Shown piece after piece: positions 1-64,000 of a stretch of 64,000 nt of DNA (position 1 is the stretch's first letter; each line of letters begins with the position of its first letter). The notes under the pieces were generated by a model. That model was not told the origin of the DNA, searched no databases, and worked only from the letters and a program-made list of their open reading frames with translations. The stretch lies in contig NZ_JAKZHU010000001.1 in NCBI RefSeq assembly GCF_022568795.1, forward strand, positions 2,356,001 through 2,420,000, written 5' to 3'. The position numbers were made by a program, and so were the translations under genes. The stretch is from Arsenicicoccus dermatophilus. GTDB taxonomy: Bacteria; Actinomycetota; Actinomycetes; Actinomycetales; Dermatophilaceae.

Positions 1-267
1 ACCGAGGCCCTGGTCCAGCAGGCCATGGACCGGCTCCGTCAGGACCGCACCAGCTTCGTCATCGCGCATCGGCTGTCGACCATCCGGCACGCCGACCGGA
101 TCGTGGTGATGGAGCACGGGCAGATCGTGGAGCAGGGCTCGCACGAGGCGCTGCTCGCGCAGCGCGGCGCCTATGCGCGCCTCTACCGCGCGCAGTTCCG
201 CGGAGCGCTCGCGGAGGACCTGGAGGAGCCGACCCCGACGCAGATCCGCACCACCGCGCGGCGCTAG
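1..267 (+). CDS. ABC transporter ATP-binding protein, C-terminal fragment
   Basis: Only the last 88 codons lie in the window; the gene starts upstream. The fragment begins just after the expected D-loop (TEALVQQAM) and holds the H-loop region ([20 protein letters not shown]) followed by the usual [13 protein letters not shown] tail. This pattern is typical of exporter-type ABC proteins in which a membrane domain is fused to the ATPase, but the membrane domain is not visible here. The substrate cannot be inferred. The frame is open from base 1 and ends at TAG 265-267. Confidence 0.85.
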
Positions 268-276
268 GGTGCGGCC

Positions 277-780
277 ATGATCTACCAGCTGGAGTCATGG
301 GGCCGCACGGTCCTTCCGTGTCCCTGTCCCCTGGCCGACCGTCGGGTGCTCTACACCGGGAGGATCACCGAGGACCTCGAGACCTGTGCCGTCTACTGGA
401 TGTTCCTCTACGACCACGACGGCTACCGCGAGGTCTTCGTGGAGATCGCGATGGGCTCCTTCGAGGAGGGCTACGCGGACCACGTGACCTTCGCGGCGCG
501 GACCGGGCGGGTCGCACCGCGACCGGGCGCCCCGATCGGGTCGACCTTCGTCGACAGCCAGGCCGCGTCCTCACCGCTGCCGCTCAACGGCGAGTTCCTC
601 TCCCCCGCCCAGGCCCGCCACCACGAGTGGGCCGACACCTTCTGGGCCTTGGACGACCACCTGCTGACGATCTTCCCCGAGGTGGGCGCCCACCTGGCGG
701 GAGAGCCGTCGATGGGCGACGAGTATCCGCACGAGGCGGGCGACTTCGTCGTCGACCTGCCCGACCTCACCCCCGCCTGA
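277..780 (+). CDS. hypothetical protein, 167 aa
   Basis: I do not recognise a family. The protein is soluble and acidic, with many aromatic residues (YWMFLYDHDGYREVF near residues 40-55) and no signal peptide or membrane segment. It starts 9 bp after the ABC transporter stop, so it may be co-transcribed with it. A strong hairpin follows the gene. The ATG at 277 was chosen because the overlapping +3 frame ORF lacks conserved-looking composition. Confidence 0.6.
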   Translation: MIYQLESWGRTVLPCPCPLADRRVLYTGRITEDLETCAVYWMFLYDHDGYREVFVEIAMGSFEEGYADHVTFAARTGRVAPRPGAPIGSTFVDSQAASSPLPLNGEFLSPAQARHHEWADTFWALDDHLLTIFPEVGAHLAGEPSMGDEYPHEAGDFVVDLPDLTPA

Positions 781-867
781 CCTGGCCGCCCGGACTCGCG
801 CCCCCGGGGCCTTCCGGCACACGCCGCCGATGACGCCGCCGCAGGCCCCGCGGACCCGGACGTGAGA

Positions 868-907
868 GCGGCCGCCGACCCCACGCCGTTGTGGGGTCGG
901 CGGCCGC
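868..907. terminator. bidirectional hairpin terminator
   Basis: Perfect 16-bp inverted repeat (868-883 and 892-907) with an 8-nt loop. It lies between convergent genes: the hypothetical gene (+) ending at 780 and hppD (-) ending at 924. Confidence 0.75.
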
Positions 908-923
908 CGTCCTGGAGAGTCGA

Positions 924-2150
<1,227 letters not shown>

Positions 2151-2171
2151 TCACCTGACTCTCCGGCAACC

Positions 2172-2192
2172 TTGACCCTGTTCACTGGTCAA
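2172..2192. promoter_or_regulatory. inverted repeat in hppD/lrp divergent promoter
   Basis: TTGACC-N9-GGTCAA lies in the 110-bp gap between hppD (-) and the Lrp-type gene (+). Lrp/AsnC proteins bind degenerate palindromes of about this size close to their own gene, so this is a candidate operator. The assignment is inferred from position only. Confidence 0.35.
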
Positions 2193-2242
2193 CCTGCCCA
2201 GCGGCATGCCGAACTTCCCCCACCGGGTGGACAATGTGCCTC

Positions 2243-2719
2243 ATGGGCATCGACGACCTGGACCGCCGGATCCTGCACGCCTTCACCGCGGACCCGCACC
2301 TGGGGGTGCTGGGCGCGGCCCGGCAGCTCGGGGTCGCCCGCGGCACCATCCAGTCGCGGCTGGACCGGCTGCAGGAGCGCGGCGTCATCCGGTCGCTCGC
2401 CCCCACCGTCGACCCGGCAGCGCTGGGCTATCCGGTGATGGCCTTCGTCACCCTCGAGATCCGTCAGGACCACGGGCACGAGCGGGTCGTCGCCGAGCTG
2501 GAGCGCATCCCCGAGGTCCTCGAGGCGCACACCATCACCGGCAGCGGCGACATCTGGATCCGACTGGTGGGGCGGGACAACGCCGACGTCCAGCGAGTGC
2601 TCGACGACGCGGTCGCGGGCGGGTCGGTGATCCGGACGACCACCGTGATCTCCCTGGCGACCCGCCTCGCGACCCGCACCACACCCCTGGTGGACGCGGC
2701 GGTCGACCACGCCCCCTGA
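2243..2719 (+). CDS. Lrp/AsnC family transcriptional regulator
   Basis: N-terminal winged HTH (LDRRILHAFTADPHLGVLGA, then ARGTIQSRLDRLQERGVI) followed by a RAM/AsnC ligand-binding domain with the GSGDIWIRLVGRDN stretch. The length of about 158 aa fits. The start at 2243 (MGIDDLD) matches typical Lrp N-termini; an in-frame ATG at 2234 is the alternative. The gene is divergent from hppD and so probably regulates tyrosine catabolism, which is inferred from the pairing. Confidence 0.9.
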   Translation: MGIDDLDRRILHAFTADPHLGVLGAARQLGVARGTIQSRLDRLQERGVIRSLAPTVDPAALGYPVMAFVTLEIRQDHGHERVVAELERIPEVLEAHTITGSGDIWIRLVGRDNADVQRVLDDAVAGGSVIRTTTVISLATRLATRTTPLVDAAVDHAP

Positions 2720-2776
2720 GCGGCATGGTGCCTGCCCCACCGCCTGCGCCCCCAGGGGCACGTGGGCGCTCTCGAC

Positions 2777-3757
2777 TCAGCGGCCGGTGAACTTGCGGTC
2801 GAGGACGACGCCCTTGGTGGCGCGATAGGGCAGCCGCGCGTAGGTCGCGTCGACGGGTGCGGCCCCGATCTTGCGCAGGTAGCTCTTGACCGGGGTCACC
2901 GAGTCCCGCGTGAACCTCAGGTGCGCGACCTTGACGCCACGGGGGCGAGCCGGCGACACGTGGACCATGTCGTAGCCGTTCTTGACGTAGACCGGCACCA
3001 CGGCGATGCTGCCGACCACGCCGGCGACGTCGGTGCTGGAGTCGCCGCTGACCCGCGGCCAGGACCGCATGGTCGACGGGCGGTCGGCGGAGACGACGGC
3101 GACGTTCCCGTTGTCCTCGACGCCCCACGCGACGGCCATGTCGTGGTTGCCGAGCCAGGTCCGCACCATGGGAATCGCCTGGTCGTGCGCCGGCAGCCCG
3201 CCCCCTCGGACCGGGAAGGTCTCCTCGGCGATGGGCCGCATGCCCGTCCCGCTCACCGGCCCGACCTGCAGCGACGCGGTGCCGCGTCCGTCCCGGTCGG
3301 TGTCGGGCGACAAGCGGGTGACGGCCAGGCGCCGACCGTCGGGCGAGACCTTGGCAGCCTGCACGCCCGTCATGAGGGCGGTGACCCGGCCGCCGCGGAT
3401 GCGCAGCAGCTGCCCGTCATAGGGCGTGCGTCCCTCCTTGACCACGAGGACCGATCCGTCCGGCGCGATCGACGCCCCCTGGAGGGGGTTGCGGCCGCCG
3501 GTCATCGGGGCGGTCGCGAGGGTCGCGGTGACGGCCCCGGTGGCCCGGCTGACCAGCTGCAGGCGAGCGGTCCTGCCCACGTGGGTGGCGACGAGGTACG
3601 ACCTCTTGACGGCGGGCGTGGCGGCGGCAGGCCGGGCGGCCACGGCGGTCGGACGGGCGGCGACGGTCGTCGTCGCTGGCGCGGCTGCCACGGCGGTGGC
3701 CGTCGACAGGGCCGCGAGCGCGGCGGCGGTGCAGGTGACGATCGTGGTGCGGTGCAT
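2777..3757 (-). CDS. secreted protein with beta-propeller-like repeats
   Basis: The start at 3757 gives a clear signal peptide (MHRTTIVTC, then alanine-rich, cleavage near AVAAAP) and has a GGGAGA ribosome-binding site 5-10 bases upstream; the longer in-frame start at 3850 lacks this. The mature part carries blade-like motifs such as ASIAPDGSVLVV and AKVSPDGRRLAV, as in TolB/PD40-type propellers. An alanine/threonine/proline-rich linker follows the signal peptide. The function is unknown; binding of a ligand or protein outside the membrane is a guess from the fold. Confidence 0.7.
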   Translation of the reverse strand: MHRTTIVTCTAAALAALSTATAVAAAPATTTVAARPTAVAARPAAATPAVKRSYLVATHVGRTARLQLVSRATGAVTATLATAPMTGGRNPLQGASIAPDGSVLVVKEGRTPYDGQLLRIRGGRVTALMTGVQAAKVSPDGRRLAVTRLSPDTDRDGRGTASLQVGPVSGTGMRPIAEETFPVRGGGLPAHDQAIPMVRTWLGNHDMAVAWGVEDNGNVAVVSADRPSTMRSWPRVSGDSSTDVAGVVGSIAVVPVYVKNGYDMVHVSPARPRGVKVAHLRFTRDSVTPVKSYLRKIGAAPVDATYARLPYRATKGVVLDRKFTGR

Positions 3758-3932
3758 GATCTCTCCCTCGGTACGACGCCCTCCCCCTGGCGGGCGTCCG
3801 CCTACATCCTGCTCCCCGCGAACGGGGATGACCAGGACCAGATCCGACATGGTCAGGGCAGGCTACCGGACACCCCCGACCGGGTGGTGACCCGGTCGCC
3901 CCCTGCGGCGGCCGACGCCGTCGCCGCGCCCG

Positions 3933-5687
3933 TCACCGCCGGCCGACGAACCAGTTGCGGATCTTGTCGATCCGGGCGGCCACCTGCTCGCTCGAGGCCT
4001 GGTCCAGGGCCGGGCCGCCGCACACCTGCCGCAGCTCGGCGTGCACGATCGCGTGCTTGGTGCCGGTCTTGCGGGCATAGGCCGACACCAGCTTGTTGAG
4101 CTCCTTGCGCTGGGCCTGCAGCGCGCGATGCGTGGACAGCTCCTCGTGGCGTTCCTGCGCCCGGGCGTTGGGCTGCTGCCGGCGCTGGCGCTCGCGCAGC
4201 AGGTGCGCCATCTGGTCGGGCTCGAGCAGGCCCGGCAGCCCGAGATAGCCGTCCTCCTCCGCCGACCCGACGTCCGCGACGAGCCCGAACTGCTGGGCGT
4301 CGAAGAGCACGTGGTCGAACTCCGCGTCGGACTCCAGCGCCTCGAAGGAGCCCTGCAGCTCGTCGCTGGCGCCCTCCGCGCGGTTGGCCTCCTCCAGCAG
4401 GCCGTCCTCCTCGGCCCACAGCGGCTCCTCCTCGCCCGGCTTCTTCGGCCGGTCGAGGGCGTGGTCTCGCTCCTCCTCGAGGCGGGCGGCGTGCTCGAGC
4501 AGGGTGGGCACCGAGGGGAGGAAGACCGACGCGACCTCGCCGCGCTTGCGGGCCCGGACGAAGCGCCCCACGGCCTGGGCGAAGAACAACGGCGTCGACG
4601 TCGAGGTGGCGTAGACCCCGACGGCGAGACGCGGCACGTCGACGCCCTCGGACACCATGCGCACCGCGACCATCCAGCGGTCGGTCGACGACGCGAAGGT
4701 CTCGATCCGCTTGGAGGCGCCCGCGTCGTCCGACAGGACCACGGTGGGCTTCTCGCCGGTCAGCTCGTGCAGCAGCCGGGCATAGGCACGCGCGTTGGTC
4801 TGGTTGGTGGCGATGACCAGCGCCCCGGCGTCGGGCACGTGCCGACGCACCTCGGTGAGGCGCTTGTCCGCGGCGCGCAGCACCGAGGGGATCCACTCCC
4901 CCTGCGGTGACAGGGCGGTGCGCCAGGCGTGGGCGGTCAGGTCCTTGGTCAGCGGCTCCCCGAGGCGGGCGGCCAGCTCGTCGCCGGCCCGGGTGCGCCA
5001 GCGCATCGCGCCGCCATACGCCATGAAGAGCACCGGCCGCACCACCCCGTCACGCAGCGCCTCGGCATAGCCGTAGGAGTAGTCCGACGCCGAGCGGCGG
5101 ATCCCGTCGGGTCCCTCCTCGTAGCGCACGAAGGGGATGGGATTGGTGTCGGAGCGAAAGGGCGTGCCCGTCAGGGCCAGTCGCCGCGCCGCGGGCTCGA
5201 AGGCCTCGCGGATGGCGTCGCCCCAGGACTTGTTGTCGCCGCCGTGGTGGATCTCGTCCAGGATCACCAGGGTGGGCGCGGCCTCGGTGCGCGCCTTGTG
5301 CAGCTGCGGCTTGGTGGCGACCTGGGCATAGGTCAGCGCCACCCCGTCGAAGGCCTTGTTGTGCGCTCCCGCCGCGTTGGTGAAGGTCGGGTCCAGCTGG
5401 ATCCCCACGCGGGCGGCCGCCTCGGCCCACTGGACCTTGAGGTGCTCGGTGGGGGCGACCACGGTGATCCGGCGCACCACCCCGCGGCGCAGCAGCTCGG
5501 TGGCGACGCGCAGGGCGTATGTCGTCTTGCCGGCGCCGGGCGTGGCCACGGCCAGGAAGTCGCGCGGCCGGTCGGTGAGGTAGCGCTCCAGCGCCTCCGC
5601 CTGCCAGGCTCGCAGCTTGCCCGCCGTCCCCCAGGCCGCTCGCTCGGGAAAGGCTGGGGACAGGTGCTCGGCGGCAGAGGTACTCAT
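3933..5687 (-). CDS. superfamily 2 DNA/RNA helicase (DEAD/DEAH type)
   Basis: 584 aa. A Q-like WQ..AL motif is followed by Walker A ATPGAGKTT (about residues 48-56), Walker B DEIHHGG, motif III ALTGTPFR, and in domain 2 the VSEGVDVPRL and QAVGRFVRARK motifs (V and VI). This is the layout of the RecG/UvrB-like restriction or repair helicases (ResIII type). The C-terminal 200 residues are charged and partly coiled. No nuclease or methylase gene is adjacent, so this is more likely a stand-alone repair helicase than a restriction subunit. Confidence 0.9.
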   Translation of the reverse strand: MSTSAAEHLSPAFPERAAWGTAGKLRAWQAEALERYLTDRPRDFLAVATPGAGKTTYALRVATELLRRGVVRRITVVAPTEHLKVQWAEAAARVGIQLDPTFTNAAGAHNKAFDGVALTYAQVATKPQLHKARTEAAPTLVILDEIHHGGDNKSWGDAIREAFEPAARRLALTGTPFRSDTNPIPFVRYEEGPDGIRRSASDYSYGYAEALRDGVVRPVLFMAYGGAMRWRTRAGDELAARLGEPLTKDLTAHAWRTALSPQGEWIPSVLRAADKRLTEVRRHVPDAGALVIATNQTNARAYARLLHELTGEKPTVVLSDDAGASKRIETFASSTDRWMVAVRMVSEGVDVPRLAVGVYATSTSTPLFFAQAVGRFVRARKRGEVASVFLPSVPTLLEHAARLEEERDHALDRPKKPGEEEPLWAEEDGLLEEANRAEGASDELQGSFEALESDAEFDHVLFDAQQFGLVADVGSAEEDGYLGLPGLLEPDQMAHLLRERQRRQQPNARAQERHEELSTHRALQAQRKELNKLVSAYARKTGTKHAIVHAELRQVCGGPALDQASSEQVAARIDKIRNWFVGRR

Positions 5688-5883
5688 GGCGTCCTGCAGG
5701 CTAGACGGTTTCCCTGATCAACATGCCGAGCGGGGGTCCTTGACAGCCCTGACGTGGACCGACGGCGACCCGCCCGGGCCGGGGCGGGCCGACGTCGGCC
5801 TGGGGACGACCGCACCGCCGGGCGCGGCGTCACGCAGGCGACGCGAGGTGGACGACGCGAGGTGGTCCCCCTGGCGTCGGCGA

Positions 5884-6030
5884 TCAGTCGATGCGGATCA
5901 GGGTGTCCGGCGACTGTTCGATCCGGATGACCGTGTCGGTGCTGCGGGCGGCCTGGGCCGAGGCGCCACCGGCGACCAGGGTGAGGCCGGCCACGGCGAG
6001 GGCGGTGACGATGCGAGTGACGAGGCGCAT
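5884..6030 (-). CDS. very short secreted peptide with an internal repeat
   Basis: 48 codons. The first 28 residues form a textbook signal peptide (MRLVTRIVTALAVAGL, cleavage near ASAQA-A). The predicted mature peptide is only about 19 residues and contains the near-repeat DTVIRI...DTLIRI. I do not recognise it. The start at 6030 puts the basic MR at the head of the hydrophobic stretch; the longer in-frame start at 6069 is less likely. A GGACA upstream could act as a weak ribosome-binding site. Confidence 0.5.
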   Translation of the reverse strand: MRLVTRIVTALAVAGLTLVAGGASAQAARSTDTVIRIEQSPDTLIRID

Positions 6031-6136
6031 GACGGTGTCCTTCGGTCGCGGTGCTGGTGCGATCTGCACCTGTCACTCAGAGTAGAGGAAATATCCGCTT
6101 TCAGTCACTGAAAGTTACTTCTCGTGAGCGGACCGC

Positions 6137-6442
6137 TCAGTCCTCGCCGTCCTGCGGTGCCCGCAGACCCTCGTAGATCTCCTTGCAGATGGGGCACACC
6201 GGGAACTTCTTCGGGTCCCGGCCGGGCACCCAGATCTTGCCGCACAGCGCCACCACGGGCTCGCCGCTCATCGCCGACTCGAGGATCTTCTCCTTGCGGA
6301 CGTAGTGCGAGAAGCGCTCGTGGTCGCCGGGCTCCTGGAGCTGCTCCTCGACCTCTTCGCGCTCGAGGACGGCGGTGGAGGTGCTCAGCCCGCCCGGCTC
6401 GGCGAAGGGGTCCGGCGGCATCTCGGGATATCCCTGACTCAT
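6137..6442 (-). CDS. DUF3039 family protein
   Basis: 101 aa. The C-terminal half has the family pattern HYVRKEKILESAMSGEPV, ALCGKIWVP and then CPICKEIYE. The Cys residues (CG...CPIC) look like a metal-binding site. DUF3039 proteins are widespread small actinobacterial proteins of unknown role. The ATG at 6442 (MSQGYPEM) is chosen because the longer ORF upstream has no family similarity. Confidence 0.85.
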   Translation of the reverse strand: MSQGYPEMPPDPFAEPGGLSTSTAVLEREEVEEQLQEPGDHERFSHYVRKEKILESAMSGEPVVALCGKIWVPGRDPKKFPVCPICKEIYEGLRAPQDGED

Positions 6443-6480
6443 GCGGGCCAGTGTAGGCAGCGCCGCGCAGGTCGGCCCCC

Positions 6481-7044
6481 TCAGTTGTAGTCCTCGTCGT
6501 CGGGGAAGTACGCCGCCAGTGCCACCCGGCCCGGCTGTCGTCGCATCACCCGGTGCCACAAGGTCGTCGGGTCGTCGGTGAGGATGTCGCCGGGCTCCCG
6601 GTCCACGACGTACCAGGACCGCTCGTGCACCTCCGCCTCCAGCTGCCCCGCCGTCCACCCGGCATAGCCGGCGTAGACGCGCACCCCGCTCGCGGCGGCC
6701 ATCACCGGCGCAGCGTCGGAGTCCAGGTCGACCACGCCCACTCCCCCGAAGAGCCGCTGCACGCCGGGGATCTCACGCTGGGCCAGGCCCGGCACGACGG
6801 CAACGCCCAGGGCCGAGTCCAACCCGACCGGGCCGCCCTGGAAGAGCACCTCCGGGGCCACGACGTGCTCCTGCCAGCCGTCCAGGACGGCGTCCACGGG
6901 GGCGTCCACGGGCTTGTTGAGGACCACCCCCTGGGCGCCGTCGTCGCCGTGGTGCAGCACCAGCACCACCGAGCGCGCGAAGATCCCCTCGTCGATGGCG
7001 GGCATGGCGACCAGCAGTCGTCCGGTGAGGTCGGGGGTCAGCAC
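6481..7044 (-). CDS. yqgE: YqgE/AlgH family protein
   Basis: 187 aa from a GTG start at 7044 (VLTPDLTGRLLVAMPAI), which matches the family N-terminus and its usual length of about 185 residues. Family motifs are visible: F.RSVVLVLHHGDDGAQGVVLNKP, FQGGPV, and AGYAGWTAGQLEAE. The biochemical function is unknown. The longer in-frame ORF to 7296 runs across a terminator and is rejected. The gene lies 38 bp downstream of the DUF3039 gene's start region, with both on the minus strand. Confidence 0.88.
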   Translation of the reverse strand: MLTPDLTGRLLVAMPAIDEGIFARSVVLVLHHGDDGAQGVVLNKPVDAPVDAVLDGWQEHVVAPEVLFQGGPVGLDSALGVAVVPGLAQREIPGVQRLFGGVGVVDLDSDAAPVMAAASGVRVYAGYAGWTAGQLEAEVHERSWYVVDREPGDILTDDPTTLWHRVMRRQPGRVALAAYFPDDEDYN

Positions 7045-7100
7045 AGGGCCATTGTGCACACGAGGAGGTCCTGGCGGCCTGCGACAGCGGCCCGTATGGC

Positions 7101-7139
7101 GGCAGGCGCCGCTCCCCGCTGCGGGGAACGGCGCCTGCC
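7101..7139 (-). terminator. hairpin terminator of the DEAD-box helicase gene
   Basis: Two 19-nt arms (7101-7119 and 7121-7139) form an almost perfect stem with one mismatch, sitting 21 bp past the helicase stop at 7160. The G+C-rich stem lacks a T-tract, as is common in actinobacteria. Confidence 0.65.
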
Positions 7140-7159
7140 GGTGCTCATGGACCGGGCGA

Positions 7160-9481
7160 TCAGCCCTCATGGCGACGGCTGCCGCGGTAGCCGCCCCGGT
7201 CACGGTCGTTGCCGCGGTCCCGGTCGTTGCTGCGGAAGGTGCGGTCGTTGCGGCGACCCACGTGCTGGTAGCGCGACCCGCTGCGACGGAAACCACCGCG
7301 CGACGGCCGCGGCTCGCCCTCGATCAGGCGGCGGTAGCGCCCCTCGTCGACGGCCTCGCCGGACGGGGTGCGCGCGCCGACGCCGTCATACAGCCGCTGG
7401 TCGCCGGGGGCCATCTTGACCGGGGTGACGTCCACGCCCGCCTGCTCCACCAGCCGCTCCATCTGGCGGCGCTGGTGCGGCAGCGCGAGGGTCACCACGG
7501 TGCCGCGCTCCCCCGCGCGGGCGGTGCGGCCCGAGCGGTGCAGGTAGTCCTTGTGGTCGGCCGGCGGGTCGACCTGCAGGACCACGGACACGTCGTCGAC
7601 GTGGATGCCGCGGGCCGCGACGTCGGTGGCGACGAGGACCGGCAGGGTGCCGTCCTTGAAGCCGGTGAGGACGCGGTTGCGCTGCACCTGGGAGAGGCCA
7701 CCGTGCAGGGCCGCTGCGAAGACGCCCTGCTCGCGCAGCTGCAGCGCGACACGGTCGGCGCCCAGCTTGGTGCGCACGAAGACGACGGTGCGGCCGGTGC
7801 GGTTGGCCACCTCGGCGGTGATGACCTTCTTGTGCATCGGGTCGATCAGCAGGATGTGGTGGTCCATCGTGTCGACGCTGGCGGTGCCCGGGTCGGTCTC
7901 GTGGGTCACCGGGTCGACGAGGTAGCGCTCGACCACCGTGTCGATGCCGCGGTCCAGGGTCGCGGAGAACAGCAGCCGCTGACCGCCCGCCGGGATGAGG
8001 TCGAGGACCTCGCTGATGGCCTCCAGGAAGCCCATCTCGGCCATGTGGTCGGCCTCGTCCAGGACCGCGATCTCGACGTGGGACAGGTCGGCCGCACCGC
8101 GATCGATGAGGTCCTTGAGCCGGCCCGGGGTGGCGACGAGGACGTCGAGGCCCTTCTCCAGCGCGGCGATCTGCGGCGGGTAGGGCATGCCGCCCGCCAC
8201 GAGCTTGTGACGCAGGCCCATCACGTGGACCAGCGGCTGCAGCGCGTCGCTCACCTGCTGGGCGAGCTCACGGGTCGGCACCAGCACGATCGAGCGGACC
8301 TGGCCGGGCTTGGCGTGGCCGCCCGCCGCGAGGCGGGTGATGAGGGGCAGCCCGAAGGACAGGGTCTTGCCGGAGCCGGTCTGGCCGCGGCCGAGGACGT
8401 CCCGGCCCGCGAGGGCGTCGGGGATGGTCGCGACCTGGATCGGGAAGGGCGTGGTGATGCCGTCGCGGGCGAGGCGCTCGACGAGGGCGTCGGGCAGGCC
8501 GAGCGCCGTGAAGCCGTTGTCCTCGGTCACCTCGGCATCCGCGTGCTCGGCCGGGAGGTCGACGGCCAGGCCCATCGCCTGACGCTCCTCCTCGTCGCTC
8601 CAGGAGCGGGAGCGCTCGTCGTGCAGGGCACCCGGCTGCTCGGCGTCGAAGCGGTCGCGGCGGGGGCGGTCGTCACGGTCGAAACGCGGCTTGCGGTCGA
8701 AACCCCCGCCGCGCTGCGGCCGGTCGTAGCCACCCTCACGACGCGGGCCGTCGTAACCACCCTCACGACGCGGCCGGTCGTCACGGTCGAAACGCGGCTT
8801 GCGGTCGAAACCCCCACCGCGCTGCGGCCGGTCATAGCCACCCTCACGACGCGGGCCGTCGTAACCACCCTCACGACGCGGCCGGTCGTCACGGTCGAAA
8901 CGCGGCTTGCGGTCGAAACCCCCACCGCGCTGCGGCCGGTCATAGCCACCCTCACGACGCGGGCCGTCGTAACCACCCTCACGACGCGGGCCGTCGTAAC
9001 CACCCTCACGACGCGGCCGGTCGTCACGGTCGAAACGCGGCTTGCGGTCGAAACCCCCACCGCGCTGCGGCCGGTCATAGCCACCCTCACGACGCGGGCC
9101 GTCGTAACCACCCTCACGACGCGGCCGGTCGTCACGGTCGAAACGCGGCTTGCGGTCGAAACCCCCACCGCGCTGCGGCCGGTCATAGCCACCCTCACGA
9201 CGCGGGCCGTCGTAACCACCCTCACGACGCGGCCGGTCGTCACGGTCGAAACGCGGCTTGCGGTCGAAACCCCCACCGCGCTGCGGCCGGTCATAGCCAC
9301 CCTCACGACGGGGACGGTCGTCCCGCTCGAAGCGCGGCTTGCGGACGACGCCCTCGCGCTGGGGTCGGTCGTCACGGTCACCCTGGCCGCGGTGGGTGGA
9401 GGGGGCGCGGCGTGCGTCGACCTTCTTGGCGGTGCTCCAGCGGGCCTTCTTGGGCGCGCCGGATCGATTGATGTTGCTCAT
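7160..9481 (-). CDS. DEAD-box ATP-dependent RNA helicase with repeat-expanded N-terminus
   Basis: 773 aa. Residues about 40-280 are an Arg/Gly/Asp-rich region built from repeats of GYDRPQRGGGFDRKPRF and DRDDRPRREGGYDGPRRE. The helicase core follows: Q motif FPIQ, Walker A GQTGSGKT, PTRELAQQ, TPGR, DEADHM, SAT and HRSGRTARAG. A second Arg/Gly-rich tail (RGGFRRSGSRYQHVGRRND) ends the protein. Such basic low-complexity flanks bind RNA and can promote phase separation in known RNA helicases. Likely role: RNA remodelling in ribosome assembly or cold growth. The start at 9481 (MSNINRSG) is preceded by GGGAAAA. Confidence 0.93.
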   Translation of the reverse strand: MSNINRSGAPKKARWSTAKKVDARRAPSTHRGQGDRDDRPQREGVVRKPRFERDDRPRREGGYDRPQRGGGFDRKPRFDRDDRPRREGGYDGPRREGGYDRPQRGGGFDRKPRFDRDDRPRREGGYDGPRREGGYDRPQRGGGFDRKPRFDRDDRPRREGGYDGPRREGGYDGPRREGGYDRPQRGGGFDRKPRFDRDDRPRREGGYDGPRREGGYDRPQRGGGFDRKPRFDRDDRPRREGGYDGPRREGGYDRPQRGGGFDRKPRFDRDDRPRRDRFDAEQPGALHDERSRSWSDEEERQAMGLAVDLPAEHADAEVTEDNGFTALGLPDALVERLARDGITTPFPIQVATIPDALAGRDVLGRGQTGSGKTLSFGLPLITRLAAGGHAKPGQVRSIVLVPTRELAQQVSDALQPLVHVMGLRHKLVAGGMPYPPQIAALEKGLDVLVATPGRLKDLIDRGAADLSHVEIAVLDEADHMAEMGFLEAISEVLDLIPAGGQRLLFSATLDRGIDTVVERYLVDPVTHETDPGTASVDTMDHHILLIDPMHKKVITAEVANRTGRTVVFVRTKLGADRVALQLREQGVFAAALHGGLSQVQRNRVLTGFKDGTLPVLVATDVAARGIHVDDVSVVLQVDPPADHKDYLHRSGRTARAGERGTVVTLALPHQRRQMERLVEQAGVDVTPVKMAPGDQRLYDGVGARTPSGEAVDEGRYRRLIEGEPRPSRGGFRRSGSRYQHVGRRNDRTFRSNDRDRGNDRDRGGYRGSRRHEG
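8668..9330 (-). repeat. 108-bp tandem repeats inside the DEAD-box helicase gene
   Basis: Six units begin near 8668, 8776, 8884, 9019, 9127 and 9235. The spacing is 108 bp except for one 135-bp unit with an extra 27 bp (nine codons). Copies are almost identical at the DNA level, including synonymous positions, so the expansion is recent. All length changes are multiples of three codons, which keeps the frame. Confidence 0.9.
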
Positions 9482-9877
9482 GAGCAGTTTTCCCTGTTCG
9501 CAGAGGCAGGCACGCTTCGAGCCACCTGGCGAGGGCAACGATGAAGACGAGCCTCAGGCTCCAGCTGCGGGAGCCCGGTCGGGCCGGTCGGAGGATTGCC
9601 GCCGGCGTCGTCTCGCTTCTCGTGGGCCGCCGTCGGGCAGCGGCCATGAGGGCTGGTGAGCCCGGCCCCAGGGGGGCGATCGCCGTGGAGTGAACGAGCA
9701 CCGTGAGCCGGGCTCGGTCTCCGCACCTGCCCCTGCGACCCGACATACGCGGAAGACCTCCGACGCACGTCGATCCCAGGGCAGGACAAGCGAGACTGTG
9801 CACCCATGGTAGCAGTCCCCGTCGGACCCCGGCCGGCCGCGGGGAATCCCCAGGCGCCCCGGCTCGTTGGCAGGGGC
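9482..9877. other. intergenic region between divergent helicase and thioredoxin genes
   Basis: 396 bases without a convincing gene. It should hold the two divergent promoters and a long 5' leader for the DEAD-box helicase mRNA; long leaders are usual for such helicases. I see no clear -35/-10 pair or strong hairpin. Confidence 0.4.
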
Positions 9878-10297
9878 ATGAGCACCCGCGAGATCACCGA
9901 GGCGACCTTCGAGTCGACCATCCAGGACAACGACATCGTCCTCTTCGACTTCTGGGCCGCCTGGTGCGGGCCGTGCCGCCAGTTCGCCCCGGTCTTCGAG
10001 GCTGCGTCGGACACGCACGAGGACGTGGTCTTCGGCAAGATCGACACCGAGGCCGAGCAGGGTCTGGCGTCGATGCTGCAGATCACCTCGATTCCCACGA
10101 TCATGGCCTTCCGCGAGGGTGTGCCGCTGGTCATGCAGCCCGGCGCCCTGCCCCCGGCCGCGCTGGAGGACCTGATCTCCCAGATCAAGGCGCTCGACAT
10201 GGAGACCGTCAAGCGCGAGTATGCCGAGCAGCTCGCCACGCACCAGGCCCAGCAGGGCCAGACGGGCACCTCCCCCACCGACATCCCCGGCCTGTGA
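9878..10297 (+). CDS. trxA: thioredoxin-like protein
   Basis: 139 aa from the ATG at 9878, with CAGGGGC upstream as ribosome-binding site. The active site WCGPC is at residues 29-33, the cis-Pro motif TSIPTI follows, and the thioredoxin fold is complete by about residue 105. The C-terminal 30 residues (REYAEQLATHQAQQ and on) are an added Gln-rich tail. The protein reduces disulfides in the cytosol; no thioredoxin reductase is adjacent. The in-frame extension upstream to 9806 lacks homology. Confidence 0.9.
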   Translation: MSTREITEATFESTIQDNDIVLFDFWAAWCGPCRQFAPVFEAASDTHEDVVFGKIDTEAEQGLASMLQITSIPTIMAFREGVPLVMQPGALPPAALEDLISQIKALDMETVKREYAEQLATHQAQQGQTGTSPTDIPGL

Positions 10298-10350
10298 GCT
10301 CCCGGCCCGGGACGGTCGATCCCGGGCCGCCGACCACCACTGAGGACGAG

Positions 10351-10409
10351 CAGCAGGGATGACGAGGGCCCCACCCGGCGAGCGGGTGGGGCCCTCGTCA
10401 TCCCTGCTG
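10351..10409. terminator. very long bidirectional hairpin terminator
   Basis: Perfect 27-bp inverted repeat (10351-10377 and 10383-10409) with a 5-nt loop. It sits between trxA (+) and the 3' end of tmRNA (-) and probably terminates both transcripts. Confidence 0.85.
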
Positions 10410-10441
10410 ACGGTCCACGGCGTGACGTGCCTGACTTCTGG

Positions 10442-10807
10442 TGGTGGAGGTGGCGGGAATCGAACCCGCGTCCGCCGACGACGCACCAGGGCTTCTCCGG
10501 GCGCAGTGCGCTGAGGATTTTCTCGGCCCCAGGGCTCGCGCGCACACGTCCCCTGACAGGCCCAGTCGAGAAGGAGTCCCGCGCGCCGTCCCGACACCGG
10601 CGCGCAGCAAGATCTCTAGCTGATGCCGAGCACTAGGACGAGATCAGGCCTAGGTCGACAGACTTCGGGCTCGCTCAGGCGGCGAGGGCGAAGTCGGTGC
10701 GCTTGGAATTGGCACCTATTGGTTTGCTGAGGGCGTTAACGAGACAACTCAGCATCCTCGGCCCGCTTCCCCTGGCAGATCGACCGACGTCGAAACCGAT
10801 CACCCCC
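10442..10807 (-). ncRNA. ssrA: transfer-messenger RNA (tmRNA)
   Basis: The minus-strand 3' end reads ..GGGTTCGATTCCCGCC..ACCTCCACCA, a tRNA-like T-arm and acceptor with an encoded CCA at 10442. The 5' end at 10807 starts GGGGGTGATCGGTTTCGAC, which pairs with it. The tag reading frame is at 10675-10713: resume codon GCC preceded by TAGGT, peptide ANSKRTDFALAA, then TGA. Total length is about 366 nt. It works with SmpB (27482-27961) to free stalled ribosomes and tag the nascent chain for proteolysis. Confidence 0.96.
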
Positions 10808-10888
10808 ATGGGACGGGCACGTCACGCTGTGGACTTGTCAAGCAGCGCCGGGCGGACCCGGCCAGACCCGTGAGTCTACCCGGCGCAA

Positions 10889-10929
10889 CGAGGCGGGCAC
10901 GACCGAGATTCCCGGCCGTGCCCGCCTCG
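10889..10929 (-). terminator. hairpin terminator after the PI-PLC-like gene
   Basis: Perfect 13-bp inverted repeat (10889-10901 and 10917-10929) with a 15-nt loop, directly downstream of the minus-strand stop at 10934. Confidence 0.6.
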
Positions 10930-10933
10930 TCGG

Positions 10934-11791
10934 TCAGCGCCCGCGCAGGTAGCTCTCCAGCACGGCGAGGTTGTCGGAGTTGAGCCAGTGCACGCCGGCA
11001 GCCTTCTCGGCGTTCCAGACGTTGCGGCGCTTGGCGGCCGTGGCCGGGTCGTCGAGGTCCGGGGTGCCGTAGAACCGCAGCGTGTAGCCGTGTTCCTGGG
11101 CCTTGGCGGCATAGGCCTCGAGGCGGGCCTTCTGGTCGGCCGGGATCGGGTAGCCCCCACGCCAGGTGAAGGTCTCCCACCAGTCCCCGCTGACCATGGG
11201 CATGAGCTCGGGCGACAGCCCCCGGTCCAGGTCGCCGAGGCCACCGTCGTAGGCCGACCAGCGGGTCGGCGCGGACGAGATCTGGGTGAGGCTGCGCTTG
11301 CCGGAGATCACGGCCATCACCGGAGCGGGGCTGCGGACCCCGTCCTGCCAGTGGGTGATCAGCTCGGGGTGGGCGGCGAGCGCCTTCTCGACGACCGGCC
11401 AGGTGGTCGGTCCGTCCGACTTGACGTCGATCAGCAGCTGGAAGGTGCCCGACCAGCCGGAGTAGACCGAGCCGCCGCGGGTGGCGACGCGCTCGGCGAG
11501 GGGCTCGAGGTACTTGCCCTCGAGGGTCTTGCGGCAGTCGGGCGCGGTGTGGCCCAGGCACAGCTGGCCCTCGACCAGCCAGACGTCGGCCTCGACGCTG
11601 GTGAAGCCGTGGTCGAGGGCGTCCTGAAGGGGACGCGCGTGGAGGTAGTCGTTGTGGGCGTGGGCGCCGTCCACCGGCTGGACGTCGGCGGACAGGGGGG
11701 CGGCGACGGCTGCGGGGGCGGCGGGGACGATCAGCGTGGCGGCGGCGAGGGACGCGAGGGCGAGGCCGCGAAGGCGGCTGAGGGTGCGCAT
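10934..11791 (-). CDS. secreted PI-PLC/GDPD-like phosphodiesterase
   Basis: 285 aa. An N-terminal signal peptide (MRTLSRLRGLALASLAAAT, cleavage near AAVAAP) precedes a TIM-barrel phosphodiesterase domain. The motif HAHNDYLHARPLQDALDHG, then SVEADVWLV and LCLGH, provides the His/Glu/Asp cluster expected near the N-terminus of the fold and resembles the yeast AIM6-type branch. Likely acts on phosphodiesters outside the cell. The substrate is unknown. The gene is monocistronic, with a terminator behind it. Confidence 0.8.
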   Translation of the reverse strand: MRTLSRLRGLALASLAAATLIVPAAPAAVAAPLSADVQPVDGAHAHNDYLHARPLQDALDHGFTSVEADVWLVEGQLCLGHTAPDCRKTLEGKYLEPLAERVATRGGSVYSGWSGTFQLLIDVKSDGPTTWPVVEKALAAHPELITHWQDGVRSPAPVMAVISGKRSLTQISSAPTRWSAYDGGLGDLDRGLSPELMPMVSGDWWETFTWRGGYPIPADQKARLEAYAAKAQEHGYTLRFYGTPDLDDPATAAKRRNVWNAEKAAGVHWLNSDNLAVLESYLRGR

Positions 11792-11862
11792 GACTCACAC
11801 GCTAGAGACGCCGGGTGAACGCCGTGCGAAGGGCATGAGGACCGGCATACGACAATGGCCGT

Positions 11863-12788
11863 ATGACGTCCCTGCCGCCTGTCGTGCTCACCCACCTGCC
11901 TGCCGGGGACGCCCCCGCGATCGCGCTGCACGGGGGTGCGGGCGTCGACCCGGCCACGTTGTCCCCCGCCCAGGAGCGGGCCGCCACGTCGGCGCTGGTG
12001 GGGCCGTGGCCGCTGGTCGCGCGGTGCTCGACGCGGGCGGGTCGGCCCTGGACGCGGTGTGTGCGAGCGTCGTGGTGCTGGAGGACAGCGAGTGCTTCAA
12101 CGCCGGTCGTGGGGCCGCCCTGACGACGGAGGGGACCGCCGAGCTGGACGCCGCGGTGATGCTGGGCGACTCCCGCGCCGGGGCGGTGACCTGCGCCAAC
12201 GGGCCGCGCAACCCCGTCATGGCGGCGCGGGCCGTGATGGAGCAGACCGACCACGTGCTCATGGCGATGCCGCGACGGGTCGTGCTGGAGGAGTGGGGGC
12301 TGGAGGTCGTCGACCCGTCGTACTACGTCACCGAGGCGCGGCTGCAGATGCTCCGCGAGACGGGCCACTTCCTGGAGTACCGGCACGGCACGGTGGGCGC
12401 GGTCGCCCGGGACCGCGCGGGCCACGTGGCCGCCGCGACGTCGACGGGCGGGATCACCGCGCAGCTGCCGGGGCGGGTCGGCGACAGCCCCCTGATCGGC
12501 GGTGGTACCTGGGCGTCGGACGAGACGGTGGCGGTGTCCTGCACCGGGCAGGGCGAGGTCTTCGTCCGCGGGGCGGTGGCGCACGAGATCCACGCCCGGC
12601 TGCGCTGGGGCGGGCAGCCGCTGGAGCAGGCGGTGCGCGAGGCGCTCGACGAGCTCGTGGGGGCGCGCGGCGCCGACGGCGGCCTGGTGGCGGCGACGCC
12701 GGCGGGCGAGGTGGTGCTGGCGTTCGACTCTCCCGGGATGTATCGCGCCCACGACGTGGGCGACGGCCCGGTCGTCGCCATCGCCTGA
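11863..12788 (+). pseudogene. iaaA: isoaspartyl peptidase/L-asparaginase (Ntn hydrolase) with a 1-nt frameshift
   Basis: The start frame (ATG 11863) encodes the N-terminus with the hallmark AIALHGGAG, then loses similarity after about residue 45 (ATSALVG). The family sequence resumes at once in the -1 frame (GAVAAGRAVLDAGGSALDAV, GRGAALT) and runs to the stop at 12786-12788. It includes the nucleophile region HGTVGAVARD, where Thr becomes the new N-terminus after self-cleavage, and TGGITAQLPGRVGDSPLIGGG. One base is missing near 11985-12005, in a G-rich stretch. This may be a true mutation or a sequencing error. If repaired the product would be about 308 aa. Confidence 0.85.
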
Positions 12789-12794
12789 CGGCTT

Positions 12795-12814
12795 CCCCCG
12801 TCCGCGGACGGGGG
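12795..12814. terminator. short palindromic terminator between convergent genes
   Basis: A perfect 20-nt palindrome (10-bp arms rich in C then G) lies between iaaA (+), ending at 12788, and the hydrolase gene (-), ending at 12829. Confidence 0.5.
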
Positions 12815-12828
12815 GACGCCGGGTGCGG

Positions 12829-13896
12829 TCAGGGGCGGACGAACATGCCCGTCACGACGTCGAGCGGCACGTCCTCGACCCGGTCGTAGAGCCACCGCGG
12901 CGGCTCGCCCTGGCCCTTGTCGACCAGCACGTGCCGCACCCCCTCGGGCATGTCCGAGCGCTCCCAGAAACGGTGCCCCAGCACCAGGTCCTGCGCGAGC
13001 ACCTCGTCGACCGAGCTCATCCCCGTCGCGCGCCGCACCGCCGCGAGCGCCACGCACACCGACAGCGGCGACTTGGTGCGGATGACCGCGGCGCACTCGC
13101 GGGCCGCCTCGACCGGGCTCGCCTCGAGCCGCGCCAGGATCGCCGCGGCGTCGTCCCCGGCGAAGGCCTCGTCGATCCAGTCCCGCTGCGCCATCAGCGG
13201 ACTCGCCATGATGTCCTCGTCGGCGTCCACCTCGCCGCAGTCGGCGGTGAGCCGTTCCCCCGCCTCCAGCCGGTCGAGCAGCCCGGGGATCTGCTCGGTG
13301 AGCACCAGCGCGTCGGCGAACCCGGTCGCGACGGCGTCGGCCCCGGTCATCGAGGCGCCGGTCATCGCGAGGTAAGCCCCGAGCTCGCCGGGCGCCTTGG
13401 CCAGCCACCAGCTGCCCGCCACGTCGGGGAAGAAGCCGATCGCGGTCTCCGGCATCGCCAGCCGGGTCCGCTCGGTCACGAGCCGCAGCGACCCGTGCGC
13501 CGAGACGCCGACACCGCCGCCCATGACGATCCCGTCCATGAAGGCGACGTAGGGCTTGGGATAGGAGGCGATCTGGGCGTCGACGGCATACTCCCGCTCC
13601 CAGAAGTCCACCGCGTCGCGCCGCCCGGCCAGGGTGGCCTCGCGGGCGGCCCGCATGTCGCCGCCCGCGCACAGGCCCTTGGGCCCGACGCCCTCGATGC
13701 TGACGCTGACGACGCCGTCGTCGGCCGCCCACTCGGTGAGCTGCTCGCGCATCGAGTCGATCATCGGCGTGGTGAGCGCGTTGATCGCCCGGGGACGGTT
13801 GAGCAGGATCCGGCCGAGGGCTCCGCGGCGCTCGTAGACCACGTCCTCGGTGTGGCCGGGGCGGGCCAGGGCGGCGATGGGCAGGCTCTCCGGCAT
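12829..13896 (-). CDS. 3-hydroxyisobutyryl-CoA hydrolase (enoyl-CoA hydratase/isomerase family)
   Basis: 355 aa from the ATG at 13896, with GGAGGA upstream. Crotonase-fold motifs are present: LNRPRAINALT near residue 30, GLCAGGDMR (oxyanion hole), and MGGGVGVSAHG with PETAIGFFPDVAGSW, the last being typical of the hydrolase subgroup of valine catabolism. The C-terminal half (SVDEVLAQDLVLGHRFW and on) matches the ECH_2 domain. It would release 3-hydroxyisobutyrate from its CoA ester. It is followed on the same strand, upstream, by an MFS gene 37 bp away. Confidence 0.9.
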   Translation of the reverse strand: MPESLPIAALARPGHTEDVVYERRGALGRILLNRPRAINALTTPMIDSMREQLTEWAADDGVVSVSIEGVGPKGLCAGGDMRAAREATLAGRRDAVDFWEREYAVDAQIASYPKPYVAFMDGIVMGGGVGVSAHGSLRLVTERTRLAMPETAIGFFPDVAGSWWLAKAPGELGAYLAMTGASMTGADAVATGFADALVLTEQIPGLLDRLEAGERLTADCGEVDADEDIMASPLMAQRDWIDEAFAGDDAAAILARLEASPVEAARECAAVIRTKSPLSVCVALAAVRRATGMSSVDEVLAQDLVLGHRFWERSDMPEGVRHVLVDKGQGEPPRWLYDRVEDVPLDVVTGMFVRP

Positions 13897-13933
13897 ACGA
13901 CTGTCTCCTCCGTGGGCTGCGATCGCCCCGAAC

Positions 13934-15202
13934 CTATCGCGGCGCCCCGGCACCGCTGCGGTCAGGCCCGCCGAGGCGGCGCACCCGCACCGCGCAGAGG
14001 CCGACGACCAGGCAGGCGGGCAGGCAGGAGAGAGCGAGCGCCGGGTAGCCGAGCGCGCCGACGACGACGCCGGCGAGCGCCCCGCCGACGGCGGCCGTCA
14101 GTCCCATGCACAGGTCGGACAGCCCCTGGACCGGGGCGCGCGCGAGCAGCGGGGTGGCGCCCACCAGCGAGCTCGACGCGCCGATCATCGCGAAGGCCCA
14201 GCCGATCCCCAGCCCGAAGAGCGCCAGCGACAGCAGCCACGAGGCCCCGGCGTGGGTGAGCGCAGCCAGCGCGACCGACGCCGCCTCCACCGCGGCACCG
14301 AGGAGCATGACCCGCCAGGCACCCCAGCGGTCGACGAGCCGCCCGACGAGGGGCGAGAAGGCATACATGCCGAGGATGTGGCCGCTGATGGTCAGCCCGA
14401 TGACCTGCACCGACGCGGCTCCGTGGCGCATGTGGATGGGGGTCATGATCATCACGCCGACCATGACCGTCTGGGCCAGGGCGATGGCGACCATGCAGGC
14501 GGCGACCGTCGGCCGGGTGCGCACCACCTCCCACGCCGAGACCTCCTGGGTGGGGCGGCCCGGCTCCTGGCGGGCGGCGAGCAGCGGGTCCGGTCGCAGC
14601 AGCAGGTGCACCAGCGCGATGGTGACGAGCAGGGCGAGGGCGGTGAGCAGGAAGGCGCCGGTGAGCGAGGGCAGGCCCAGCCGTATGGCGAGCGACCCGC
14701 CCAGACCCGCGAGGTTGGGGCCGGTGACCGCCCCGATGGTGGTCGCCCACACCACGAGGGACAGGTCGCGACCGCGGTGCTCCTCGGTCGCGAGATCCGT
14801 GGCGGCGAACCGGGACTGGGAGTTGGCGGCGCCCGCGGCCCCGAAGAGCGTGGCGGCCCCGAGCAGCAGCGGGAAGGACCGCAGGACGCCGGCGAGGACG
14901 CAGAGCAGCGCCCCCGTCATCCCGATCCCGTAGCCGATGACCAGGCCGACCCGGCGCCCGCGGGCGGTCATCACGCGGGACAGGACGAAGGCCCACAGCG
15001 CGGCGCCCGTCACCTGGGCGGTCTGCGACAGGCCGGCCAGCGACTCACGACCGGACACGTCGGCGGCCAGCAGGGTGGCGACGGTGATGCCGGTGGTGAC
15101 GCCGACGCCGCCGACGGCGTTGGTGACCGCGAGGGTGCGGACGGTGCGGCGCTGCGCCGCGGCGCGCGCGGGGCTGTCGGGCAGGAGCACGTCGCCGGTC
15201 AC
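13934..15202 (-). CDS. major facilitator superfamily transporter
   Basis: 422 aa with about 12 hydrophobic segments. A GRLVDRWGAWRVMLLG stretch matches the MFS A-loop signature in the second half, and ARGRRVGLVIGYG is its counterpart in the first. The start is GTG at 15202. It stands 37 bp upstream of the 3-hydroxyisobutyryl-CoA hydrolase gene and may share its transcript. Its closest look-alikes are drug or metabolite exporters; the substrate cannot be read from the sequence. Confidence 0.88.
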   Translation of the reverse strand: MTGDVLLPDSPARAAAQRRTVRTLAVTNAVGGVGVTTGITVATLLAADVSGRESLAGLSQTAQVTGAALWAFVLSRVMTARGRRVGLVIGYGIGMTGALLCVLAGVLRSFPLLLGAATLFGAAGAANSQSRFAATDLATEEHRGRDLSLVVWATTIGAVTGPNLAGLGGSLAIRLGLPSLTGAFLLTALALLVTIALVHLLLRPDPLLAARQEPGRPTQEVSAWEVVRTRPTVAACMVAIALAQTVMVGVMIMTPIHMRHGAASVQVIGLTISGHILGMYAFSPLVGRLVDRWGAWRVMLLGAAVEAASVALAALTHAGASWLLSLALFGLGIGWAFAMIGASSSLVGATPLLARAPVQGLSDLCMGLTAAVGGALAGVVVGALGYPALALSCLPACLVVGLCAVRVRRLGGPDRSGAGAPR

Positions 15203-15444
15203 CCCGGCAACCTACCGCCGGTGGCCGGGTGAGCCGGGGGTCGGGGCGCAGGCGGGTCCGACGACCGGCGGCAGGTGTGGCCACGCCTTCCCCGGCGCTC
15301 TCGTGCCCGGGCCTGGCAGCGCTCCCTGGGAATACCCCGAGCGGCTCCTGGATAATGCTGGGGGACAACGGTCCTCGTCTCGACCGCGCCCGGCCCGGCC
15401 GCTAGGGTCGACGGGCCACGCCACCACGGTCAGGAGGAGGAGCC
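15203..15444. other. intergenic promoter region
   Basis: 242 bases between divergent genes (MFS on minus, secreted protein on plus). No gene or clear signal is visible apart from the GGAGGAGGA ribosome-binding site at its right edge. Confidence 0.35.
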
Positions 15445-15915
15445 ATGTCGCTGGTCACCGGCACCCGATCGCTCCTCGCCGGAGCCCTGGTGGGACTCCT
15501 GCTGTCCGGCCGGACCCACGCCGGATCGGCCCGGACGCTGCGCCGCACCACGCGGATGCTGCACCGGACGACCCGGCCCGCACGCACCGCGCCTGGACGG
15601 ACGACACCCCGACGCACGATGCCGGGCGGTGCCCCACCGGTCACCACCACCGTCCTGGTCGGCGGGCAGGACGAGCGGTCGCCGGGCACCTGCGAGCTCA
15701 CCATCGCCTGCCCCGACCGGGCCGCCCTCGAGGTGCGGGTCAGCGTCGGTGGGCGGGCCGCCACCTCGCCCGCGCCGACTGCGGGCAGACCCGCCGGAGC
15801 CACGGTCACCGTCCGGGTCGCCGCCCCGCGCGGCGGGCACCGCCGCACCGTGCAGATCACGCCGGCCGGGACCCCCCGGGCGTATGTCGCGTACGACATC
15901 GCCCAGGTCGCCTGA
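15445..15915 (+). CDS. probable secreted or membrane-anchored small protein
   Basis: 156 aa with a strong GGAGGAGGA ribosome-binding site. A hydrophobic N-terminus (SLLAGALVGLLLSG) is followed by an Arg/Thr-rich stretch (residues about 25-60 with RTTRMLHRTTR-like repeats), then a small beta-rich domain with two Cys (GTCELTIAC). I do not recognise it. The codon pattern fits a real gene, but no family supports it. It ends 93 bp upstream of the cobalamin riboswitch. Confidence 0.55.
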   Translation: MSLVTGTRSLLAGALVGLLLSGRTHAGSARTLRRTTRMLHRTTRPARTAPGRTTPRRTMPGGAPPVTTTVLVGGQDERSPGTCELTIACPDRAALEVRVSVGGRAATSPAPTAGRPAGATVTVRVAAPRGGHRRTVQITPAGTPRAYVAYDIAQVA

Positions 15916-16007
15916 TCCTTCGCGACGCATCCCGCGGCACCGTCGGCCGTCCCGCCGGGCAGCGCGGGCGAGGCCCTGCCGGACACCGAGAGCAGAGCAC
16001 CGGTCGG

Positions 16008-16145
16008 GCCGTGCCATGATGGACGCGCCAGGGTCCCCCTGGCCGGTCGTGTCCCAGCGAAGCCGGTGTGATCCCGGCGCTGTCCCGCAACGGTGATGCC
16101 CCCTCCGGGGGACGAGCCCGGTCGCCTGCCACGACTGCCGTGCCA
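16008..16145 (+). promoter_or_regulatory. cobalamin (adenosylcobalamin) riboswitch
   Basis: Core elements occur in the right order: GCCGGTGTGATCCCGGC (16062-16078), CTGTCCCGCAACGGTGATG (16080-16098), a CCCCCTCCGGGGG hairpin, then GAGCCCGGTCGCCTGCC (16114-16130), the B12-box region. This is the conserved cobalamin-riboswitch core. A C/G-rich hairpin at about 16146-16192 lies between it and the ribosome-binding site (GGGAGGTG near 16222) and could be the expression platform. In known cases B12 binding represses the downstream gene. Confidence 0.88.
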
Positions 16146-16233
16146 GCCCCGGCCGAGGGCAGGACGCGATGAGTGCCGGGGCCACCCCCGGCCTTGCGCC
16201 GATCCTCCCGCGCCGTTGCCCCGGGAGGTGTCG

Positions 16234-17562
16234 ATGAGACCGATGGGCGAGCCCCATGACGTGATCTCGGCGGATCCGCAGGTCGGCCGCACCCGGCTGG
16301 GCGACGACGTGCGCGTGATCCTGCGCCTCGGCGGACACCTGGCAGCCGCGGGCACCGGCTCCTACCGGGTGCGGCAGGCCATGCGCACGGTCGCCGCCGC
16401 CCGTTCCATCGATGCCCTGGACGCGACCGTGACCATGACCTCCATCGCGGTCACCGCTCGCCGGGGCGAGGAGTTCCGGACGATAGTGCGCGAGGTCGCC
16501 GGCCCCCACGTCGATGCGGGGCGCATCGCCCGTCTGGAGGGCCTGGCGGCCACGGTCCGCAGCGACGAGGCGGCGTCGTCCATCGACGCCCGCCTCTCGC
16601 GGGTGCTGGAGGTCCCGGGGCGCTGGGGACCTGCCACCAGAGCCTTCGCCGCCGGTGTGGGATGCGCAGCCTTCGCCCTGTCGTCCGGGTTGGGGATCGC
16701 GGACGCCCTGGCCGTCTGCCTGGCTGCAGGCCTGGGCCAGCGGGCCCGCACGGAACTCGTCGGACGACACCTCGCGGACCTCGCCGCCGTCGCCGCAGCA
16801 GCGCTGGTCTCCTGCCTGACCCATGTCCTGCTGGCGAGCCTGGTCGGCCTGCTGCACCAGCCTGCGCCGGTCCACCAGGCAGGACAGGTCGCAGCTCTGC
16901 TCTACCTGGTGCCCGGGTTCCCGCTCTACACGGCCCTCCTGGACCTGGCCCACCTGGACGTGATGGCGGCCCAGGGCCGGCTGGTCCACGTCACGAGCGT
17001 CCTCGGAGTCTCCGGTGGCGTCGCCTGGTCGGTCTCCTCGCTCACGGGCGCCTCGGCCATGCTCCCCGCCCCGTCGGGCGGGTCGCCCCTGAGCCTGCCC
17101 GTCGCCGCGGTCGTAGGCGTGGTGGCCGTCGGGGCCTTCGCCGTCCTCTTCAACTCCCACCTGCGGATGGTGGTCCTCGCCGCCCTGGTCGGCGGCGGTG
17201 CCAACCTGGTGCGGATCTGCCTCGCCCGCCTCGGCCAGCCTCCGCAGAACGCCTGCCTCGCCGCCGGGCTCGTGCTCGGTCTCCTGGCGGCCGGATGCGC
17301 CGCCTGGGCCCAGCTGCCCCGCATCACCGTCTCGGTGCCGGCAGCCGTGGTGATGCTGCCCGGCACGACGATGCACCAGGCGCTCCACCATCTGAACGCC
17401 GGGTCCATGCCGGACTTCCTCGCCGAGACCTGCTCGGCGATGCTCCTCGTCGCCGCCGTCAGCTCCGGGCTGGCCCTGGCCCGCATCCTGACCGATCCCG
17501 GTTGGGCCTACGACCCGCGTCGTGGTGCCCTCGGCGAGCTCCCCGGCAGGACCACACCGTGA
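16234..17562 (+). CDS. ThrE-type threonine/serine exporter family protein under B12 control
   Basis: 442 aa from the ATG at 16234 (GGGAGGTG 7 bases upstream). The N-terminal cytosolic domain (VILRLGGHLAAAGTGSYRVRQAM...TVTMTSIAVTARRG) is the DUF1212/YjjP domain. About ten membrane segments follow, covering the rest of YjjP and a fused YjjB/DUF3815 half, as in Corynebacterium ThrE. Family members export threonine and serine. The cobalamin riboswitch upstream means production should rise when B12 is short, which is unusual for this family. pyc starts 92 bp downstream. Confidence 0.88.
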   Translation: MRPMGEPHDVISADPQVGRTRLGDDVRVILRLGGHLAAAGTGSYRVRQAMRTVAAARSIDALDATVTMTSIAVTARRGEEFRTIVREVAGPHVDAGRIARLEGLAATVRSDEAASSIDARLSRVLEVPGRWGPATRAFAAGVGCAAFALSSGLGIADALAVCLAAGLGQRARTELVGRHLADLAAVAAAALVSCLTHVLLASLVGLLHQPAPVHQAGQVAALLYLVPGFPLYTALLDLAHLDVMAAQGRLVHVTSVLGVSGGVAWSVSSLTGASAMLPAPSGGSPLSLPVAAVVGVVAVGAFAVLFNSHLRMVVLAALVGGGANLVRICLARLGQPPQNACLAAGLVLGLLAAGCAAWAQLPRITVSVPAAVVMLPGTTMHQALHHLNAGSMPDFLAETCSAMLLVAAVSSGLALARILTDPGWAYDPRRGALGELPGRTTP

Positions 17563-17654
17563 CCACCCCCACGATCGAGCACGTGATCTGCGTCAGGATC
17601 GGGGCACACCGCGCTAGCCTCCTCCCTCCCACCTCGAACCCTCGAAGGAGAACC

Positions 17655-20600
17655 ATGTTCCGCAAGGTCCTGGTCGCCAACCGCGGCGAGATCGCCGTCC
17701 GCGCCTTCCGCGCCGCCACCGAGCTCGGTGCCACCACCGTCGCGGTGTTCCCCTACGAGGACCGCAACGCGGAGTACCGGCTCAAGGCCGACGAGTCCTA
17801 CCAGATCGGCGAGCAGGGCCACCCGGTCCGCGCCTACCTCGACGTGGCGGGGATGGTCCACGCCGCCCAGGAGGCGGGGGCCGACGCGATCTACCCCGGC
17901 TACGGCTTCCTCTCGGAGAACCCCGACCTCGCCCAGCGGTGCGAGGAGGAGGGCATCACCTTCGTGGGGCCGCCGCACACCGTGCTGGAGCTGACCGGCA
18001 ACAAGGCCCGTGCCATCCAGGCCGCCCAGGAGGCGGGCCTGCCCACCCTCAAGGACTCCGAGCCGAGCGCGGACGTCGACGAGCTGCTGCGCGCCGCGGA
18101 GGGATTCACCTATCCGCTCTTCGTCAAGGCGGTCTCCGGCGGCGGCGGACGCGGGATGCGACGGGTCGCCGAGCCCGCGCTGCTGCGCGCCGCGATCGAG
18201 GAGGCGCAGCGCGAGGCCGCGAGCGCCTTCGGCGACGACCGCATGTACCTCGAGGAGGCCGTGGTCGACCCGCGGCACATCGAGGTGCAGGTCCTGGCCG
18301 ACGGCACCGGCGAGGTCGTCCACCTCTTCGAGCGGGACTGCTCGGTGCAGCGCCGCCACCAGAAGGTCGTCGAGATCGCCCCGGCGCCTGACCTGGACCC
18401 GGCGCTGCGGGAGCGGATGTGCGCCGACGCGGTGCGCTTCGCCCGGCACATCGGCTACGTCAACGCCGGCACCGTGGAGTTCCTGCTCGGCCCGGACGGG
18501 CGGCACGTCTTCATCGAGATGAACCCGCGCATCCAGGTCGAGCACACCGTGACCGAGGAGGTCACCGACGTCGACCTGGTGAGCGCCCAGCTGCGCATCG
18601 CCGCGGGCGAGACCCTGGCCGACCTGGGCCTGACGCAGGACGCGATCCGGCTGCGCGGTGCCGCGCTGCAGTGCCGGATCACCACCGAGGACCCGGCCAA
18701 CGGCTTCCGCCCCGACACCGGCCGGATCATGGTCTACCGCTCCCCCGGCGGCGCGGGCGTGCGCCTGGACGGCGGCACGGTCTTCGACGGCGCCGAGGTG
18801 GGTGCTCACTTCGACTCGATGCTCGTCAAGCTCACCTGCCGCGGGCGAGACTTCGCGACGGCGGTGCGCCGGACCCAACGAGCGTTGCAGGAGTTCCGGA
18901 TCCGCGGGATCTCCACCAACATCGCCTTCCTCGAGCAGCTCGTCGGCGACCCGCAGTTCATCGCCGGGCACGTGACCACGAGCTTCATCGACGAGCGGCC
19001 CGAGCTGCTGCAGGGGCGCATCCCCGCCGACCGCGGCACCAAGCTGCTCACCTACCTCGCCGAGGTCACCGTCAACCAGCCCCACGGCCCGCAGCGCACC
19101 CAGCGCTCGGCCCGGGACAAGCTGCCCGTCCTGGACCCGCAGGTATGGCGCCAGGCCCCGCCCGCGGGCTCCCGCCAGAGGCTCCTGGACCTCGGCCCGG
19201 CGGGCTGGGCCCGGGCACTGCGCGAGCAGACCCGGGTGGCCGTCACCGACACGACCTTCCGTGACGCCCACCAGTCCCTGCTCGCCACCCGGGTGCGGAC
19301 CCGCGACATGCTGCACGTCGCGCCCTACGTCGCCCGCATGCTCCCCGGCCTGCTCTCGGTCGAGGCCTGGGGCGGCGCGACCTACGACGTAGCGCTGCGC
19401 TTCCTGCACGAGGACCCCTGGGAGCGGCTGGCGCTGCTGCACGAGGCCCTGCCCAACCTCCCGATCCAGATGCTCCTGCGGGGGCGCAACACGGTCGGGT
19501 ATACGCCCTACCCCCTGGCCGTCACCGAGGCCTTCGTGGCCGAGGCCGCCCGCACCGGCGTCGACCTCTTCCGGGTCTTCGACGCGCTCAACGACGTGTC
19601 GCAGATGCGGCCCGCGATCGAGGCGGTGCTCGCGACCGACCACGCCGTCGCCGAGGCGGCGCTGTGCTACACGGGCAACATGCTCGACCCCGGCGAGCGG
19701 ACGTACACGCTGGACTACTACCTGCGGCTCGCCGAGCAGCTCGTCGACGCGGGCGCCCACGTGCTCGCGATCAAGGACATGGCCGGTCTGCTGCGCGCCC
19801 CCGCGGCCGCGCGCCTGGTCACCGAGCTGCGCCGGTCCTTCGACCTGCCGGTGCACCTGCACACCCACGACACCGCGGGCGGCCAGCTCGCGACGCTGCT
19901 CGCCGCGATCGGCGCCGGCGTCGACGCGGTCGACGTCGCCAGCGCCGCCATGTCCGGGACCACCTCCCAGGTCTCCATGTCCGCCCTGGTCGCCGCCACC
20001 GACGGCACCGAGCGGGCCACCGGCCTGGACCTCGACGCGGTCTGCGACCTGGAGCCCTACTGGGAGGCCATCCGCCGGCTCTACGCCCCCTTCGAGTCCG
20101 GGCTGCCCGGTCCCACCGGGCGCGTCTACCACCACGAGATCCCCGGCGGCCAGCTGTCCAACCTGCGCCAGCAGGCGATCGCGCTCGGGCTGGGCGACCG
20201 CTTCGAGGAGATCGAGGACATGTATGCCGCGGCCAACCGGATCCTCGGCAACATCGTCAAGGTGACCCCCTCGTCCAAGGTCGTGGGTGACCTGGCGCTG
20301 GCGCTGGTGGGCGCCGGCGCAGATCCTGCTGCGTTCGAGCAGGACCCGCAGCGCTTCGACATCCCCGACTCGGTGATCGGCTTCCTCGCCGGTGACCTCG
20401 GCACCCCGCCCGCCGGCTGGCCCGAGCCCTTCCGGACCAAGGCGCTGGCGGGCCGGCATGCCCGCCCGGTCGTCACCGAGCTCTCCGCGGACGACGAGCA
20501 GGCGCTGCGGACCGAGCCGCGGCGCACCCTGAACCGGCTGCTGTTCCCCGGGCCGACCGCGGACCTGGAGCGGGCGCTGGAGACCTACTCCGACCTGTCC

Positions 20601-21041
20601 GTGCTCAGCACCCGCGAGTTCCTGCACGGCATGGCGGTCGGCGAGGAGCACGAGGTCCCGCTGGAGCGGGGCAAGACGCTGCTCCTGGGGCTGACCGCCA
20701 TCGGCGAGCCCGACGCCCGCGGCATGCGCAACGTCCTGTGCACCATCAACGGCCAGCTGCGCACCATCTCGGTCCGCGACGAGTCGGTGACCTCGGCGGT
20801 GGCCACCGCCGAGCGGGCCGACGCGGGCGTCCCGGGCCAGGTGGCGGCGCCCTTCGCCGGGGTGGTGACGCTCGCGGTCGCGGTCGGGGACGAGGTCACG
20901 GCGGGCACCCAGGTCGCCACCATCGAGGCCATGAAGATGGAGGCCGCGATCACCACCCCCGTGGCTGGAACGATCCAGCGCGTGGCCATCGGTCCGACGC
21001 AAGCCGTCGAGGGAGGCGACCTCCTCGTCGTGGTGGCCTGA
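17655..21041 (+). CDS. pyc: pyruvate carboxylase
   Basis: 1128 aa, full length. Order: biotin carboxylase domain (residues about 1-450; VANRGEIAVRAFRAA, GGGGRGM, EMNPRIQVEHTVTEE), carboxyltransferase domain (TTFRDAHQSLLATRVRT, IKDMAGLLRAPAA, HTHDTAG), and a C-terminal biotinyl domain with the lysine of EAMKMEA. It makes oxaloacetate from pyruvate, bicarbonate and ATP for anaplerosis. The start at 17655 follows GAAGGAGA. Transcription may come from its own promoter or read through from the B12-controlled exporter. Confidence 0.98.
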   Translation: MFRKVLVANRGEIAVRAFRAATELGATTVAVFPYEDRNAEYRLKADESYQIGEQGHPVRAYLDVAGMVHAAQEAGADAIYPGYGFLSENPDLAQRCEEEGITFVGPPHTVLELTGNKARAIQAAQEAGLPTLKDSEPSADVDELLRAAEGFTYPLFVKAVSGGGGRGMRRVAEPALLRAAIEEAQREAASAFGDDRMYLEEAVVDPRHIEVQVLADGTGEVVHLFERDCSVQRRHQKVVEIAPAPDLDPALRERMCADAVRFARHIGYVNAGTVEFLLGPDGRHVFIEMNPRIQVEHTVTEEVTDVDLVSAQLRIAAGETLADLGLTQDAIRLRGAALQCRITTEDPANGFRPDTGRIMVYRSPGGAGVRLDGGTVFDGAEVGAHFDSMLVKLTCRGRDFATAVRRTQRALQEFRIRGISTNIAFLEQLVGDPQFIAGHVTTSFIDERPELLQGRIPADRGTKLLTYLAEVTVNQPHGPQRTQRSARDKLPVLDPQVWRQAPPAGSRQRLLDLGPAGWARALREQTRVAVTDTTFRDAHQSLLATRVRTRDMLHVAPYVARMLPGLLSVEAWGGATYDVALRFLHEDPWERLALLHEALPNLPIQMLLRGRNTVGYTPYPLAVTEAFVAEAARTGVDLFRVFDALNDVSQMRPAIEAVLATDHAVAEAALCYTGNMLDPGERTYTLDYYLRLAEQLVDAGAHVLAIKDMAGLLRAPAAARLVTELRRSFDLPVHLHTHDTAGGQLATLLAAIGAGVDAVDVASAAMSGTTSQVSMSALVAATDGTERATGLDLDAVCDLEPYWEAIRRLYAPFESGLPGPTGRVYHHEIPGGQLSNLRQQAIALGLGDRFEEIEDMYAAANRILGNIVKVTPSSKVVGDLALALVGAGADPAAFEQDPQRFDIPDSVIGFLAGDLGTPPAGWPEPFRTKALAGRHARPVVTELSADDEQALRTEPRRTLNRLLFPGPTADLERALETYSDLSVLSTREFLHGMAVGEEHEVPLERGKTLLLGLTAIGEPDARGMRNVLCTINGQLRTISVRDESVTSAVATAERADAGVPGQVAAPFAGVVTLAVAVGDEVTAGTQVATIEAMKMEAAITTPVAGTIQRVAIGPTQAVEGGDLLVVVA

Positions 21042-21061
21042 CCTCGTGGTGCAATGACCGC

Positions 21062-22318
21062 GTGGACACGCACGGGATCCAGGACGCCCTCGTCGAGCGC
21101 TTTCTTCGCTACTCCGCCGTCACCAGCCAGGGCGACGCCGCCGCGGTAGTCGTGCCGTCGACGCCCGGGCAGCGCGAGCTGGCCGAGCTCCTGCGCGACG
21201 AGCTGGTGGCGATGGGCGCCGCGGACGTCCACCTGTCCGACACCGCGGTCCTGACCGCCCGGATCCCCTCGACCCTGCCCGACGGCCACCCGCCGGTGCC
21301 CGCCGTGGGCTTCTGCGCCCACCTGGACACCGTCGACGTCGACCTCTGCCCCGAGGTGCACGCACGCGTCGTCGAGCACGACGGCGGCGACGTGTGCCTA
21401 GACCGGCGGTGGGACCGCTGGATCCGCGTCGCCGAGCACCCCGAGCTGGCGCGGTATGCCGGCGACCGGCTCCTCGTCACCGACGGCACCAGCGTCCTGG
21501 GCGCCGACGACAAGGCCGCCATCAGCGTGCTCATGGAGGCCGCGGCGGGGCTGCTGGACGCGGGCGCCGACGAGGTGCACGGCGACGTCCACCTGGCCTT
21601 CGTCCCCGACGAGGAGATCGGGCTGCGCGGCGTGCGCACCCTCGACCTCGACCGCTTCCCGGTGCGTCACGCCTGGACCATCGACTGCTGCGAGCTCGGC
21701 GAGCTGGTGACCGAGACCTTCAACGCGGCGACCGCGACGATCCGCGTCGAGGGGGTCACCGCCCACCCGATGGCCGCGAAGGGGGTGCTGGTCAACCCGA
21801 TCCTGGTCGCCACCGACGTGATCGACCGGCTCGACCGCGCCCAGACCCCTGAGCGCACCGAGGGGCGGGAGGGCTACCTGTGGGTCGACGGGATCACCGG
21901 CGGCCAGGCCGAGGCGGTCCTCACCGTGAGCATCCGCGACCACGACCGGGCGCGGTTCGCCGCCCGCAAGACCGAGCTGCGCGACGCCGTCGAGGCCGTG
22001 CGCGCGATGCACCCGCGGGCCGTGATCGAGCTGGCCGTCGAGGACGTCTACGGCAACATCGCCGACTCCCTGGCCCCGGACGACCCGGCGGTGGCGCACC
22101 TGCTGCGGGCGATGGGCGGCCTCGGGATCGAGCCGCTCCCCCTCCCGATGCGCGGCGGGACCGACGGGTCCTGGCTGTCCCGGCAGGGCATCCCGACGCC
22201 GAACTTCTTCACCGGCGCGCACAACTTCCACAGCACGGCGGAGTTCCTGCCGCTGTCGTCGTTCGAGCGCAGCCATGCCCTGGTCCGCCAGCTCGTGCGG
22301 GTCACCGCCGGGGCCTGA
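21062..22318 (+). CDS. pepT: peptidase T (tripeptide aminopeptidase, M20 family)
   Basis: 418 aa from the GTG at 21062, 20 bp after pyc. Di-zinc M20 motifs are visible: CAHLDTVD (His, Asp), LGADDKAAI (bridging Asp), VPDEEIG (catalytic and metal Glu), IDCCELG (Asp) and GAHNFHS (His near the C-terminus). The ATG at 21054 is in another frame. The enzyme removes N-terminal residues from tripeptides in the cytosol. Length is normal. Confidence 0.93.
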   Translation: MDTHGIQDALVERFLRYSAVTSQGDAAAVVVPSTPGQRELAELLRDELVAMGAADVHLSDTAVLTARIPSTLPDGHPPVPAVGFCAHLDTVDVDLCPEVHARVVEHDGGDVCLDRRWDRWIRVAEHPELARYAGDRLLVTDGTSVLGADDKAAISVLMEAAAGLLDAGADEVHGDVHLAFVPDEEIGLRGVRTLDLDRFPVRHAWTIDCCELGELVTETFNAATATIRVEGVTAHPMAAKGVLVNPILVATDVIDRLDRAQTPERTEGREGYLWVDGITGGQAEAVLTVSIRDHDRARFAARKTELRDAVEAVRAMHPRAVIELAVEDVYGNIADSLAPDDPAVAHLLRAMGGLGIEPLPLPMRGGTDGSWLSRQGIPTPNFFTGAHNFHSTAEFLPLSSFERSHALVRQLVRVTAGA

Positions 22319-22559
22319 GCGGCCGCGTCGCCCCGGCATACCGCCCGCCGGACGGGGCGTCCCTCGTCCGTCTGGCCTGGGCGCCCCGCCTCCCGCTCTG
22401 CACCCGTCTCGCGTCGCGGCGTCCGGCTCCGGCCGGAGGCCGCGACGAACGCACCGGACCGGCGAGCCCGCCCACGTTACCTTGCTGGTGGCCCCGCGGT
22501 GCGGGGTCACGGTCGCCGGGCCCGGCATGACTTACCACCCCTGTCTCTTCCATGATCCG
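22319..22559. other. intergenic sequence downstream of pepT
   Basis: About 240 bases up to the probable edge of the IS110-family element. No gene or clear terminator is visible. Confidence 0.35.
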
Positions 22560-23943
22560 GGGGGGGTGTTGTCACCGGGCCTGGTGGCGTCGGTCTGACC
22601 GCTGATAGGGACACGGCCCAAGATGAGGTCTCTTCGTAACGTGGGTGCCGGCAGCTGACGCTTCACCACAGCCTGGCGACCGGTCCTGCGATGCAAGGAT
22701 GGTCACCGTCATGAGCGAGGACATCGGCTACGACATCTGGTGCGGGCTGGACGTTGGCAAGCAAGACCACCACGCCTGCGCCCTGGACTGCGCGGGCAAC
22801 AAGGTCTTCGACAAGGCCCTACCCCAGGACCAGGCACGGCTGGAAGAACTCTTCACGACCTTGACCGCCCGGGGTCGGGTCCTGGTGATCGTTGACCAGC
22901 CCAACACCATCGGCGCCCTGCCGATCGCAGTGGCCCGCTCGATGGGGATCGCGGTCGCGTACCTGCCTGGGCTGGCGATGCGCCGCATCGCCGACCTGCA
23001 CCCGGGCAACGCCAAGACCGACGCCCGCGATGCGTTCATCATCGCCGACGCTGCCCGCACCATGCCCCACACCCTGCGCCGCGTGGACGTCGGCGAAGAG
23101 GCCCTGGCCGAGCTGAAGGTCCTGGTCGGCTTCGACGACGACCTCGCCGCCGAAGCCACCCGCCTCAGCAACCGGATCCGTGGCCTGCTCACCCAGTTCC
23201 ACCCCGCCCTCGAACGAGTCCTCGGACCCAAGATCGCCACCAAGGCCGGCCTGGCCGTCCTGGAACACCTCGGCGGCCCGCAAGGCATCACCCGCGCCGG
23301 GCGCGCACGCCTGGCACGCGTCATCACCAAGGCCAACCCCCGTGGCGCGGGCGAGCTCACCGACGCGATCATGGCGGCCCTGTCCGAGCAGACCGTGGTC
23401 GTGGCCGGCACCACCGCCGGTGAGCAGGTCCTGCCACACCTGGCCGCGACGCTGCGCACAACCCTGGCCCAACGAGCCGATCTGGCCACCCAGGTCGAGA
23501 AAGTCCTCGATGCCCACCCTCTTGCCGAGGTCCTGACCTCGATGCCCGGCGTCGGAGTCAGGACAGCAGCCCGGATCCTGCTCGACGTCGGTGACAGCTC
23601 GGCCTTCCCCACCGCCGGACACCTCGCCGCGTACGCCGGCCTGGCCCCCGTCACGCGACGCTCCGGCACCAGCATCCGCAGGGAGCACCCCTCCAGGTCA
23701 GGCAACAAGCACCTCAAGAGAGCCTTGTTCCTATCCGCGTTTGCGGCCCTGCGCTTCGACCCCGTCAGCCGCGCCTACTACGACCGCAAACGCGCCCAAG
23801 GCAAGAAGCACAACGCCGCACTCATCTGCCTCGCCCGACGACGCTGCGACGTCCTGCACGCCATGCTCCGCAACCACGAGACCTACCGCGCCCCAGCGCC
23901 CGCACCCACGCCCCTCACCGCTTGACGAAGAACATAGGGACAC
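22560..23943 (+). mobile_element. IS110-family insertion sequence
   Basis: The intact transposase is flanked by short ends. A direct repeat ATAGGGACAC occurs at 22605-22614 and 23934-23943. Short matching inverted ends are also present (GGGGGGTGT near 22561 and ACACCCCCC at 23940-23948). IS110 elements have weak or no terminal inverted repeats, so the boundaries are approximate. The left non-coding end (22560-22710) is where IS110-group elements encode their bridge RNA. The element sits between pepT and the terminator of the DUF2207 gene. Confidence 0.8.
22711..23925 (+). CDS. IS110-family transposase (DEDD RuvC-like recombinase)
   Basis: About 404 aa. The N-terminal RuvC-like DEDD domain shows GLDVGKQDHHACAL (first Asp), a NAKTDARDAFIIADAARTMP block with two Asp, and VIVDQPNTIG. 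The C-terminal transposase_20 domain has TSMPGVGVRTAARIL, AYAGLAPVTRRSGTS and the catalytic Ser region (GNKHLKRALFLSAFA). No frameshift is seen, so it is likely active. The start at 22711 (MSEDIGYDIW) fits family N-termini; an ATG at 22699 is possible. Confidence 0.93.
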   Translation: MSEDIGYDIWCGLDVGKQDHHACALDCAGNKVFDKALPQDQARLEELFTTLTARGRVLVIVDQPNTIGALPIAVARSMGIAVAYLPGLAMRRIADLHPGNAKTDARDAFIIADAARTMPHTLRRVDVGEEALAELKVLVGFDDDLAAEATRLSNRIRGLLTQFHPALERVLGPKIATKAGLAVLEHLGGPQGITRAGRARLARVITKANPRGAGELTDAIMAALSEQTVVVAGTTAGEQVLPHLAATLRTTLAQRADLATQVEKVLDAHPLAEVLTSMPGVGVRTAARILLDVGDSSAFPTAGHLAAYAGLAPVTRRSGTSIRREHPSRSGNKHLKRALFLSAFAALRFDPVSRAYYDRKRAQGKKHNAALICLARRRCDVLHAMLRNHETYRAPAPAPTPLTA

Positions 23944-23973
23944 CCCCCGCCCCCCGGCCCGGGGGGCGGGGGG
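23943..23973 (-). terminator. G+C-only hairpin terminator of the DUF2207 operon
   Basis: Perfect 13-bp inverted repeat of C6-G-C6 and G6-C-G6 with a 5-nt loop, 10 bp past the minus-strand stop at 23984. Confidence 0.6.
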
Positions 23974-23983
23974 CGGGCCGACC

Positions 23984-25237
23984 TCACAGGTCGCAGCCGT
24001 CCAGGTCGCAACCGTCCAGACCGTCCACGAGGTCCGCCGACGACGCCACGAAGTCGCCCACCCCCGAGGCCAGCTCGCCCAGCCCGTTGGACAGCGTCTC
24101 GACCAGGTCGCCGTCGACGAGGTCACCGAGCCCCGCACCCACGTCGACCAGCCCCGGCCCGTCGAAGGCGTCGACCACGCGGACCACGTCAATCCCCAGG
24201 TGGGCGACGTCCGCGAGCAGGTCGACGCCCTGGATCCAGTCCAGGTCGAAGGCCACGTCGGCGACCCCGGCCAGGTGGGCCCGGGCCGCGACCTCGCCGA
24301 AGATCCGCGACCACCGGTCGGCGCAGCCGAAGACGATGGCATAGGGCAGGTAGCGGCTGAAGACGTCGCGCGCCTCCTCGAAGCGGATCTGGTCGGCCTC
24401 GGCGGTCGTGAGGTACTCCCGGAAGCCCAGCGTCTGCACCCGCACCGCGGTGCCCTCGGCCGTGCGCGGGGTCCGCCCCCGCCCGCCCCGCACCAGCAGC
24501 AGCCCCGAGACCAGCAGGCCGAGACCCGGCAGCAGCTCGAGCGGCCCGTAGCGCCGGTGGGTGACCAGGTCGACCGCGAGCAGCCCCAGCAGCGCCAGAC
24601 CGGCGAGCAGGATCGGCCAGCCGAGACAGCCGAGCCGCCGGTTGCGCAGCTGCGGGTGGTCGACGTACCACCCGTGGTCCACCACCTCGCGGTAGAGCCC
24701 GATCTGGGCCTTGCGCAAGGTCATCCCGAAGCTCCCCCGCAGCGCCGAGAGCCGCACCCGGTCACCGCCGGCGAAGAGCTCGCCCAGCAGCTCGGCCTCG
24801 AAGGGCCGCAGCCCGTCGCGCACCTCCCGGTGCCGCTCCAGCTCCCAGTCGACGGCGCGCGAGGGCCCGTCGGGATCCTCGGCCCGGGTCGAGCCGTCCC
24901 CGGGCACCGCGGTGAGCGTGAGGTGGCCCCGCACCGCGAGGTCGATGATGGTCGCGCTGAGGTCGACCTGGTCGGCGCGTCCGTCGACGACCGTGCCCGC
25001 GATCCCGGGGGTCACCCCGTCCGGGGGCGTGAACCGCACCGCCACCGTCCCGGTCCACTCCCCCGTGCCTCCCAGACGACGGGTGCGTATGCCGGTGCCC
25101 GGTGCGGGCCTCTCCCCGGGCGTCACCCCGACGTACATCTCGTCGCGGCGTCGCCGCCGGAACCACCACAGCACCCCCGCCACCAGCAGCACCGGCAGCA
25201 CGCCGAGCACCACGAAACCCAGATCCGTCCTCGCCAT
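23984..25237 (-). CDS. DUF2207-like membrane protein lacking the N-terminal ectodomain
   Basis: 417 aa. It begins with a membrane segment (LGFVVLGVLPVLLVAGVLWWF) and then matches the cytosolic and C-terminal part of the upstream DUF2207 gene: DEMYVGVTPGERPAPG, AVRFTPPDGVTPGIAGTVVD, IDLAVRGHL, then two membrane segments, and GFREYLTTAEADQIRFEEA...FSRYLPYAIVFG. The extracellular domain is absent. The end carries a GCDLDGCDL repeat. It is a tandem duplicate that has lost the front. A GGGGGA ribosome-binding site supports the start. Confidence 0.8.
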   Translation of the reverse strand: MARTDLGFVVLGVLPVLLVAGVLWWFRRRRRDEMYVGVTPGERPAPGTGIRTRRLGGTGEWTGTVAVRFTPPDGVTPGIAGTVVDGRADQVDLSATIIDLAVRGHLTLTAVPGDGSTRAEDPDGPSRAVDWELERHREVRDGLRPFEAELLGELFAGGDRVRLSALRGSFGMTLRKAQIGLYREVVDHGWYVDHPQLRNRRLGCLGWPILLAGLALLGLLAVDLVTHRRYGPLELLPGLGLLVSGLLLVRGGRGRTPRTAEGTAVRVQTLGFREYLTTAEADQIRFEEARDVFSRYLPYAIVFGCADRWSRIFGEVAARAHLAGVADVAFDLDWIQGVDLLADVAHLGIDVVRVVDAFDGPGLVDVGAGLGDLVDGDLVETLSNGLGELASGVGDFVASSADLVDGLDGCDLDGCDL

Positions 25238-25342
25238 CGTGTCCCCCTGGACCTTCCCCCGGTGGGTCGGACCGCCCGGCGCACGGCGCCCGGGCGGCCC
25301 GACCCATGTCGATCTCCACGCGTCCCCCGACGCGTCCTGTCG

Positions 25343-27403
25343 TCAGCTCTTCTCGTCGGCTCGCCCGGTCGGCGCCCGGCGGCCGGTCACCTCACCAGGA
25401 GTCGCCGCCGCCCCCGCCGAAGCCGTCGCCGGAGAAGCCGCCGAAGTCCCCGAACCCGCCGTCGCCGAACCCGCTGCCGCCCGAGGAGCCCGGCGTCGAC
25501 TGAACGCGCCGGCCGCCGTCGTGGAGAACGAGTCCACGGCGTTGCCGAAGTCGGAGAAGTCCCCGAAGCCCCCGCCGTACCACACGTAGAAGGTCGGCAT
25601 GCCCACGTCGTAGCCCTGGGCCTGGGCCATCTCCGCGACCTGGGCGAAGACCTTGGCCCACCGGTCCGCCACGCCGAAGACCACGGCGTAGGGCAGGTAG
25701 CGGCTGAAGATGTCCAGCGCCTCGTCGAACGTGATCTGCTCGGCCTCGGCGGTCAGGAGGTACTCCCGGAACCCGCGGGCCTGGTAGAGCACCGCGGACC
25801 CGTCGGCGGTCCGCGCGGGCATCCGCTTGGCGAGGGCCCGCACGATGAACGGCACCGCGAACAGCCCGGCGCCCGCGAGCAGCAGCGACGGCACGGGCAG
25901 CTCGATGCCGGCGATCTGGTCGGACTCCAGCGCGCCCACGAAGGACCCGCTGCCGAAGAAGAACCAGCCGCCGAGGAGCAGGAAGGGCAGCCAGGTCAGG
26001 CAGCCGAAGGCATTGCGCACCTGCTCCGGCGAGCTGCGGAACCAGCCGCGCTGCACGGTCTCGGCATACATCTCCTGCTTGGCCGCGGCCAGCGTCGGGG
26101 CGAAGCGGTTCTTGAGCTCGGACATCATCACCGGCGTGCCGTAGGTGAAGATCCCGTCCAGGATCGTCCGCTCGTAGCGCAGCAGCCCACGGTCACCCGG
26201 CTTGGGCGTGCCGAGGTACTCCAGCTTCCAGTCGTTGGTCTGGAAGACGCCGCCGTCCTGGGTCTGCTCGATCCGCAGGTAGCCCCGGACCGCGAGGTCG
26301 ATGACGGTGGCGGACACGTCGATGGTGTCGGCCGACTCGTCGTAGATCGTCCCGATGAGGCCCGGCGTCGCGTCGTCCGGCGGGGTGAACCGCACGGCCA
26401 CCGGCAGGGCCTTGCCGCCGCGGGTGGTCTCGACCTGCTGACCGGGGGCCGGCAGGGTGTCCGGCGCGAGCCCGACGTACCGCTCGTCCCGGCCGCGGCG
26501 CCACACCAGCGCCCCCATGCCGAGCGCGGCCAGCAGCGGCGCCCCGAGCCCCACGCCGAGCTGGCCGAGGGTGCGGGCCTTGGCCTCGGACGGCGACATG
26601 GCCACGCGGCCGTCGGAGGTCTCCGGGCCGCCCTGCTCGATCTGCTTGCTGACATCGGTGAAGGCCGAGCGTGGGAACATCGCGCCGACGGTCATGGCGT
26701 CGCGCGGTGCCAGGCCCGTGGCGGAGAACCTCGCGGGGGTGCCGTTCGTGGCCGTCGCGCAGACCTTCTTGGTGCCCACGGGGCCATAGGTGCACCCGAC
26801 CTTGAGCGGCGCCGCCGGACCGGTCACCGTGACGTCGACCTGGTCGATCGGCCGCTGCCACTGGCTGCCCAGGACGTTGGGGTAGAACTCGACCCCGGCC
26901 TTCTGCTCGTTGACGACGTGGTCCAGGTGATAGCTGATGACGTAGTGCTTGGTGCCGCTGACGGTCTGGCTGGCGCTGCCGACCCGGATGACGGTGTTGT
27001 TGCCGAGGGTGCTGACCGAGGCGTCGGCGGGCGCGTCGGGGCTGGTCACCTTGATGTCGCGGATCTCGTAGACCCGGTGCTCCGTGCTGTCCGCGCTGCC
27101 ACCCTTGGGGTCATAGCCCTCGACGGTGGGGACATAGCGGGTGAACCCGTGCCGGCCCTGGTCGTTGAACTGGTACTGGTAGGACTCCGTCACGTCGACG
27201 CCGCCCTGGGCGTCCACGCGGTAGTCCACGGCGAGGTGGAGGACCCGGTCGGTGCCCTCGGCCCGAGCGGCGATGGCCGACGCGGTCACGGCCGACGCGG
27301 GCACCGCCCCCATGAGCAGCAGCCACAGGGACACCACCGTGGCGGCCAGGGCCGCCGGCAGCCGCCCGGTCCCACCCGGTCGAGCGGTCGTGGTCAGGCT
27401 CAT
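25343..27403 (-). CDS. DUF2207 family membrane protein with a frameshifted C-terminus
   Basis: Signal peptide (ATVVSLWLLLMGAVPASA) from the start at 27403, which has AGGGGGA upstream; then the DUF2207 extracellular domain (DYRVDAQGGVDVTESYQYQF...YVP) and three membrane segments. The core ends at FSRYLPYAVVFGVADRWAKVFAQ. Family members end with a Gly/Ser-rich tail, here visible only in another frame (SGFGDGGFGDFGGFSG, stop at 25392). One base seems to be missing near 25505, after SFSTTAAGAFS, so the annotated frame continues as an Ala/Arg-rich tail to 25343. Function unknown. Confidence 0.82.
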   Translation of the reverse strand: MSLTTTARPGGTGRLPAALAATVVSLWLLLMGAVPASAVTASAIAARAEGTDRVLHLAVDYRVDAQGGVDVTESYQYQFNDQGRHGFTRYVPTVEGYDPKGGSADSTEHRVYEIRDIKVTSPDAPADASVSTLGNNTVIRVGSASQTVSGTKHYVISYHLDHVVNEQKAGVEFYPNVLGSQWQRPIDQVDVTVTGPAAPLKVGCTYGPVGTKKVCATATNGTPARFSATGLAPRDAMTVGAMFPRSAFTDVSKQIEQGGPETSDGRVAMSPSEAKARTLGQLGVGLGAPLLAALGMGALVWRRGRDERYVGLAPDTLPAPGQQVETTRGGKALPVAVRFTPPDDATPGLIGTIYDESADTIDVSATVIDLAVRGYLRIEQTQDGGVFQTNDWKLEYLGTPKPGDRGLLRYERTILDGIFTYGTPVMMSELKNRFAPTLAAAKQEMYAETVQRGWFRSSPEQVRNAFGCLTWLPFLLLGGWFFFGSGSFVGALESDQIAGIELPVPSLLLAGAGLFAVPFIVRALAKRMPARTADGSAVLYQARGFREYLLTAEAEQITFDEALDIFSRYLPYAVVFGVADRWAKVFAQVAEMAQAQGYDVGMPTFYVWYGGGFGDFSDFGNAVDSFSTTAAGAFSRRRAPRAAAGSATAGSGTSAASPATASAGAAATPGEVTGRRAPTGRADEKS

Positions 27404-27481
27404 GGAGGTCCCCCTGCTCGTCGGCTGCACAGCCCTACGACGGCGAATCTAACCGACCGGCTCCCTGCAACCGGCCACCGA

Positions 27482-27961
27482 TCAGCCGCGCGCCCGCCTG
27501 AACGCGTCGGACACCGCCCGGGCGGCCTCCCGGCCGTCCTGACGCTCGCGCAGCGTCTGCCGCTTGTCGTAGAGCTTCTTGCCCTTGGCGAGGGCGATCT
27601 CGACCTTGGCCCGGCCGTCCTTGAAATACAGCTCCAGCGGCACGATGGTGTGCCCGCTCTCCTGCGACTTGGCGAAGATGGTCAGCAGCTCGTCGCGGTG
27701 GAGCAGCAGCTTGCGCCGGCGGCGGGCGGCGTGGTTGGTCCAGGTGCCCTGGGAGTACTCCGGGATGTGCACGCCCTCGAGGTAGAGCTCCCCGGCATAC
27801 TCCTGGGCGAAGCCGTCGACCAGGCTGGCCCGCCCCTGCCGCAGCGACTTGACCTCGGTGCCGGACAGCACGAGGCCCGCCTCCCACGTGTCGAGGATGT
27901 GGTAGTCGTGGCGCGCCTTCTTGTTGCGCGCGATCACCTTCGTGCCCTGCTCCTTGGCCAT
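27482..27961 (-). CDS. smpB: SsrA-binding protein
   Basis: 159 aa. Family motifs: [51 protein letters not shown] and the C-terminal basic tail ([16 protein letters not shown]). It binds the tRNA-like part of tmRNA (10442-10807) and places it in stalled ribosomes. The position next to the ftsE-ftsX-M23 cluster is the usual actinobacterial order; ssrA is here some 17 kb away instead of adjacent. Confidence 0.97.
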
Positions 27962-28022
27962 AGCGGTCCAGTCTAGGGCCGCCGGGCGGTGGGATTCGAG
28001 CGAGTATGCCGGGAGGACGACC

Positions 28023-29627
28023 TCACAACCACAGCATGGGGTTCTGGAAGACCCCGTCGACGATGGTCTCGAAGTGCAGGTGGCAGCCGGTGGAGTAGCC
28101 CGTCGTGCCGGAGTAGCCGAGGAGCTGCCCGCGCCGCACGCGCCCGCCGTGGACCGTGATGCTCGTCAGGTGGTTGTAGGTGGTGACCAGGTCGCGACCG
28201 CGCAGGATGCCGTTGTCCAGGACGACGCGGTTGCCGTAGGCCCGGTTGAACCCCGCGCTGACGATCTGCCCGTCCGCCGCGGCGTAGACCGGCGCTCCGC
28301 AGCCGGTGCCGAAGTCGGTGCCGGTGTGCAGCTTGACGTACTTCAGGACCGGGTGGAAGCGCATGCCGAAGGGCGAGGTGATCGGCCCTGCGGCCGGCAT
28401 GGAGAGGACGGCACCGCCTCGGCGCGGGGTGGCGGGGCGCGGGACCGCGCGCGGGCGGGGCGCGGCCGTGACGGCCGGCTGCTCGGGAGCACGCTGCCTG
28501 GGGGCCCGCGGCGTGGCGGACGGCTTGGCCTTCACCTTCGCCCTGGTCCGGGGAGCCGGGCTGCCGGTCACCGTAGGAGTCTCCTTCGCCGCCTCGGCGG
28601 CGGACCCGTGCTTCCCCTTCGCGGCTGCCCCCTCGGTGTCTGCGTCGGCCGCATCCTTCGCCGAGTCCTTCGCGGTCTGCTTGGCCGACTCCCGCGCAGC
28701 CTCTCGGGCCGCGGCGGCCTTGGCCGCGGCCCGGTCCGCCGCCTCGTCGCGGGCCTGCTGCACGGCGGCCGCTGCGGCTGCCTCCTTGCGCCGGCGGGTG
28801 CGGTCGGCGAGCTCGTCGGTCAGCGCCCGCGCCTGCGCGTCGAGGTCGGCGACCCGGGCCTCCTCCTCCGACCTGCGCGACTCGATCGTGGCCTTGGCCC
28901 GGGTGGTCTGGGCGACGAGCTGCTCGACGCGGGCACGGGCGGTGGCCGCCTGGGCCTGGGCCTGGGCGGTCGTGCGGACCCGCTGCTCGGACTGCTTCTT
29001 GAGGCGGGCGACCTCGTCCTGGGCGGCGCCGAGGCGAGCCTGCTTGGCGGTCTCCTCGGCGCGGGCGGTCGCCAGGTCACGCGCGTCCCGGGCCTGCACG
29101 CTGCCCACGGCCTCCAGGCCCTGGTAGCGCGTGTAGAGCTCGTCAGGGGTCTGCGCCTGCACGAGGACGCTCAGCGGGTCGAGCTCCCCGGAGCCGCCGG
29201 CCTGCATCTCGGCGGCCACCTGCCCGAGCCGTCCGGTGACCGTGGCCAGGGCCGTGCGGGTGGCGGCCAGCTCCGCGGTGGCCTGCTGCTCCTGGACCGT
29301 CGCCTCCGCCAGCCGGTCGGCCAGCTCGCGGTCGGTGCGCCGTGCCTCCTGCCAGACCCGGGTGGCCGCGGTCTCCTGCGCCTGGGCGCGCGGCAGCTGA
29401 CCCTGGGCCTGGACCAGGGCGTCGTACGCCGTGGCCAGCTCGGCCGTGGTGATCTCCAGCTGCCCCTGCGCCCCCTGCAGGGACTCCTGCACCTGGGCCT
29501 GGCGGCCGCGCAGCTGCTCGTCCGTCCCCGACTCCTGGGCCCAGGCCGGCGTCGGCAGTCCCAGGGCGAGGGCGCAGCAGAGCGCCAGCGAGCCTCGCAG
29601 GGTCGTGCCGGGCGTGAGTGCGCGCAT
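28023..29627 (-). CDS. secreted coiled-coil M23 peptidase (EnvC-like murein hydrolase factor)
   Basis: 534 aa. Signal peptide ([19 protein letters not shown]), long coiled coil (residues about 30-290, many Ala/Gln/Glu heptads), an Ala/Lys/Pro-rich linker, then a C-terminal LytM domain. The zinc-site motifs HTGTDFG and HLHFE are present, and so is the first catalytic His (YNHLTSI). Directly downstream of ftsX, so it is probably the extracellular partner that FtsEX opens during division, as EnvC or RipC is elsewhere. The start at 29627 follows ACAGGAT. Confidence 0.88.
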
Positions 29628-29699
29628 GAGAGATCCTGTGGTCGGGGACACGGTCGGCGGGATGCCTCAGCAGCCCAGCACTCTCCGTTGGTACCACCC

Positions 29700-29759
29700 G
29701 TCACATCAGTCACACCACCGGTGACGAACAACTTCGTTCCGTTGTGACGCATTAGTCAC
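29700..29759 (-). promoter_or_regulatory. cluster of GTGAC/GTCAC motifs upstream of the M23 gene
   Basis: Five GTCAC or GTGAC pentamers lie within 60 bases (29700, 29709, 29721, 29744 and 29755). Two of them form GTGAC-N4-GTGAC on the minus strand. MtrA-type response regulators of actinobacteria bind paired GTNAC-like repeats and often control M23 and NlpC hydrolases, so an MtrA site is plausible. Confidence 0.35.
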
Positions 29760-29823
29760 CCGTTCGCCATCTGCGGTAGCCCGAATGGCCCTGCCCCACG
29801 CCAGGGTTCAGAAACCGGACGAA

Positions 29824-30731
29824 TCAGACGCGCAGGTGCCGTCGCAGCGCCGACCAGGAGGTCACCAGGGCCACCAGGACCGCCACCAGCACCAGCCACG
29901 GAGCCACCCGCCACAGGTCTCCCGGACCCACCAGGGCGACCCCGCCGAAGACCACCGACTGGCCCGCCTGACGCGAGGAGAGCCACCCCAGCAGCCCGGC
30001 GAGCAGGCCGATGGCCAGGGCCGCCCCGGACAGCGCGGCCACGACGGTCTCGATCACGAAGGGCGCCCGGATCGTCATCGATCCGGCCCCCACCAGACGC
30101 ATGATCCCCGTCTCGCGTCGGCGGGTGTATGCCGAGCTGCGGACCGTGGTCGCCACCAGGAGCACGGCGCAGAGCAGCATCACCGCGGCCAGGGACATCG
30201 TGGCCAGGGTCAGGCTCGACAGCAGGTCGATCAGCGGCTCCACGACCTTGCGCTGGTCCTCGACCTTCTCCACGCCGGGCGAGCCCTGGAAGGTGCTGGT
30301 GAGCTGCGGGTACTCCTGCGGGTCGGTGAGCCTGATCCGGTAGGACGCCTTGAGCTGCTCGGGCCTGGTGCCCGCGACGATCGGGTTGTCCCGGAACTGC
30401 TGCTGGAAGTTCTGGTAGGCCTCCTGCTGGCTCTCGTAGTGCCAGGACTGCACCACGGGCATGGCCTTCAGCTGCCGCTCGACCGCTGCCCGGTCGGCCG
30501 CGGTCGCCGCCCCCCGCGAGCAGGCCGCCTCCCCGGAGGTCGCGTTGCACAGGACGACGGAGACCTGGATCTTGTCGTACCAGTAGCCCTTCATGGTCTG
30601 GACCTGGTGATAGCTGAGCATCCCGATGCCGAGGAAGAGCAGGCTCACCATGGTCACCAGGGCCACCGAGACGGCCATCGACAGGTTGCGGCGCAGCCCG
30701 GTCATCGCCTCGCGCAGGATGAAACCCGCCC

Positions 30732-30735
<4 letters not shown>
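29824..30735 (-). CDS. ftsX: cell-division ABC transporter permease FtsX
   Basis: 303 aa. One membrane segment near the N-terminus (MAVSVALVTMVSLLFLGIGML), a large extracellular loop (residues about 50-180), and three C-terminal segments (FtsX domain; ETGIMRLVGAGSMTIRAPFVIE). It overlaps ftsE by 4 bp (ATGA) for translational coupling. It transmits ATP hydrolysis by FtsE to peptidoglycan hydrolases outside; the next gene, an M23 peptidase, is the likely target. Confidence 0.95.
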
Positions 30736-31577
<842 letters not shown>

Positions 31578-31589
31578 CTGCGCGCGCCT

Positions 31590-31616
31590 CACCCTCGTGC
31601 TTGGAACGCGAGGGTG
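31590..31616 (-). promoter_or_regulatory. hairpin covering the ftsE translation start region
   Basis: An 8-bp inverted repeat (CACCCTCG/CGAGGGTG) with an 11-nt loop ends 12 bases before the ftsE start. Its 3' arm on the mRNA contains the GGGTG of the likely ribosome-binding site, so it could mask it. It could also be a weak terminator of the preceding gene. Confidence 0.35.
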
Positions 31617-31744
31617 AAGGCCCCCGCCGGGGCCGAGCCTAGGCGTCCGCGGGCGGCGCGGGCGGGACCTGGCGGCGATGTCGTGATCGCAAAGCGATAA
31701 TCAGATGTTGCGCGCGGTGATAGATCCAGGTGGGAGTCGTGTCG

Positions 31745-32029
31745 TCATACCCGCTCGTGCTGGGCGAGGAAGGTCTCCACGTCCACCACGGCGGTCTTGA
31801 GGTCGACGTGCTCGGCCTTGCGGTGCGCCCGGACCGCCGCGACCTTGTGCCCGGCGAGGGCCAGTCGGGCCGCCTCCTCGCCGAGCACCTCACGCTCCTG
31901 CGGGAGGTGGTGCGGGTCGATCCCGGTGAAGCGTGCCAGCAGGCGGACCTGCTCCTCCAGGAGCTCCACGCGCCGGCGCAGCAGCAGGACCTGTCGGTCG
32001 GCGCGGGTGTCGCCCCAGAGCAATGCCAT
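31745..32029 (-). CDS. small protein with ribosomal L7/L12 C-terminal-like domain
   Basis: 94 aa between prfB and ftsE, same strand. The N-terminal half is a probable coiled coil (VLLLRRRVELLEEQVRLLARF). The C-terminal half (ARLALAGHKVAAVRAHRKAE, then VDLKTAVVDVETFLA) resembles the L7/L12 C-terminal domain pattern GxKIxAIKxxRxxTGxxLKEAKxxVxxL. A direct role is not known; location beside a release-factor gene hints at translation. No clear ribosome-binding site is seen; an ATG at 32035 is two codons longer. Confidence 0.6.
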   Translation of the reverse strand: MALLWGDTRADRQVLLLRRRVELLEEQVRLLARFTGIDPHHLPQEREVLGEEAARLALAGHKVAAVRAHRKAEHVDLKTAVVDVETFLAQHERV

Positions 32030-32168
32030 GGACAAAGACTAGGTCACAGCGTGATCACGGAAGGGTGAACACCCAGAACCGCGCATCGGGATGCGACCGA
32101 ACGGAGCAGACCCCTCACCCGGTGCATCCAGGCGGGGGGTCTGCGTCACAGGAGGTATGCCGGACGGG

Positions 32169-33284
32169 TCAGTCCTTGGCGTTGGCCTGGTTGCGCCGCC
32201 ACCGGACCCCGGCCTCGAGAAAGCCGTCGATGTCGCCGTCGAGGACCGCCGAGGTGTTGCCGACCTCGTACTCCGTCCGCAGGTCCTTGACCATCTGGTA
32301 GGGGTGCAGCACGTAGGACCGCATCTGGTCCCCCCAGCTCGCCTTGACGTCGCCCGCGAGCTCCTTCTTCTTGGCGTCCTCCTCCTGCTTCTTGACCAGC
32401 AGCAGGCGTGACTGCAGGACGCGCAGGGCGGCGGCGCGGTTCTGGATCTGGGACTTCTCGTTCTGCATCGACACCACGATCCCGGTCGGGATGTGCGTCA
32501 TGCGCACCGCGGAGTCCGTCGTGTTGACGCTCTGGCCGCCGGGCCCCGACGAGCGGAAGACGTCGATCTTGAGCTCGTTCTCCGGGATCTCGATCGTGTC
32601 GGTGGTCTCGATGAGCGGGATGACCTCGACGGCGGCAAAGCTCGTCTGACGGCGACCCTGGTTGTCGAAGGGGCTGATGCGCACCAGTCGGTGCGTGCCG
32701 GCCTCGACGGAGAGGTTGCCGAAGGCATAGGGCACGTTGACCTCGAAGGTCGCGGACTTCAGGCCCGCCTCCTCGGCGTACGAGGTGTCCATGACCTTGG
32801 TGGGGTAGTCGTGCCGCTCCGCCCAGCGCAGGTACATCCGCATGAGCATCTCGGCGAAGTCGGCGGCGTCCACGCCACCGGCGCCGGCGCGGATGGTGAC
32901 GACCGCCTCGCGCTCGTCGTACTCCCCCGACAGCAGGGTGCGCACCTCGAGCTCACCGACGGCCGTGCGGATCGACGCCAGCTCGACCTCGGCCTCGCGC
33001 ATCGTCTCGGCGTCGCCGCCCTCCTCGGTGCCCATCTCGACGAGGACCTCGAGGTCGTCGATCCGGCTGTCCATCCCTACGACCCGGTCCCGCTCGGAGT
33101 TGGCGCGGGAGAGCGCCGAGGTGACCTTCTGCGCCTCGTCCGGGTTGTCCCACAGGTCGGGGGCGCTGGCCTTGGCCTCCAGGTCCTTGATCTGCTCGGC
33201 GAGCGCGTCGAGGTTGGTCACCTGGCGCACCGAGTCCATCGTCGCGCGCAGGGTCTTGATCTCTTCGGGGAAGTCGACAGCCAC
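32169..33284 (-). CDS. prfB: peptide chain release factor 2
   Basis: 371 aa from the GTG at 33284 ([12 protein letters not shown]). The stop-codon recognition tripeptide SPF (RISPFDNQG) and the catalytic GGQ (SGPGGQSVN) are present. There is no internal UGA and no need for the +1 frameshift found in many other bacteria. The much longer in-frame ORF upstream has no homology. It recognises UGA and UAA codons. Head of the prfB - L7/L12-like - ftsE - ftsX - M23 - smpB cluster. Confidence 0.97.
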
Positions 33285-33318
33285 GAGGAGACAGCCTACC
33301 GGCCCGGCGCAAGCCGAC

Positions 33319-33915
33319 TCAGCGGCACGTGGGGATCTGACCGTCGTGGTGGAAGGCGTGGAGGTAACGGCCCTCGACGTAGTACTCGCCCTCCGCGGCG
33401 TCCTGCAGGGACTGGATGCGGAACCATCCGTCCGGGCCGGTGGTGGAGCGGCAGTAGGCGTAGACGAGCCGGTGCCGCAGCGCCGTCCCCTCCTCCGCCA
33501 CGACCGGGGCGTCGGGCGCAGGCCGGGAGCGCACGGGCAGACCCGCCTCCGGCGCGTCCAGCACCACGAAGGGCCAGGGAGCCTCGCCCGGAGGGGCCGC
33601 GGTGGCCCCGGACAGGCCCTTGAGCATGGTGGCGAGCTCGCTCTCGGAGAGCTTCTTGGGGTTGCTGAGGAAGCAGTTGGCCGGTCCCATGCAGTGCGCC
33701 TCGGGGCCGAACAGCCGCCCGCTGATCTTGGGCGAGGGACGGGCGGACGGCTCGGCGGTGCCGCTGGCCGGCGCGCTGCCCGTGCCGGTGGCCGGTCCCG
33801 TGCTCGCCGGCGACGAGCCCGACGACGACGGCGTGGAGCCCCCACCGCCCGAGCAGGCGGCCAGGGCTGCGACGAGGGGGATCAGGACGGACAGACGGAT
33901 CGACGAACGGTTCAC
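33319..33915 (-). CDS. lipoprotein with an SH3-like C-terminal domain
   Basis: 198 aa. A lipobox (LVAALAAC, Cys21) after a short signal peptide predicts lipid anchoring on the outer face of the membrane. A Ser/Gly/Ala/Pro linker (residues about 22-62) follows. The C-terminal region ([22 protein letters not shown], then GWFRIQ) looks like a bacterial SH3 (SH3b) fold, and four further Cys could form disulfides. Function unknown; cell-wall binding is an inference. Confidence 0.75.
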
Positions 33916-33943
33916 GCGTGCTCCTCCGGTCGGGTACGACGAT

Positions 33944-33970
33944 CGGGTCCCCCGCCTGGCGGGGGACCCG
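33944..33970 (-). terminator. hairpin terminator of the papain-like protease gene
   Basis: Perfect 12-bp inverted repeat with a 3-nt loop, 52 bp past the minus-strand stop at 34022. Confidence 0.6.
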
Positions 33971-34021
33971 ATCCGGTCACCCTGGACGCCGATGACGCCC
34001 GGGGTCAGTCAGTGCTGGTCG

Positions 34022-35131
34022 TCACTTCTTCTTGGCGCCGAACCAGTCGTCCCACCAGTCGCCGCCGTCCTCCGGGTCGTCAGAGCCGTCGGTGGGCTCG
34101 TCCGTCGGCTCGTCCGTGGGGCCGTCCGTCGGCTCGTCGGTCGGGCCGTCGGTGGGCTCGTCCGTGGGGCCGTTGGTGGGCTCGTCGGTCGGCTGGTCGG
34201 TGGGCGAGTCGGTCGGGCCGTTGGTGGGCGCGGGGCCGGGGGCGCCGCCCTGGACACCGTCCATCGTGTGGGCCTCCATCAGGTCCCCGCCGAAGAGCGC
34301 GTCCCAGGACAGGGTGAAGAAGCCACGGTCGCCCCAGCTCGGGCCCCAGGAGTTCTGGATCTTCACGCCCTTGGAGTTGTACCCGATGATCGTGATCTCG
34401 TGGCCACCGATCGCGCGACCCGCGGGACGGTAGCTGTAGTTGGCCGCCGTCTGCGCGTCCATGTCGTTGAAGTTCTCGCGCAGCTGCATGCCGATCGGCA
34501 CCGGGTGACCGGCGTTGATGGCAGCCTCGATCGCCGGACGGGCGGTGGCCGCGTCGGTGGAGATCTCCTTGTAGCCGCTCAGCTTGTACTTGGCGGCGTT
34601 CTGGCGCTCCTCCTGGGTCGGCTGGTTGACGTAGTCCTCCGGGCCGTGCTTGTAGTGCGACTGGGTGTCGATGCCCTGCTCCTGCTCCATGGGCAGCGCG
34701 ACGCTGGCCGTGGTGCCACGGTCGTTGCCGCGGGAGATCTGGGAGTAGATGAACATCGGGGCCATGGGGCCACCGCTGATCTTCTGCTGGTTCATCAGGA
34801 TGCCGTAGCCGGCGTAGCCGGTGGCCCAGGTCACGCAGGAGCCGATGTTCCCCTGGTTGCCCGGGGTGAGGGCGTACTGGCTCAGGTCACCCTCGCCGGC
34901 CTTGATCCCGGCAGGACGCAGCGCCTGCGCGGTGCCGAAGGCGCGCACGCCCTTGGCCAACTTGGCCTTGCGAGCCTTGGCAACGTTGAGGTCGAGGCCC
35001 ATGCCGTGGGACGAGGCGGCGGCCTTGGCGGGCGCGGGGGCGGGGGTGGTGGCGGCGGAGGCGCTGGAGGCGGTGCCGAAGGTGGCGATGAGGGCGGCGC
35101 CGGACAGGGCGACCAGTCGGGAGGTACGCAT
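34022..35131 (-). CDS. secreted papain-like (C1 family) cysteine protease
   Basis: 369 aa from the ATG at 35131 with AAGGAC upstream. Signal peptide (LVALSGAALIATFGTASSASA), a short pro-region, then a C1 fold: Gln/Cys site NQGNIGSCVTWATG, His in AIGGHEITIIGY, Asn in IQNSWGPSWGDRGFF. A linker built of TDEPTDGP-type repeats (about 50 residues) leads to an unusual end, DDWWDDWFGAKKK. Secreted C1 peptidases are uncommon in this group. The aromatic/acidic end with three final lysines may bind the surface; that is a guess. Confidence 0.88.
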   Translation of the reverse strand: MRTSRLVALSGAALIATFGTASSASAATTPAPAPAKAAASSHGMGLDLNVAKARKAKLAKGVRAFGTAQALRPAGIKAGEGDLSQYALTPGNQGNIGSCVTWATGYAGYGILMNQQKISGGPMAPMFIYSQISRGNDRGTTASVALPMEQEQGIDTQSHYKHGPEDYVNQPTQEERQNAAKYKLSGYKEISTDAATARPAIEAAINAGHPVPIGMQLRENFNDMDAQTAANYSYRPAGRAIGGHEITIIGYNSKGVKIQNSWGPSWGDRGFFTLSWDALFGGDLMEAHTMDGVQGGAPGPAPTNGPTDSPTDQPTDEPTNGPTDEPTDGPTDEPTDGPTDEPTDEPTDGSDDPEDGGDWWDDWFGAKKK

Positions 35132-35470
35132 GAAGGTCCTTACTTTGCGTGAGGTTCGCTCACCTAGGAGGACGCCAGAACAGGCCGACACACCAGGGTC
35201 GGCCCGTGGCGGTGAGCGGTGCGTGTCCGAATGTGCCTCTGGATGGGCGAACACACCAGACCCGGATGGCGATTCGGCGACAGAGTCAGCCATTCGGAGG
35301 TCGGGACCGTACTCATTGGTACGACCGGTGTCAGGCATCCTCACGCACGCGGGCCGCAGGACTACCGAGCGCGGCGGCGCCTCGAAGGGGCTCCGCGCTC
35401 GCCGTCATACCGCTCGCCGCCAGACCCCGGCGCCGGTGCCGTCGCGGGCATCTCCCCGAGCGCACGGCGC
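35132..35470. other. promoter region of the papain-like protease gene
   Basis: About 340 bases with no supported gene, holding the 5' region of the protease gene. I see no clear operator. Confidence 0.35.
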
Positions 35471-35506
35471 GGCGCCCGTCCCCGTGAGCCCACGGGGACG
35501 GGCGCC
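35471..35506 (-). terminator. hairpin terminator of the gluconate operon
   Basis: Perfect 16-bp inverted repeat with a 4-nt loop (35471-35486 and 35491-35506), 14 bp after the permease stop at 35520. Confidence 0.75.
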
Positions 35507-35519
35507 GGGGTGCCGGTCG

Positions 35520-36905
35520 TCAGATGACGACGGACAGCAGCAGGACGGTGAGCAGACCGGTGACGGAGATGATCGTCTCCATGATCGACCAGGTCTTGAT
35601 GGTCTCGGAGACCTTGAGGCCGAAGTACTCCTTGACGAGCCAGAAGCCCGCGTCGTTGACGTGCGAGAAGAACACCGAGCCGGCGCCGATGGCGAGGACC
35701 AGCAGCGACATGTGGCTCTGGCTCATGCCCACGGTGAGCGGGGCGACGATGCCGGCGGTGGTGACCGTCGCGACGGTCGCCGAGCCGGTGGCCAGACGGA
35801 TGAGCACGGCGACCAGCCAGGCCACGAGCAGCACCGAGATGCCGGAGCTGTTGACCCAGGTGGCGACCAGCTTGCCGACACCCGTGTCGATGAGGACCTG
35901 CTTGAAGCCGCCGCCGGCGGCGACGATGAGGATGATGCCGGCGATGCCGGGCAGGGAGGACTCGACCGACTTGGCGGTCTCCCGCATGCTCCAGCCGGCG
36001 CCGCGGCCGAAGGTGAACATCGCCACGAGCGCGGCGATCAGCAGCGCGATGAGCGGCGTGCCCAGGAAGTCCAGGGAGGCGCGCAGCGGGTCCTTCTTGC
36101 TGCCGATGAAGATGTCGGCGAGCGCCTTGCCCATCATCAGCACGACGGGCAGCAGGACGGTGGCCAGGGTGATGCCGAAGGCCGGGCGACGACTGGTGGT
36201 GGACTCACGCGTCTCGAACATCTCCGGCGCCGGGGCGTCGACCCAGCGGCCGGCGACGTTGCCGAAGATCGGGCCGGCGACGATCACGGTCACCACGGCC
36301 ACGACGACGCCGAGGGCCAGGGTGAGACCGAGGTTGGCCTTGACGGCGTCGATGGCGGCCAGCGGTCCGGGGTGCGGCGGCACGAAGCCGTGCATGGCGG
36401 ACAGTCCGGCGAGGGTCGGTATGCCGATGCGGACGATCGACTGGCCGGAGCGGCGGGACACGAGGTAGATCACCGGGATCAGCAGCACGAGGCCGATCTC
36501 GAAGAACATCGGCAGGCCGATGAGCGCACCGACGGCGGCCATGGCCCACGGCAGCGTCGCCGGGGTGGAGCGACCGACGATGGTGTCGACGATCTCGTCG
36601 GCGGCGCCCGAGTCCGCCATCAGCTTGCCGAAGATCGCACCGAGGGCGATCAGGGTGCCGACGCTCGCGGCCGTGGAGCCGAAGCCCTTGGTGAAGGACT
36701 CGACCGCCTTGTTCATGTCGAAGCCCGCGACGGCGGCCACGGTGAGCGACCCGAGGATCAGGCCGAGGAAGGGGTGGAAGCGGAACTTGGTGATCAGCAG
36801 GACGATCAGCGCCATACCGAGCAGCACGGCCGGGACGAGCCGTGCCGCCGGGATCGCGGCCGCCGCGTCGCCCGCCGCGAACAGCGAGTACAGGGTGGTG
36901 GTCAT
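35520..36905 (-). CDS. gntP: gluconate:H+ symporter (GntP family)
   Basis: 461 aa, about 12-14 membrane segments. Typical GntP sequences: FHPFLGLILGSL, GFGSTAASVGTLIALGAIFGKLM, PMFFEIGLVLLIPVIY, HGFVPPHPGPLAAID, and SVFFSHVNDAGFWLVKEYFGL near the end. It imports gluconate. It lies 15 bp behind the kinase gene in one operon with it, with AAGGAAAG as ribosome-binding site. Confidence 0.95.
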   Translation of the reverse strand: MTTTLYSLFAAGDAAAAIPAARLVPAVLLGMALIVLLITKFRFHPFLGLILGSLTVAAVAGFDMNKAVESFTKGFGSTAASVGTLIALGAIFGKLMADSGAADEIVDTIVGRSTPATLPWAMAAVGALIGLPMFFEIGLVLLIPVIYLVSRRSGQSIVRIGIPTLAGLSAMHGFVPPHPGPLAAIDAVKANLGLTLALGVVVAVVTVIVAGPIFGNVAGRWVDAPAPEMFETRESTTSRRPAFGITLATVLLPVVLMMGKALADIFIGSKKDPLRASLDFLGTPLIALLIAALVAMFTFGRGAGWSMRETAKSVESSLPGIAGIILIVAAGGGFKQVLIDTGVGKLVATWVNSSGISVLLVAWLVAVLIRLATGSATVATVTTAGIVAPLTVGMSQSHMSLLVLAIGAGSVFFSHVNDAGFWLVKEYFGLKVSETIKTWSIMETIISVTGLLTVLLLSVVI

Positions 36906-36920
36906 GGGTCTTTCCTTGGT

Positions 36921-37472
36921 TCAGCGGATGGGGAGGGCGGGATCGCCGGGGAGGGCCTGCTCCGGGAAGGAGCGGACGTAGGTGTCGACGATCTCGTCGA
37001 CGCTGAGGGAGAAGTCGATCGCGACCCCGCGCTCGGTGCCCTCGAGGGGCTCGAGCGTGGCGTACTGCGAGTCGACCAGCGACGCGGGCATGAAGTGGCC
37101 CGGTCGTCCTGCCACGCGGGCGGTGACGACCTCGCGGTCGCCGGCCAGGTGGAGGAAGGTCAGGTCGGGCGCTCCGCCGCGCAGGATGTCGCGGTAGCGC
37201 ACCTTGAGGGCCGAGCAGCCGAGGATGGCGCCGGTGCCGGCGTGCTCGCGCAGCCATCCGGCGAGGGTGAACAACCAGGGGGCGCGGTCGTCGTCGTCCA
37301 GGGGGATGCCGGCGGACATCTTGTCGATGTTGGCCTGCGGGTGGAAGTCGTCCGCATCCGCGAAGGGCACGCGCAGCCGCTGGGCCAGGGCCGCTCCCAC
37401 CGTGGTCTTGCCGCAGCCGGTGACGCCCATGACGACCACCCGCGGCGGGTGGGGGCGGAGCTCGGAGCTCAT
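36921..37472 (-). CDS. gntK: gluconokinase
   Basis: 183 aa. P-loop VVMGVTGCGKTTVG (residues about 12-25), then ADADDFHPQANIDKMSAGIPLDDDDRAPWL, CSALKVRYRDILR and HFMPASLVDSQYATLEPLE, all typical of GntK. It phosphorylates gluconate to 6-phosphogluconate for the pentose phosphate pathway. GGAGG lies at a good distance upstream. The regulator gene is divergent across a 152-bp gap. Confidence 0.96.
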   Translation of the reverse strand: MSSELRPHPPRVVVMGVTGCGKTTVGAALAQRLRVPFADADDFHPQANIDKMSAGIPLDDDDRAPWLFTLAGWLREHAGTGAILGCSALKVRYRDILRGGAPDLTFLHLAGDREVVTARVAGRPGHFMPASLVDSQYATLEPLEGTERGVAIDFSLSVDEIVDTYVRSFPEQALPGDPALPIR

Positions 37473-37624
37473 CGTCGTGCCTCCAAGGTCGATGCACGCA
37501 TCGTTGCGTGACGGGTTCGTTCAGGATGCGCTCAGTGAACGGACGTTTTCAACTAAACAGCCTGGATTCGTATGACTTAACACCCGGACGGCTCAACCTA
37601 CGACGACTATGGCACGATCAGGGC

Positions 37625-38404
37625 ATGACGCCTGGACTCAGCGCCACCGCCCTCACCGCCGGCGGGACGAGCGCCGGAGGCTCCCCGATCTCACGCACCG
37701 CCACCCGCCTGAGCCTGCACGACACCGTGGTGGCGCAGGTCGGCCGGGCCATCGTGTCCGGCGAGCACCCCCCGGGGACGGTGCTGCGCGCGGAGCAGAT
37801 CGAGTCGGCCACCGGCGCCTCGCGCTCGGTCGTCCGCGAGGCCGCCCGGGTGCTGGAGGCCATGGGCCTGATCGCCACCCGTCGCCGGGTGGGCATCACC
37901 GTGCAGCCCCGGTCGGCGTGGCAGGTGTACGACCCCCGGGTCATCCGCTGGCGCCTGGACGGCACCGAGGCCGAGCGCAGCGAGCAGCTGCGCACGCTCA
38001 ACCAGCTGCGCGCCGGTGTCGAGCCGCTCGCCGCCGGCCTGGCCGCCCAGCACGCGACGCCGGAGCAGGCTGCCACCCTCGTGGGGGCCGTCATGGAGAT
38101 GGCGCGCTGGGCCAAGGCCCAGGACCTGGAGGCCTACCTGGACGCGGACGTGGTCTTCCACACCACCGTGCTGCAGGCGTCCGGCAACGAGATGCTGGCC
38201 GCCCTCGACCAGGTCGTCGCCGAGGTGCTGGCGGGACGCACCCATCACGACCTGATGCCGATCAACCCCAACCCGGACGCGATTCGGCTGCACGGCGACG
38301 TGGCCCAGGCGATCCAGTCCGGCGACGCGGCCGGGGCCACCCAGGCGATGCAGGGCATCATCGACGAGGCCACGCAGGCCGTCGCCGCCGTCGTCGGCTC
38401 CTGA
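37625..38404 (+). CDS. GntR-family (FadR subfamily) regulator of gluconate genes
   Basis: 259 aa from the ATG at 37625. N-terminal winged HTH (HDTVVAQVGRAIVSGEHPPGTVL, ATGASRSVVREAARVLEAMGLI) and a C-terminal FCD ligand domain with metal-binding positions (DADVVFHTTVLQASGNEML, then RLHGDVAQAI). It stands divergent from gntK, so it most likely represses the kinase-permease operon until gluconate or its phosphate is present. The AT-rich 37548-37585 stretch between the genes is the likely operator zone; I cannot fix the exact site. Confidence 0.92.
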   Translation: MTPGLSATALTAGGTSAGGSPISRTATRLSLHDTVVAQVGRAIVSGEHPPGTVLRAEQIESATGASRSVVREAARVLEAMGLIATRRRVGITVQPRSAWQVYDPRVIRWRLDGTEAERSEQLRTLNQLRAGVEPLAAGLAAQHATPEQAATLVGAVMEMARWAKAQDLEAYLDADVVFHTTVLQASGNEMLAALDQVVAEVLAGRTHHDLMPINPNPDAIRLHGDVAQAIQSGDAAGATQAMQGIIDEATQAVAAVVGS

Positions 38405-38453
38405 CCGCCCGTCCCTCGACCGCTCGCGGTGGGCCGAGGCACACCACCGGCCG

Positions 38454-38915
38454 TCAGCGGACCCTGGACCGGGCACGCGACTCCACGACGACGGTCATTC
38501 CCCCGCCGAAGGCCTCCACCACGCTGCCCACGACCGGCAGCCGGACGTGCCCCACCACCTGCACGACCGCCGTCCGGCCGTCCGGGCTGCCGGTAGCGCC
38601 GCCGAGCGACCAGCGGTCCACGTCGGCCGGTCGGCTCTGCGCGCCGAGGTGCTGCTGTGCCGTGGCCCCGACGCCAGCAGCGGTGATCGGGATCTCCCGG
38701 CCGAGGCCGCCGGCATACACCCGAGCCTCGTCGACCCGGTCGGCCGCGTCCAGGGCGGCCGCGTCCGCCACGTCCCACAGCTGGGTGCGTGCGAGCTGCA
38801 CGGCGGTGACGTCGATGCCGACCACGATCAGCAGGGCCGCGACGAGGGTGAAGCCCAAGGACAGCAACGAGATCGAGCCGCGCTCGCCCTCGCGAGCAGG
38901 GAGGCCGGAGGTCAT
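38454..38915 (-). CDS. TadG-like secretory/pilus protein
   Basis: 153 aa. N-terminal ERGSISLLSLGFTLVAALLIVVGIDVTAVQLARTQLWDVADAAALDAAD is the TadG-type membrane anchor (helicase/secretion neighbourhood family, Rv3654c-like). The rest is a small exported domain. The start overlaps the previous stop by 4 bp. Last gene of the Tad operon; 49 bp from the convergent regulator gene. Confidence 0.82.
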   Translation of the reverse strand: MTSGLPAREGERGSISLLSLGFTLVAALLIVVGIDVTAVQLARTQLWDVADAAALDAADRVDEARVYAGGLGREIPITAAGVGATAQQHLGAQSRPADVDRWSLGGATGSPDGRTAVVQVVGHVRLPVVGSVVEAFGGGMTVVVESRARSRVR

Positions 38916-39382
38916 CGCGCCTCCCCGCGGAAGCGGTCGACGGTGTCGAGGTGCTCGCCGCGCACGGTGATCTCGGTGGGCACGACGGCGCGCACCAGGT
39001 CCGGGACGAGCGGCAGCGGCACCCGCAACGAGGTGGTGGCTCGCACCCGGGCGTCGGGCGACAGGCAGGGGTCGTCCAGGCAGGTGACCTGTACGTCGCC
39101 CGCGGCGAAGCCGTAGTCCCGGAAGATGATCCGCGCCGCGGTGGCGGCCCGCCCGTGCGCGACCGCCTCGTCCTGGGCCGCGGCGAAGATCCGGCCGGCG
39201 TCCCGGGCGGTGCCGGACACGGCATACGCCCCGGCCTGCAGCCGGGACAGGGTCATCACGAGATAGACGAGCGGCACGAGGAGCACGAGGGAGACGCCGA
39301 CGAGCTCCAGGCTCGCCGAGCCCCGCTCGCTCTCCTGGCGCCGAGCATCCTGCCGGCGCAGCCGCTCCCGCACGACGGTCAC
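38912..39382 (-). CDS. TadE-like minor pilin
   Basis: 156 aa from a GTG. The type IV prepilin-like N-terminus SERGSASLELVGVSLVLLVPLVYLVM includes the conserved Glu in SLEL. Two Cys (CLDDPCL) may form a disulfide. Overlaps both neighbours by 4 bp, showing a tightly coupled operon. Confidence 0.82.
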   Translation of the reverse strand: MTVVRERLRRQDARRQESERGSASLELVGVSLVLLVPLVYLVMTLSRLQAGAYAVSGTARDAGRIFAAAQDEAVAHGRAATAARIIFRDYGFAAGDVQVTCLDDPCLSPDARVRATTSLRVPLPLVPDLVRAVVPTEITVRGEHLDTVDRFRGEAR

Positions 39383-39768
39383 GAGGTCTGCCCCTCGCGG
39401 TAGGCCCGCCCGGAGACGGTGAGCAGGCCGCCGGGGCCGAGGGTGCCGATGACGGGCAGCGGGGCGCGGACCGTGACCTGGACGACCTGGACCCCGTCCT
39501 CGCCGGCGAGGGTGGCCGAGACGTCCTGGGCATAGCCTGCGGAGGCGAACCCGGTGATCAGGGCGCGGGTCCGGGGCACGGCGGCAGCCGGGTCCACGTC
39601 GGCGCGGGCGCCGTACCGAGCGCCCTCGACGGCGCTCTGGACCAGCGAGTTGCGGACGTGGAGCGCGAGCGCCACCTGCAGCACGCCGACGACGAGCGCC
39701 ATGAGCAGCACCGTGACCATGGTGAACTCCGCGACGGCCGAGCCGCGCTCGGCCTCACGGGTGGGCAC
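39379..39768 (-). CDS. TadE-like pseudopilin
   Basis: 129 aa from a GTG. N-terminus ERGSAVAEFTMVTVLLMALVVGVLQVALALHVRNSLVQSAVEGARYGA is the TadE signature (Glu at position +5-like and hydrophobic helix). It overlaps the next gene by 4 bp and starts 1 bp after the pilin-like gene. Probably a minor pilus component. Confidence 0.85.
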   Translation of the reverse strand: MPTREAERGSAVAEFTMVTVLLMALVVGVLQVALALHVRNSLVQSAVEGARYGARADVDPAAAVPRTRALITGFASAGYAQDVSATLAGEDGVQVVQVTVRAPLPVIGTLGPGGLLTVSGRAYREGQTS

Positions 39769-39769
39769 C

Positions 39770-40006
39770 TCAGCCGCCGATCGTCTGCATGGCCTTCTGG
39801 AACAGGCCGGTGAGGGCGGGCTTGGCCACGAGCGCCAGGGCCGCCACCAGCCCGGCGGTCATCAGGGTGATCATCACCCAGCCAGGCACGTCGCCGCGCT
39901 CGAGGTCGTCGCCGGCCGCGTGCTCGCGCAGTCGCACGCCGAGGACGTGCAGGGTCGCCGCGGTGCGGGTGGCCACGGTCTGGGTGAGGTGGTCGAGGTG
40001 GGTCAT
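39770..40006 (-). CDS. small Flp-pilin-like/DUF4244-type protein
   Basis: 78 aa with GGAGGA before the start. A single membrane helix near the C-terminus (VPGWVMITLMTAGLVAALALVAKPALTGLF) follows ERGD. It sits in the slot where Actinobacteria have a Flp pilin or DUF4244 gene, between tadC and tadE. Likely the major pilus subunit, inferred from position and size. Confidence 0.75.
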   Translation of the reverse strand: MTHLDHLTQTVATRTAATLHVLGVRLREHAAGDDLERGDVPGWVMITLMTAGLVAALALVAKPALTGLFQKAMQTIGG

Positions 40007-40032
40007 GCTGTCCTCCAAGGGATCCGGTGGTG

Positions 40033-40968
40033 CTAGACGGTCAGGGTCAGGAGCTGGAGCCCGGGGAACACCGCGAACACGACCGTCACCGGGAGGATCA
40101 GGAAGACGACGGGCACCATCATCGCGATCTCGCGGCGGCCGCCCTCCTCCATCACCGCCCGTCGGCCCTGCTCGCGGACGTCCTGGGCCTGGGCGCGCAT
40201 CACGTCGGCGAGCGGGGTGCCGCGCTCGAGCGCGATCACGATCCCGTCGACGAAGCGGGCGAGGCTGGGCAGGCCGGTGCGGTCGGCGAGGGTCTGCAGC
40301 GCGGCGGGCAGCGAGGACCCGGCACGGGCCTGCGCCAGGCAGATCCGCAGCTCCTGCGCCAGGTCTCCGCCGGACAGGCGGCACACCCGCTCGAGGGCTC
40401 CGGCCGCGCCCTCCCCCGCGGTGACCGACAGCGCCAGCAGCTCGGCCACGGTGGGGAACTCGGTGAGGATCCGCTGCTCCCGGCCTGCCACGGCCCGGGA
40501 GAGCAGGTGGTCGCGCACGGTGACCCCGGCCGCGGCGCCCGCCAGGACGAGGACCAGGCCGGGCAGGACGGCGGCGGGGTCGTGCGCGACGGCCGCGGCG
40601 GCGCCGAGCCCGCCGAGCGCGGCTCCCACCGCTCCCCACACGACCTGACGGGCCCGGAAGCCGTCGACGTCGGGCGCCTGGCCGGCCCGCACCAGCCGAC
40701 GCGCCACCGACTCCCGTCCCCCGAGGAGCCGGTCGAGCCGGGCGGCGAGGCCGGTCAGGAGAGGCTGCAGGCGGCTGGTCAGCCCGCGGTCGGCGGGTCG
40801 GACGCCCGTGCCCGCGGGAAGCGTCAGGTCCTGCAGGTAGGGCGCCACACGGTCCTCCAGCGAGGGGCGGCGTCGCGCGGGCAGGCGGGTCCAGACGAGG
40901 AGCACGCCGCAGGCCCAGGCGAGCCCCAGCAGGGCGCCCGTCCAGGACCAGCCGGCAGCCGCGCTCAT
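40033..40968 (-). CDS. tadC: TadC-like pilus assembly membrane protein (type II secretion F domain)
   Basis: 311 aa. Membrane segments at the N-terminus, around residues 110-150 and at the C-terminus. The T2SSF domain has ILTEFPTVAELLALSVTAGEGAAGALERV and MVPVVFLILPVTVVFAVFPG at the end. Forms the inner-membrane platform for pilus assembly with TadB. Overlaps tadB by 4 bp. Confidence 0.88.
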   Translation of the reverse strand: MSAAAGWSWTGALLGLAWACGVLLVWTRLPARRRPSLEDRVAPYLQDLTLPAGTGVRPADRGLTSRLQPLLTGLAARLDRLLGGRESVARRLVRAGQAPDVDGFRARQVVWGAVGAALGGLGAAAAVAHDPAAVLPGLVLVLAGAAAGVTVRDHLLSRAVAGREQRILTEFPTVAELLALSVTAGEGAAGALERVCRLSGGDLAQELRICLAQARAGSSLPAALQTLADRTGLPSLARFVDGIVIALERGTPLADVMRAQAQDVREQGRRAVMEEGGRREIAMMVPVVFLILPVTVVFAVFPGLQLLTLTV

Positions 40969-41831
40969 CGCAGCACCCGCTGCTCCTCGGGCAGCCGTCC
41001 GACCCGCGTCATCAGCCAGTAGGCGAACCCGGACAGGGCCGCGCCGCAGCCCAGGACCACGGCCCCGAGCGGAGTGGCGTAGGCCTGCAGGGACGCCGGT
41101 CTGGTGACCATCGACGCGAGCACCAGCCAGGGGGCGGCGAGCGCCAGGCGGGCGGCGTTGACGGTCCAGGACTGCCGGGCCTCCATCTCGGCGCGGGTGC
41201 GGGCGTCCTCGCGCAGGAAGCTCGACAAGGTGCGCAGCAGCCGGCCCAGGTCGCTGCCGCCCACCTCACGGGCGATCCGCATGGACTCCACGAGGCGGTC
41301 GCCGACCGGGTCGGCGAGGTCGGCCTTGAGGGTGTCCAGGCAGTCCCCGAAGCGACCGGTCACGCGGTAGCCGTCGGCGAACCTCGCGAACGCCGGCCGC
41401 AGGGGCTCGGGGCCGCGGACCGCGAGCTGGCCGAGCGCCTCGGGCAGCGCGAGCCCGGCCCGCACGCCGGAGGCGATGTTGTCGACAGCGTCCGGCCACA
41501 GGTCCCGCAGCAGCAGACGGCGACGGCGAGCGCGGGCCCGGACCAGGCCCAGCGGGAGGTAGCCCACCAGCCCGGCGAAGCAGAGGGCGACGGGTGCGAC
41601 GTCCGTCATGCCCCAGACGAGGAGCAGGGTGAGCAGGCCCAGCACGCCGCAGGCCCCCAGGAGCTGCCACGCGCTCACCGAGCGCAGGTCGGCCTGCAAC
41701 AGCTCGTCGGACAGGTGAGCGAGGCGGCCTTCCCGCTCGACCGGGCGCTCGGCCTCGTCCGGCACCCAGCAGGACCACCAGACGCAGAAGAGCCCGAGGC
41801 CGAGGAGCAGCCCGACGGCGAGGCCGCTCAC
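40965..41831 (-). CDS. tadB: TadB-like pilus assembly membrane protein (type II secretion F domain)
   Basis: 288 aa from the GTG at 41831, which overlaps the cpaF stop (GTGA). The T2SSF domain shows WPDAVDNIASGVRAGLALPEALGQLA, then SMRIAREVGGSDLGRLLRTLSSFLRED, and two C-terminal membrane segments. Partner of TadC. Because its start is coupled to the end of cpaF, disruption of cpaF upstream should reduce its expression. Confidence 0.88.
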   Translation of the reverse strand: MSGLAVGLLLGLGLFCVWWSCWVPDEAERPVEREGRLAHLSDELLQADLRSVSAWQLLGACGVLGLLTLLLVWGMTDVAPVALCFAGLVGYLPLGLVRARARRRRLLLRDLWPDAVDNIASGVRAGLALPEALGQLAVRGPEPLRPAFARFADGYRVTGRFGDCLDTLKADLADPVGDRLVESMRIAREVGGSDLGRLLRTLSSFLREDARTRAEMEARQSWTVNAARLALAAPWLVLASMVTRPASLQAYATPLGAVVLGCGAALSGFAYWLMTRVGRLPEEQRVLR

Positions 41832-42815
41832 GACCGCGGCCTCAGCAGCGCGGCGAGGTCGTGGCCTGCCCGCTCGAACCGGTCGGCGTGCGGCGGGAAG
41901 CCGTCGGCCCGCACCAGGTCGCCCCCGCGGCGCACGAAGAGGTCGGCCACCTCGATGACGTCGTCCTCGACGCGGCCCGGGACCCCGACGATCTCGCGGA
42001 CCCGGCGCCGCCCGTCCGCCTCCAGGGCGATCTGGACGACGACGTCGATGCTCGACGCCACCGTGGGGACCACGAAGCGGGAGCCGACGTTCTCCCCCGC
42101 GAGAAGCGGCAGGGTGCACATCTTGGTGATCGCCTCGCGGGCGGAGTTGGCGTGGATGGTCGCCATCCCGGGCAGGCCGGAGTTGAGGGCGATGAGCAGG
42201 TCCAGGCTCTCGGCCTGACGGACCTCGCCGACGATGATCCGCGAGGGGCGCATGCGCAGCGCCTCCTTGACGAGCGCCCGCAGCGGGATCTCCCCGGTGC
42301 CCTCCAGGCTGGCCTGGCGGCACTGCATCGCCGCGACGTCGCGCAGCGGCAGCTTCATCTCGAAGACCTCCTCGCACGTCACCACCCGCTCGCGCGGGGG
42401 GATCGCGGCCGCGAGGCAGTTGAGCGTGGTCGTCTTCCCCGCCTGGGTCCCTCCGCTGACCAGCACGTTGAGCCCGGACGCGACGGCGGCCGCGAGGAAG
42501 TCCGCGGCGTGCTGGGTCAGCGCGCCGAGGCGCACCAGGTCGTCCAGGTGGTCGGCGCGGGCGACGAACTTGCGCACGTTGACCAGCCAGTGGCGCCGAG
42601 AGACGTCCGGGATCACCACGTGCAGCCGGCTGCCGTCCGCGAGGGCCGCGTCCACGAAGGGGGTGCTCAGGTCGACCCGGCGACCGCTCGTCTTGAGCAT
42701 CCGCTCCACCAGGTCACGCACGGCGTCGGCGGTGAGGATGACGGGCGTGAGCTCGCTGACCCCGTCCCGGGCGACGAACACCTTGCCCGGCTCGTTGATC
42801 CACAGCTCCTCGACC
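41828..42815 (-). pseudogene. cpaF: 3' part of cpaF/tadA (pilus assembly ATPase), cut off by the island
   Basis: The last 327 codons of the Tad secretion ATPase. It begins at VEELWINEPGKVFVARDG and continues with RVDLSTPFVDAALADGSRLH, Walker A SGGTQAGKTTT, the Asp/His boxes RERVVTCEEVFEMKL and GMATIHANSAREAI. The missing first 80 codons are at 56004-56243. The split falls at a GTC codon shared by both parts. The open frame that continues to 43141 is antisense to the integrase and has no homology. As it stands the gene lacks its own start. Confidence 0.92.
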
Positions 42816-42840
42816 CGCGGCCGCGTTTGCGACGTAAGGT
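42790..42840. other. left attachment site (attL) of the island
   Basis: Junction between cpaF and the island. The 4-bp core GACC is at 42812-42815; bases to the left are cpaF, bases to the right belong to the island and lead into the integrase. Serine integrases cut at a 2-bp core in sites of about 40-50 bp. Confidence 0.8.
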
Positions 42841-42847
42841 GTGGGGC

Positions 42848-44371
42848 ATGAGCGAGTCGTCCTGCGTCGTCTACTGCCGTATCAGCCTGGACAAGACGGG
42901 TCTTGAGTTGGGCGTTGACCGGCAGGAGCGTGCCTGCCTGGAGTTGGCGGAGCGTATGGGGTGGACGGTCGCAGAGGTGTACCGGGATAACTCCGTGTCC
43001 GCTACGAGCCGTAAGCCTCGGCCCGCTTTTGAGGCCATGCTGGCTGCCCGTCCTGCCCGGATCGTCATGTGGTCGGTTGACCGGCTGGTGCGTAAGGGGC
43101 CGGACCTGGAGCGTCTCATTGACTTGGGGGTGCCGGTTCACTCGTGTCAGGCGGGGCCGATGGATCTAGCCACGGCCTCGGGTCGTTTGAACGCCCGGCT
43201 GCTGGTGTCGGTCGCGACCTTTGAGGGTGAGATGAAGGCGGAGCGGCAGCGGCTGGCGTCTCGTCAGCGTCGGGAGCAGGGGCGTCCTGCGTGGTCTGTC
43301 CGGCCCTTCGGCTTCAACCGGGACGGTTCGCATCGTGAGGATGAGGCTGCTCTGCTCCGTCATGCTTACGGGATGTTGGATCGTGGGGAGACGGTGGAGG
43401 CGATTCGCCAGTGGATGAACGCTCAGGGCTCGCTCACGCCGAAGGGGAATCCGTGGCGACACTCTTCGATCCTCTCCGTCCTCCGTCACCCCCGGAATGG
43501 TGGCCTGATGGTCATTCCTGCCGAGGGTGACGATCCTGAGACGTTGATTCCGGCCGCGTGGGAGGGGATTGTGTCGGCCGCGGAGTGGCGCAGAATCATG
43601 GGTCGGTCTGCTCATAGGGCTTTGACGGGTAGGGGTCAGGGGAAGCGGAAGGCGCTCCTGTCGGGTGTGGTCACGTGCGGCAGGTGTGGTGGCTCTATGC
43701 GGAAGTCGACTCAGCCTCGGACGGGGCGTCCCATCTACTCGGCGGCCTGTGCGCATGTGACGGCTCCGCTGGAGGTGTTGGATGCCTCGGTGCGGATGTC
43801 CCTGGTGTTGGCTGCGTTGACTCGCCGTCGTGATCTGGGGGCTGAGACGGTTTCGGCCGAGGCTGCTGAGGCTGGCGAGCGGGCCGAGGCGTTGCGGGCT
43901 CGTGTCCAGACGATGACGGACATGCTCGCGGATGGAGACATTGACCGTGCCGAGTATCGTCGGGCGACGGCTCACCTTCGATCTGAGGTGGCTCGCTTGG
44001 AGGCTGTGGCGGAGACGGCACATTCTGCCGACCCGTGGGCTGCGGTCCCTCTTGAGCACATGTTGGAGATGTTGGGTCGGGGCACCTTGCCGCTGGTGGG
44101 TCAACAGGCGTTGATTCGGCAGCACTTCCGGTCCGTGGAACTGCTGCCTAAGTCGGCCGGTACTCGCTTCGACCCTCGCAGGCACCTTCGTCTGGTGGAC
44201 CACGACGGCAACCCTGTGCCGGTGGTGAGCGCGTCGAGCCTGTCGGAGCCTGCGGAGGTGGCTGCGCGCATCCTTGCCGAGGGTGGTTCGGATGATGAGG
44301 TGGCGGCTCGTCTTGATGCGGCTGCTGTGGCGTGGGCCGAGGGTGCACTGAGCCTGTCTCGGTCGTCCTGA
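42848..44371 (+). CDS. large serine recombinase (site-specific integrase)
   Basis: 507 aa. Resolvase-type catalytic domain with nucleophile Ser13 (VYCRIS), GVDRQERACLELAERMGW, DNSVSA, the VDRLVRKGPDLERLID helix and the ERQRLASRQRREQGRPAW region. The recombinase domain follows, then a zinc ribbon (CGRCGG...C, about residues 278-300), and a coiled coil (residues about 335-400) that controls excision in known members. It starts 33 bp inside attL. The codon use is richer in T at third positions than the host genes around it. Confidence 0.96.
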   Translation: MSESSCVVYCRISLDKTGLELGVDRQERACLELAERMGWTVAEVYRDNSVSATSRKPRPAFEAMLAARPARIVMWSVDRLVRKGPDLERLIDLGVPVHSCQAGPMDLATASGRLNARLLVSVATFEGEMKAERQRLASRQRREQGRPAWSVRPFGFNRDGSHREDEAALLRHAYGMLDRGETVEAIRQWMNAQGSLTPKGNPWRHSSILSVLRHPRNGGLMVIPAEGDDPETLIPAAWEGIVSAAEWRRIMGRSAHRALTGRGQGKRKALLSGVVTCGRCGGSMRKSTQPRTGRPIYSAACAHVTAPLEVLDASVRMSLVLAALTRRRDLGAETVSAEAAEAGERAEALRARVQTMTDMLADGDIDRAEYRRATAHLRSEVARLEAVAETAHSADPWAAVPLEHMLEMLGRGTLPLVGQQALIRQHFRSVELLPKSAGTRFDPRRHLRLVDHDGNPVPVVSASSLSEPAEVAARILAEGGSDDEVAARLDAAAVAWAEGALSLSRSS

Positions 44372-44923
44372 CTAGGCCCTGGTGGGAGCCTGTCGGTTGG
44401 GCTGAGGTGGGTCCCCCCTGCCCTCCCCCGCTTCCTGGGCCTGCCCTACCCCTGTCCCTCTCGGTCGCAGGCGCTCGTCCTTGGCGGCTCGGCAGGCGAG
44501 GGTGCGTCTGGCTGGGGAGGTGCCCGTGCTTCCGGCGTCGGAGCAGAACGATCCCCCTCGGACGGTGCTGCCCCCGCTCGCCTCGGTCGGGGTGGGTGAG
44601 GGGGTGGGTACGGCTGCCACGAGCGGCACGGGTGCTCGCCTGTCTGCTGTCGTCGGGGTCCCCGAGGGTACGGCCGTCTCGGGCGTTGCCGCTGCCCGTT
44701 CCGTCGCCGTGGGAGCCGTCCTCGTCTCGCTGGGGGCAGGCGTGCTGGTAGCCCTGGGGGTAGGCGTGGCAGCGGCAGTGACGGTGGCGGTTGTCGTCGT
44801 GGCGCTGGTGCTCGCCCCGGCTGCTACCGGCGTGGCTGTTCCCTTGGGGGTGGGTGCTTCGTCGGGGGCGACGATCCCGATACCGACTGTGCCTGCGATC
44901 CCGAGGCCGATCATCGTGCGCAT
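44372..44923 (-). CDS. exported protein with Ala/Thr/Pro linker and C-terminal Cys motif
   Basis: 183 aa. A short hydrophobic N-terminus (IGLGIAGTVGIGIVA) suggests export or anchoring. A long Ala/Thr/Pro-rich linker is followed by GGSFCSDAGSTGTS...LACRAAKDERLRPR, which resembles the small two-Cys motif (FCSPAGxTG...CxxxxDxRxRW) found at the end of many exported actinobacterial proteins and on actinobacterial mobile elements. The plus-strand ORF across the same bases lacks any motif. It is convergent with the integrase, with stops adjacent. Confidence 0.55.
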   Translation of the reverse strand: MRTMIGLGIAGTVGIGIVAPDEAPTPKGTATPVAAGASTSATTTTATVTAAATPTPRATSTPAPSETRTAPTATERAAATPETAVPSGTPTTADRRAPVPLVAAVPTPSPTPTEASGGSTVRGGSFCSDAGSTGTSPARRTLACRAAKDERLRPRGTGVGQAQEAGEGRGDPPQPNRQAPTRA

Positions 44924-45141
44924 GGCTGGGAGTATCCGGGCGAACCTTGGGAGGGAGTGCGCCTGTCACCCTTCCGGCATGGCTCCTTTCCAGGACGCTC
45001 CAGAACGGCCTGTGAGGCCCTTCCGGTATCCGAATACCTGGAGGGGCTGAAAGCGGCTCACAGAGCCTCCTAGACCCCTTCCTGGAGGTGCGCTAGGGAC
45101 ACTCTCTCTGGGGCGCGCTGGGAAAGGCCCCAGGGTACGCG

Positions 45142-45201
45142 AAAGAGGCCCCCACAATCCGATCCCGACCGTGAGCGGGGATGGATTGTGGGGGCCTCTT
45201 T
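45142..45201. terminator. strong hairpin terminator
   Basis: Perfect 19-bp inverted repeat (45142-45160 and 45183-45201) with a further partly paired loop. A CTCTTTA run follows on the plus strand. It lies 16 bp past the minus-strand stop of the terminase gene. Confidence 0.85.
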
Positions 45202-45216
45202 ATGTGTCGGTGGTGA

Positions 45217-45753
45217 TTAGGCGGACTCGGCGTCGTCGTGATCTCCCTCGGTCGAGGGCTTGGCGGACTTCGCCTTACGTGAGGGCTTGCCGTCGTGAAT
45301 GGGGGCCGGTCCGGAAACGGTCGAGGACTTGCCACCGGGGACGAGCCCGAGCATCGCCCGGTACTCGTTCACGGCGTCCTGTGCAGACGTGTCCTCGGGT
45401 GCGGGCTGCTCGATGAACAGGTGGACCTTCCGCCTGTCTGCCTCCGAGAACATCAATTGTCCGAGGGTGGCGTACACGACGCGCATTGCCTCGGCTGAGA
45501 TGCGGCCGTTCTGGCGCTTGAACCGGCTCACGTCCTCGCAAAGCGAGTACGTCATCGCAACGTCGGTCGGCTCAAACAGATCTGCCTGCGCAGACTCGCG
45601 AGCAGCCTTGTAGAGGAGTTTTGCTGTCGGGTCCCAGTCCTTCCCGGCACGGGGCCAGGAGACTTTGCCTCGCTTCGTGAGCACCTTGTCGGGCATGGCG
45701 GAGGCAGAGCGGGGCCGCTGTAGATCGGACGGCGGGAGCGGGGTGGTGGGCAT
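45217..45753 (-). CDS. probable phage terminase small subunit
   Basis: 178 aa from the ATG at 45753, with TTGGAGGTC upstream. The central block (DWDPTAKLLYKAARESAQAD, FEPTDVAMTYSLCEDVSRFK, ISAEAMRVVYATLGQLMFSEADRRKVHLFIEQ) follows the pattern of the actinophage small-terminase group (W.P.A...Y....SGQ...EP.D.A......, then ..LL.TE.DRRR.R+...). The C-terminus is basic and disordered. Small terminases recognise the packaging site. No large terminase is visible in the island. The family call rests on pattern, not on a search. Confidence 0.62.
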   Translation of the reverse strand: MPTTPLPPSDLQRPRSASAMPDKVLTKRGKVSWPRAGKDWDPTAKLLYKAARESAQADLFEPTDVAMTYSLCEDVSRFKRQNGRISAEAMRVVYATLGQLMFSEADRRKVHLFIEQPAPEDTSAQDAVNEYRAMLGLVPGGKSSTVSGPAPIHDGKPSRKAKSAKPSTEGDHDDAESA

Positions 45754-46703
45754 CGTTGGTGGACCTCCAAGGTCGGGTCGGGTGGTGGTATCAGGCACGG
45801 CAGGTCTCAGGCGGGGTGGGTCTCAGGCACGGCTGCCCCCTCACCTCAGGCACCCCTCCGCCTCAGGCGCCCCCCTGCCCCGCCCGGTCGATGCGGGGGT
45901 AGCCCTGCCCTGAGGTGGTCGAGGTGGGGCAGGTGGTCGGGCCTGTGACGCACGGGCCGAATAGGCCGGCTGTCTGCCCTGCCGGTCCTGCCTGCCGAGG
46001 TGGGGGCCTGTGGTGGTGACGGCCAGACCGTGGGCAGGTGGGGCAGGCCATGACCTGACGGGTTGGAGCCTGCCGAGGTGGTCGGGCCGTGACACCCGCC
46101 CGAGCCGGGCTAGGTCGGGCAGGGGCAGGGGTGGAGTCGGACTACCGGCCGTAGGCGAGCCGGTCTTCCCCTGCCCCTTCCCCTGCCCCTAGCCCTGCCC
46201 GAGGTGGTCGAGGTGACGTGCCGCCTGTCTTGGCGCCTAGAGCCTGGAGCCTAGGGGGTGTAGACAGGGCTAGGGCTAGGGCTAGGGGCAGGCCGTGAGG
46301 CTGGAGGCCGTGAGGCTGGAGGCTGTAGCCGTTGGCTGTGAGCCCTGAGCCGTGAGCCGTGGAGTTGCCGAGCCCTGAGCCGTCAACTGTTGGCTGCTGA
46401 CCGTTGACTGCCGAGCCATTAAGCCAATGCGATTCGCGCTCCGTTATTCATCGAGGCGCGAGACAGAACAGAACGACGTGATTCTGATCGGCAGATCAGC
46501 GATCGGTGAGAGCGAATGGGTCGGCCGAGGGATACGGGGGGGGTGACCCAGGGGAGCCCGCGCAGCGGAGTACGGGGTGTCCATTGAGAGCACGGTGTCA
46601 ACGAGATCTCAGGTCCTTGTTGAGCCGCCCCACTACGGTCTGCCACCCGCCCCCTGACTCTGCCAATCGCAAGGGCCGACAAGGGAAACGATGCGAACCT
46701 CGG

Positions 46704-46761
46704 TCGGGAAAATTGCGCGTCTCGGCAGATGTCCTAACGGCGATTAGAGGCCATTTCCCGG
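46704..46761. repeat. structured motif, copy 1
   Basis: The core AATTGCGCGTCTCGGC, then GTCC and a GGCGATTAG-GGCC block, is closed by a 7-bp stem (CGGGAAA 46705-46711 with TTTCCCG 46754-46760). Copy 2 at 46846-46920 keeps the core but has a different closing stem. Confidence 0.65.
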
Positions 46762-46845
46762 AGAGGCCCTATGCCTGCCCGCGAGAGGGGTGTCCGGTCT
46801 CCCTGGAGACGTTCCCGCAGGCCAGGAAGGGAATTGGCAGAGGGG

Positions 46846-46920
46846 AGGCTCCAGGAAATTGCGCGTCTCGGCCAAGGTCCATGTTGGCCTTAATGCCGAT
46901 TAGCGGCCTTCCTGGAGCCT
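46846..46920. repeat. structured motif, copy 2
   Basis: Same core words as copy 1 (AAATTGCGCGTCTCGGC, GTCC, GCCGATTAG-GGCC), closed by a perfect 11-bp stem AGGCTCCAGGA (46846-46856) with TCCTGGAGCCT (46910-46920). The stem bases differ from copy 1 while the pairing is kept. Confidence 0.65.
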
Positions 46921-46942
46921 CCCCCTACCGTTCTTGCCGGTG

Positions 46943-47998
46943 TCAGGCAGCCGTCGTGCGGGCCTGCATCGTGTAGGTGATGAGGACCGCAACGTCCCGA
47001 TCGTTCGTGCTACTGACTGTGCGGCCGGTGATGACTGTCCCTGGTCGGACGTCGGAGCGCACGAGGGCTGCCTCGGTGATCCGGCCGTGGTAGGTGCGGA
47101 CCTCCCCGATCGTGTCCTCGGCTGCCCGGCCGATGGCCTTCACGAAGGCGGCGGAGTCCATGAACGGGTGGTCTGCGGAGAGGATCGCGTTGACCATGAC
47201 CTGCCGGGTGATGGTGCGCACGCCGTCCGTCTCGGTGATCTCGACCTCACCCGTCGGGACCTCTCGCACGTCCCGCACGAAGGAGGTCATCATGCCCGTG
47301 GGACGCCCGAGGGCTTCGACGGCGCGCGTCAGCCCAAGCAACCCGTACTGGGCCATCCAGTCCTCTGGGGTCGCCGTGATCACCGGCAGGGCCTCCCAGG
47401 CTCGGGCGACGTCAACACGCCACTCGCTCACCGTGGTGGCTCCTTCGACCCGCTCTCCCTGGGCGTAGGAGGTGGTTCGCGCCTGGCAGTCTGCCGCCGT
47501 GTCGTCAAGCCGGGGGTCCAGATCGAGAGTCGCGTGGAAGGCGCCACGGTGGATGATGACGCGCACGGAGCCGGAGACGCAGCCCTCCTGGAGATCCTGG
47601 GCACACGGCTTGTCCTGCACCACGTAGGCGACAGGGACGGTCGGAGCCTCAGCCGGAACGGCGGGACGCTCACGGGTGGTTTCGACCTGGAGTCCGTCCC
47701 AGGCTGTCCGGAGCAGGTCAGCGACGGCCTCGGCTAGCGGGATCGGACCGTCGAACGGGGCGGACTGGACTGCCCGCTCGTGGGCTCGCTCGGCCGCCGT
47801 CAGGAGGGTCGTAAGCCGCTCGACCTCGGTGCGTGCCTGGACCATCTCGGCCGCCGTCACGGTCTCGTCTCCGGAGGCGAGGCGGGCGTCTAGGGCTTCG
47901 GCCGCCAACTCCGCATCGTCACGCTTGGTGGTGAGGTCCGCGACCTTCGCGCGGGCCTCAGCGATCGGGTCGGTCTTGGTCTTGGTCTTGGTGGTCAT
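46943..47998 (-). CDS. hypothetical island protein, 351 aa
   Basis: The start at 47998 (MTTKTKTKTD) follows GAAGGAAAC. The N-terminal 85 residues are a charged coiled coil (IAEARAKVADLTTKRDDAELAAEALDARL). The rest is a mixed alpha/beta region with no motif that I recognise; two Cys pairs (PCAQDLQEGC) may bind metal. No signal peptide or membrane segment. Divergent from the excisionase operon across a 345-bp control region. The first 16 codons of the longer ORF to 48046 are unlikely to be used. Confidence 0.7.
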   Translation of the reverse strand: MTTKTKTKTDPIAEARAKVADLTTKRDDAELAAEALDARLASGDETVTAAEMVQARTEVERLTTLLTAAERAHERAVQSAPFDGPIPLAEAVADLLRTAWDGLQVETTRERPAVPAEAPTVPVAYVVQDKPCAQDLQEGCVSGSVRVIIHRGAFHATLDLDPRLDDTAADCQARTTSYAQGERVEGATTVSEWRVDVARAWEALPVITATPEDWMAQYGLLGLTRAVEALGRPTGMMTSFVRDVREVPTGEVEITETDGVRTITRQVMVNAILSADHPFMDSAAFVKAIGRAAEDTIGEVRTYHGRITEAALVRSDVRPGTVITGRTVSSTNDRDVAVLITYTMQARTTAA

Positions 47999-48343
47999 CG
48001 GGTGTTTCCTTCGTTTCTTGAGGATGGGTTTGGGGATGGGTGTCACGCGGAGCGGGGGGAACGGGGGTGGGTGTTGGTGACCCCCGCTAGTCGTCTCGCT
48101 CGACCCTGGCCGAGGAAGAAGGCAGCCAAGGGAGCGGAGGACGCACTAGCGGGGGTCGCGACAGGCCCCAACGATCACCTGCCGCGTGAGGGGGAGCGTG
48201 GACCAGCCACACCCGAAAGAGCCGGTCTGCTTTCGCCCCTCTATCTATCCGTGTGGGGGTTTCCGGTGCTTGCCGTAGGAGGTGAACCGCTACGGCCCAC
48301 TTCGCCCCTTTCCTGTCTCCACCCCGCCCTCGCAGACCGGCCC
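47999..48343. promoter_or_regulatory. divergent control region of the island
   Basis: 345 bases between the minus-strand coiled-coil gene and the plus-strand excisionase operon. Two inverted repeats stand out: 13-bp arms GACCCCCGCTAGT/ACTAGCGGGGGTC at 48079-48091 and 48145-48157, spaced 53 bp apart, and GCCGTAG-N11-CTACGGC at 48272-48296. Both are good operator candidates for an island repressor; I see no repressor gene next to them. Confidence 0.5.
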
Positions 48344-48514
48344 ATGACCACGCGGGAGGCTGCCGCATTCCTGGGCCTGTCCGTCGGACACCTCTGCAAC
48401 CTGCGATCCCAGGGGAAGGGACCGGCCTACTCCAAGATGCCCGGAGGCCATTGCCGTTACCGCCTGGCCGACCTCAAGGCCTACCTCGGCGTGACTGAGG
48501 ACGACGACCAGTGA
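48344..48514 (+). CDS. excisionase-like small HTH protein (MerR/AlpA type)
   Basis: 56 aa. MTTREAAAFLGLSVGHLCNLRSQGKGP, then PGGHCRYRLADLKAYL, is the standard HTH_17 fold of excisionases and AlpA-type activators. The stop overlaps the next possible GTG start. Likely the recombination directionality factor or an activator of the island. It heads a run of five or six plus-strand genes. Confidence 0.8.
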   Translation: MTTREAAAFLGLSVGHLCNLRSQGKGPAYSKMPGGHCRYRLADLKAYLGVTEDDDQ

Positions 48515-48684
48515 CCGTCGCGTATGGGTCTGTCGGCCCGCACAGCCCCGACTACGCCCGACCTGCCGTGACGTACCGAGAGGGCCGTCCGAAAACGATT
48601 CTGCTCAGGTGCGCCGCTAGGAATGGAATTGAGCGGGATCGTCAGGGGTCCTGCGCTCGACCTATCGAAGGGGGGCCAATTCCC

Positions 48685-48813
48685 ATGACCGATTCTCCGG
48701 ACCAGCCGGGACGACCCTGCGAGCACTGCGGCCGCGTCTTGCGTGACGTTGACCTGGACAGGACCGCGTATTGCTGTGCTACCTCACGCGGCTATTGGGA
48801 GGAGGGGGCATGA
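48685..48813 (+). CDS. tiny zinc-finger-like protein
   Basis: 42 aa from the ATG at 48685 with GAAGGGGGG upstream. It contains PCEHCGRVLRDVD and AYCCA, two Cys pairs that could bind one zinc ion. The same frame is open back to a GTG at 48511 that overlaps the excisionase stop, so a 100-aa form is possible. The stop overlaps the next ATG by 4 bp. Confidence 0.55.
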   Translation: MTDSPDQPGRPCEHCGRVLRDVDLDRTAYCCATSRGYWEEGA

Positions 48814-49091
48814 CCGAAATGGACACCACCTACGCCGACCGCTGGCTGGCCGAGGCCGACCGTCTAGCGACCCGCAGGTTCACGAGGGCCGTGGCCTGGA
48901 GGCTGGCCCATTACGCCGATGCCGAGGGCGTTCTGGCTGTCTCGGTCGGGGAGGTGGCTCGCGACCTGGGGAGTAGCCCGAGGGGTACGTCTCAAGCCGT
49001 AGGCCGACTGCACGACCTCGGCCTGCTCGCCAACCTTGGCAGCCGCGAGGGGGTGACCCGAAGGCGACTGACGATCCCCGAGTGCGACTGA
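48810..49091 (+). CDS. small winged-helix DNA-binding protein, paralogue A
   Basis: 93 aa from the ATG at 48810 (GGAGGAGGGGG upstream). Pattern YADRWLAEADRLATRRFTRAVAWRLAHYADAEGVLAVSVGEVARDLGSS, then AVGRLHDLGLL and TRRRLTIPECD: a helical lead and a wHTH as in replication or plasmid-type regulators. The next gene is a clear paralogue. Confidence 0.72.
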   Translation: MTEMDTTYADRWLAEADRLATRRFTRAVAWRLAHYADAEGVLAVSVGEVARDLGSSPRGTSQAVGRLHDLGLLANLGSREGVTRRRLTIPECD

Positions 49092-49114
49092 ACACCCGAC
49101 GACTGAAAGGACAG

Positions 49115-49456
49115 ATGAACATGCCCGCTATCGACCGCTCAACGCTGGCCTACCTTGACTACGTACTAGGGGGCCGCAGGACCACCCCCTTTGCGGAACG
49201 CTGGGCCACGGAGGCGAGCCGCAGGTCTAGAGGCGGGTTCACGGCGACGGTGGCCTATGCGCTGACCCATTACGCCGACGAGGACAACGAGGTGTGCATT
49301 TCCGTCGCACAGTTGGAACGAACCCTTGGGGCCGCGCCGCTGGTGACGGCGAAGGCGATCAACCAACTACGCAACCTCGGCTTCCTGGACGGCTCGTACC
49401 GCCGTCACGGCGTAGTGACCTGCCGCCGACTCACCCTGCCTACCGAGAGCGACTGA
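49115..49456 (+). CDS. small winged-helix DNA-binding protein, paralogue B
   Basis: 113 aa from the ATG at 49115, preceded by GAAAGGACAG. The line PFAERWATEASRRSRGGFTATVAYALTHYADEDNEVCISVAQLERTLGA, then AINQLRNLGFLDGSYRR and CRRLTLPTESD, repeats the layout of paralogue A residue by residue, but the two have diverged widely. It carries about 20 extra N-terminal residues. Confidence 0.72.
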   Translation: MNMPAIDRSTLAYLDYVLGGRRTTPFAERWATEASRRSRGGFTATVAYALTHYADEDNEVCISVAQLERTLGAAPLVTAKAINQLRNLGFLDGSYRRHGVVTCRRLTLPTESD

Positions 49457-49505
49457 CAAGACCTCTCACACCCGAGAAGCATCCACAAGGAAGGAGCGAA
49501 GAGAA

Positions 49506-49631
49506 GTGAAGAAGTACACGCCGAGCAACGGGGGCCGTATGACTCCCGCCGAGGTTGACGCCGCTATCCGTGGCTTGCAGGGCCGCCGTCGTGGCGCTGC
49601 CCGCCGTGGCCGCAAGGGAGGCCGACGTTGA
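49506..49631 (+). CDS. very basic 41-residue protein
   Basis: GTG start at 49506 with AAGGAAGGAG 7-16 bases upstream, a good ribosome-binding site. The first half is MTPAEVDAAIRGLQG-like helix; the second half is almost only Arg, Gly, Ala and Lys (GRRRGAARRGRKGGRR). It probably binds nucleic acid. Its stop TTGA overlaps the TTG start of the following gene, supporting a real coupled gene. Confidence 0.55.
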   Translation: MKKYTPSNGGRMTPAEVDAAIRGLQGRRRGAARRGRKGGRR

Positions 49632-50200
49632 GTCCCCTCGCTAAGTTCGTGCCCGTCGACGTGACTGGCGGGGGACCCGAGGCGCCGACCCCGGCACCCA
49701 CAACGACGACCAGCCCCACGACGCCACCCCGGTCCAGGGGAACGTCGACCGGGATGCTGCAAGTCCTGCGCTACATCAACGCCGTCTGCTCACCGGACAA
49801 CGGCTTGACACCCAGTGAGCGGCTGGTCCTGATCTGCCACGCGACGCACGTCAACAACGCGACCGGCGAGACGTTCGTATCGTCAGAGACGGTGGCCGCG
49901 GAAACCGGCGTGACGGACCGGACCGTCAGGAAGGCCCGACGCATGGCCCGTGAGTCGGGATGGCTGACGGAGCGACGACCCGCGAAACGACGGTCTGGAC
50001 ACGCGACCGTCTGGGCACTGCCTCCGCTCGACCGAGGGCAGACCCCGGACGGCTGGGGCAGGGACACCCCGTCTTTAAGGGAACTGAGTTCCCCTACTGG
50101 AGGATCTTTAAGGGAACTGAGTTCCCCTACTGGAGGATCTTTAAGGGAACTGAGTTCCCCTACTGGAGGATCTTTAAGGGAACTGAGTTCCCCCAACTGA
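49628..50200 (+). CDS. HTH replication-initiation-like protein
   Basis: 190 aa from the TTG at 49628, or 148 aa from the ATG at 49754. The domain (LRYINAVCSPDNGLTPSERLVLICHATHVNN, then SSETVAAETGVTDRTVRKARRMARESGWLTERR) is the helix-turn-helix form seen in phage and plasmid replication proteins. The end is four copies of SLRELSSPTGG encoded by the 33-bp iteron-like repeats, followed by a stop. The IS3 insertion is 25 bp downstream of the stop, so the gene is intact. Confidence 0.7.
   Translation: MSPLAKFVPVDVTGGGPEAPTPAPTTTTSPTTPPRSRGTSTGMLQVLRYINAVCSPDNGLTPSERLVLICHATHVNNATGETFVSSETVAAETGVTDRTVRKARRMARESGWLTERRPAKRRSGHATVWALPPLDRGQTPDGWGRDTPSLRELSSPTGGSLRELSSPTGGSLRELSSPTGGSLRELSSPN
50072..50194 (+). 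repeat. iteron-like 33-bp direct repeats
   Basis: Three full identical copies (50072, 50105 and 50138) and a partial fourth (50171). Each contains the 15-bp palindrome GGGAACTGAGTTCCC. They lie in the 3' end of the HTH replication-type gene, a usual place for an origin in small replicons. Contiguous units with no spacers, so not CRISPR. Confidence 0.8.
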
Positions 50201-50224
50201 GCGAAGTACCTCAACTGAGCGAAG
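50195..50224 (+). repeat. 18-bp direct repeats, left part
   Basis: AACTGAGCGAAGTACCTC at 50195-50212 followed by AACTGAGCGAAG at 50213-50224. The array continues on the far side of the IS3 element (53133-53161). The AACTGAG word is shared with the 33-bp repeats. Confidence 0.75.
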
Positions 50225-50283
50225 TGAAGCGTTCGGGTGGCGTGGCCGGGGGTTTGCGGGTCTGAACCGGAAGGATCGGATCC

Positions 50284-50595
50284 ATGCCGAAGAAGTACGA
50301 CGAGCACACCCGCGCGCGGGCGGTCAGGTTGGTGCGTGAGCAGCGGGCTCACTACCGGTCGCGGACCGAGGCCTGTGAGGCTGTCGCGAAACAGGAAGGC
50401 GTCGCGAAGGAAACCCTGCGCCGCTGGGTCGCCCAGGACGACGTCGACACCGGCGCCAAGGCGGGGGTCACCAGTGAGGAACACGCTGAGAACGCTCGCC
50501 TACGTGCTGAGGTGAAGAAGCTCCGCGAGCAGGTCGAGATCCTCTCGGCCGCAACGACTTTCTTCGCGGGAGCGCTCGACTCCCGCAAGCGCTGA
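50284..50595 (+). CDS. IS3-family transposase OrfA
   Basis: 103 aa. HTH (PKKYDEHTRARAVRLVREQRAH...EACEAVAKQEGVAKETLRRWVAQ) and a leucine-zipper-like C-terminus (NARLRAEVKKLREQVEIL), as is standard for OrfA. OrfB starts 3 bp after it in the -1 frame; the fusion protein would need a programmed frameshift. Confidence 0.93.
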   Translation: MPKKYDEHTRARAVRLVREQRAHYRSRTEACEAVAKQEGVAKETLRRWVAQDDVDTGAKAGVTSEEHAENARLRAEVKKLREQVEILSAATTFFAGALDSRKR

Positions 50596-51287
50596 TCATG
50601 GACTTCATCGACTCCATGAGGGCCAAGGGGTACGCGGTCGAGTCGGTCTGTCAGGTCCTGACCTCTCAGGGCTGTCAGGTCGCCGCGCGCTCCTACCGTC
50701 GCTGGTCAGCAGCGACCCGTGACGACGCCGCCCGGGCACGAATCATCTCGAGCCGGGCCCTGGACCTGGCCTATCTCATGAACGAGATCCATTGCAGCGC
50801 CTACCGGTTCGAGGCACGCGCCGGTGAGCGGGGCCGGTGGGTCCTGACGCCCGAAGGCTTGTACGGGCGCCGCAAGATGCACGCCCTGCTCCTGCGCGCT
50901 GGGCATGACGTGTCCTACGGGCGGGTCCACACCGCGATGAGCGCATTGGGCCTGGCCGGGGTGCGACGCGGCAAGAAGGTCAGGACCACGATCCCGGGCA
51001 AGGACGGTCACCGTGCCGGTGACCTGCTCAACCGGGACTTCACCGCCGACGCGCCGAACACGAAGTGGGTCATGGACTTCACGTATGTCCGCACGTGGGC
51101 CGGGTTCTGCTACGTCGCGTTCGTCCTGGACTGCTACTCGCTGCGGATCGTCGGCTGGCACGTCGCATCCACCAAGACGACTCCGCTGGTCATGACGCCC
51201 TTGCGGATGGCGGTGTGGGAACGCGAACGCCAGGGCCACCCCGTCGCGCCCGGGCAGCTGGTCTCGCACAGCGACGCCGGCTCGCAG

Positions 51288-52786
51288 GGCGGATTCAACT
51301 GGTCGTCGCAACACCCTGAGCAGGAGGGTGGTGCGGGTCGTGGCGACCGGGCATTGGAGCATGAGGACCGGCGATGTGCCCGAGGGGGTGCGTCGGCAGT
51401 GGCGTGCTGATCGGGCGTTGCGGCCGCCGATGCGTTCCCCGGGCCGTCCGCAGCCGTCGCGGGCGGTGCAGCGGGAGTTCTGGCGGGTGATCGCGACGGG
51501 GGTCACGACCGCGCAGGCCGCGTTGGTGGTGGGCGTGTCCGTGCCGGTGGGGATGCGGTGGTTTCGTCACGCTGGGGGGATGCCACCGCTGAGTCTTGGT
51601 GCCCCGTCCGGGCGGTATCTGTCGTTCGAGGAACGTGAGGAGATCGCGATCCTGCGTGCCCAGGGGGCGGGGGTGCGCTCGATCGCCCGACAGCTTCAGC
51701 GCGACCCGGGCACGATCAGTCGTGAGCTGCGCCGCAACGCCGTTACCCGTGGTCATCGGTTGGAGTACCGGGCTGTCGTGGCGCAGTGGAAGGCTCAGGA
51801 AGCGGCCAAGCGGCCGAAGGTCGCGAAGATGGTCACGAACCCGCGGCTGCGCGCCTACGTCCAGGACCGGCTCGCCGGGCAGGTCTGCCACCCGGACGGC
51901 ACGGTCGTGGCCGGCCCGGACGCCGGCGAGTGGAAAGGGTTGAACAAGCCCCGACGCGCTGACCGGCGCTGGTCGAGGGCGTGGAGCCCCGAGCAGATCA
52001 GCCAACGGTTGTCGATCGACTTCCCCGATGATGAAGGCATGCGCATCAGCCACGAGGCGATCTACCAGGCGTTGTACATCGAGGGTCGTGGCGCGCTCAG
52101 ACGCGAGCTGGTGGCCTGCCTGCGTACCGGCCGAGCGCTGCGTCACCCGCGCGAGCGGTCCCGGAACAAGGCCCAGGGACACGTCACCCCCGACGTCGTC
52201 CTCAGCCAGCGGCCGCCTGAGGCCGCCGACCGGGCCGTGCCGGGGCACTGGGAAGGCGACCTGATCATCGGGACGGGCCGCTCGGCGATCGGGACGCTGG
52301 TCGAGCGGCACAGTCGCGCCACGATCCTGGTCCACCTACCCCGGCTGGAAGGGTGGGGCGAGCAGCCCCCGGCCAAGAACGGCACCTCACTGGGCGGGTA
52401 CGGCGCCGTCGCGATGAACCAGGCCCTCACGGCCGCGATCAGCGACCTGCCGCAGCAGCTGCGCACGACGATCACCTGGGACCGCGGCAAGGAGCTGTCC
52501 GGGCACGCCGCGTTCACGATGGCGACCGGCACCCGGGTGTTCTTCGCCGACCCACACTCGCCCTGGCAGCGGCCCACGAACGAGAACACCAACGGGCTGC
52601 TGCGCCAGTACTTCCCCAAGGGCACCGACCTGTCCCGCTGGACCGCGACCGACCTACAGGCCATCGCGTACACCCTGAACAACCGGCCCCGCAAGGTCCT
52701 CGGATGGAAGACACCCGCAGAAGTGCTCGGCGAGCACTTACGATCGCTGGAACAAGCCGGTGTTGCATCGACCGGTTGAACCCGCC
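51288..52786 (+). mobile_element. IS30-family insertion sequence
   Basis: 1499 bp with imperfect 27-bp inverted repeats: left end GGCGGATTCAACTGGTCGTC and right end (reverse) GGCGGGTTCAACCGGTCGAT. Target duplication CAG at 51285-51287 and 52787-52789. Inserted in IS3 orfB. Confidence 0.92.
51328..52779 (+). CDS. IS30-family transposase
   Basis: Up to 483 aa. HTH_38 domain (YLSFEEREEIAILRAQGAGVRSIARQLQRDPGTISRELRRN) followed by a DDE domain with WEGDLIIG (Asp), TITWDRGKEL (Asp) and HSPWQRPTNENTNGLLRQYFPKG (Glu). No frameshift; probably active. The true start is unclear: GTG codons at 51328 and 51331 sit too close to an AGGAGG, and the ATG at 51361 is the alternative. Confidence 0.92.
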   Translation: MVRVVATGHWSMRTGDVPEGVRRQWRADRALRPPMRSPGRPQPSRAVQREFWRVIATGVTTAQAALVVGVSVPVGMRWFRHAGGMPPLSLGAPSGRYLSFEEREEIAILRAQGAGVRSIARQLQRDPGTISRELRRNAVTRGHRLEYRAVVAQWKAQEAAKRPKVAKMVTNPRLRAYVQDRLAGQVCHPDGTVVAGPDAGEWKGLNKPRRADRRWSRAWSPEQISQRLSIDFPDDEGMRISHEAIYQALYIEGRGALRRELVACLRTGRALRHPRERSRNKAQGHVTPDVVLSQRPPEAADRAVPGHWEGDLIIGTGRSAIGTLVERHSRATILVHLPRLEGWGEQPPAKNGTSLGGYGAVAMNQALTAAISDLPQQLRTTITWDRGKELSGHAAFTMATGTRVFFADPHSPWQRPTNENTNGLLRQYFPKGTDLSRWTATDLQAIAYTLNNRPRKVLGWKTPAEVLGEHLRSLEQAGVASTG

Positions 52787-53132
52787 CAGTACACAAGCCT
52801 GGCCTTCACCGAGCACCTCGCCCTCGAAGGGATCGCCGCATCGATCGGCACTGTGGGCGACGCCTACGACAACGCCCTCATGGAATGCGAGATCGGCCTG
52901 TACAAGACTGAGTGCATCGCCACCGACGTGTTCCACGACGGCCCATACCGCACCCTGGCCGACGTCGAGTACGCGACCGCCGGATGGGTCTTCTGGTACA
53001 ACAACGACCGCCTGCACTCAAGCCTGGGACACCGACCCCCGGTCGAGTACGAGAACGACTACTACACCCTCAACCAGCCCCAAGAAGCACTCGCATAGCC
53101 CCGGCCACCGCGCCCGAACGCTTCAAAGTAGT

Positions 53133-53161
53133 AACTGAGCGAAGTACCTCAACTGAGCGAA
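53133..53161 (+). repeat. 18-bp direct repeats, right part
   Basis: AACTGAGCGAAGTACCTC at 53133-53150 and AACTGAGCGAA at 53151-53161. They complete the array begun at 50195; before the IS3 insertion four copies lay together. Confidence 0.75.
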
Positions 53162-53217
53162 TCCCCTCCGGTCCGGCAGAGGGACCGCCGTGGGGTAGTC
53201 GCCCCTTCCGAGACTGG

Positions 53218-53358
53218 GTGACGGAACGGCTAGCCGAGTGTCGCTCCGAGTTGGACGTAGCGAACCTCGTCATCCCGATCCGCCACCTAGTCCCACCCGT
53301 CGATGCCGAATGGTTCTACCGGGCGGAGGGGAAGCGGAGGCAGGAGGTTGCCTCCTAG
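53218..53358 (+). CDS. doubtful small ORF, 46 aa
   Basis: GTG start at 53218; the product VTERLAECRSELDVANL...EWFYRAEGKRRQEV looks protein-like (helical, charged) and differs from the repeat tract behind it. There is no strong ribosome-binding site. It may instead be the remnant of a longer gene that once ran across the repeats. I do not recognise it. Confidence 0.3.
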   Translation: MTERLAECRSELDVANLVIPIRHLVPPVDAEWFYRAEGKRRQEVAS

Positions 53359-54195
53359 ACCGACTCCGGGACTCCGGGACTTCGTCCCTCCGTCCCTTCG
53401 CCGGTAACTGGGCCTCCGGTAGCCGGTAGATGGCTTCCGCTTCCGGGGATCCTTAGACCGACTCCGGGACTCCGGGACTTCGTCCCTCCGTCCCTTCGCC
53501 GGTAACTGGGCCTCCGGCTTCCGGCTTCCGCCGACCTGCCCCCGGCAATCGGAGGCGAGGGAAGAGGGGAGGTCTTCCGGTCTCCTCCTTCGCCGTCTGG
53601 GCTCGCCGTCCCTGTCTGCTGCCCGGCCCTTCAATCGGCCGGGCGGCGGACCGTGACCCAGAGCAGGGACAGGGAGTCGCGTTCCTGGAGTCCTCGGTTC
53701 CCTCGGACCTCCGGTCGCTCTGGTCGGGGCTTCGCCCCTCCCGCCGCTCCCTACGGTCCTCGGTCTCCATTCGCCGGTCTCCTGTCCTGCCGGTCGGGGC
53801 TTCGCCCCTCCCGCCGGTAACTCCATTCGCCGGTCATCTTTCGACCGCCGGATGGAATCGCTCCTGTACGCCGTCTGGAGGCTCCGAAACAGGTCCTCCC
53901 TTACCGGGACACCCGGAAGGCCAGAAAGTCGCTCAGATCCCCGCCTAGGGGCCTTCCTGGGCCCGTCTCCTTCCGTCTGCCGTCACCTACTGCCGGAAGT
54001 GGCCCGGAACGTCTTGCCTGCCGCTTACAGAGCCCCTAGGGGGAGGCATCTCCTGTACGGCTCTCTGAGGCCCTAGAACCCCCTCTCCCTTGCCCGGGAC
54101 ACCCGGAAGGCCAGAAAGTCGCTCTCTGGGCCTCCTGGGGGCCTTCCTGGGCCTGTCTCACCCCAACACCCACGAACAAGGAAGGAAAACACCCG
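53359..54195. other. non-coding tract with duplicated hairpins and direct repeats
   Basis: About 840 bases with no supported gene. A 64-bp direct repeat lies at 53356-53419 and 53454-53517 and contains the hairpin GGGACTTCGTCCC. GGTCGGGGCTTCGCCCCTCC occurs twice near 53730 and 53800. A stem CCCGGAAGGCC/GGCCTTCC-GGG with a conserved loop word AGAAAGTCGCT occurs at about 53912-53962 and 54102-54152. Such tracts on satellites and phages may be packaging sites or small RNAs. Confidence 0.55.
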
Positions 54196-54360
54196 ATGAC
54201 CACCATTGAATACCCGACCATCCCCTACCTGCCGCCCGTCCGAGAGGTCGACGGAGACGAGGACATGCGCCCGGTAAAGCCTGCCGAGGGGGCTGACATC
54301 TGCGACCGGCTAGCCTACGCGCTCGCCTTGGTGACCACCCGGCTCCTGGAGCACCGATGA
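54196..54360 (+). CDS. small acidic protein, 54 aa
   Basis: ATG at 54196 with a very good ribosome-binding site (AAGGAAGGAAAA). Pro/Glu-rich start (TIEYPTIPYLPPVREVDGDED) then a helix (ICDRLAYALALVTTRLLEHR). Its stop overlaps the HNH gene start (ATGA), so the two are coupled. Not recognised. Confidence 0.6.
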   Translation: MTTIEYPTIPYLPPVREVDGDEDMRPVKPAEGADICDRLAYALALVTTRLLEHR

Positions 54361-54983
54361 CCGTCAGGGTCACCCGGCTCGACCTGCAACGGGGCTTTGA
54401 GGCGGAGTTGCTGGCCGATGGCTTTCACGTCGAGTTCACGCAGGACCGCCCGTGGGAAGTCAAGCCTCCGTCCGAGAACGGCCACAACTGGACTTTGCGA
54501 GAGTTTGAGGAGTCGCTGGGTGAGCGGACGGTGATCCATCTCGCGGACGGTCCCGTGATGCCGAGGACCATCCGCGAGATCTACACCCTGCCCGGCGCCA
54601 AGGCCGCGTGCTGGGAGTGGATAGGCGAGCACGACAGCGCCGGTAGGCCGAGGCTCACGCTGCACCAGCGGAAGCGGTCCCTACGTCGCGTCCTTCACGC
54701 TCACCTCCGGCATGGTCTCGCCTGGGACATGGCCTGCGTTCCCGCCTGTGGCACGTCCTGGTGTATCAACCCGTGGCATGCCGTGGCCCGCCCCCGAGGC
54801 TCGACCGGCGAGACGTGCGGCAAGGGCCACGACCTGTCGGACCCGTCGTCGTGGATCTTGACCCGTTCGCGCCGTAAGGATGGGTTGCCTGGCCGTCGTT
54901 GTCGGGAGTGTCAGCGTGAAGCCGAACGGGCGTCCAAGGCTCGTGCGCGGGCTAAGGCTGCCGCGACTGGCCCGACTGCCTGA
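54357..54983 (+). CDS. HNH endonuclease-like protein
   Basis: 208 aa. The central part AACWEWIGEHDSAGRPRLTL...LHAHLRHGL...CVPACGTSWCINPWHAV fits the HNH pattern with Cys pairs and terminal His. It is followed by TCGKGHDLSD...RRCRECQREAE, a zinc-ribbon-like end, and a basic Ala/Arg tail. Phages often place such HNH proteins near terminases, where they help to cut cos sites; homing activity is the alternative. Coupled to the small ORF in front; a terminator follows. Confidence 0.75.
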   Translation: MTVRVTRLDLQRGFEAELLADGFHVEFTQDRPWEVKPPSENGHNWTLREFEESLGERTVIHLADGPVMPRTIREIYTLPGAKAACWEWIGEHDSAGRPRLTLHQRKRSLRRVLHAHLRHGLAWDMACVPACGTSWCINPWHAVARPRGSTGETCGKGHDLSDPSSWILTRSRRKDGLPGRRCRECQREAERASKARARAKAAATGPTA

Positions 54984-55002
54984 CCCGACCCGTTCGACTC
55001 CT

Positions 55003-55049
55003 GCCGCCCCCGGCTGTGCTCCCTCTCCCTGGAGCCGGTCGGGGGCGGC
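55003..55049 (+). terminator. intrinsic terminator after the HNH gene
   Basis: GCCGCCCCC at 55003-55011 pairs with GGGGGCGGC at 55041-55049, extended by a bulged AGCC/GGCT, then CCTTTCT. It sits 20 bp past the HNH stop. Confidence 0.7.
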
Positions 55050-55236
55050 CTTTCTGCGTTGTGGGGAGCAGGCATGCCCCTGGAATGCTCTGTGAGCCAT
55101 TCTGGCGGCCTTTCACATCCACCCTGGATGTGGGCACTCGGAAGGGATATCAGGCCGTTAGGGAGCCGTACAGAGCGTTCTGGCCCCACGTTCGCCCCAA
55201 GGGGCGCACAGTCCCTGTCGGGCGCATACTGCCTCC

Positions 55237-55839
55237 GTGGTGGCGAGACGGCATGTCCCGAGGTGGGCACGGCGCCCGGTGGTCCGGTCCTCACGTTCCG
55301 GCGAACGCGACTGGAGGCTGCCCCGCCCGTCACTCACGGGGGTGACGGCGGTCATCGCATTGATCGCTTCCCTTACGGCTTTGTCGTGGGACTACTTCCC
55401 AGACCTGCGACCGCGCGTCCGGTCCGGTGGGCAGATTGACTCCATCTCTGTGGTCACGGGGTTGCCGGAGTCTGCCTACTGGCGCGAGTTGGGGCGCAAC
55501 CCCTACGGCAAGGTGTCGGCCGGGAGGGGCGCCATCGTGACCGTCAAGACGCACCTATGGCCCGGACGCGATCGGCCCTACTCGGTTAGGGCTCTCACGG
55601 TGGATGATGCTACCCGCGCCTATGTCGACGGGGTGGGGGTTTGCGAGACGGCTAGGACAACCCTTGTCGAGTTGGATACGGCGTGGCGTTGTTGGGTGCC
55701 CCTGCCCGCTAAGGGCCGTCGCTTCCGTATCCAAGCCACGCTCTACGACATGGGTAGGTCTCGGACGATCTATCCCGAGGATTACGCCCCGTTTGCCGCT
55801 TTGGATGCCCGGACCTCCGAGGCGATCACTGCCCCGTAG
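55237..55839 (+). CDS. membrane-anchored island protein
   Basis: 200 aa from a GTG at 55237. A basic N-terminus (RRPVVRSSRSGERDWRLPRP) precedes one membrane helix (GVTAVIALIASLTALSWDYF) and an outside domain with two Cys (VGVCETA, AWRCWVP). It is typical in size and place of accessory membrane proteins near the end of actinobacterial islands. Function unknown; surface exclusion or phage resistance would be guesses. Confidence 0.6.
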   Translation: MVARRHVPRWARRPVVRSSRSGERDWRLPRPSLTGVTAVIALIASLTALSWDYFPDLRPRVRSGGQIDSISVVTGLPESAYWRELGRNPYGKVSAGRGAIVTVKTHLWPGRDRPYSVRALTVDDATRAYVDGVGVCETARTTLVELDTAWRCWVPLPAKGRRFRIQATLYDMGRSRTIYPEDYAPFAALDARTSEAITAP

Positions 55840-55979
55840 GTCCGTCCCTCTCGCGGCTCGTTCGCTCGTTCCTGCATGCCCCCCGTCGCGCGGCGTGGGC
55901 CGGGGCCGTCACCTACTCCGCGAGCACCTACGGATCATCCACGGGGGGTCGTCGTGTGGGCATCCCGGTCCGGCCCTAT

Positions 55980-56030
55980 CCTTCGTCCACATCTTTAGCA
56001 CTTGACCACGGGGTCGTCGAGATAGGGCTG
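55980..56030. other. right attachment site (attR) of the island
   Basis: Junction of the island with the 5' part of cpaF. The GACC core at 56004-56007 equals that of attL. Left of it lies island sequence; right of it cpaF resumes. Confidence 0.8.
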
Positions 56031-56243
56031 CAACGGGCCGAAGCCCGCCATCTCGTCGACGATCTCGCGCGCGGTGCCGGCGGGGTCGTCCAGCGGCGGC
56101 AGCCCGGCGGCGACCGCGCGCTCGTCGTAGTCCTCGACCGCTCGCGCCACCAGCGCCGTGACCCGGGGCCGGTCGACGACGGGGTCCACGCCGTCGCGCC
56201 GGATCAGCTCGGTGATCTCGGCGTGCAGGGTGGCGGGGGTCAT
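56004..56243 (-). pseudogene. cpaF: 5' part of cpaF/tadA, cut off by the island
   Basis: 80 codons from the ATG at 56243 (GAAGGAG upstream). It shows the CpaF N-terminal helical domain, LHAEITELIRRDGVDPVVDR, then EIVDEMAGFGPLQPYLDDPVV. The frame then enters the island and stops at 55995-55997 after Lys-Cys. Joined at the GTC codon to the fragment at 41828-42815 it makes a protein of about 407 aa, the normal CpaF length. Confidence 0.92.
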
Positions 56244-56424
56244 GGTGGCTCCTTCGTCGGTCACACCACGGTAGGAACTTCTCGGGCCCCGCCGCCGAGC
56301 TGACGCCCAATGGGTGTGGACATCACGGTGCGTGCCCGCCGTGCGCGGGTGACCTGTGGACGACGGGCCCGGCGGCGACCTGCCGCCCGGCAGCCTGGAA
56401 CCTGTCGAGGCAGCAGGAGGACCG

Positions 56425-59400
56425 ATGGTGCGCGTGGAGCTCGAGGTGATGACACCGACGGGCGGATCCGTCGTGACCGTCGCCGCGCCCGCAGGGACGA
56501 CCTGGGCCGAGCTCCGCCCGCACCTGTGCGAGCGCCTGGGTCTGGACGACGCCGCGGTATGGCGGGTCGCTGCGCTCCCCCTGCCCGACGACGCCGCCCT
56601 CGGCCACCCGCCCCTGCTGCGCGGAGCCCGCCTGGAGCCCGGCGCCGCTCCCGCGCCCACCACCTCCCGGGGTCACCGCCTCCTCCTGTGCGCCGTCGGC
56701 GGGCCGGCCGCCGGACTCGTCCTCCCGCTGGCCAGCGGCGACCACGTCGTCGGCCGCGACCGCGGGTGCGACCTGGTCATCCCCGACCCCGCCCTGTCCC
56801 GCCACCACGCCGTCCTGGCGGTGCGCGAGGACGGCGTGCGGCTGCTGGACGTCGGCTCGACCAACGGCTCGCGCGTCGACGGGGTGACGGCGAGCGGCAG
56901 CACCCCGGTCGCGCCCGGGGTGAGGTTCCGGCTGGGCGACTCGACCCTCGTGGTCACCCGTCCCCCGCGCCCCGGGCGGGTCCGGGCCGACGGCGAGGGC
57001 CACCTCGTCGTGCACCCCGGCCCGACGCCGGCCGCCACCCGGAGGGAGGTGACGGTGGAGCTGCCTCGGCCTCCGGCCCAGGCCGACCCGCCGGCCTTCC
57101 CCTGGGTGACGCTCCTGCTGCCGCTCGCCGGTGCCGCGTTCCTGGCGGCGGTGGTCCGGGCGCCATACCTGCTGGTCCTCGGCCTGCTCGGACCCCTCGT
57201 CGTGCTCGCCACGCACCTGACCGAGAGCCGCCGGCGACGTCTGCGCGGGGCCACGGAGCAGGCGCGGCACGAGGAGGCCACCCGGGTCTGCGAGCGCCAG
57301 GTCGCCGAGGCGCTCGCCGCCGAGGTCGAGCTGCGGGAGGGGCGTACCGCCGACCCGGCCCGCGCCCTCCTGGCGGTCTCCGCCCGCGGCGCGGGACTGT
57401 GGCGGGACCCGGCGCCGGGCTCCTGGCTGGTGCGGCTCGGTCGCGCCCGGCAACCCTCCCTGGTGACCGTGCGCGCCGCCGACCGCCCACCCACGACCCC
57501 GGTCCTCGAGGACGCACCCCTCGAGGTCGACCTGCGCGCGGCCGGGTGCACGGCGATCGCCGGGCCGGGTGCACACGAGGTGCTGGCCGCCGCCCTCGGC
57601 GGGGGTATGACGCGCTGGAGCGGCCCGGCGCACGTGCACCTCGTGGCACCCACCGCCCGCGCGGCCCGGCGCTGGGACTGGGTCCGGTGGCTCCCAGGTG
57701 GGTCACCTCCGCTCCCGGCCGACGAGGCAGCAGCCCTCGTGGCGGCGCTGGCGGCAGACCCCGACGGCCACCTGGTGGTCGTCGTGCAGGCCGAGCACCC
57801 GGCGTGCGTGGCGCTGCTCGACCGGCTGCGGGCCGGCGTCGTGCTCGCCGCGACCGAGCAGGCCGACCGCCTGCCCGCCACGGCCCGCGCCTGGCTCGCC
57901 CTCGACGGGCGAGGCCGCGGGTCCGCGGGGATGCCGGACGGGACCCTCGTGCCCGCAGTGGTCCCGGACCGTGCAGCGGCGGGATGGCCCCAGGCGCTGG
58001 CAGCGGCTCTCGCGCCGCTGGTGACCGGCTCCGGACCCAGCCGGCATCAGGCGCCTCCGGACCGGCTGCCGCTCTCCGAGGCGCTCGGCCTCGAGGTCCA
58101 CGACCCGGACGCCGTCGCCGCACGCTGGGCCGCGGAGCGGCGGGGACCGGCCGCCGTCATCGGTCACGACGGATCGGCACCGGTGGTGCTCGACCTGGTC
58201 ACCGACGGGCCGCACGTCCTGGTCGGGGGCACCACGGGCTCCGGGAAGTCCGAGCTGCTCCAGACCCTCGTCGCCGGGCTCGCGACCACGCTGTCGCCGC
58301 AGGAGCTGACCTTCCTGCTCGTGGACTACAAGGGCGGCGCAGCCTTCGACCGGTGCGCCGACCTGCCCCACACCACCGGGCTGCTCACCGACCTGGACGA
58401 GCACCTCGCCGAGCGCGCCCTGGTCTCCCTGCGTGCCGAGCTGACCCGCCGTGAGCGCCTGCTGCGCGACGCGGGGGCGGCGGACCTGGACGCCTACCTC
58501 GCCCGTCGTGGCTGCGACGCGGAGCCGCTGCCCCGCCTCGTCGTCGTGGTCGACGAGTTCCGGGTGCTGGCGCAGGAGGTGCCCGGCTTCGTCGACGGGC
58601 TGCTCGCCGTCGCCACCGTCGGCCGCTCCCTGGGGGTCCACCTGGTGCTCGCCACCCAGCGGCCGGCCGGCGTGGTCACCCCGGACATCCGCGCCAACGT
58701 CAACGCCCGCATCGCGCTGCGCATGCGCGACGCCGCCGACTCCCAGGACATCCTCGAGGCCCCTGACGCGGCCCGGCTCGGCGACCGGCGTCCCGGCCGG
58801 GCGCTGTGGCGCACCGCGGGCGGTCCACCTCGGCTGCTGCAGGTGGCCTGGGCGGGCGCACCCGCGGCGGAGCCCGGCACCTCGCTCGTCGAGGTGCTCG
58901 TGGCAGGGGAACCTCCGCCACCACCGGCGACCGGGCGGACCGAGCTGGACGTCCTCGTCGACACGGTGACGGCAGCCGCCCAGGGCCGACCCGCGGTGCG
59001 CCGCCCCTGGCTGCCGCCGCTGCCCGACGTGATCCGGCCGGAGGAGCTGCCCTGCGGCGCCCTCGGGCTCGCCGACCTGCCCCACGAGCAGCGGCAGGTG
59101 CCGCACCTGCTGGACCTCGCGGGCGGCCGTCACCTCGCGGTCGTCGGCACCCACCGGACCGGCCGCACCACCGCCCTGCGCGCCGTCGCCGCGGCGGCCC
59201 TCGCCGAGCCTGAGGTGCACCTGCACGCCGTCGACGGCGGCGGGCAGCTGGGCGACCTCACCCGGATCCCCTGCTGCGGGACGGTCGTCGGCGCCGAGGA
59301 TCCGCTGCAGGTCCTGCGGCTGCTGCAGCTGCTCGCGGCCGGGTGCCGAGAGACGCCTGCCAGGCGCGTCCTCCTCCTCGTGGACCGGTGGGACGCCGTC

Positions 59401-60525
59401 GTCGGAACCGTGGACCCGGTCCTCGCCGCGACCCTGCAGGACGCCCTCGTGGCGCTGCTGCGCGACGGTCCCGGTGGCGGGCTGCTGGTCGCCATGGCGG
59501 GCGACCGGACGCTGCTCACCTCCTCCCTCGCCACGCACCTCGGCGACCGGCTCCTGCTGCGTATGCCGGACCCCACCGACCTGGCCCTCGCCGGGGTGCC
59601 CGCCGCAGCCCGCCCTGACGTCCAGCCGTCCGGCCGCGCCCTGCGCACGCCCGACCACGTCGAGGTGCAGCTGGCCCTGGTCACCGCGGACGACCTGCAG
59701 CGGGTCGGGGCTCGCGCCGGCGCCCCGAGCGGCCCGGTGCTGCGGCTGCGCAGCCTGCCCACCAACGTGTCCCTCGACACCGTGGCTGCGTCGCGGCCGG
59801 GCGGCACGGCGGCGTTCGCCCTGGGCGGGGACGCCGCGCAGCCCGTTCCCACGCCGCTGGCGACCGCACCGGTCATCGCCGTCCTGGGACCACCGGGCAG
59901 CGGCCGGTCGACCGCGCTCGCCGCCCTCGGTGCGGCGGCTCTGGAGGATGCGGCCGAGGGCGCCGCGTCCCAGGTCTCGGCGGACCCGGGCTCGGCAGGC
60001 CCGCGCACGGCCACCCAGGACCCGGGCGCGGCCACCCAGGCCACGCGTGCCCTGGCGCCAGGGCCGCGACCCGTGGTGGTCGTCGCCACCCGACGGTCCC
60101 CGCTCACCGCCTGGGCCGCTGCCCACGGCGTCCTGGTGCATGGTCGCGACGACGCCGATCGTCTCGGCGTCGCTCTGCAGGGCCCGGGCGTCGTCCTGCT
60201 CGTGGACGATGCGGAGCTGCTCCTCGACTCCCCTGCCGAGGCTGTCTGCGTGGCCGCCGCCCAGCGGGCCGGCCGCCAGGAGCCCGGCGCACCCACGGTC
60301 GCCGTCGCCGGGTCGGGCAGCCAGCTCACCGCGACCTTCCGGGGCCTGGCGACCGAGCTGCGTCGCTGCGGCACCGGGATCGTCCTGCAGCCGCACCACC
60401 CCACCGACGGCGAGCTCCTCGGCACGCGCGTGCCCCGCCTGCACGCGCCGCCGCCCGGACGCGCGATCCTCGTCGACCACGGACGGTGTCTCGCCATACA
60501 GGTCGCCCGGCCATCCACCGACTGA
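56425..60525 (+). CDS. FHA-domain FtsK/SpoIIIE-type ATPase (EssC/EccC-like)
   Basis: 1366 aa from the ATG at 56425 (CAGGAGGA upstream). N-terminal ubiquitin-like part, then an FHA domain (about residues 90-170; [35 protein letters not shown]). Two membrane helices near residues 230-270. First ATPase domain: Walker A GGTTGSGKSELLQT (about residue 603), Walker B LVVVVDEF. Second P-loop-like GTHRTGRTTALR and third GPPGSGRSTALA. This is the layout of the T7SS motor EssC/EccC, but no WXG100 or other ESX genes are adjacent. It starts 182 bp from the divergent cpaF 5' end. Confidence 0.88.
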   Translation: MVRVELEVMTPTGGSVVTVAAPAGTTWAELRPHLCERLGLDDAAVWRVAALPLPDDAALGHPPLLRGARLEPGAAPAPTTSRGHRLLLCAVGGPAAGLVLPLASGDHVVGRDRGCDLVIPDPALSRHHAVLAVREDGVRLLDVGSTNGSRVDGVTASGSTPVAPGVRFRLGDSTLVVTRPPRPGRVRADGEGHLVVHPGPTPAATRREVTVELPRPPAQADPPAFPWVTLLLPLAGAAFLAAVVRAPYLLVLGLLGPLVVLATHLTESRRRRLRGATEQARHEEATRVCERQVAEALAAEVELREGRTADPARALLAVSARGAGLWRDPAPGSWLVRLGRARQPSLVTVRAADRPPTTPVLEDAPLEVDLRAAGCTAIAGPGAHEVLAAALGGGMTRWSGPAHVHLVAPTARAARRWDWVRWLPGGSPPLPADEAAALVAALAADPDGHLVVVVQAEHPACVALLDRLRAGVVLAATEQADRLPATARAWLALDGRGRGSAGMPDGTLVPAVVPDRAAAGWPQALAAALAPLVTGSGPSRHQAPPDRLPLSEALGLEVHDPDAVAARWAAERRGPAAVIGHDGSAPVVLDLVTDGPHVLVGGTTGSGKSELLQTLVAGLATTLSPQELTFLLVDYKGGAAFDRCADLPHTTGLLTDLDEHLAERALVSLRAELTRRERLLRDAGAADLDAYLARRGCDAEPLPRLVVVVDEFRVLAQEVPGFVDGLLAVATVGRSLGVHLVLATQRPAGVVTPDIRANVNARIALRMRDAADSQDILEAPDAARLGDRRPGRALWRTAGGPPRLLQVAWAGAPAAEPGTSLVEVLVAGEPPPPPATGRTELDVLVDTVTAAAQGRPAVRRPWLPPLPDVIRPEELPCGALGLADLPHEQRQVPHLLDLAGGRHLAVVGTHRTGRTTALRAVAAAALAEPEVHLHAVDGGGQLGDLTRIPCCGTVVGAEDPLQVLRLLQLLAAGCRETPARRVLLLVDRWDAVVGTVDPVLAATLQDALVALLRDGPGGGLLVAMAGDRTLLTSSLATHLGDRLLLRMPDPTDLALAGVPAAARPDVQPSGRALRTPDHVEVQLALVTADDLQRVGARAGAPSGPVLRLRSLPTNVSLDTVAASRPGGTAAFALGGDAAQPVPTPLATAPVIAVLGPPGSGRSTALAALGAAALEDAAEGAASQVSADPGSAGPRTATQDPGAATQATRALAPGPRPVVVVATRRSPLTAWAAAHGVLVHGRDDADRLGVALQGPGVVLLVDDAELLLDSPAEAVCVAAAQRAGRQEPGAPTVAVAGSGSQLTATFRGLATELRRCGTGIVLQPHHPTDGELLGTRVPRLHAPPPGRAILVDHGRCLAIQVARPSTD

Positions 60526-60569
60526 GCGAGCCCGCGCGGCCACGGCGGCCCAGGGGGCACAATCGGGAC

Positions 60570-61091
60570 ATGTCCTCCGCTCCCACCACCGGCACGCGCT
60601 TCCTCGCCGTCGGGGCGGGGGGTCTCGGCGGGGCGCTGGCACGCGCCGCGCTGAGCCAGACCTTCCCCCCCAGCGAGTTCCCCACCGGGCTGCTGCTCAC
60701 CCAGACCCTCGGCTGCCTGCTGGCGGGCCTGCTCACGCCCTGGCTGCTGCGCCGCGGTCCGCTGTGGTCCCTGACCTTCCTCACCGGGGGCCTGGCGTCG
60801 TTCACCACCTTCGGCCTGTTCACCGGCGAGGTGCTCGCGCTCGCACCTCACCACCTGGCCGGCGCTGCGCTCTACCTCGCCTCCAGCACCGTCCTCGGCG
60901 TCGGCGCTGCCGTCGTCGGGCTGCAGATCTCCATGGGGGAGATCACGTCGCTGTCGGCCCTGGCGGTGTCGCACCGGCGGGGACCTGCGGCCTACGAGGC
61001 CTCCGTCGGGCCCACGGACACCGGGCCGATCACCGGCGGGACGGAGGCCGGCGACAACCCGGTCCGGCACCACCGCGGCTGGCGCTCGTGA
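60570..61091 (+). CDS. crcB: CrcB/Fluc family fluoride channel, first subunit
   Basis: 173 aa from the ATG at 60570. Four membrane helices; motifs GAGGLGGALARAALSQ, PTGLLLTQTLGCLLAGLL, FLTGGLASFTTFGLFTGE. Gram-positive bacteria encode two small Fluc subunits as a pair; together they export fluoride. A longer hydrophilic tail of about 35 residues is present. It overlaps the next gene by 4 bp (GTGA). Confidence 0.9.
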   Translation: MSSAPTTGTRFLAVGAGGLGGALARAALSQTFPPSEFPTGLLLTQTLGCLLAGLLTPWLLRRGPLWSLTFLTGGLASFTTFGLFTGEVLALAPHHLAGAALYLASSTVLGVGAAVVGLQISMGEITSLSALAVSHRRGPAAYEASVGPTDTGPITGGTEAGDNPVRHHRGWRS

Positions 61092-61465
61092 ACCTCCTCG
61101 ACACCCTCGGCCTCGCGATCGGCGCGGCCCTCGGCTCCATGCTGCGGTATGCCGTCGCCCTCAAGGCCCCCTCCCGGGACGATCTCCCGCGCGGCGCGGT
61201 CGCGACGACGACCACCAACCTGGCGGCGTCGACCGTCATCGGCCTGGCGTTGCAGTGGTGGGCGTCCGGGACGCTGGCCGAGCCGCTCTACGCCCTGGTC
61301 GGCATGGGCTTCGCGGGCAGCCTCGGCAGCTGGTCCGCCCTCGCCGTGGGCTGCGCCGAGCTCATGCACCGCAGGGAGTGGCCCATGCTCAGCGCCTATC
61401 TCGCCACCAACGTCCTGGGTGGGGTGATCGCCGCGTCGGTCGGCTGGTCGGTCGCGTCGAGCTGA
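61088..61465 (+). CDS. crcB: CrcB/Fluc family fluoride channel, second subunit
   Basis: 125 aa from a GTG that overlaps the previous stop. Motifs GAALGSMLRYAVA, GAVATTTTNLAAS, GMGFAGSLGSWSALAVG match the Fluc fold; the usual Asn and Phe-box positions partly differ (TTTTNLA, GSLGSWS), as is common in the partner subunit. Likely forms a heterodimer with the first subunit. Confidence 0.88.
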   Translation: MNLLDTLGLAIGAALGSMLRYAVALKAPSRDDLPRGAVATTTTNLAASTVIGLALQWWASGTLAEPLYALVGMGFAGSLGSWSALAVGCAELMHRREWPMLSAYLATNVLGGVIAASVGWSVASS

Positions 61466-61478
61466 CCGCCCGACGTGC

Positions 61479-61862
61479 TCATCCCTCGGCCGCCGGCCGG
61501 GAGAGCAGGATGCCGAGCACGGCCACGGTGACGCCGAGGGTGACCAGCGCGGCGGTGAGCATCTCCCCGCTCTGCCACAGGCTCACCGCGACCGGGACGA
61601 GCAGTCCGTGCCACACCACGGTGGGGGTCCGCGGCCAGCGACGGCCCCGCGCCAGACCGCGCGCCAGCGCGACGAAGAAGGCCGCCCCCAGCACGAAGAT
61701 CACCAGCTCGACGAGGACCCGGGCGACCTCGGGCGAGGCCCCCCGGGCGAGCTGCCAACCCCACCACAGGGCCGCCTCGAGAGCCACCAGCGCCTCGGCC
61801 GCGAGGACGCCGGCCGACCAGAGCTGGGACCCGGCAGAAATGTCGGACCTTAGACTACTCAC
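61479..61862 (-). CDS. small integral membrane protein
   Basis: 127 aa from a GTG at 61862 with GGGAG 8 bases upstream. Four hydrophobic segments (AGVLAAEALVALEAALWWGW, VLVELVIFVLGAAFFVALA, VVWHGLLVPVAVSLW, LVTLGVTVAVLGILL). Widely distributed actinobacterial membrane protein type; function unknown. Convergent with crcB. Confidence 0.65.
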   Translation of the reverse strand: MSSLRSDISAGSQLWSAGVLAAEALVALEAALWWGWQLARGASPEVARVLVELVIFVLGAAFFVALARGLARGRRWPRTPTVVWHGLLVPVAVSLWQSGEMLTAALVTLGVTVAVLGILLSRPAAEG

Positions 61863-62208
61863 AGTGAATACTCCCAGACTACCGTCACGCACCGATGATG
61901 GCGTTAGCACATCTGGCCCTTATCTTCGGCATACGTCTAGGCAAAGGATCCTGTCAAACCTAGACTTGACTGTCGGTGTGCTACTCGTTTCGCTCGATCG
62001 AAGAGCGTCCCGTTTCCGGGGGAGCAGCGGCAGCATGCCGTCCGACCCCTTGTGCGACCGCACAAGGGGACACGGTCCGGTAACGCGCGGAACCCGGCGC
62101 TGCGGACCGTCGTTGGATCGACGTACGACACCCGTCCCTGGACCAGGGTACGGGACCTGGGCGCTCCCCTCGCACCCAGGCCGCATCGCCATGGCAAGGA
62201 GCACAACG
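61863..62208. other. whiB1 upstream region
   Basis: About 346 bases with no gene. It holds the divergent promoters of the membrane protein and whiB1. A TTGACT box at 61966-61971 may be a -35 element; I could not place a matching -10 box. The leader to whiB1 is long if transcription starts here. Confidence 0.4.
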
Positions 62209-62457
62209 ATGGACTGGCGCGACCGCGCAGCCTGCCTCGAGGAAGACCCCGAGCTCTTCTTCCCGATCGGCAACACCGGCCCGGCGATCATGCAGATCGA
62301 GGAGGCCAAGGCCGTCTGCCGCCGATGCTCGGTGATGGATACCTGTCTCAAGTGGGCCATCGAGTCCGGACAGGACGCCGGCGTCTGGGGCGGCATGTCC
62401 GAGGACGAGCGCCGCGCTCTCAAGCGACGCAACGCCCGCGCCCGCCGAGCCAGCTGA
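62209..62457 (+). CDS. whiB1: WhiB-family iron-sulfur regulator, WhiB1 type
   Basis: 82 aa. The start at 62209 (MDWRDRAACLEEDPELFFPIG) matches WhiB1 N-termini and has AAGGAG upstream; an in-frame ATG at 62191 is less likely. Four Cys bind a 4Fe-4S cluster (C9, then CRRCSVMDTC), followed by the GVWGG turn and basic tail (KRRNARARR) that bind sigma factor and DNA. WhiB1 is an essential, NO-sensitive regulator in mycobacteria. Confidence 0.95.
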   Translation: MDWRDRAACLEEDPELFFPIGNTGPAIMQIEEAKAVCRRCSVMDTCLKWAIESGQDAGVWGGMSEDERRALKRRNARARRAS

Positions 62458-62510
62458 TCCCCGGCTGCGGCCCCGTTCCGGGACCCGCGGCCCACCAGGT
62501 CGACCCTCAC

Positions 62511-62540
62511 GGCGCCGCCGTCTCCCGTGACGACGGCGCC
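62511..62540. terminator. hairpin between whiB1 and pdtaS
   Basis: 12-bp stem with one mismatch (62511-62522 and 62529-62540) and a 6-nt loop between the two convergent genes. Confidence 0.5.
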
Positions 62541-62634
62541 GCGGTCGTCCCGGCACCACGTGTCGAGCGACCAGGTCGGCGGGCCGCCTTCGGCGCCGAC
62601 CCGCAGCCGGCGCGACACCGCGACGGGGCCAGGA

Positions 62635-64000
62635 TCACCGGCCCTCGCCGGTCGCCGGGTCCCGCAGCTTCGCCGTGAAGGACACCAGCGTGCCCCGTGG
62701 CTCACGCCGCGCCCAGCTGATGTGCCCACGCAGGTCCTGCACCAGGCTCGACACGATCTGCGTCCCCAGGCTCTCCCCCTGAGGCGTGAAGCCCTCCGGC
62801 AGGCCGACCCCGTCGTCCGCGACCGTCACGGTGAGCAGCTCACCGCGGTCCTCCTCGCTCCCCCGCGGGTCCGGCCCCCGGCGAGCCTCGATGACCAGCT
62901 CACCACCGGCCGGCGCCAGCCCGTGCTCCACGGCGTTGGACACCAGCTCCGCCACCACCATCGACAACGACGTGGCGTCCTCGGCCCGCAGCCGCCCGAA
63001 GGACCCCTGCAGCTGGGCGCGGACCGGCTCCTCGGTCCGCGCCACCTCGACGACGTTGTTGATGGACCGCTTGACGACCTCGTCGAAGTCGACCATCTCG
63101 TCGAAACCCTTGCTCAACGTCTCGTGCACCATCGCGATGGTGCCCACCCGCCGGACCGCCTCGTCCAGCGCGACCCGGGCCTCGCCCTCCGGCAGCCGTC
63201 GTGCCTGCAGCCGCAGCACCGCGGCCACCGTCTGCAGGTTGTTCTTGACCCGGTGGTGGATCTCGCGGATCGTCGCGTCCTTGGTCATCAGCTCGCGCTC
63301 GCGCCGACGCAGCTCGCTCACGTCCCGCATGACGATGACGGCGCCCACCCGGTCCTGACGCTCCACCAGGGGGATCGCGCGCATGGTCACGTGCCCGGCC
63401 CGGGTCTCCACCTCCGTGCGCCACGGCGCCCGCCCGGTCACCACCAGGGCGAGGGTCTCGTCCACGGGCGCGTGGTCGCGCAGCACCTCGGTGGTGATCT
63501 CGGCGAGCGTCACCCCGATGACCGGGCCGACGTGCCCGATGCGGTGCAGGGCCGAGATGGCGTTGGGGCTGGCGTAGGTGATCACCCCGTCCACGTCCAG
63601 GCGCACCATGCCGTCCCCGATGCGCGGAGCGCCCCGACGCTGGCCGGTCGGCACCTCGCTGCTCGGGAAGGACCCCGCCGCGGTCATCCGGCACAACGCG
63701 TCCCCGGCCGACATGTACGACAGCTCGAGGCGGCTGGGGACCCGTAGGTAGGCCGGGTTGGTGCAGCGGCTCATCACGGCGATCGACCGACCCTCGTGCA
63801 CGACGGGTATGGCGTCCACCCGGACCCCCTCGTCGTCCAGCCATCCCGGGTCCTGATCCCGCACGATGCGGCGGGACGCGTAGGCCTCGTTGAGCGCCGG
63901 CCTGCGACGTCGCACCCGCCGGGTCCCCACGATGTCCTCGACGAAGACCATCCGCCCGGTGGTCGGGCGTGCGTGCGCGACCACCAGCCACTCCCCCGAC
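62635..64000 (-). CDS. pdtaS: sensor histidine kinase PdtaS-like, N-terminus beyond the window
   Basis: At least 454 aa; the frame is open to base 64000. GAF-type N-terminal region, PAS domain (VRLDVDGVITYASPNAISALHRIG), then the HisKA_2 dimerisation helix with the phosphorylated His (REIHHRVKNNLQTVAAVLRLQ) and a HATPase (VAELVSNAVEHG, VADDGVGLPEGF, SLGTQIVSSLVQDLRG). No membrane segment, so cytosolic. PdtaS works with the ANTAR-type RNA-binding regulator PdtaR and sits next to whiB1 in many actinobacteria. Confidence 0.94.
   Translation of the reverse strand, partial: SGEWLVVAHARPTTGRMVFVEDIVGTRRVRRRRPALNEAYASRRIVRDQDPGWLDDEGVRVDAIPVVHEGRSIAVMSRCTNPAYLRVPSRLELSYMSAGDALCRMTAAGSFPSSEVPTGQRRGAPRIGDGMVRLDVDGVITYASPNAISALHRIGHVGPVIGVTLAEITTEVLRDHAPVDETLALVVTGRAPWRTEVETRAGHVTMRAIPLVERQDRVGAVIVMRDVSELRRRERELMTKDATIREIHHRVKNNLQTVAAVLRLQARRLPEGEARVALDEAVRRVGTIAMVHETLSKGFDEMVDFDEVVKRSINNVVEVARTEEPVRAQLQGSFGRLRAEDATSLSMVVAELVSNAVEHGLAPAGGELVIEARRGPDPRGSEEDRGELLTVTVADDGVGLPEGFTPQGESLGTQIVSSLVQDLRGHISWARREPRGTLVSFTAKLRDPATGEGR

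Follow-up and report, generated by a model that had tools for sequence, protein, structure and literature searches.

The window analyzed here is a stretch of 64,000 nucleotides of DNA from Arsenicicoccus dermatophilus, to which all positions refer. A short cobalamin riboswitch is found upstream of the gene for a fused transporter of the ThrE/YjjP-YjjB type, and no gene lies between the two. The next gene encodes pyruvate carboxylase (pyc). The features of the locus are presented in Table 1. The short open reading frame that precedes the riboswitch has a high GC3 but a GC2 of 0.71, and its product may be a secreted protein. Elsewhere in the window, a tmRNA gene was found at 10442–10807 on the minus strand.

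Table 1. Features of the riboswitch–transporter locus
Feature	Position	Strand	Evidence or remarks
Short ORF	15445–15915	+	No Pfam match; in a segment absent from sister genomes, where an MFS gene adjoins pyc
Short cobalamin riboswitch aptamer	16046–16135	+	RF00174, 31.6 bits; family model R1, 103 bits; covariation in 24 relatives
Aptamer helices			P3 CAG/CUG; P4 GCCGG/CCGGC; P5 with L5; short P6 CCCC/GGGG
Further aptamer elements			B12-box-like segment GAGCCCGGTCGCCTGCC; flanking P1-like helix GTCGTG/CACGAC
L5 loop segment	16082–16093	+	GTCCCGCAACGG; putative kissing interaction with the regulatory hairpin
Shine–Dalgarno-sequestering hairpin	16204–16228	+	CCTCCCG 16204–16210/CGGGAGG 16222–16228; loop 16211–16221 with CCGTTGC
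Fused ThrE/YjjP-YjjB-type transporter, 442 aa	16234–17562	+	PF06738, 142.8 bits; PF12821, 64.1 bits; phylogeny
Pyruvate carboxylase (pyc)	17655–21041	+	92 nt 3′ of the transporter; NF009554, 1686.8 bits (cutoff 965)

Short Cobalamin Riboswitch

The preliminary description of this DNA had claimed a clear B12 riboswitch core, and this is borne out by the Rfam model RF00174, by a second covariance model (R1), and by covariation in 24 relatives. The RF00174 match (16062–16121, plus strand) marginally passes the gathering score of 31.5 bits, with E-values of 3.1 × 10⁻⁴ when the whole window was searched and 2.5 × 10⁻⁶ when a stretch of 501 bases was searched. Only model positions 51–163 were aligned to the window aptamer. 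The marginal score reflects the absence of the P2 hairpin and of the large P6 extension; these elements, with the peripheral domain, are missing from the riboswitch sequences of the window, of Austwickia, and of a further genome of the Dermatophilaceae (G041). Several other matches to RF00174 above threshold in the family are likewise short, and thus the missing P2 and periphery rule out only the full-length form and not membership in RF00174. Nine matches above the cutoff were found in the window genome. The one linked to the transporter is the weakest, and the other eight mostly precede genes for B12 and cobalt.

The R1 model was constructed from three short relatives (those of the window, Austwickia, and G041), so that its score for the window aptamer was obtained with a sequence from its own training set. 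Searches with R1 retrieved further short cobalamin riboswitches, and the short form is recurrent in the Dermatophilaceae. In the alignment of 24 short riboswitches from the family, 98.5% of the cells were paired and changes on both sides were found in 10 of 17 pairs, where the fitting of the alignment to the R1 structure biases the pairing count toward that structure. This degree of pairing and covariation was reached by none of 500 shuffles, and slid controls dropped to 25–50%. Relative to RF00174, as exemplified by the leader of btuB from E. coli, the window RNA shares the core of P3–P6, L5, and a B12-box-like J6/3 segment; it differs in having no P2, a very short P6, and a marginal score. 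Judged from these comparisons of sequence, the cobalamin riboswitch is real and not a chance match, and we infer that the leader RNA binds cobalamin.

Predicted Expression Platform

The hairpin upstream of the transporter gene is 25 nucleotides in length, ends 5 nucleotides 5′ of the ATG, and buries the Shine–Dalgarno sequence. The calculated fold of positions 16199–16236 has a free energy of –18.5 kcal/mol. The segment GCAACGG of L5 (16087–16093) is a perfect 7-nucleotide complement of CCGTTGC in the hairpin loop (16213–16219), and the probability of such a complement within an 11-nucleotide loop was determined to be about 0.005 from mononucleotide shuffles. A second complement to L5, TTGCG (16194–16198), is located 5′ of the hairpin, and its counterpart in Austwickia, TTGCGG, is found at the matching place and is followed by a separate hairpin across the start region. 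A kissing pair with L5 is proposed, for which the leader offers these two candidate partners.

A hairpin at the Shine–Dalgarno sequence together with a complement to L5 is the layout expected for translational cobalamin riboswitches, and complementarity of L5 to an element at this hairpin is a property shared with RF00174. Since the hairpin buries the Shine–Dalgarno sequence and carries the complement to L5 in its loop, B12 should repress translation. The likely mode of control is thus that translation is off when B12 is present, in keeping with the repression proposed in the preliminary description.

Transporter Subclass

The translation start was assigned to the ATG at 16234, located 5 nucleotides 3′ of GGGAGG, and this assignment agrees with the GC3 bias and coding composition. 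The GTG at 16093, which would give the longest open reading frame, was rejected because of its location within the aptamer and a GC content by codon position that is not coding-like. The ThrE (PF06738) and ThrE_2 (PF12821) domains are found in a single chain and both exceed their gathering scores (26.3 and 27 bits, respectively), which confirms the fused ThrE-type transporter previously noted. This is also the architecture of ThrE, the threonine/serine exporter from Corynebacterium. Unlike that protein, the window protein gave no match at 0.01 to the ThrE equivalogue model NF047720 (cutoff of 550 bits), for which the closest relatives tested scored 50–57 bits and relatives at most 64 bits. The window protein also fails the YjjB equivalogue model NF007391, with 17.6 bits against a cutoff of 249. 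Since both curated models were failed, the protein is assigned to the ThrE superfamily outside of the ThrE and YjjB equivalogue groups. The earlier suggestion that relatives of ThrE could have another substrate is probably correct. No solved structures related to the window transporter were found.

In the phylogenetic tree, a clade of five members from the Dermatophilaceae is sister to the transporters of the Propionibacteriaceae, with a support of 100/100 for the joint group. Canonical-like ThrE paralogues from the same family form a separate clade that is distant from the window subclade. A tree that includes YjjPB consists of only three groups with a long YjjPB branch, and it gives no ranking of the subclade as nearer to YjjPB or to canonical ThrE. 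The relatives' family (f57) is taken here as the Propionibacteriaceae, and genera g244, g268, and g290 as Cutibacterium, Acidipropionibacterium, and Propionibacterium, respectively.

Conservation of the Riboswitch–Transporter Pair

Close orthologues of the transporter (49–53% identical) are found within the Dermatophilaceae in Austwickia (G054, NZ_JAHPZL010000005), G041, and G014/G063. Two scans of genome contigs returned 0 matches and the Austwickia record only, respectively. The Austwickia transporter carries the same riboswitch, with an aptamer that is 80% identical and a conserved linker, CAGCCCCGG[CA]CGAGGGC. The neighboring genes differ from those of the window, and nothing is inserted between the riboswitch and the transporter; an unrelated gene at this position in relatives, which the preliminary description had named as evidence against a functional pair, was looked for and not found. 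The survey of ThrE genes proposed in the same description was positive for Austwickia and negative for about 60 other orthologues, next to which searches with RF00174 or R1 found no convincing riboswitch. The transporters of G041, G014, and G063 are without one, none was found alongside 29 orthologues from other families of the order, and none was found at about 30 transporter loci from the Propionibacteriaceae. From the tree and this distribution, the pair is either ancestral in the five-member clade with two losses, or it has two origins.

All four sister species examined have pyc (81–87% identical). Upstream of pyc, three of these (G074, G035, and G117) carry a divergently oriented MFS gene similar to the one at 13934–15202 on the minus strand of the window; in G035, the two are separated by a different small gene. 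By this comparison, the segment that contains the short open reading frame, the riboswitch, and the transporter is an addition between the MFS gene and pyc in the window genome, and the transporter is sporadic within the genus. Transfer by a plasmid was considered and rejected, with 0 matches among 72,556 plasmids.

The pair could be incidental, an unrelated gene having acquired a mobile riboswitch that has little function. This is consistent with the restriction of the pair to two lineages of a single family and with the sporadic occurrence of the transporter in the genus. Nevertheless, the aptamer, the linker, and the Shine–Dalgarno hairpin have been retained in two genera with different flanking genes, at a protein identity of ~53%, and we regard an incidental pairing as highly improbable.

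No terminator-like site was found between the transporter and pyc, and coregulation of pyc by the riboswitch is possible. The proposal of a designed operon with a cotranscribed and coregulated pyc was weakened by the sister species, which have pyc at this locus, a similar –10-like element, and no transporter. The –10-like sequence before pyc is TAGCCT and is kept in these species. The pyc gene is thus older at the locus and may retain its own promoter.

Co-occurrence with the Propionate Pathway

The organism encodes a propionate route of the Wood–Werkman type, including MutAB, MeaB, and methylmalonyl-CoA carboxytransferase, and the genes for MutAB and MeaB are located on another contig. The 5S subunit of the carboxytransferase, which scores above the curated cutoff in the window genome, Austwickia, and G041, was found in 5 of 5 genomes of the close clade from the Dermatophilaceae versus 26 of 120 overall (p = 3.5 × 10⁻⁴). 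When counted by genus, it was found in 4 of 4 with the transporter versus 10 of 53 (p = 7 × 10⁻⁴), and kinship is allowed for in these p-values through the genus counts only. In the Propionibacteriaceae, the corresponding values are 17 of 17 close-clade genomes versus 91 of 117. In genus g290, the transporter gene and a methylmalonyl-CoA carboxyl-transferase-like gene are divergently oriented, the latter scoring below the cutoff of its model.

The propionate-type methylmalonyl-CoA mutase, MutB, was found in all eight of the transporter-bearing genomes tested. The sister species G074 and G035 have neither the transporter nor this MutB (only a paralogue that is 51% identical), and the presence of the mutase and that of the transporter coincide in the genus, as far as tested. 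Two genomes from the genus Austwickia have MutB and no transporter, which counts against a role that is tied to the mutase.

Proposed Role of the Transporter

The preliminary description had suggested that the transporter moves a corrinoid precursor or handles threonine for the aminopropanol arm of B12. No context other than the riboswitch itself points to corrinoids, and none supports threonine, the export of which would oppose B12 synthesis when B12 is scarce. The phyletic and genomic evidence points instead to B12-dependent fermentation to propionate.

A transporter for corrinoids, their precursors, or chelated cobalt would fit most of the other riboswitch targets in the genome, which are genes for uptake or synthesis, and the nearest riboswitches of the short type, which are found 5′ of transport genes of the BtuFCD-like and family-5 solute-binding types. 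We nevertheless consider a role in the acquisition of B12 or cobalt to be very unlikely. The ThrE/YjjPB superfamily is known for exporting small acids and amino acids, the relatives from the Propionibacteriaceae have neither the riboswitch nor a B12 gene context, and bypass enzymes are equally usual targets of B12 riboswitches, such as the ribonucleotide reductase encoded beside the Austwickia copy of the transporter.

We propose, as a tentative assignment that falls somewhat short of an even chance, that the transporter is a B12-repressed exporter of succinate (or another C4-dicarboxylate) that is used when the B12-dependent mutase stalls, so that the riboswitch would choose the fermentation end product. 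With plentiful B12, the mutase would be active, succinate would be converted to propionate, and translation of the exporter would be off. With scarce B12, MutAB would stall and succinate could not be converted to propionate. Methylmalonyl-CoA would then be absent, the transcarboxylase would be idle, and oxaloacetate would have to come from pyruvate carboxylase. The riboswitch would expose the Shine–Dalgarno sequence, the exporter would be made, and succinate or another C4-dicarboxylate would leave the cell as an end product.

In support of this putative substrate, E. coli YjjPB, of the same superfamily, has been called a succinate transporter (PMC7236211) and bears the same product name in RefSeq. 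In Bacteroides thetaiotaomicron, a lower dose of B12 leads to more succinate and less propionate (PMC10881866). Counting against a succinate exporter are the failed YjjB model, the riboswitch-free loci of the Propionibacteriaceae, the ornithine genes next to some relatives, the age of pyc at the locus, and the presence in the organism of genes for B12 synthesis, including cobN.

An exporter that relieves a stalled mutase could instead expel methylmalonate or another acid derived from propionyl-CoA, rather than fermentative succinate. The same co-occurrence with MutAB and the carboxytransferase would be expected, and methylmalonate is likewise a C4-dicarboxylate. A precedent for such an exporter was not found, and a sister species that lacks the transporter also has the sole nearby gene resembling an acyl-CoA hydrolase (3-hydroxyisobutyryl-CoA hydrolase type). 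This variant is considered to be quite unlikely.

The main rival explanation is a riboswitch-controlled exporter of an amino acid such as threonine, serine, proline, or ornithine, because the transporters of two relatives adjoin ornithine genes. A shortage of B12 would unbalance the metabolism of methionine, threonine, or ornithine through MetH and ornithine 4,5-aminomutase, and the surplus would be expelled. The ThrE of C. glutamicum is a precedent for the export of amino acids within the superfamily. In G041, the transporter gene adjoins an operon for 2,4-diaminopentanoate dehydrogenase and the B12-dependent ornithine 4,5-aminomutase, and in G014/G063, it adjoins genes for ornithine transaminase and a YfcC-like member of the DcuC carrier family. 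OraE is also found in the window genome and in Austwickia. The window protein, however, fails the ThrE equivalogue model by far, the canonical-like paralogues are in a separate clade, and there is no threonine context. The transporter-bearing genomes G014 and G063 have no OraE, whereas G002 and G074 have OraE and no transporter; the transporter thus tracks the ornithine mutase less well than MutB and the carboxytransferase. This mutase was rejected as a general partner since its pattern of presence does not match that of the transporter. Amino acid export is judged to be unlikely, but it carries appreciable weight.

Comparison with Known Systems

To our knowledge, the targets of B12 riboswitches are genes for B12 synthesis, B12 uptake, and B12-independent isozymes, and an exporter of the ThrE superfamily falls outside of these groups. 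A succinate exporter would resemble the isozymes of the MetE and NrdAB type in that a bypass is expressed in the absence of B12; it would differ in that the bypass is the export of a substrate pool and not an alternative enzyme. The window protein shares with YjjPB the two-domain superfamily and the proposed export of succinate; YjjPB consists of two separate chains, and the window protein is a single fused chain that scores far under the YjjB cutoff. We know of no B12 riboswitch for E. coli YjjPB. Within the collection of papers that was searched, there was no relevant paper linking a cobalamin riboswitch with either ThrE or pyruvate carboxylase.

If the assignment as a succinate exporter is correct, the locus would represent a new kind of B12 riboswitch target, an overflow exporter for a blocked intermediate, and the sensing of a cofactor by RNA would be coupled directly to whether succinate or propionate is produced. 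A testable substrate would also be provided for an uncharacterized ThrE subclade found across a family of propionic acid bacteria, in which the export of succinate would affect the yield of propionate.

Other Cobalamin Riboswitches

Several other riboswitch loci were noted. A classic B12 riboswitch precedes the gene for the ribonucleotide reductase alpha subunit directly 3′ of the Austwickia transporter (L071:10977–13797, G054:C45). Divergent pairs of short cobalamin riboswitches, ~200 nucleotides apart, are found in two genomes from the genus Austwickia (G085:C1:2924650–2925014 and G002:C25:32966–33333). In three genomes a B12 riboswitch is located upstream of the genes for the B12-dependent mutase (G000:C2:223760–223983, G041:C1:2551633–2551857, and G054:C6:12026–12321), which would be an unusual target if the riboswitch represses. 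A family of small unannotated proteins (31–35% identical, motif FRLVTxSxDGxLxG), with at best a weak resemblance to GNAT, follows B12 riboswitches at L066:9100–9609 (G000:C2), L067:5126–5581 (G000:C3), and L060:895–1317 (G041); in G000 and G041, a member of this family lies between the riboswitch and mutAB. A B12 riboswitch also precedes the gene for a transporter of the EamA family (DMT) at L066:3504–4989 (G000:C2:218503), which is a second candidate for the riboswitch-controlled transport of a metabolite.
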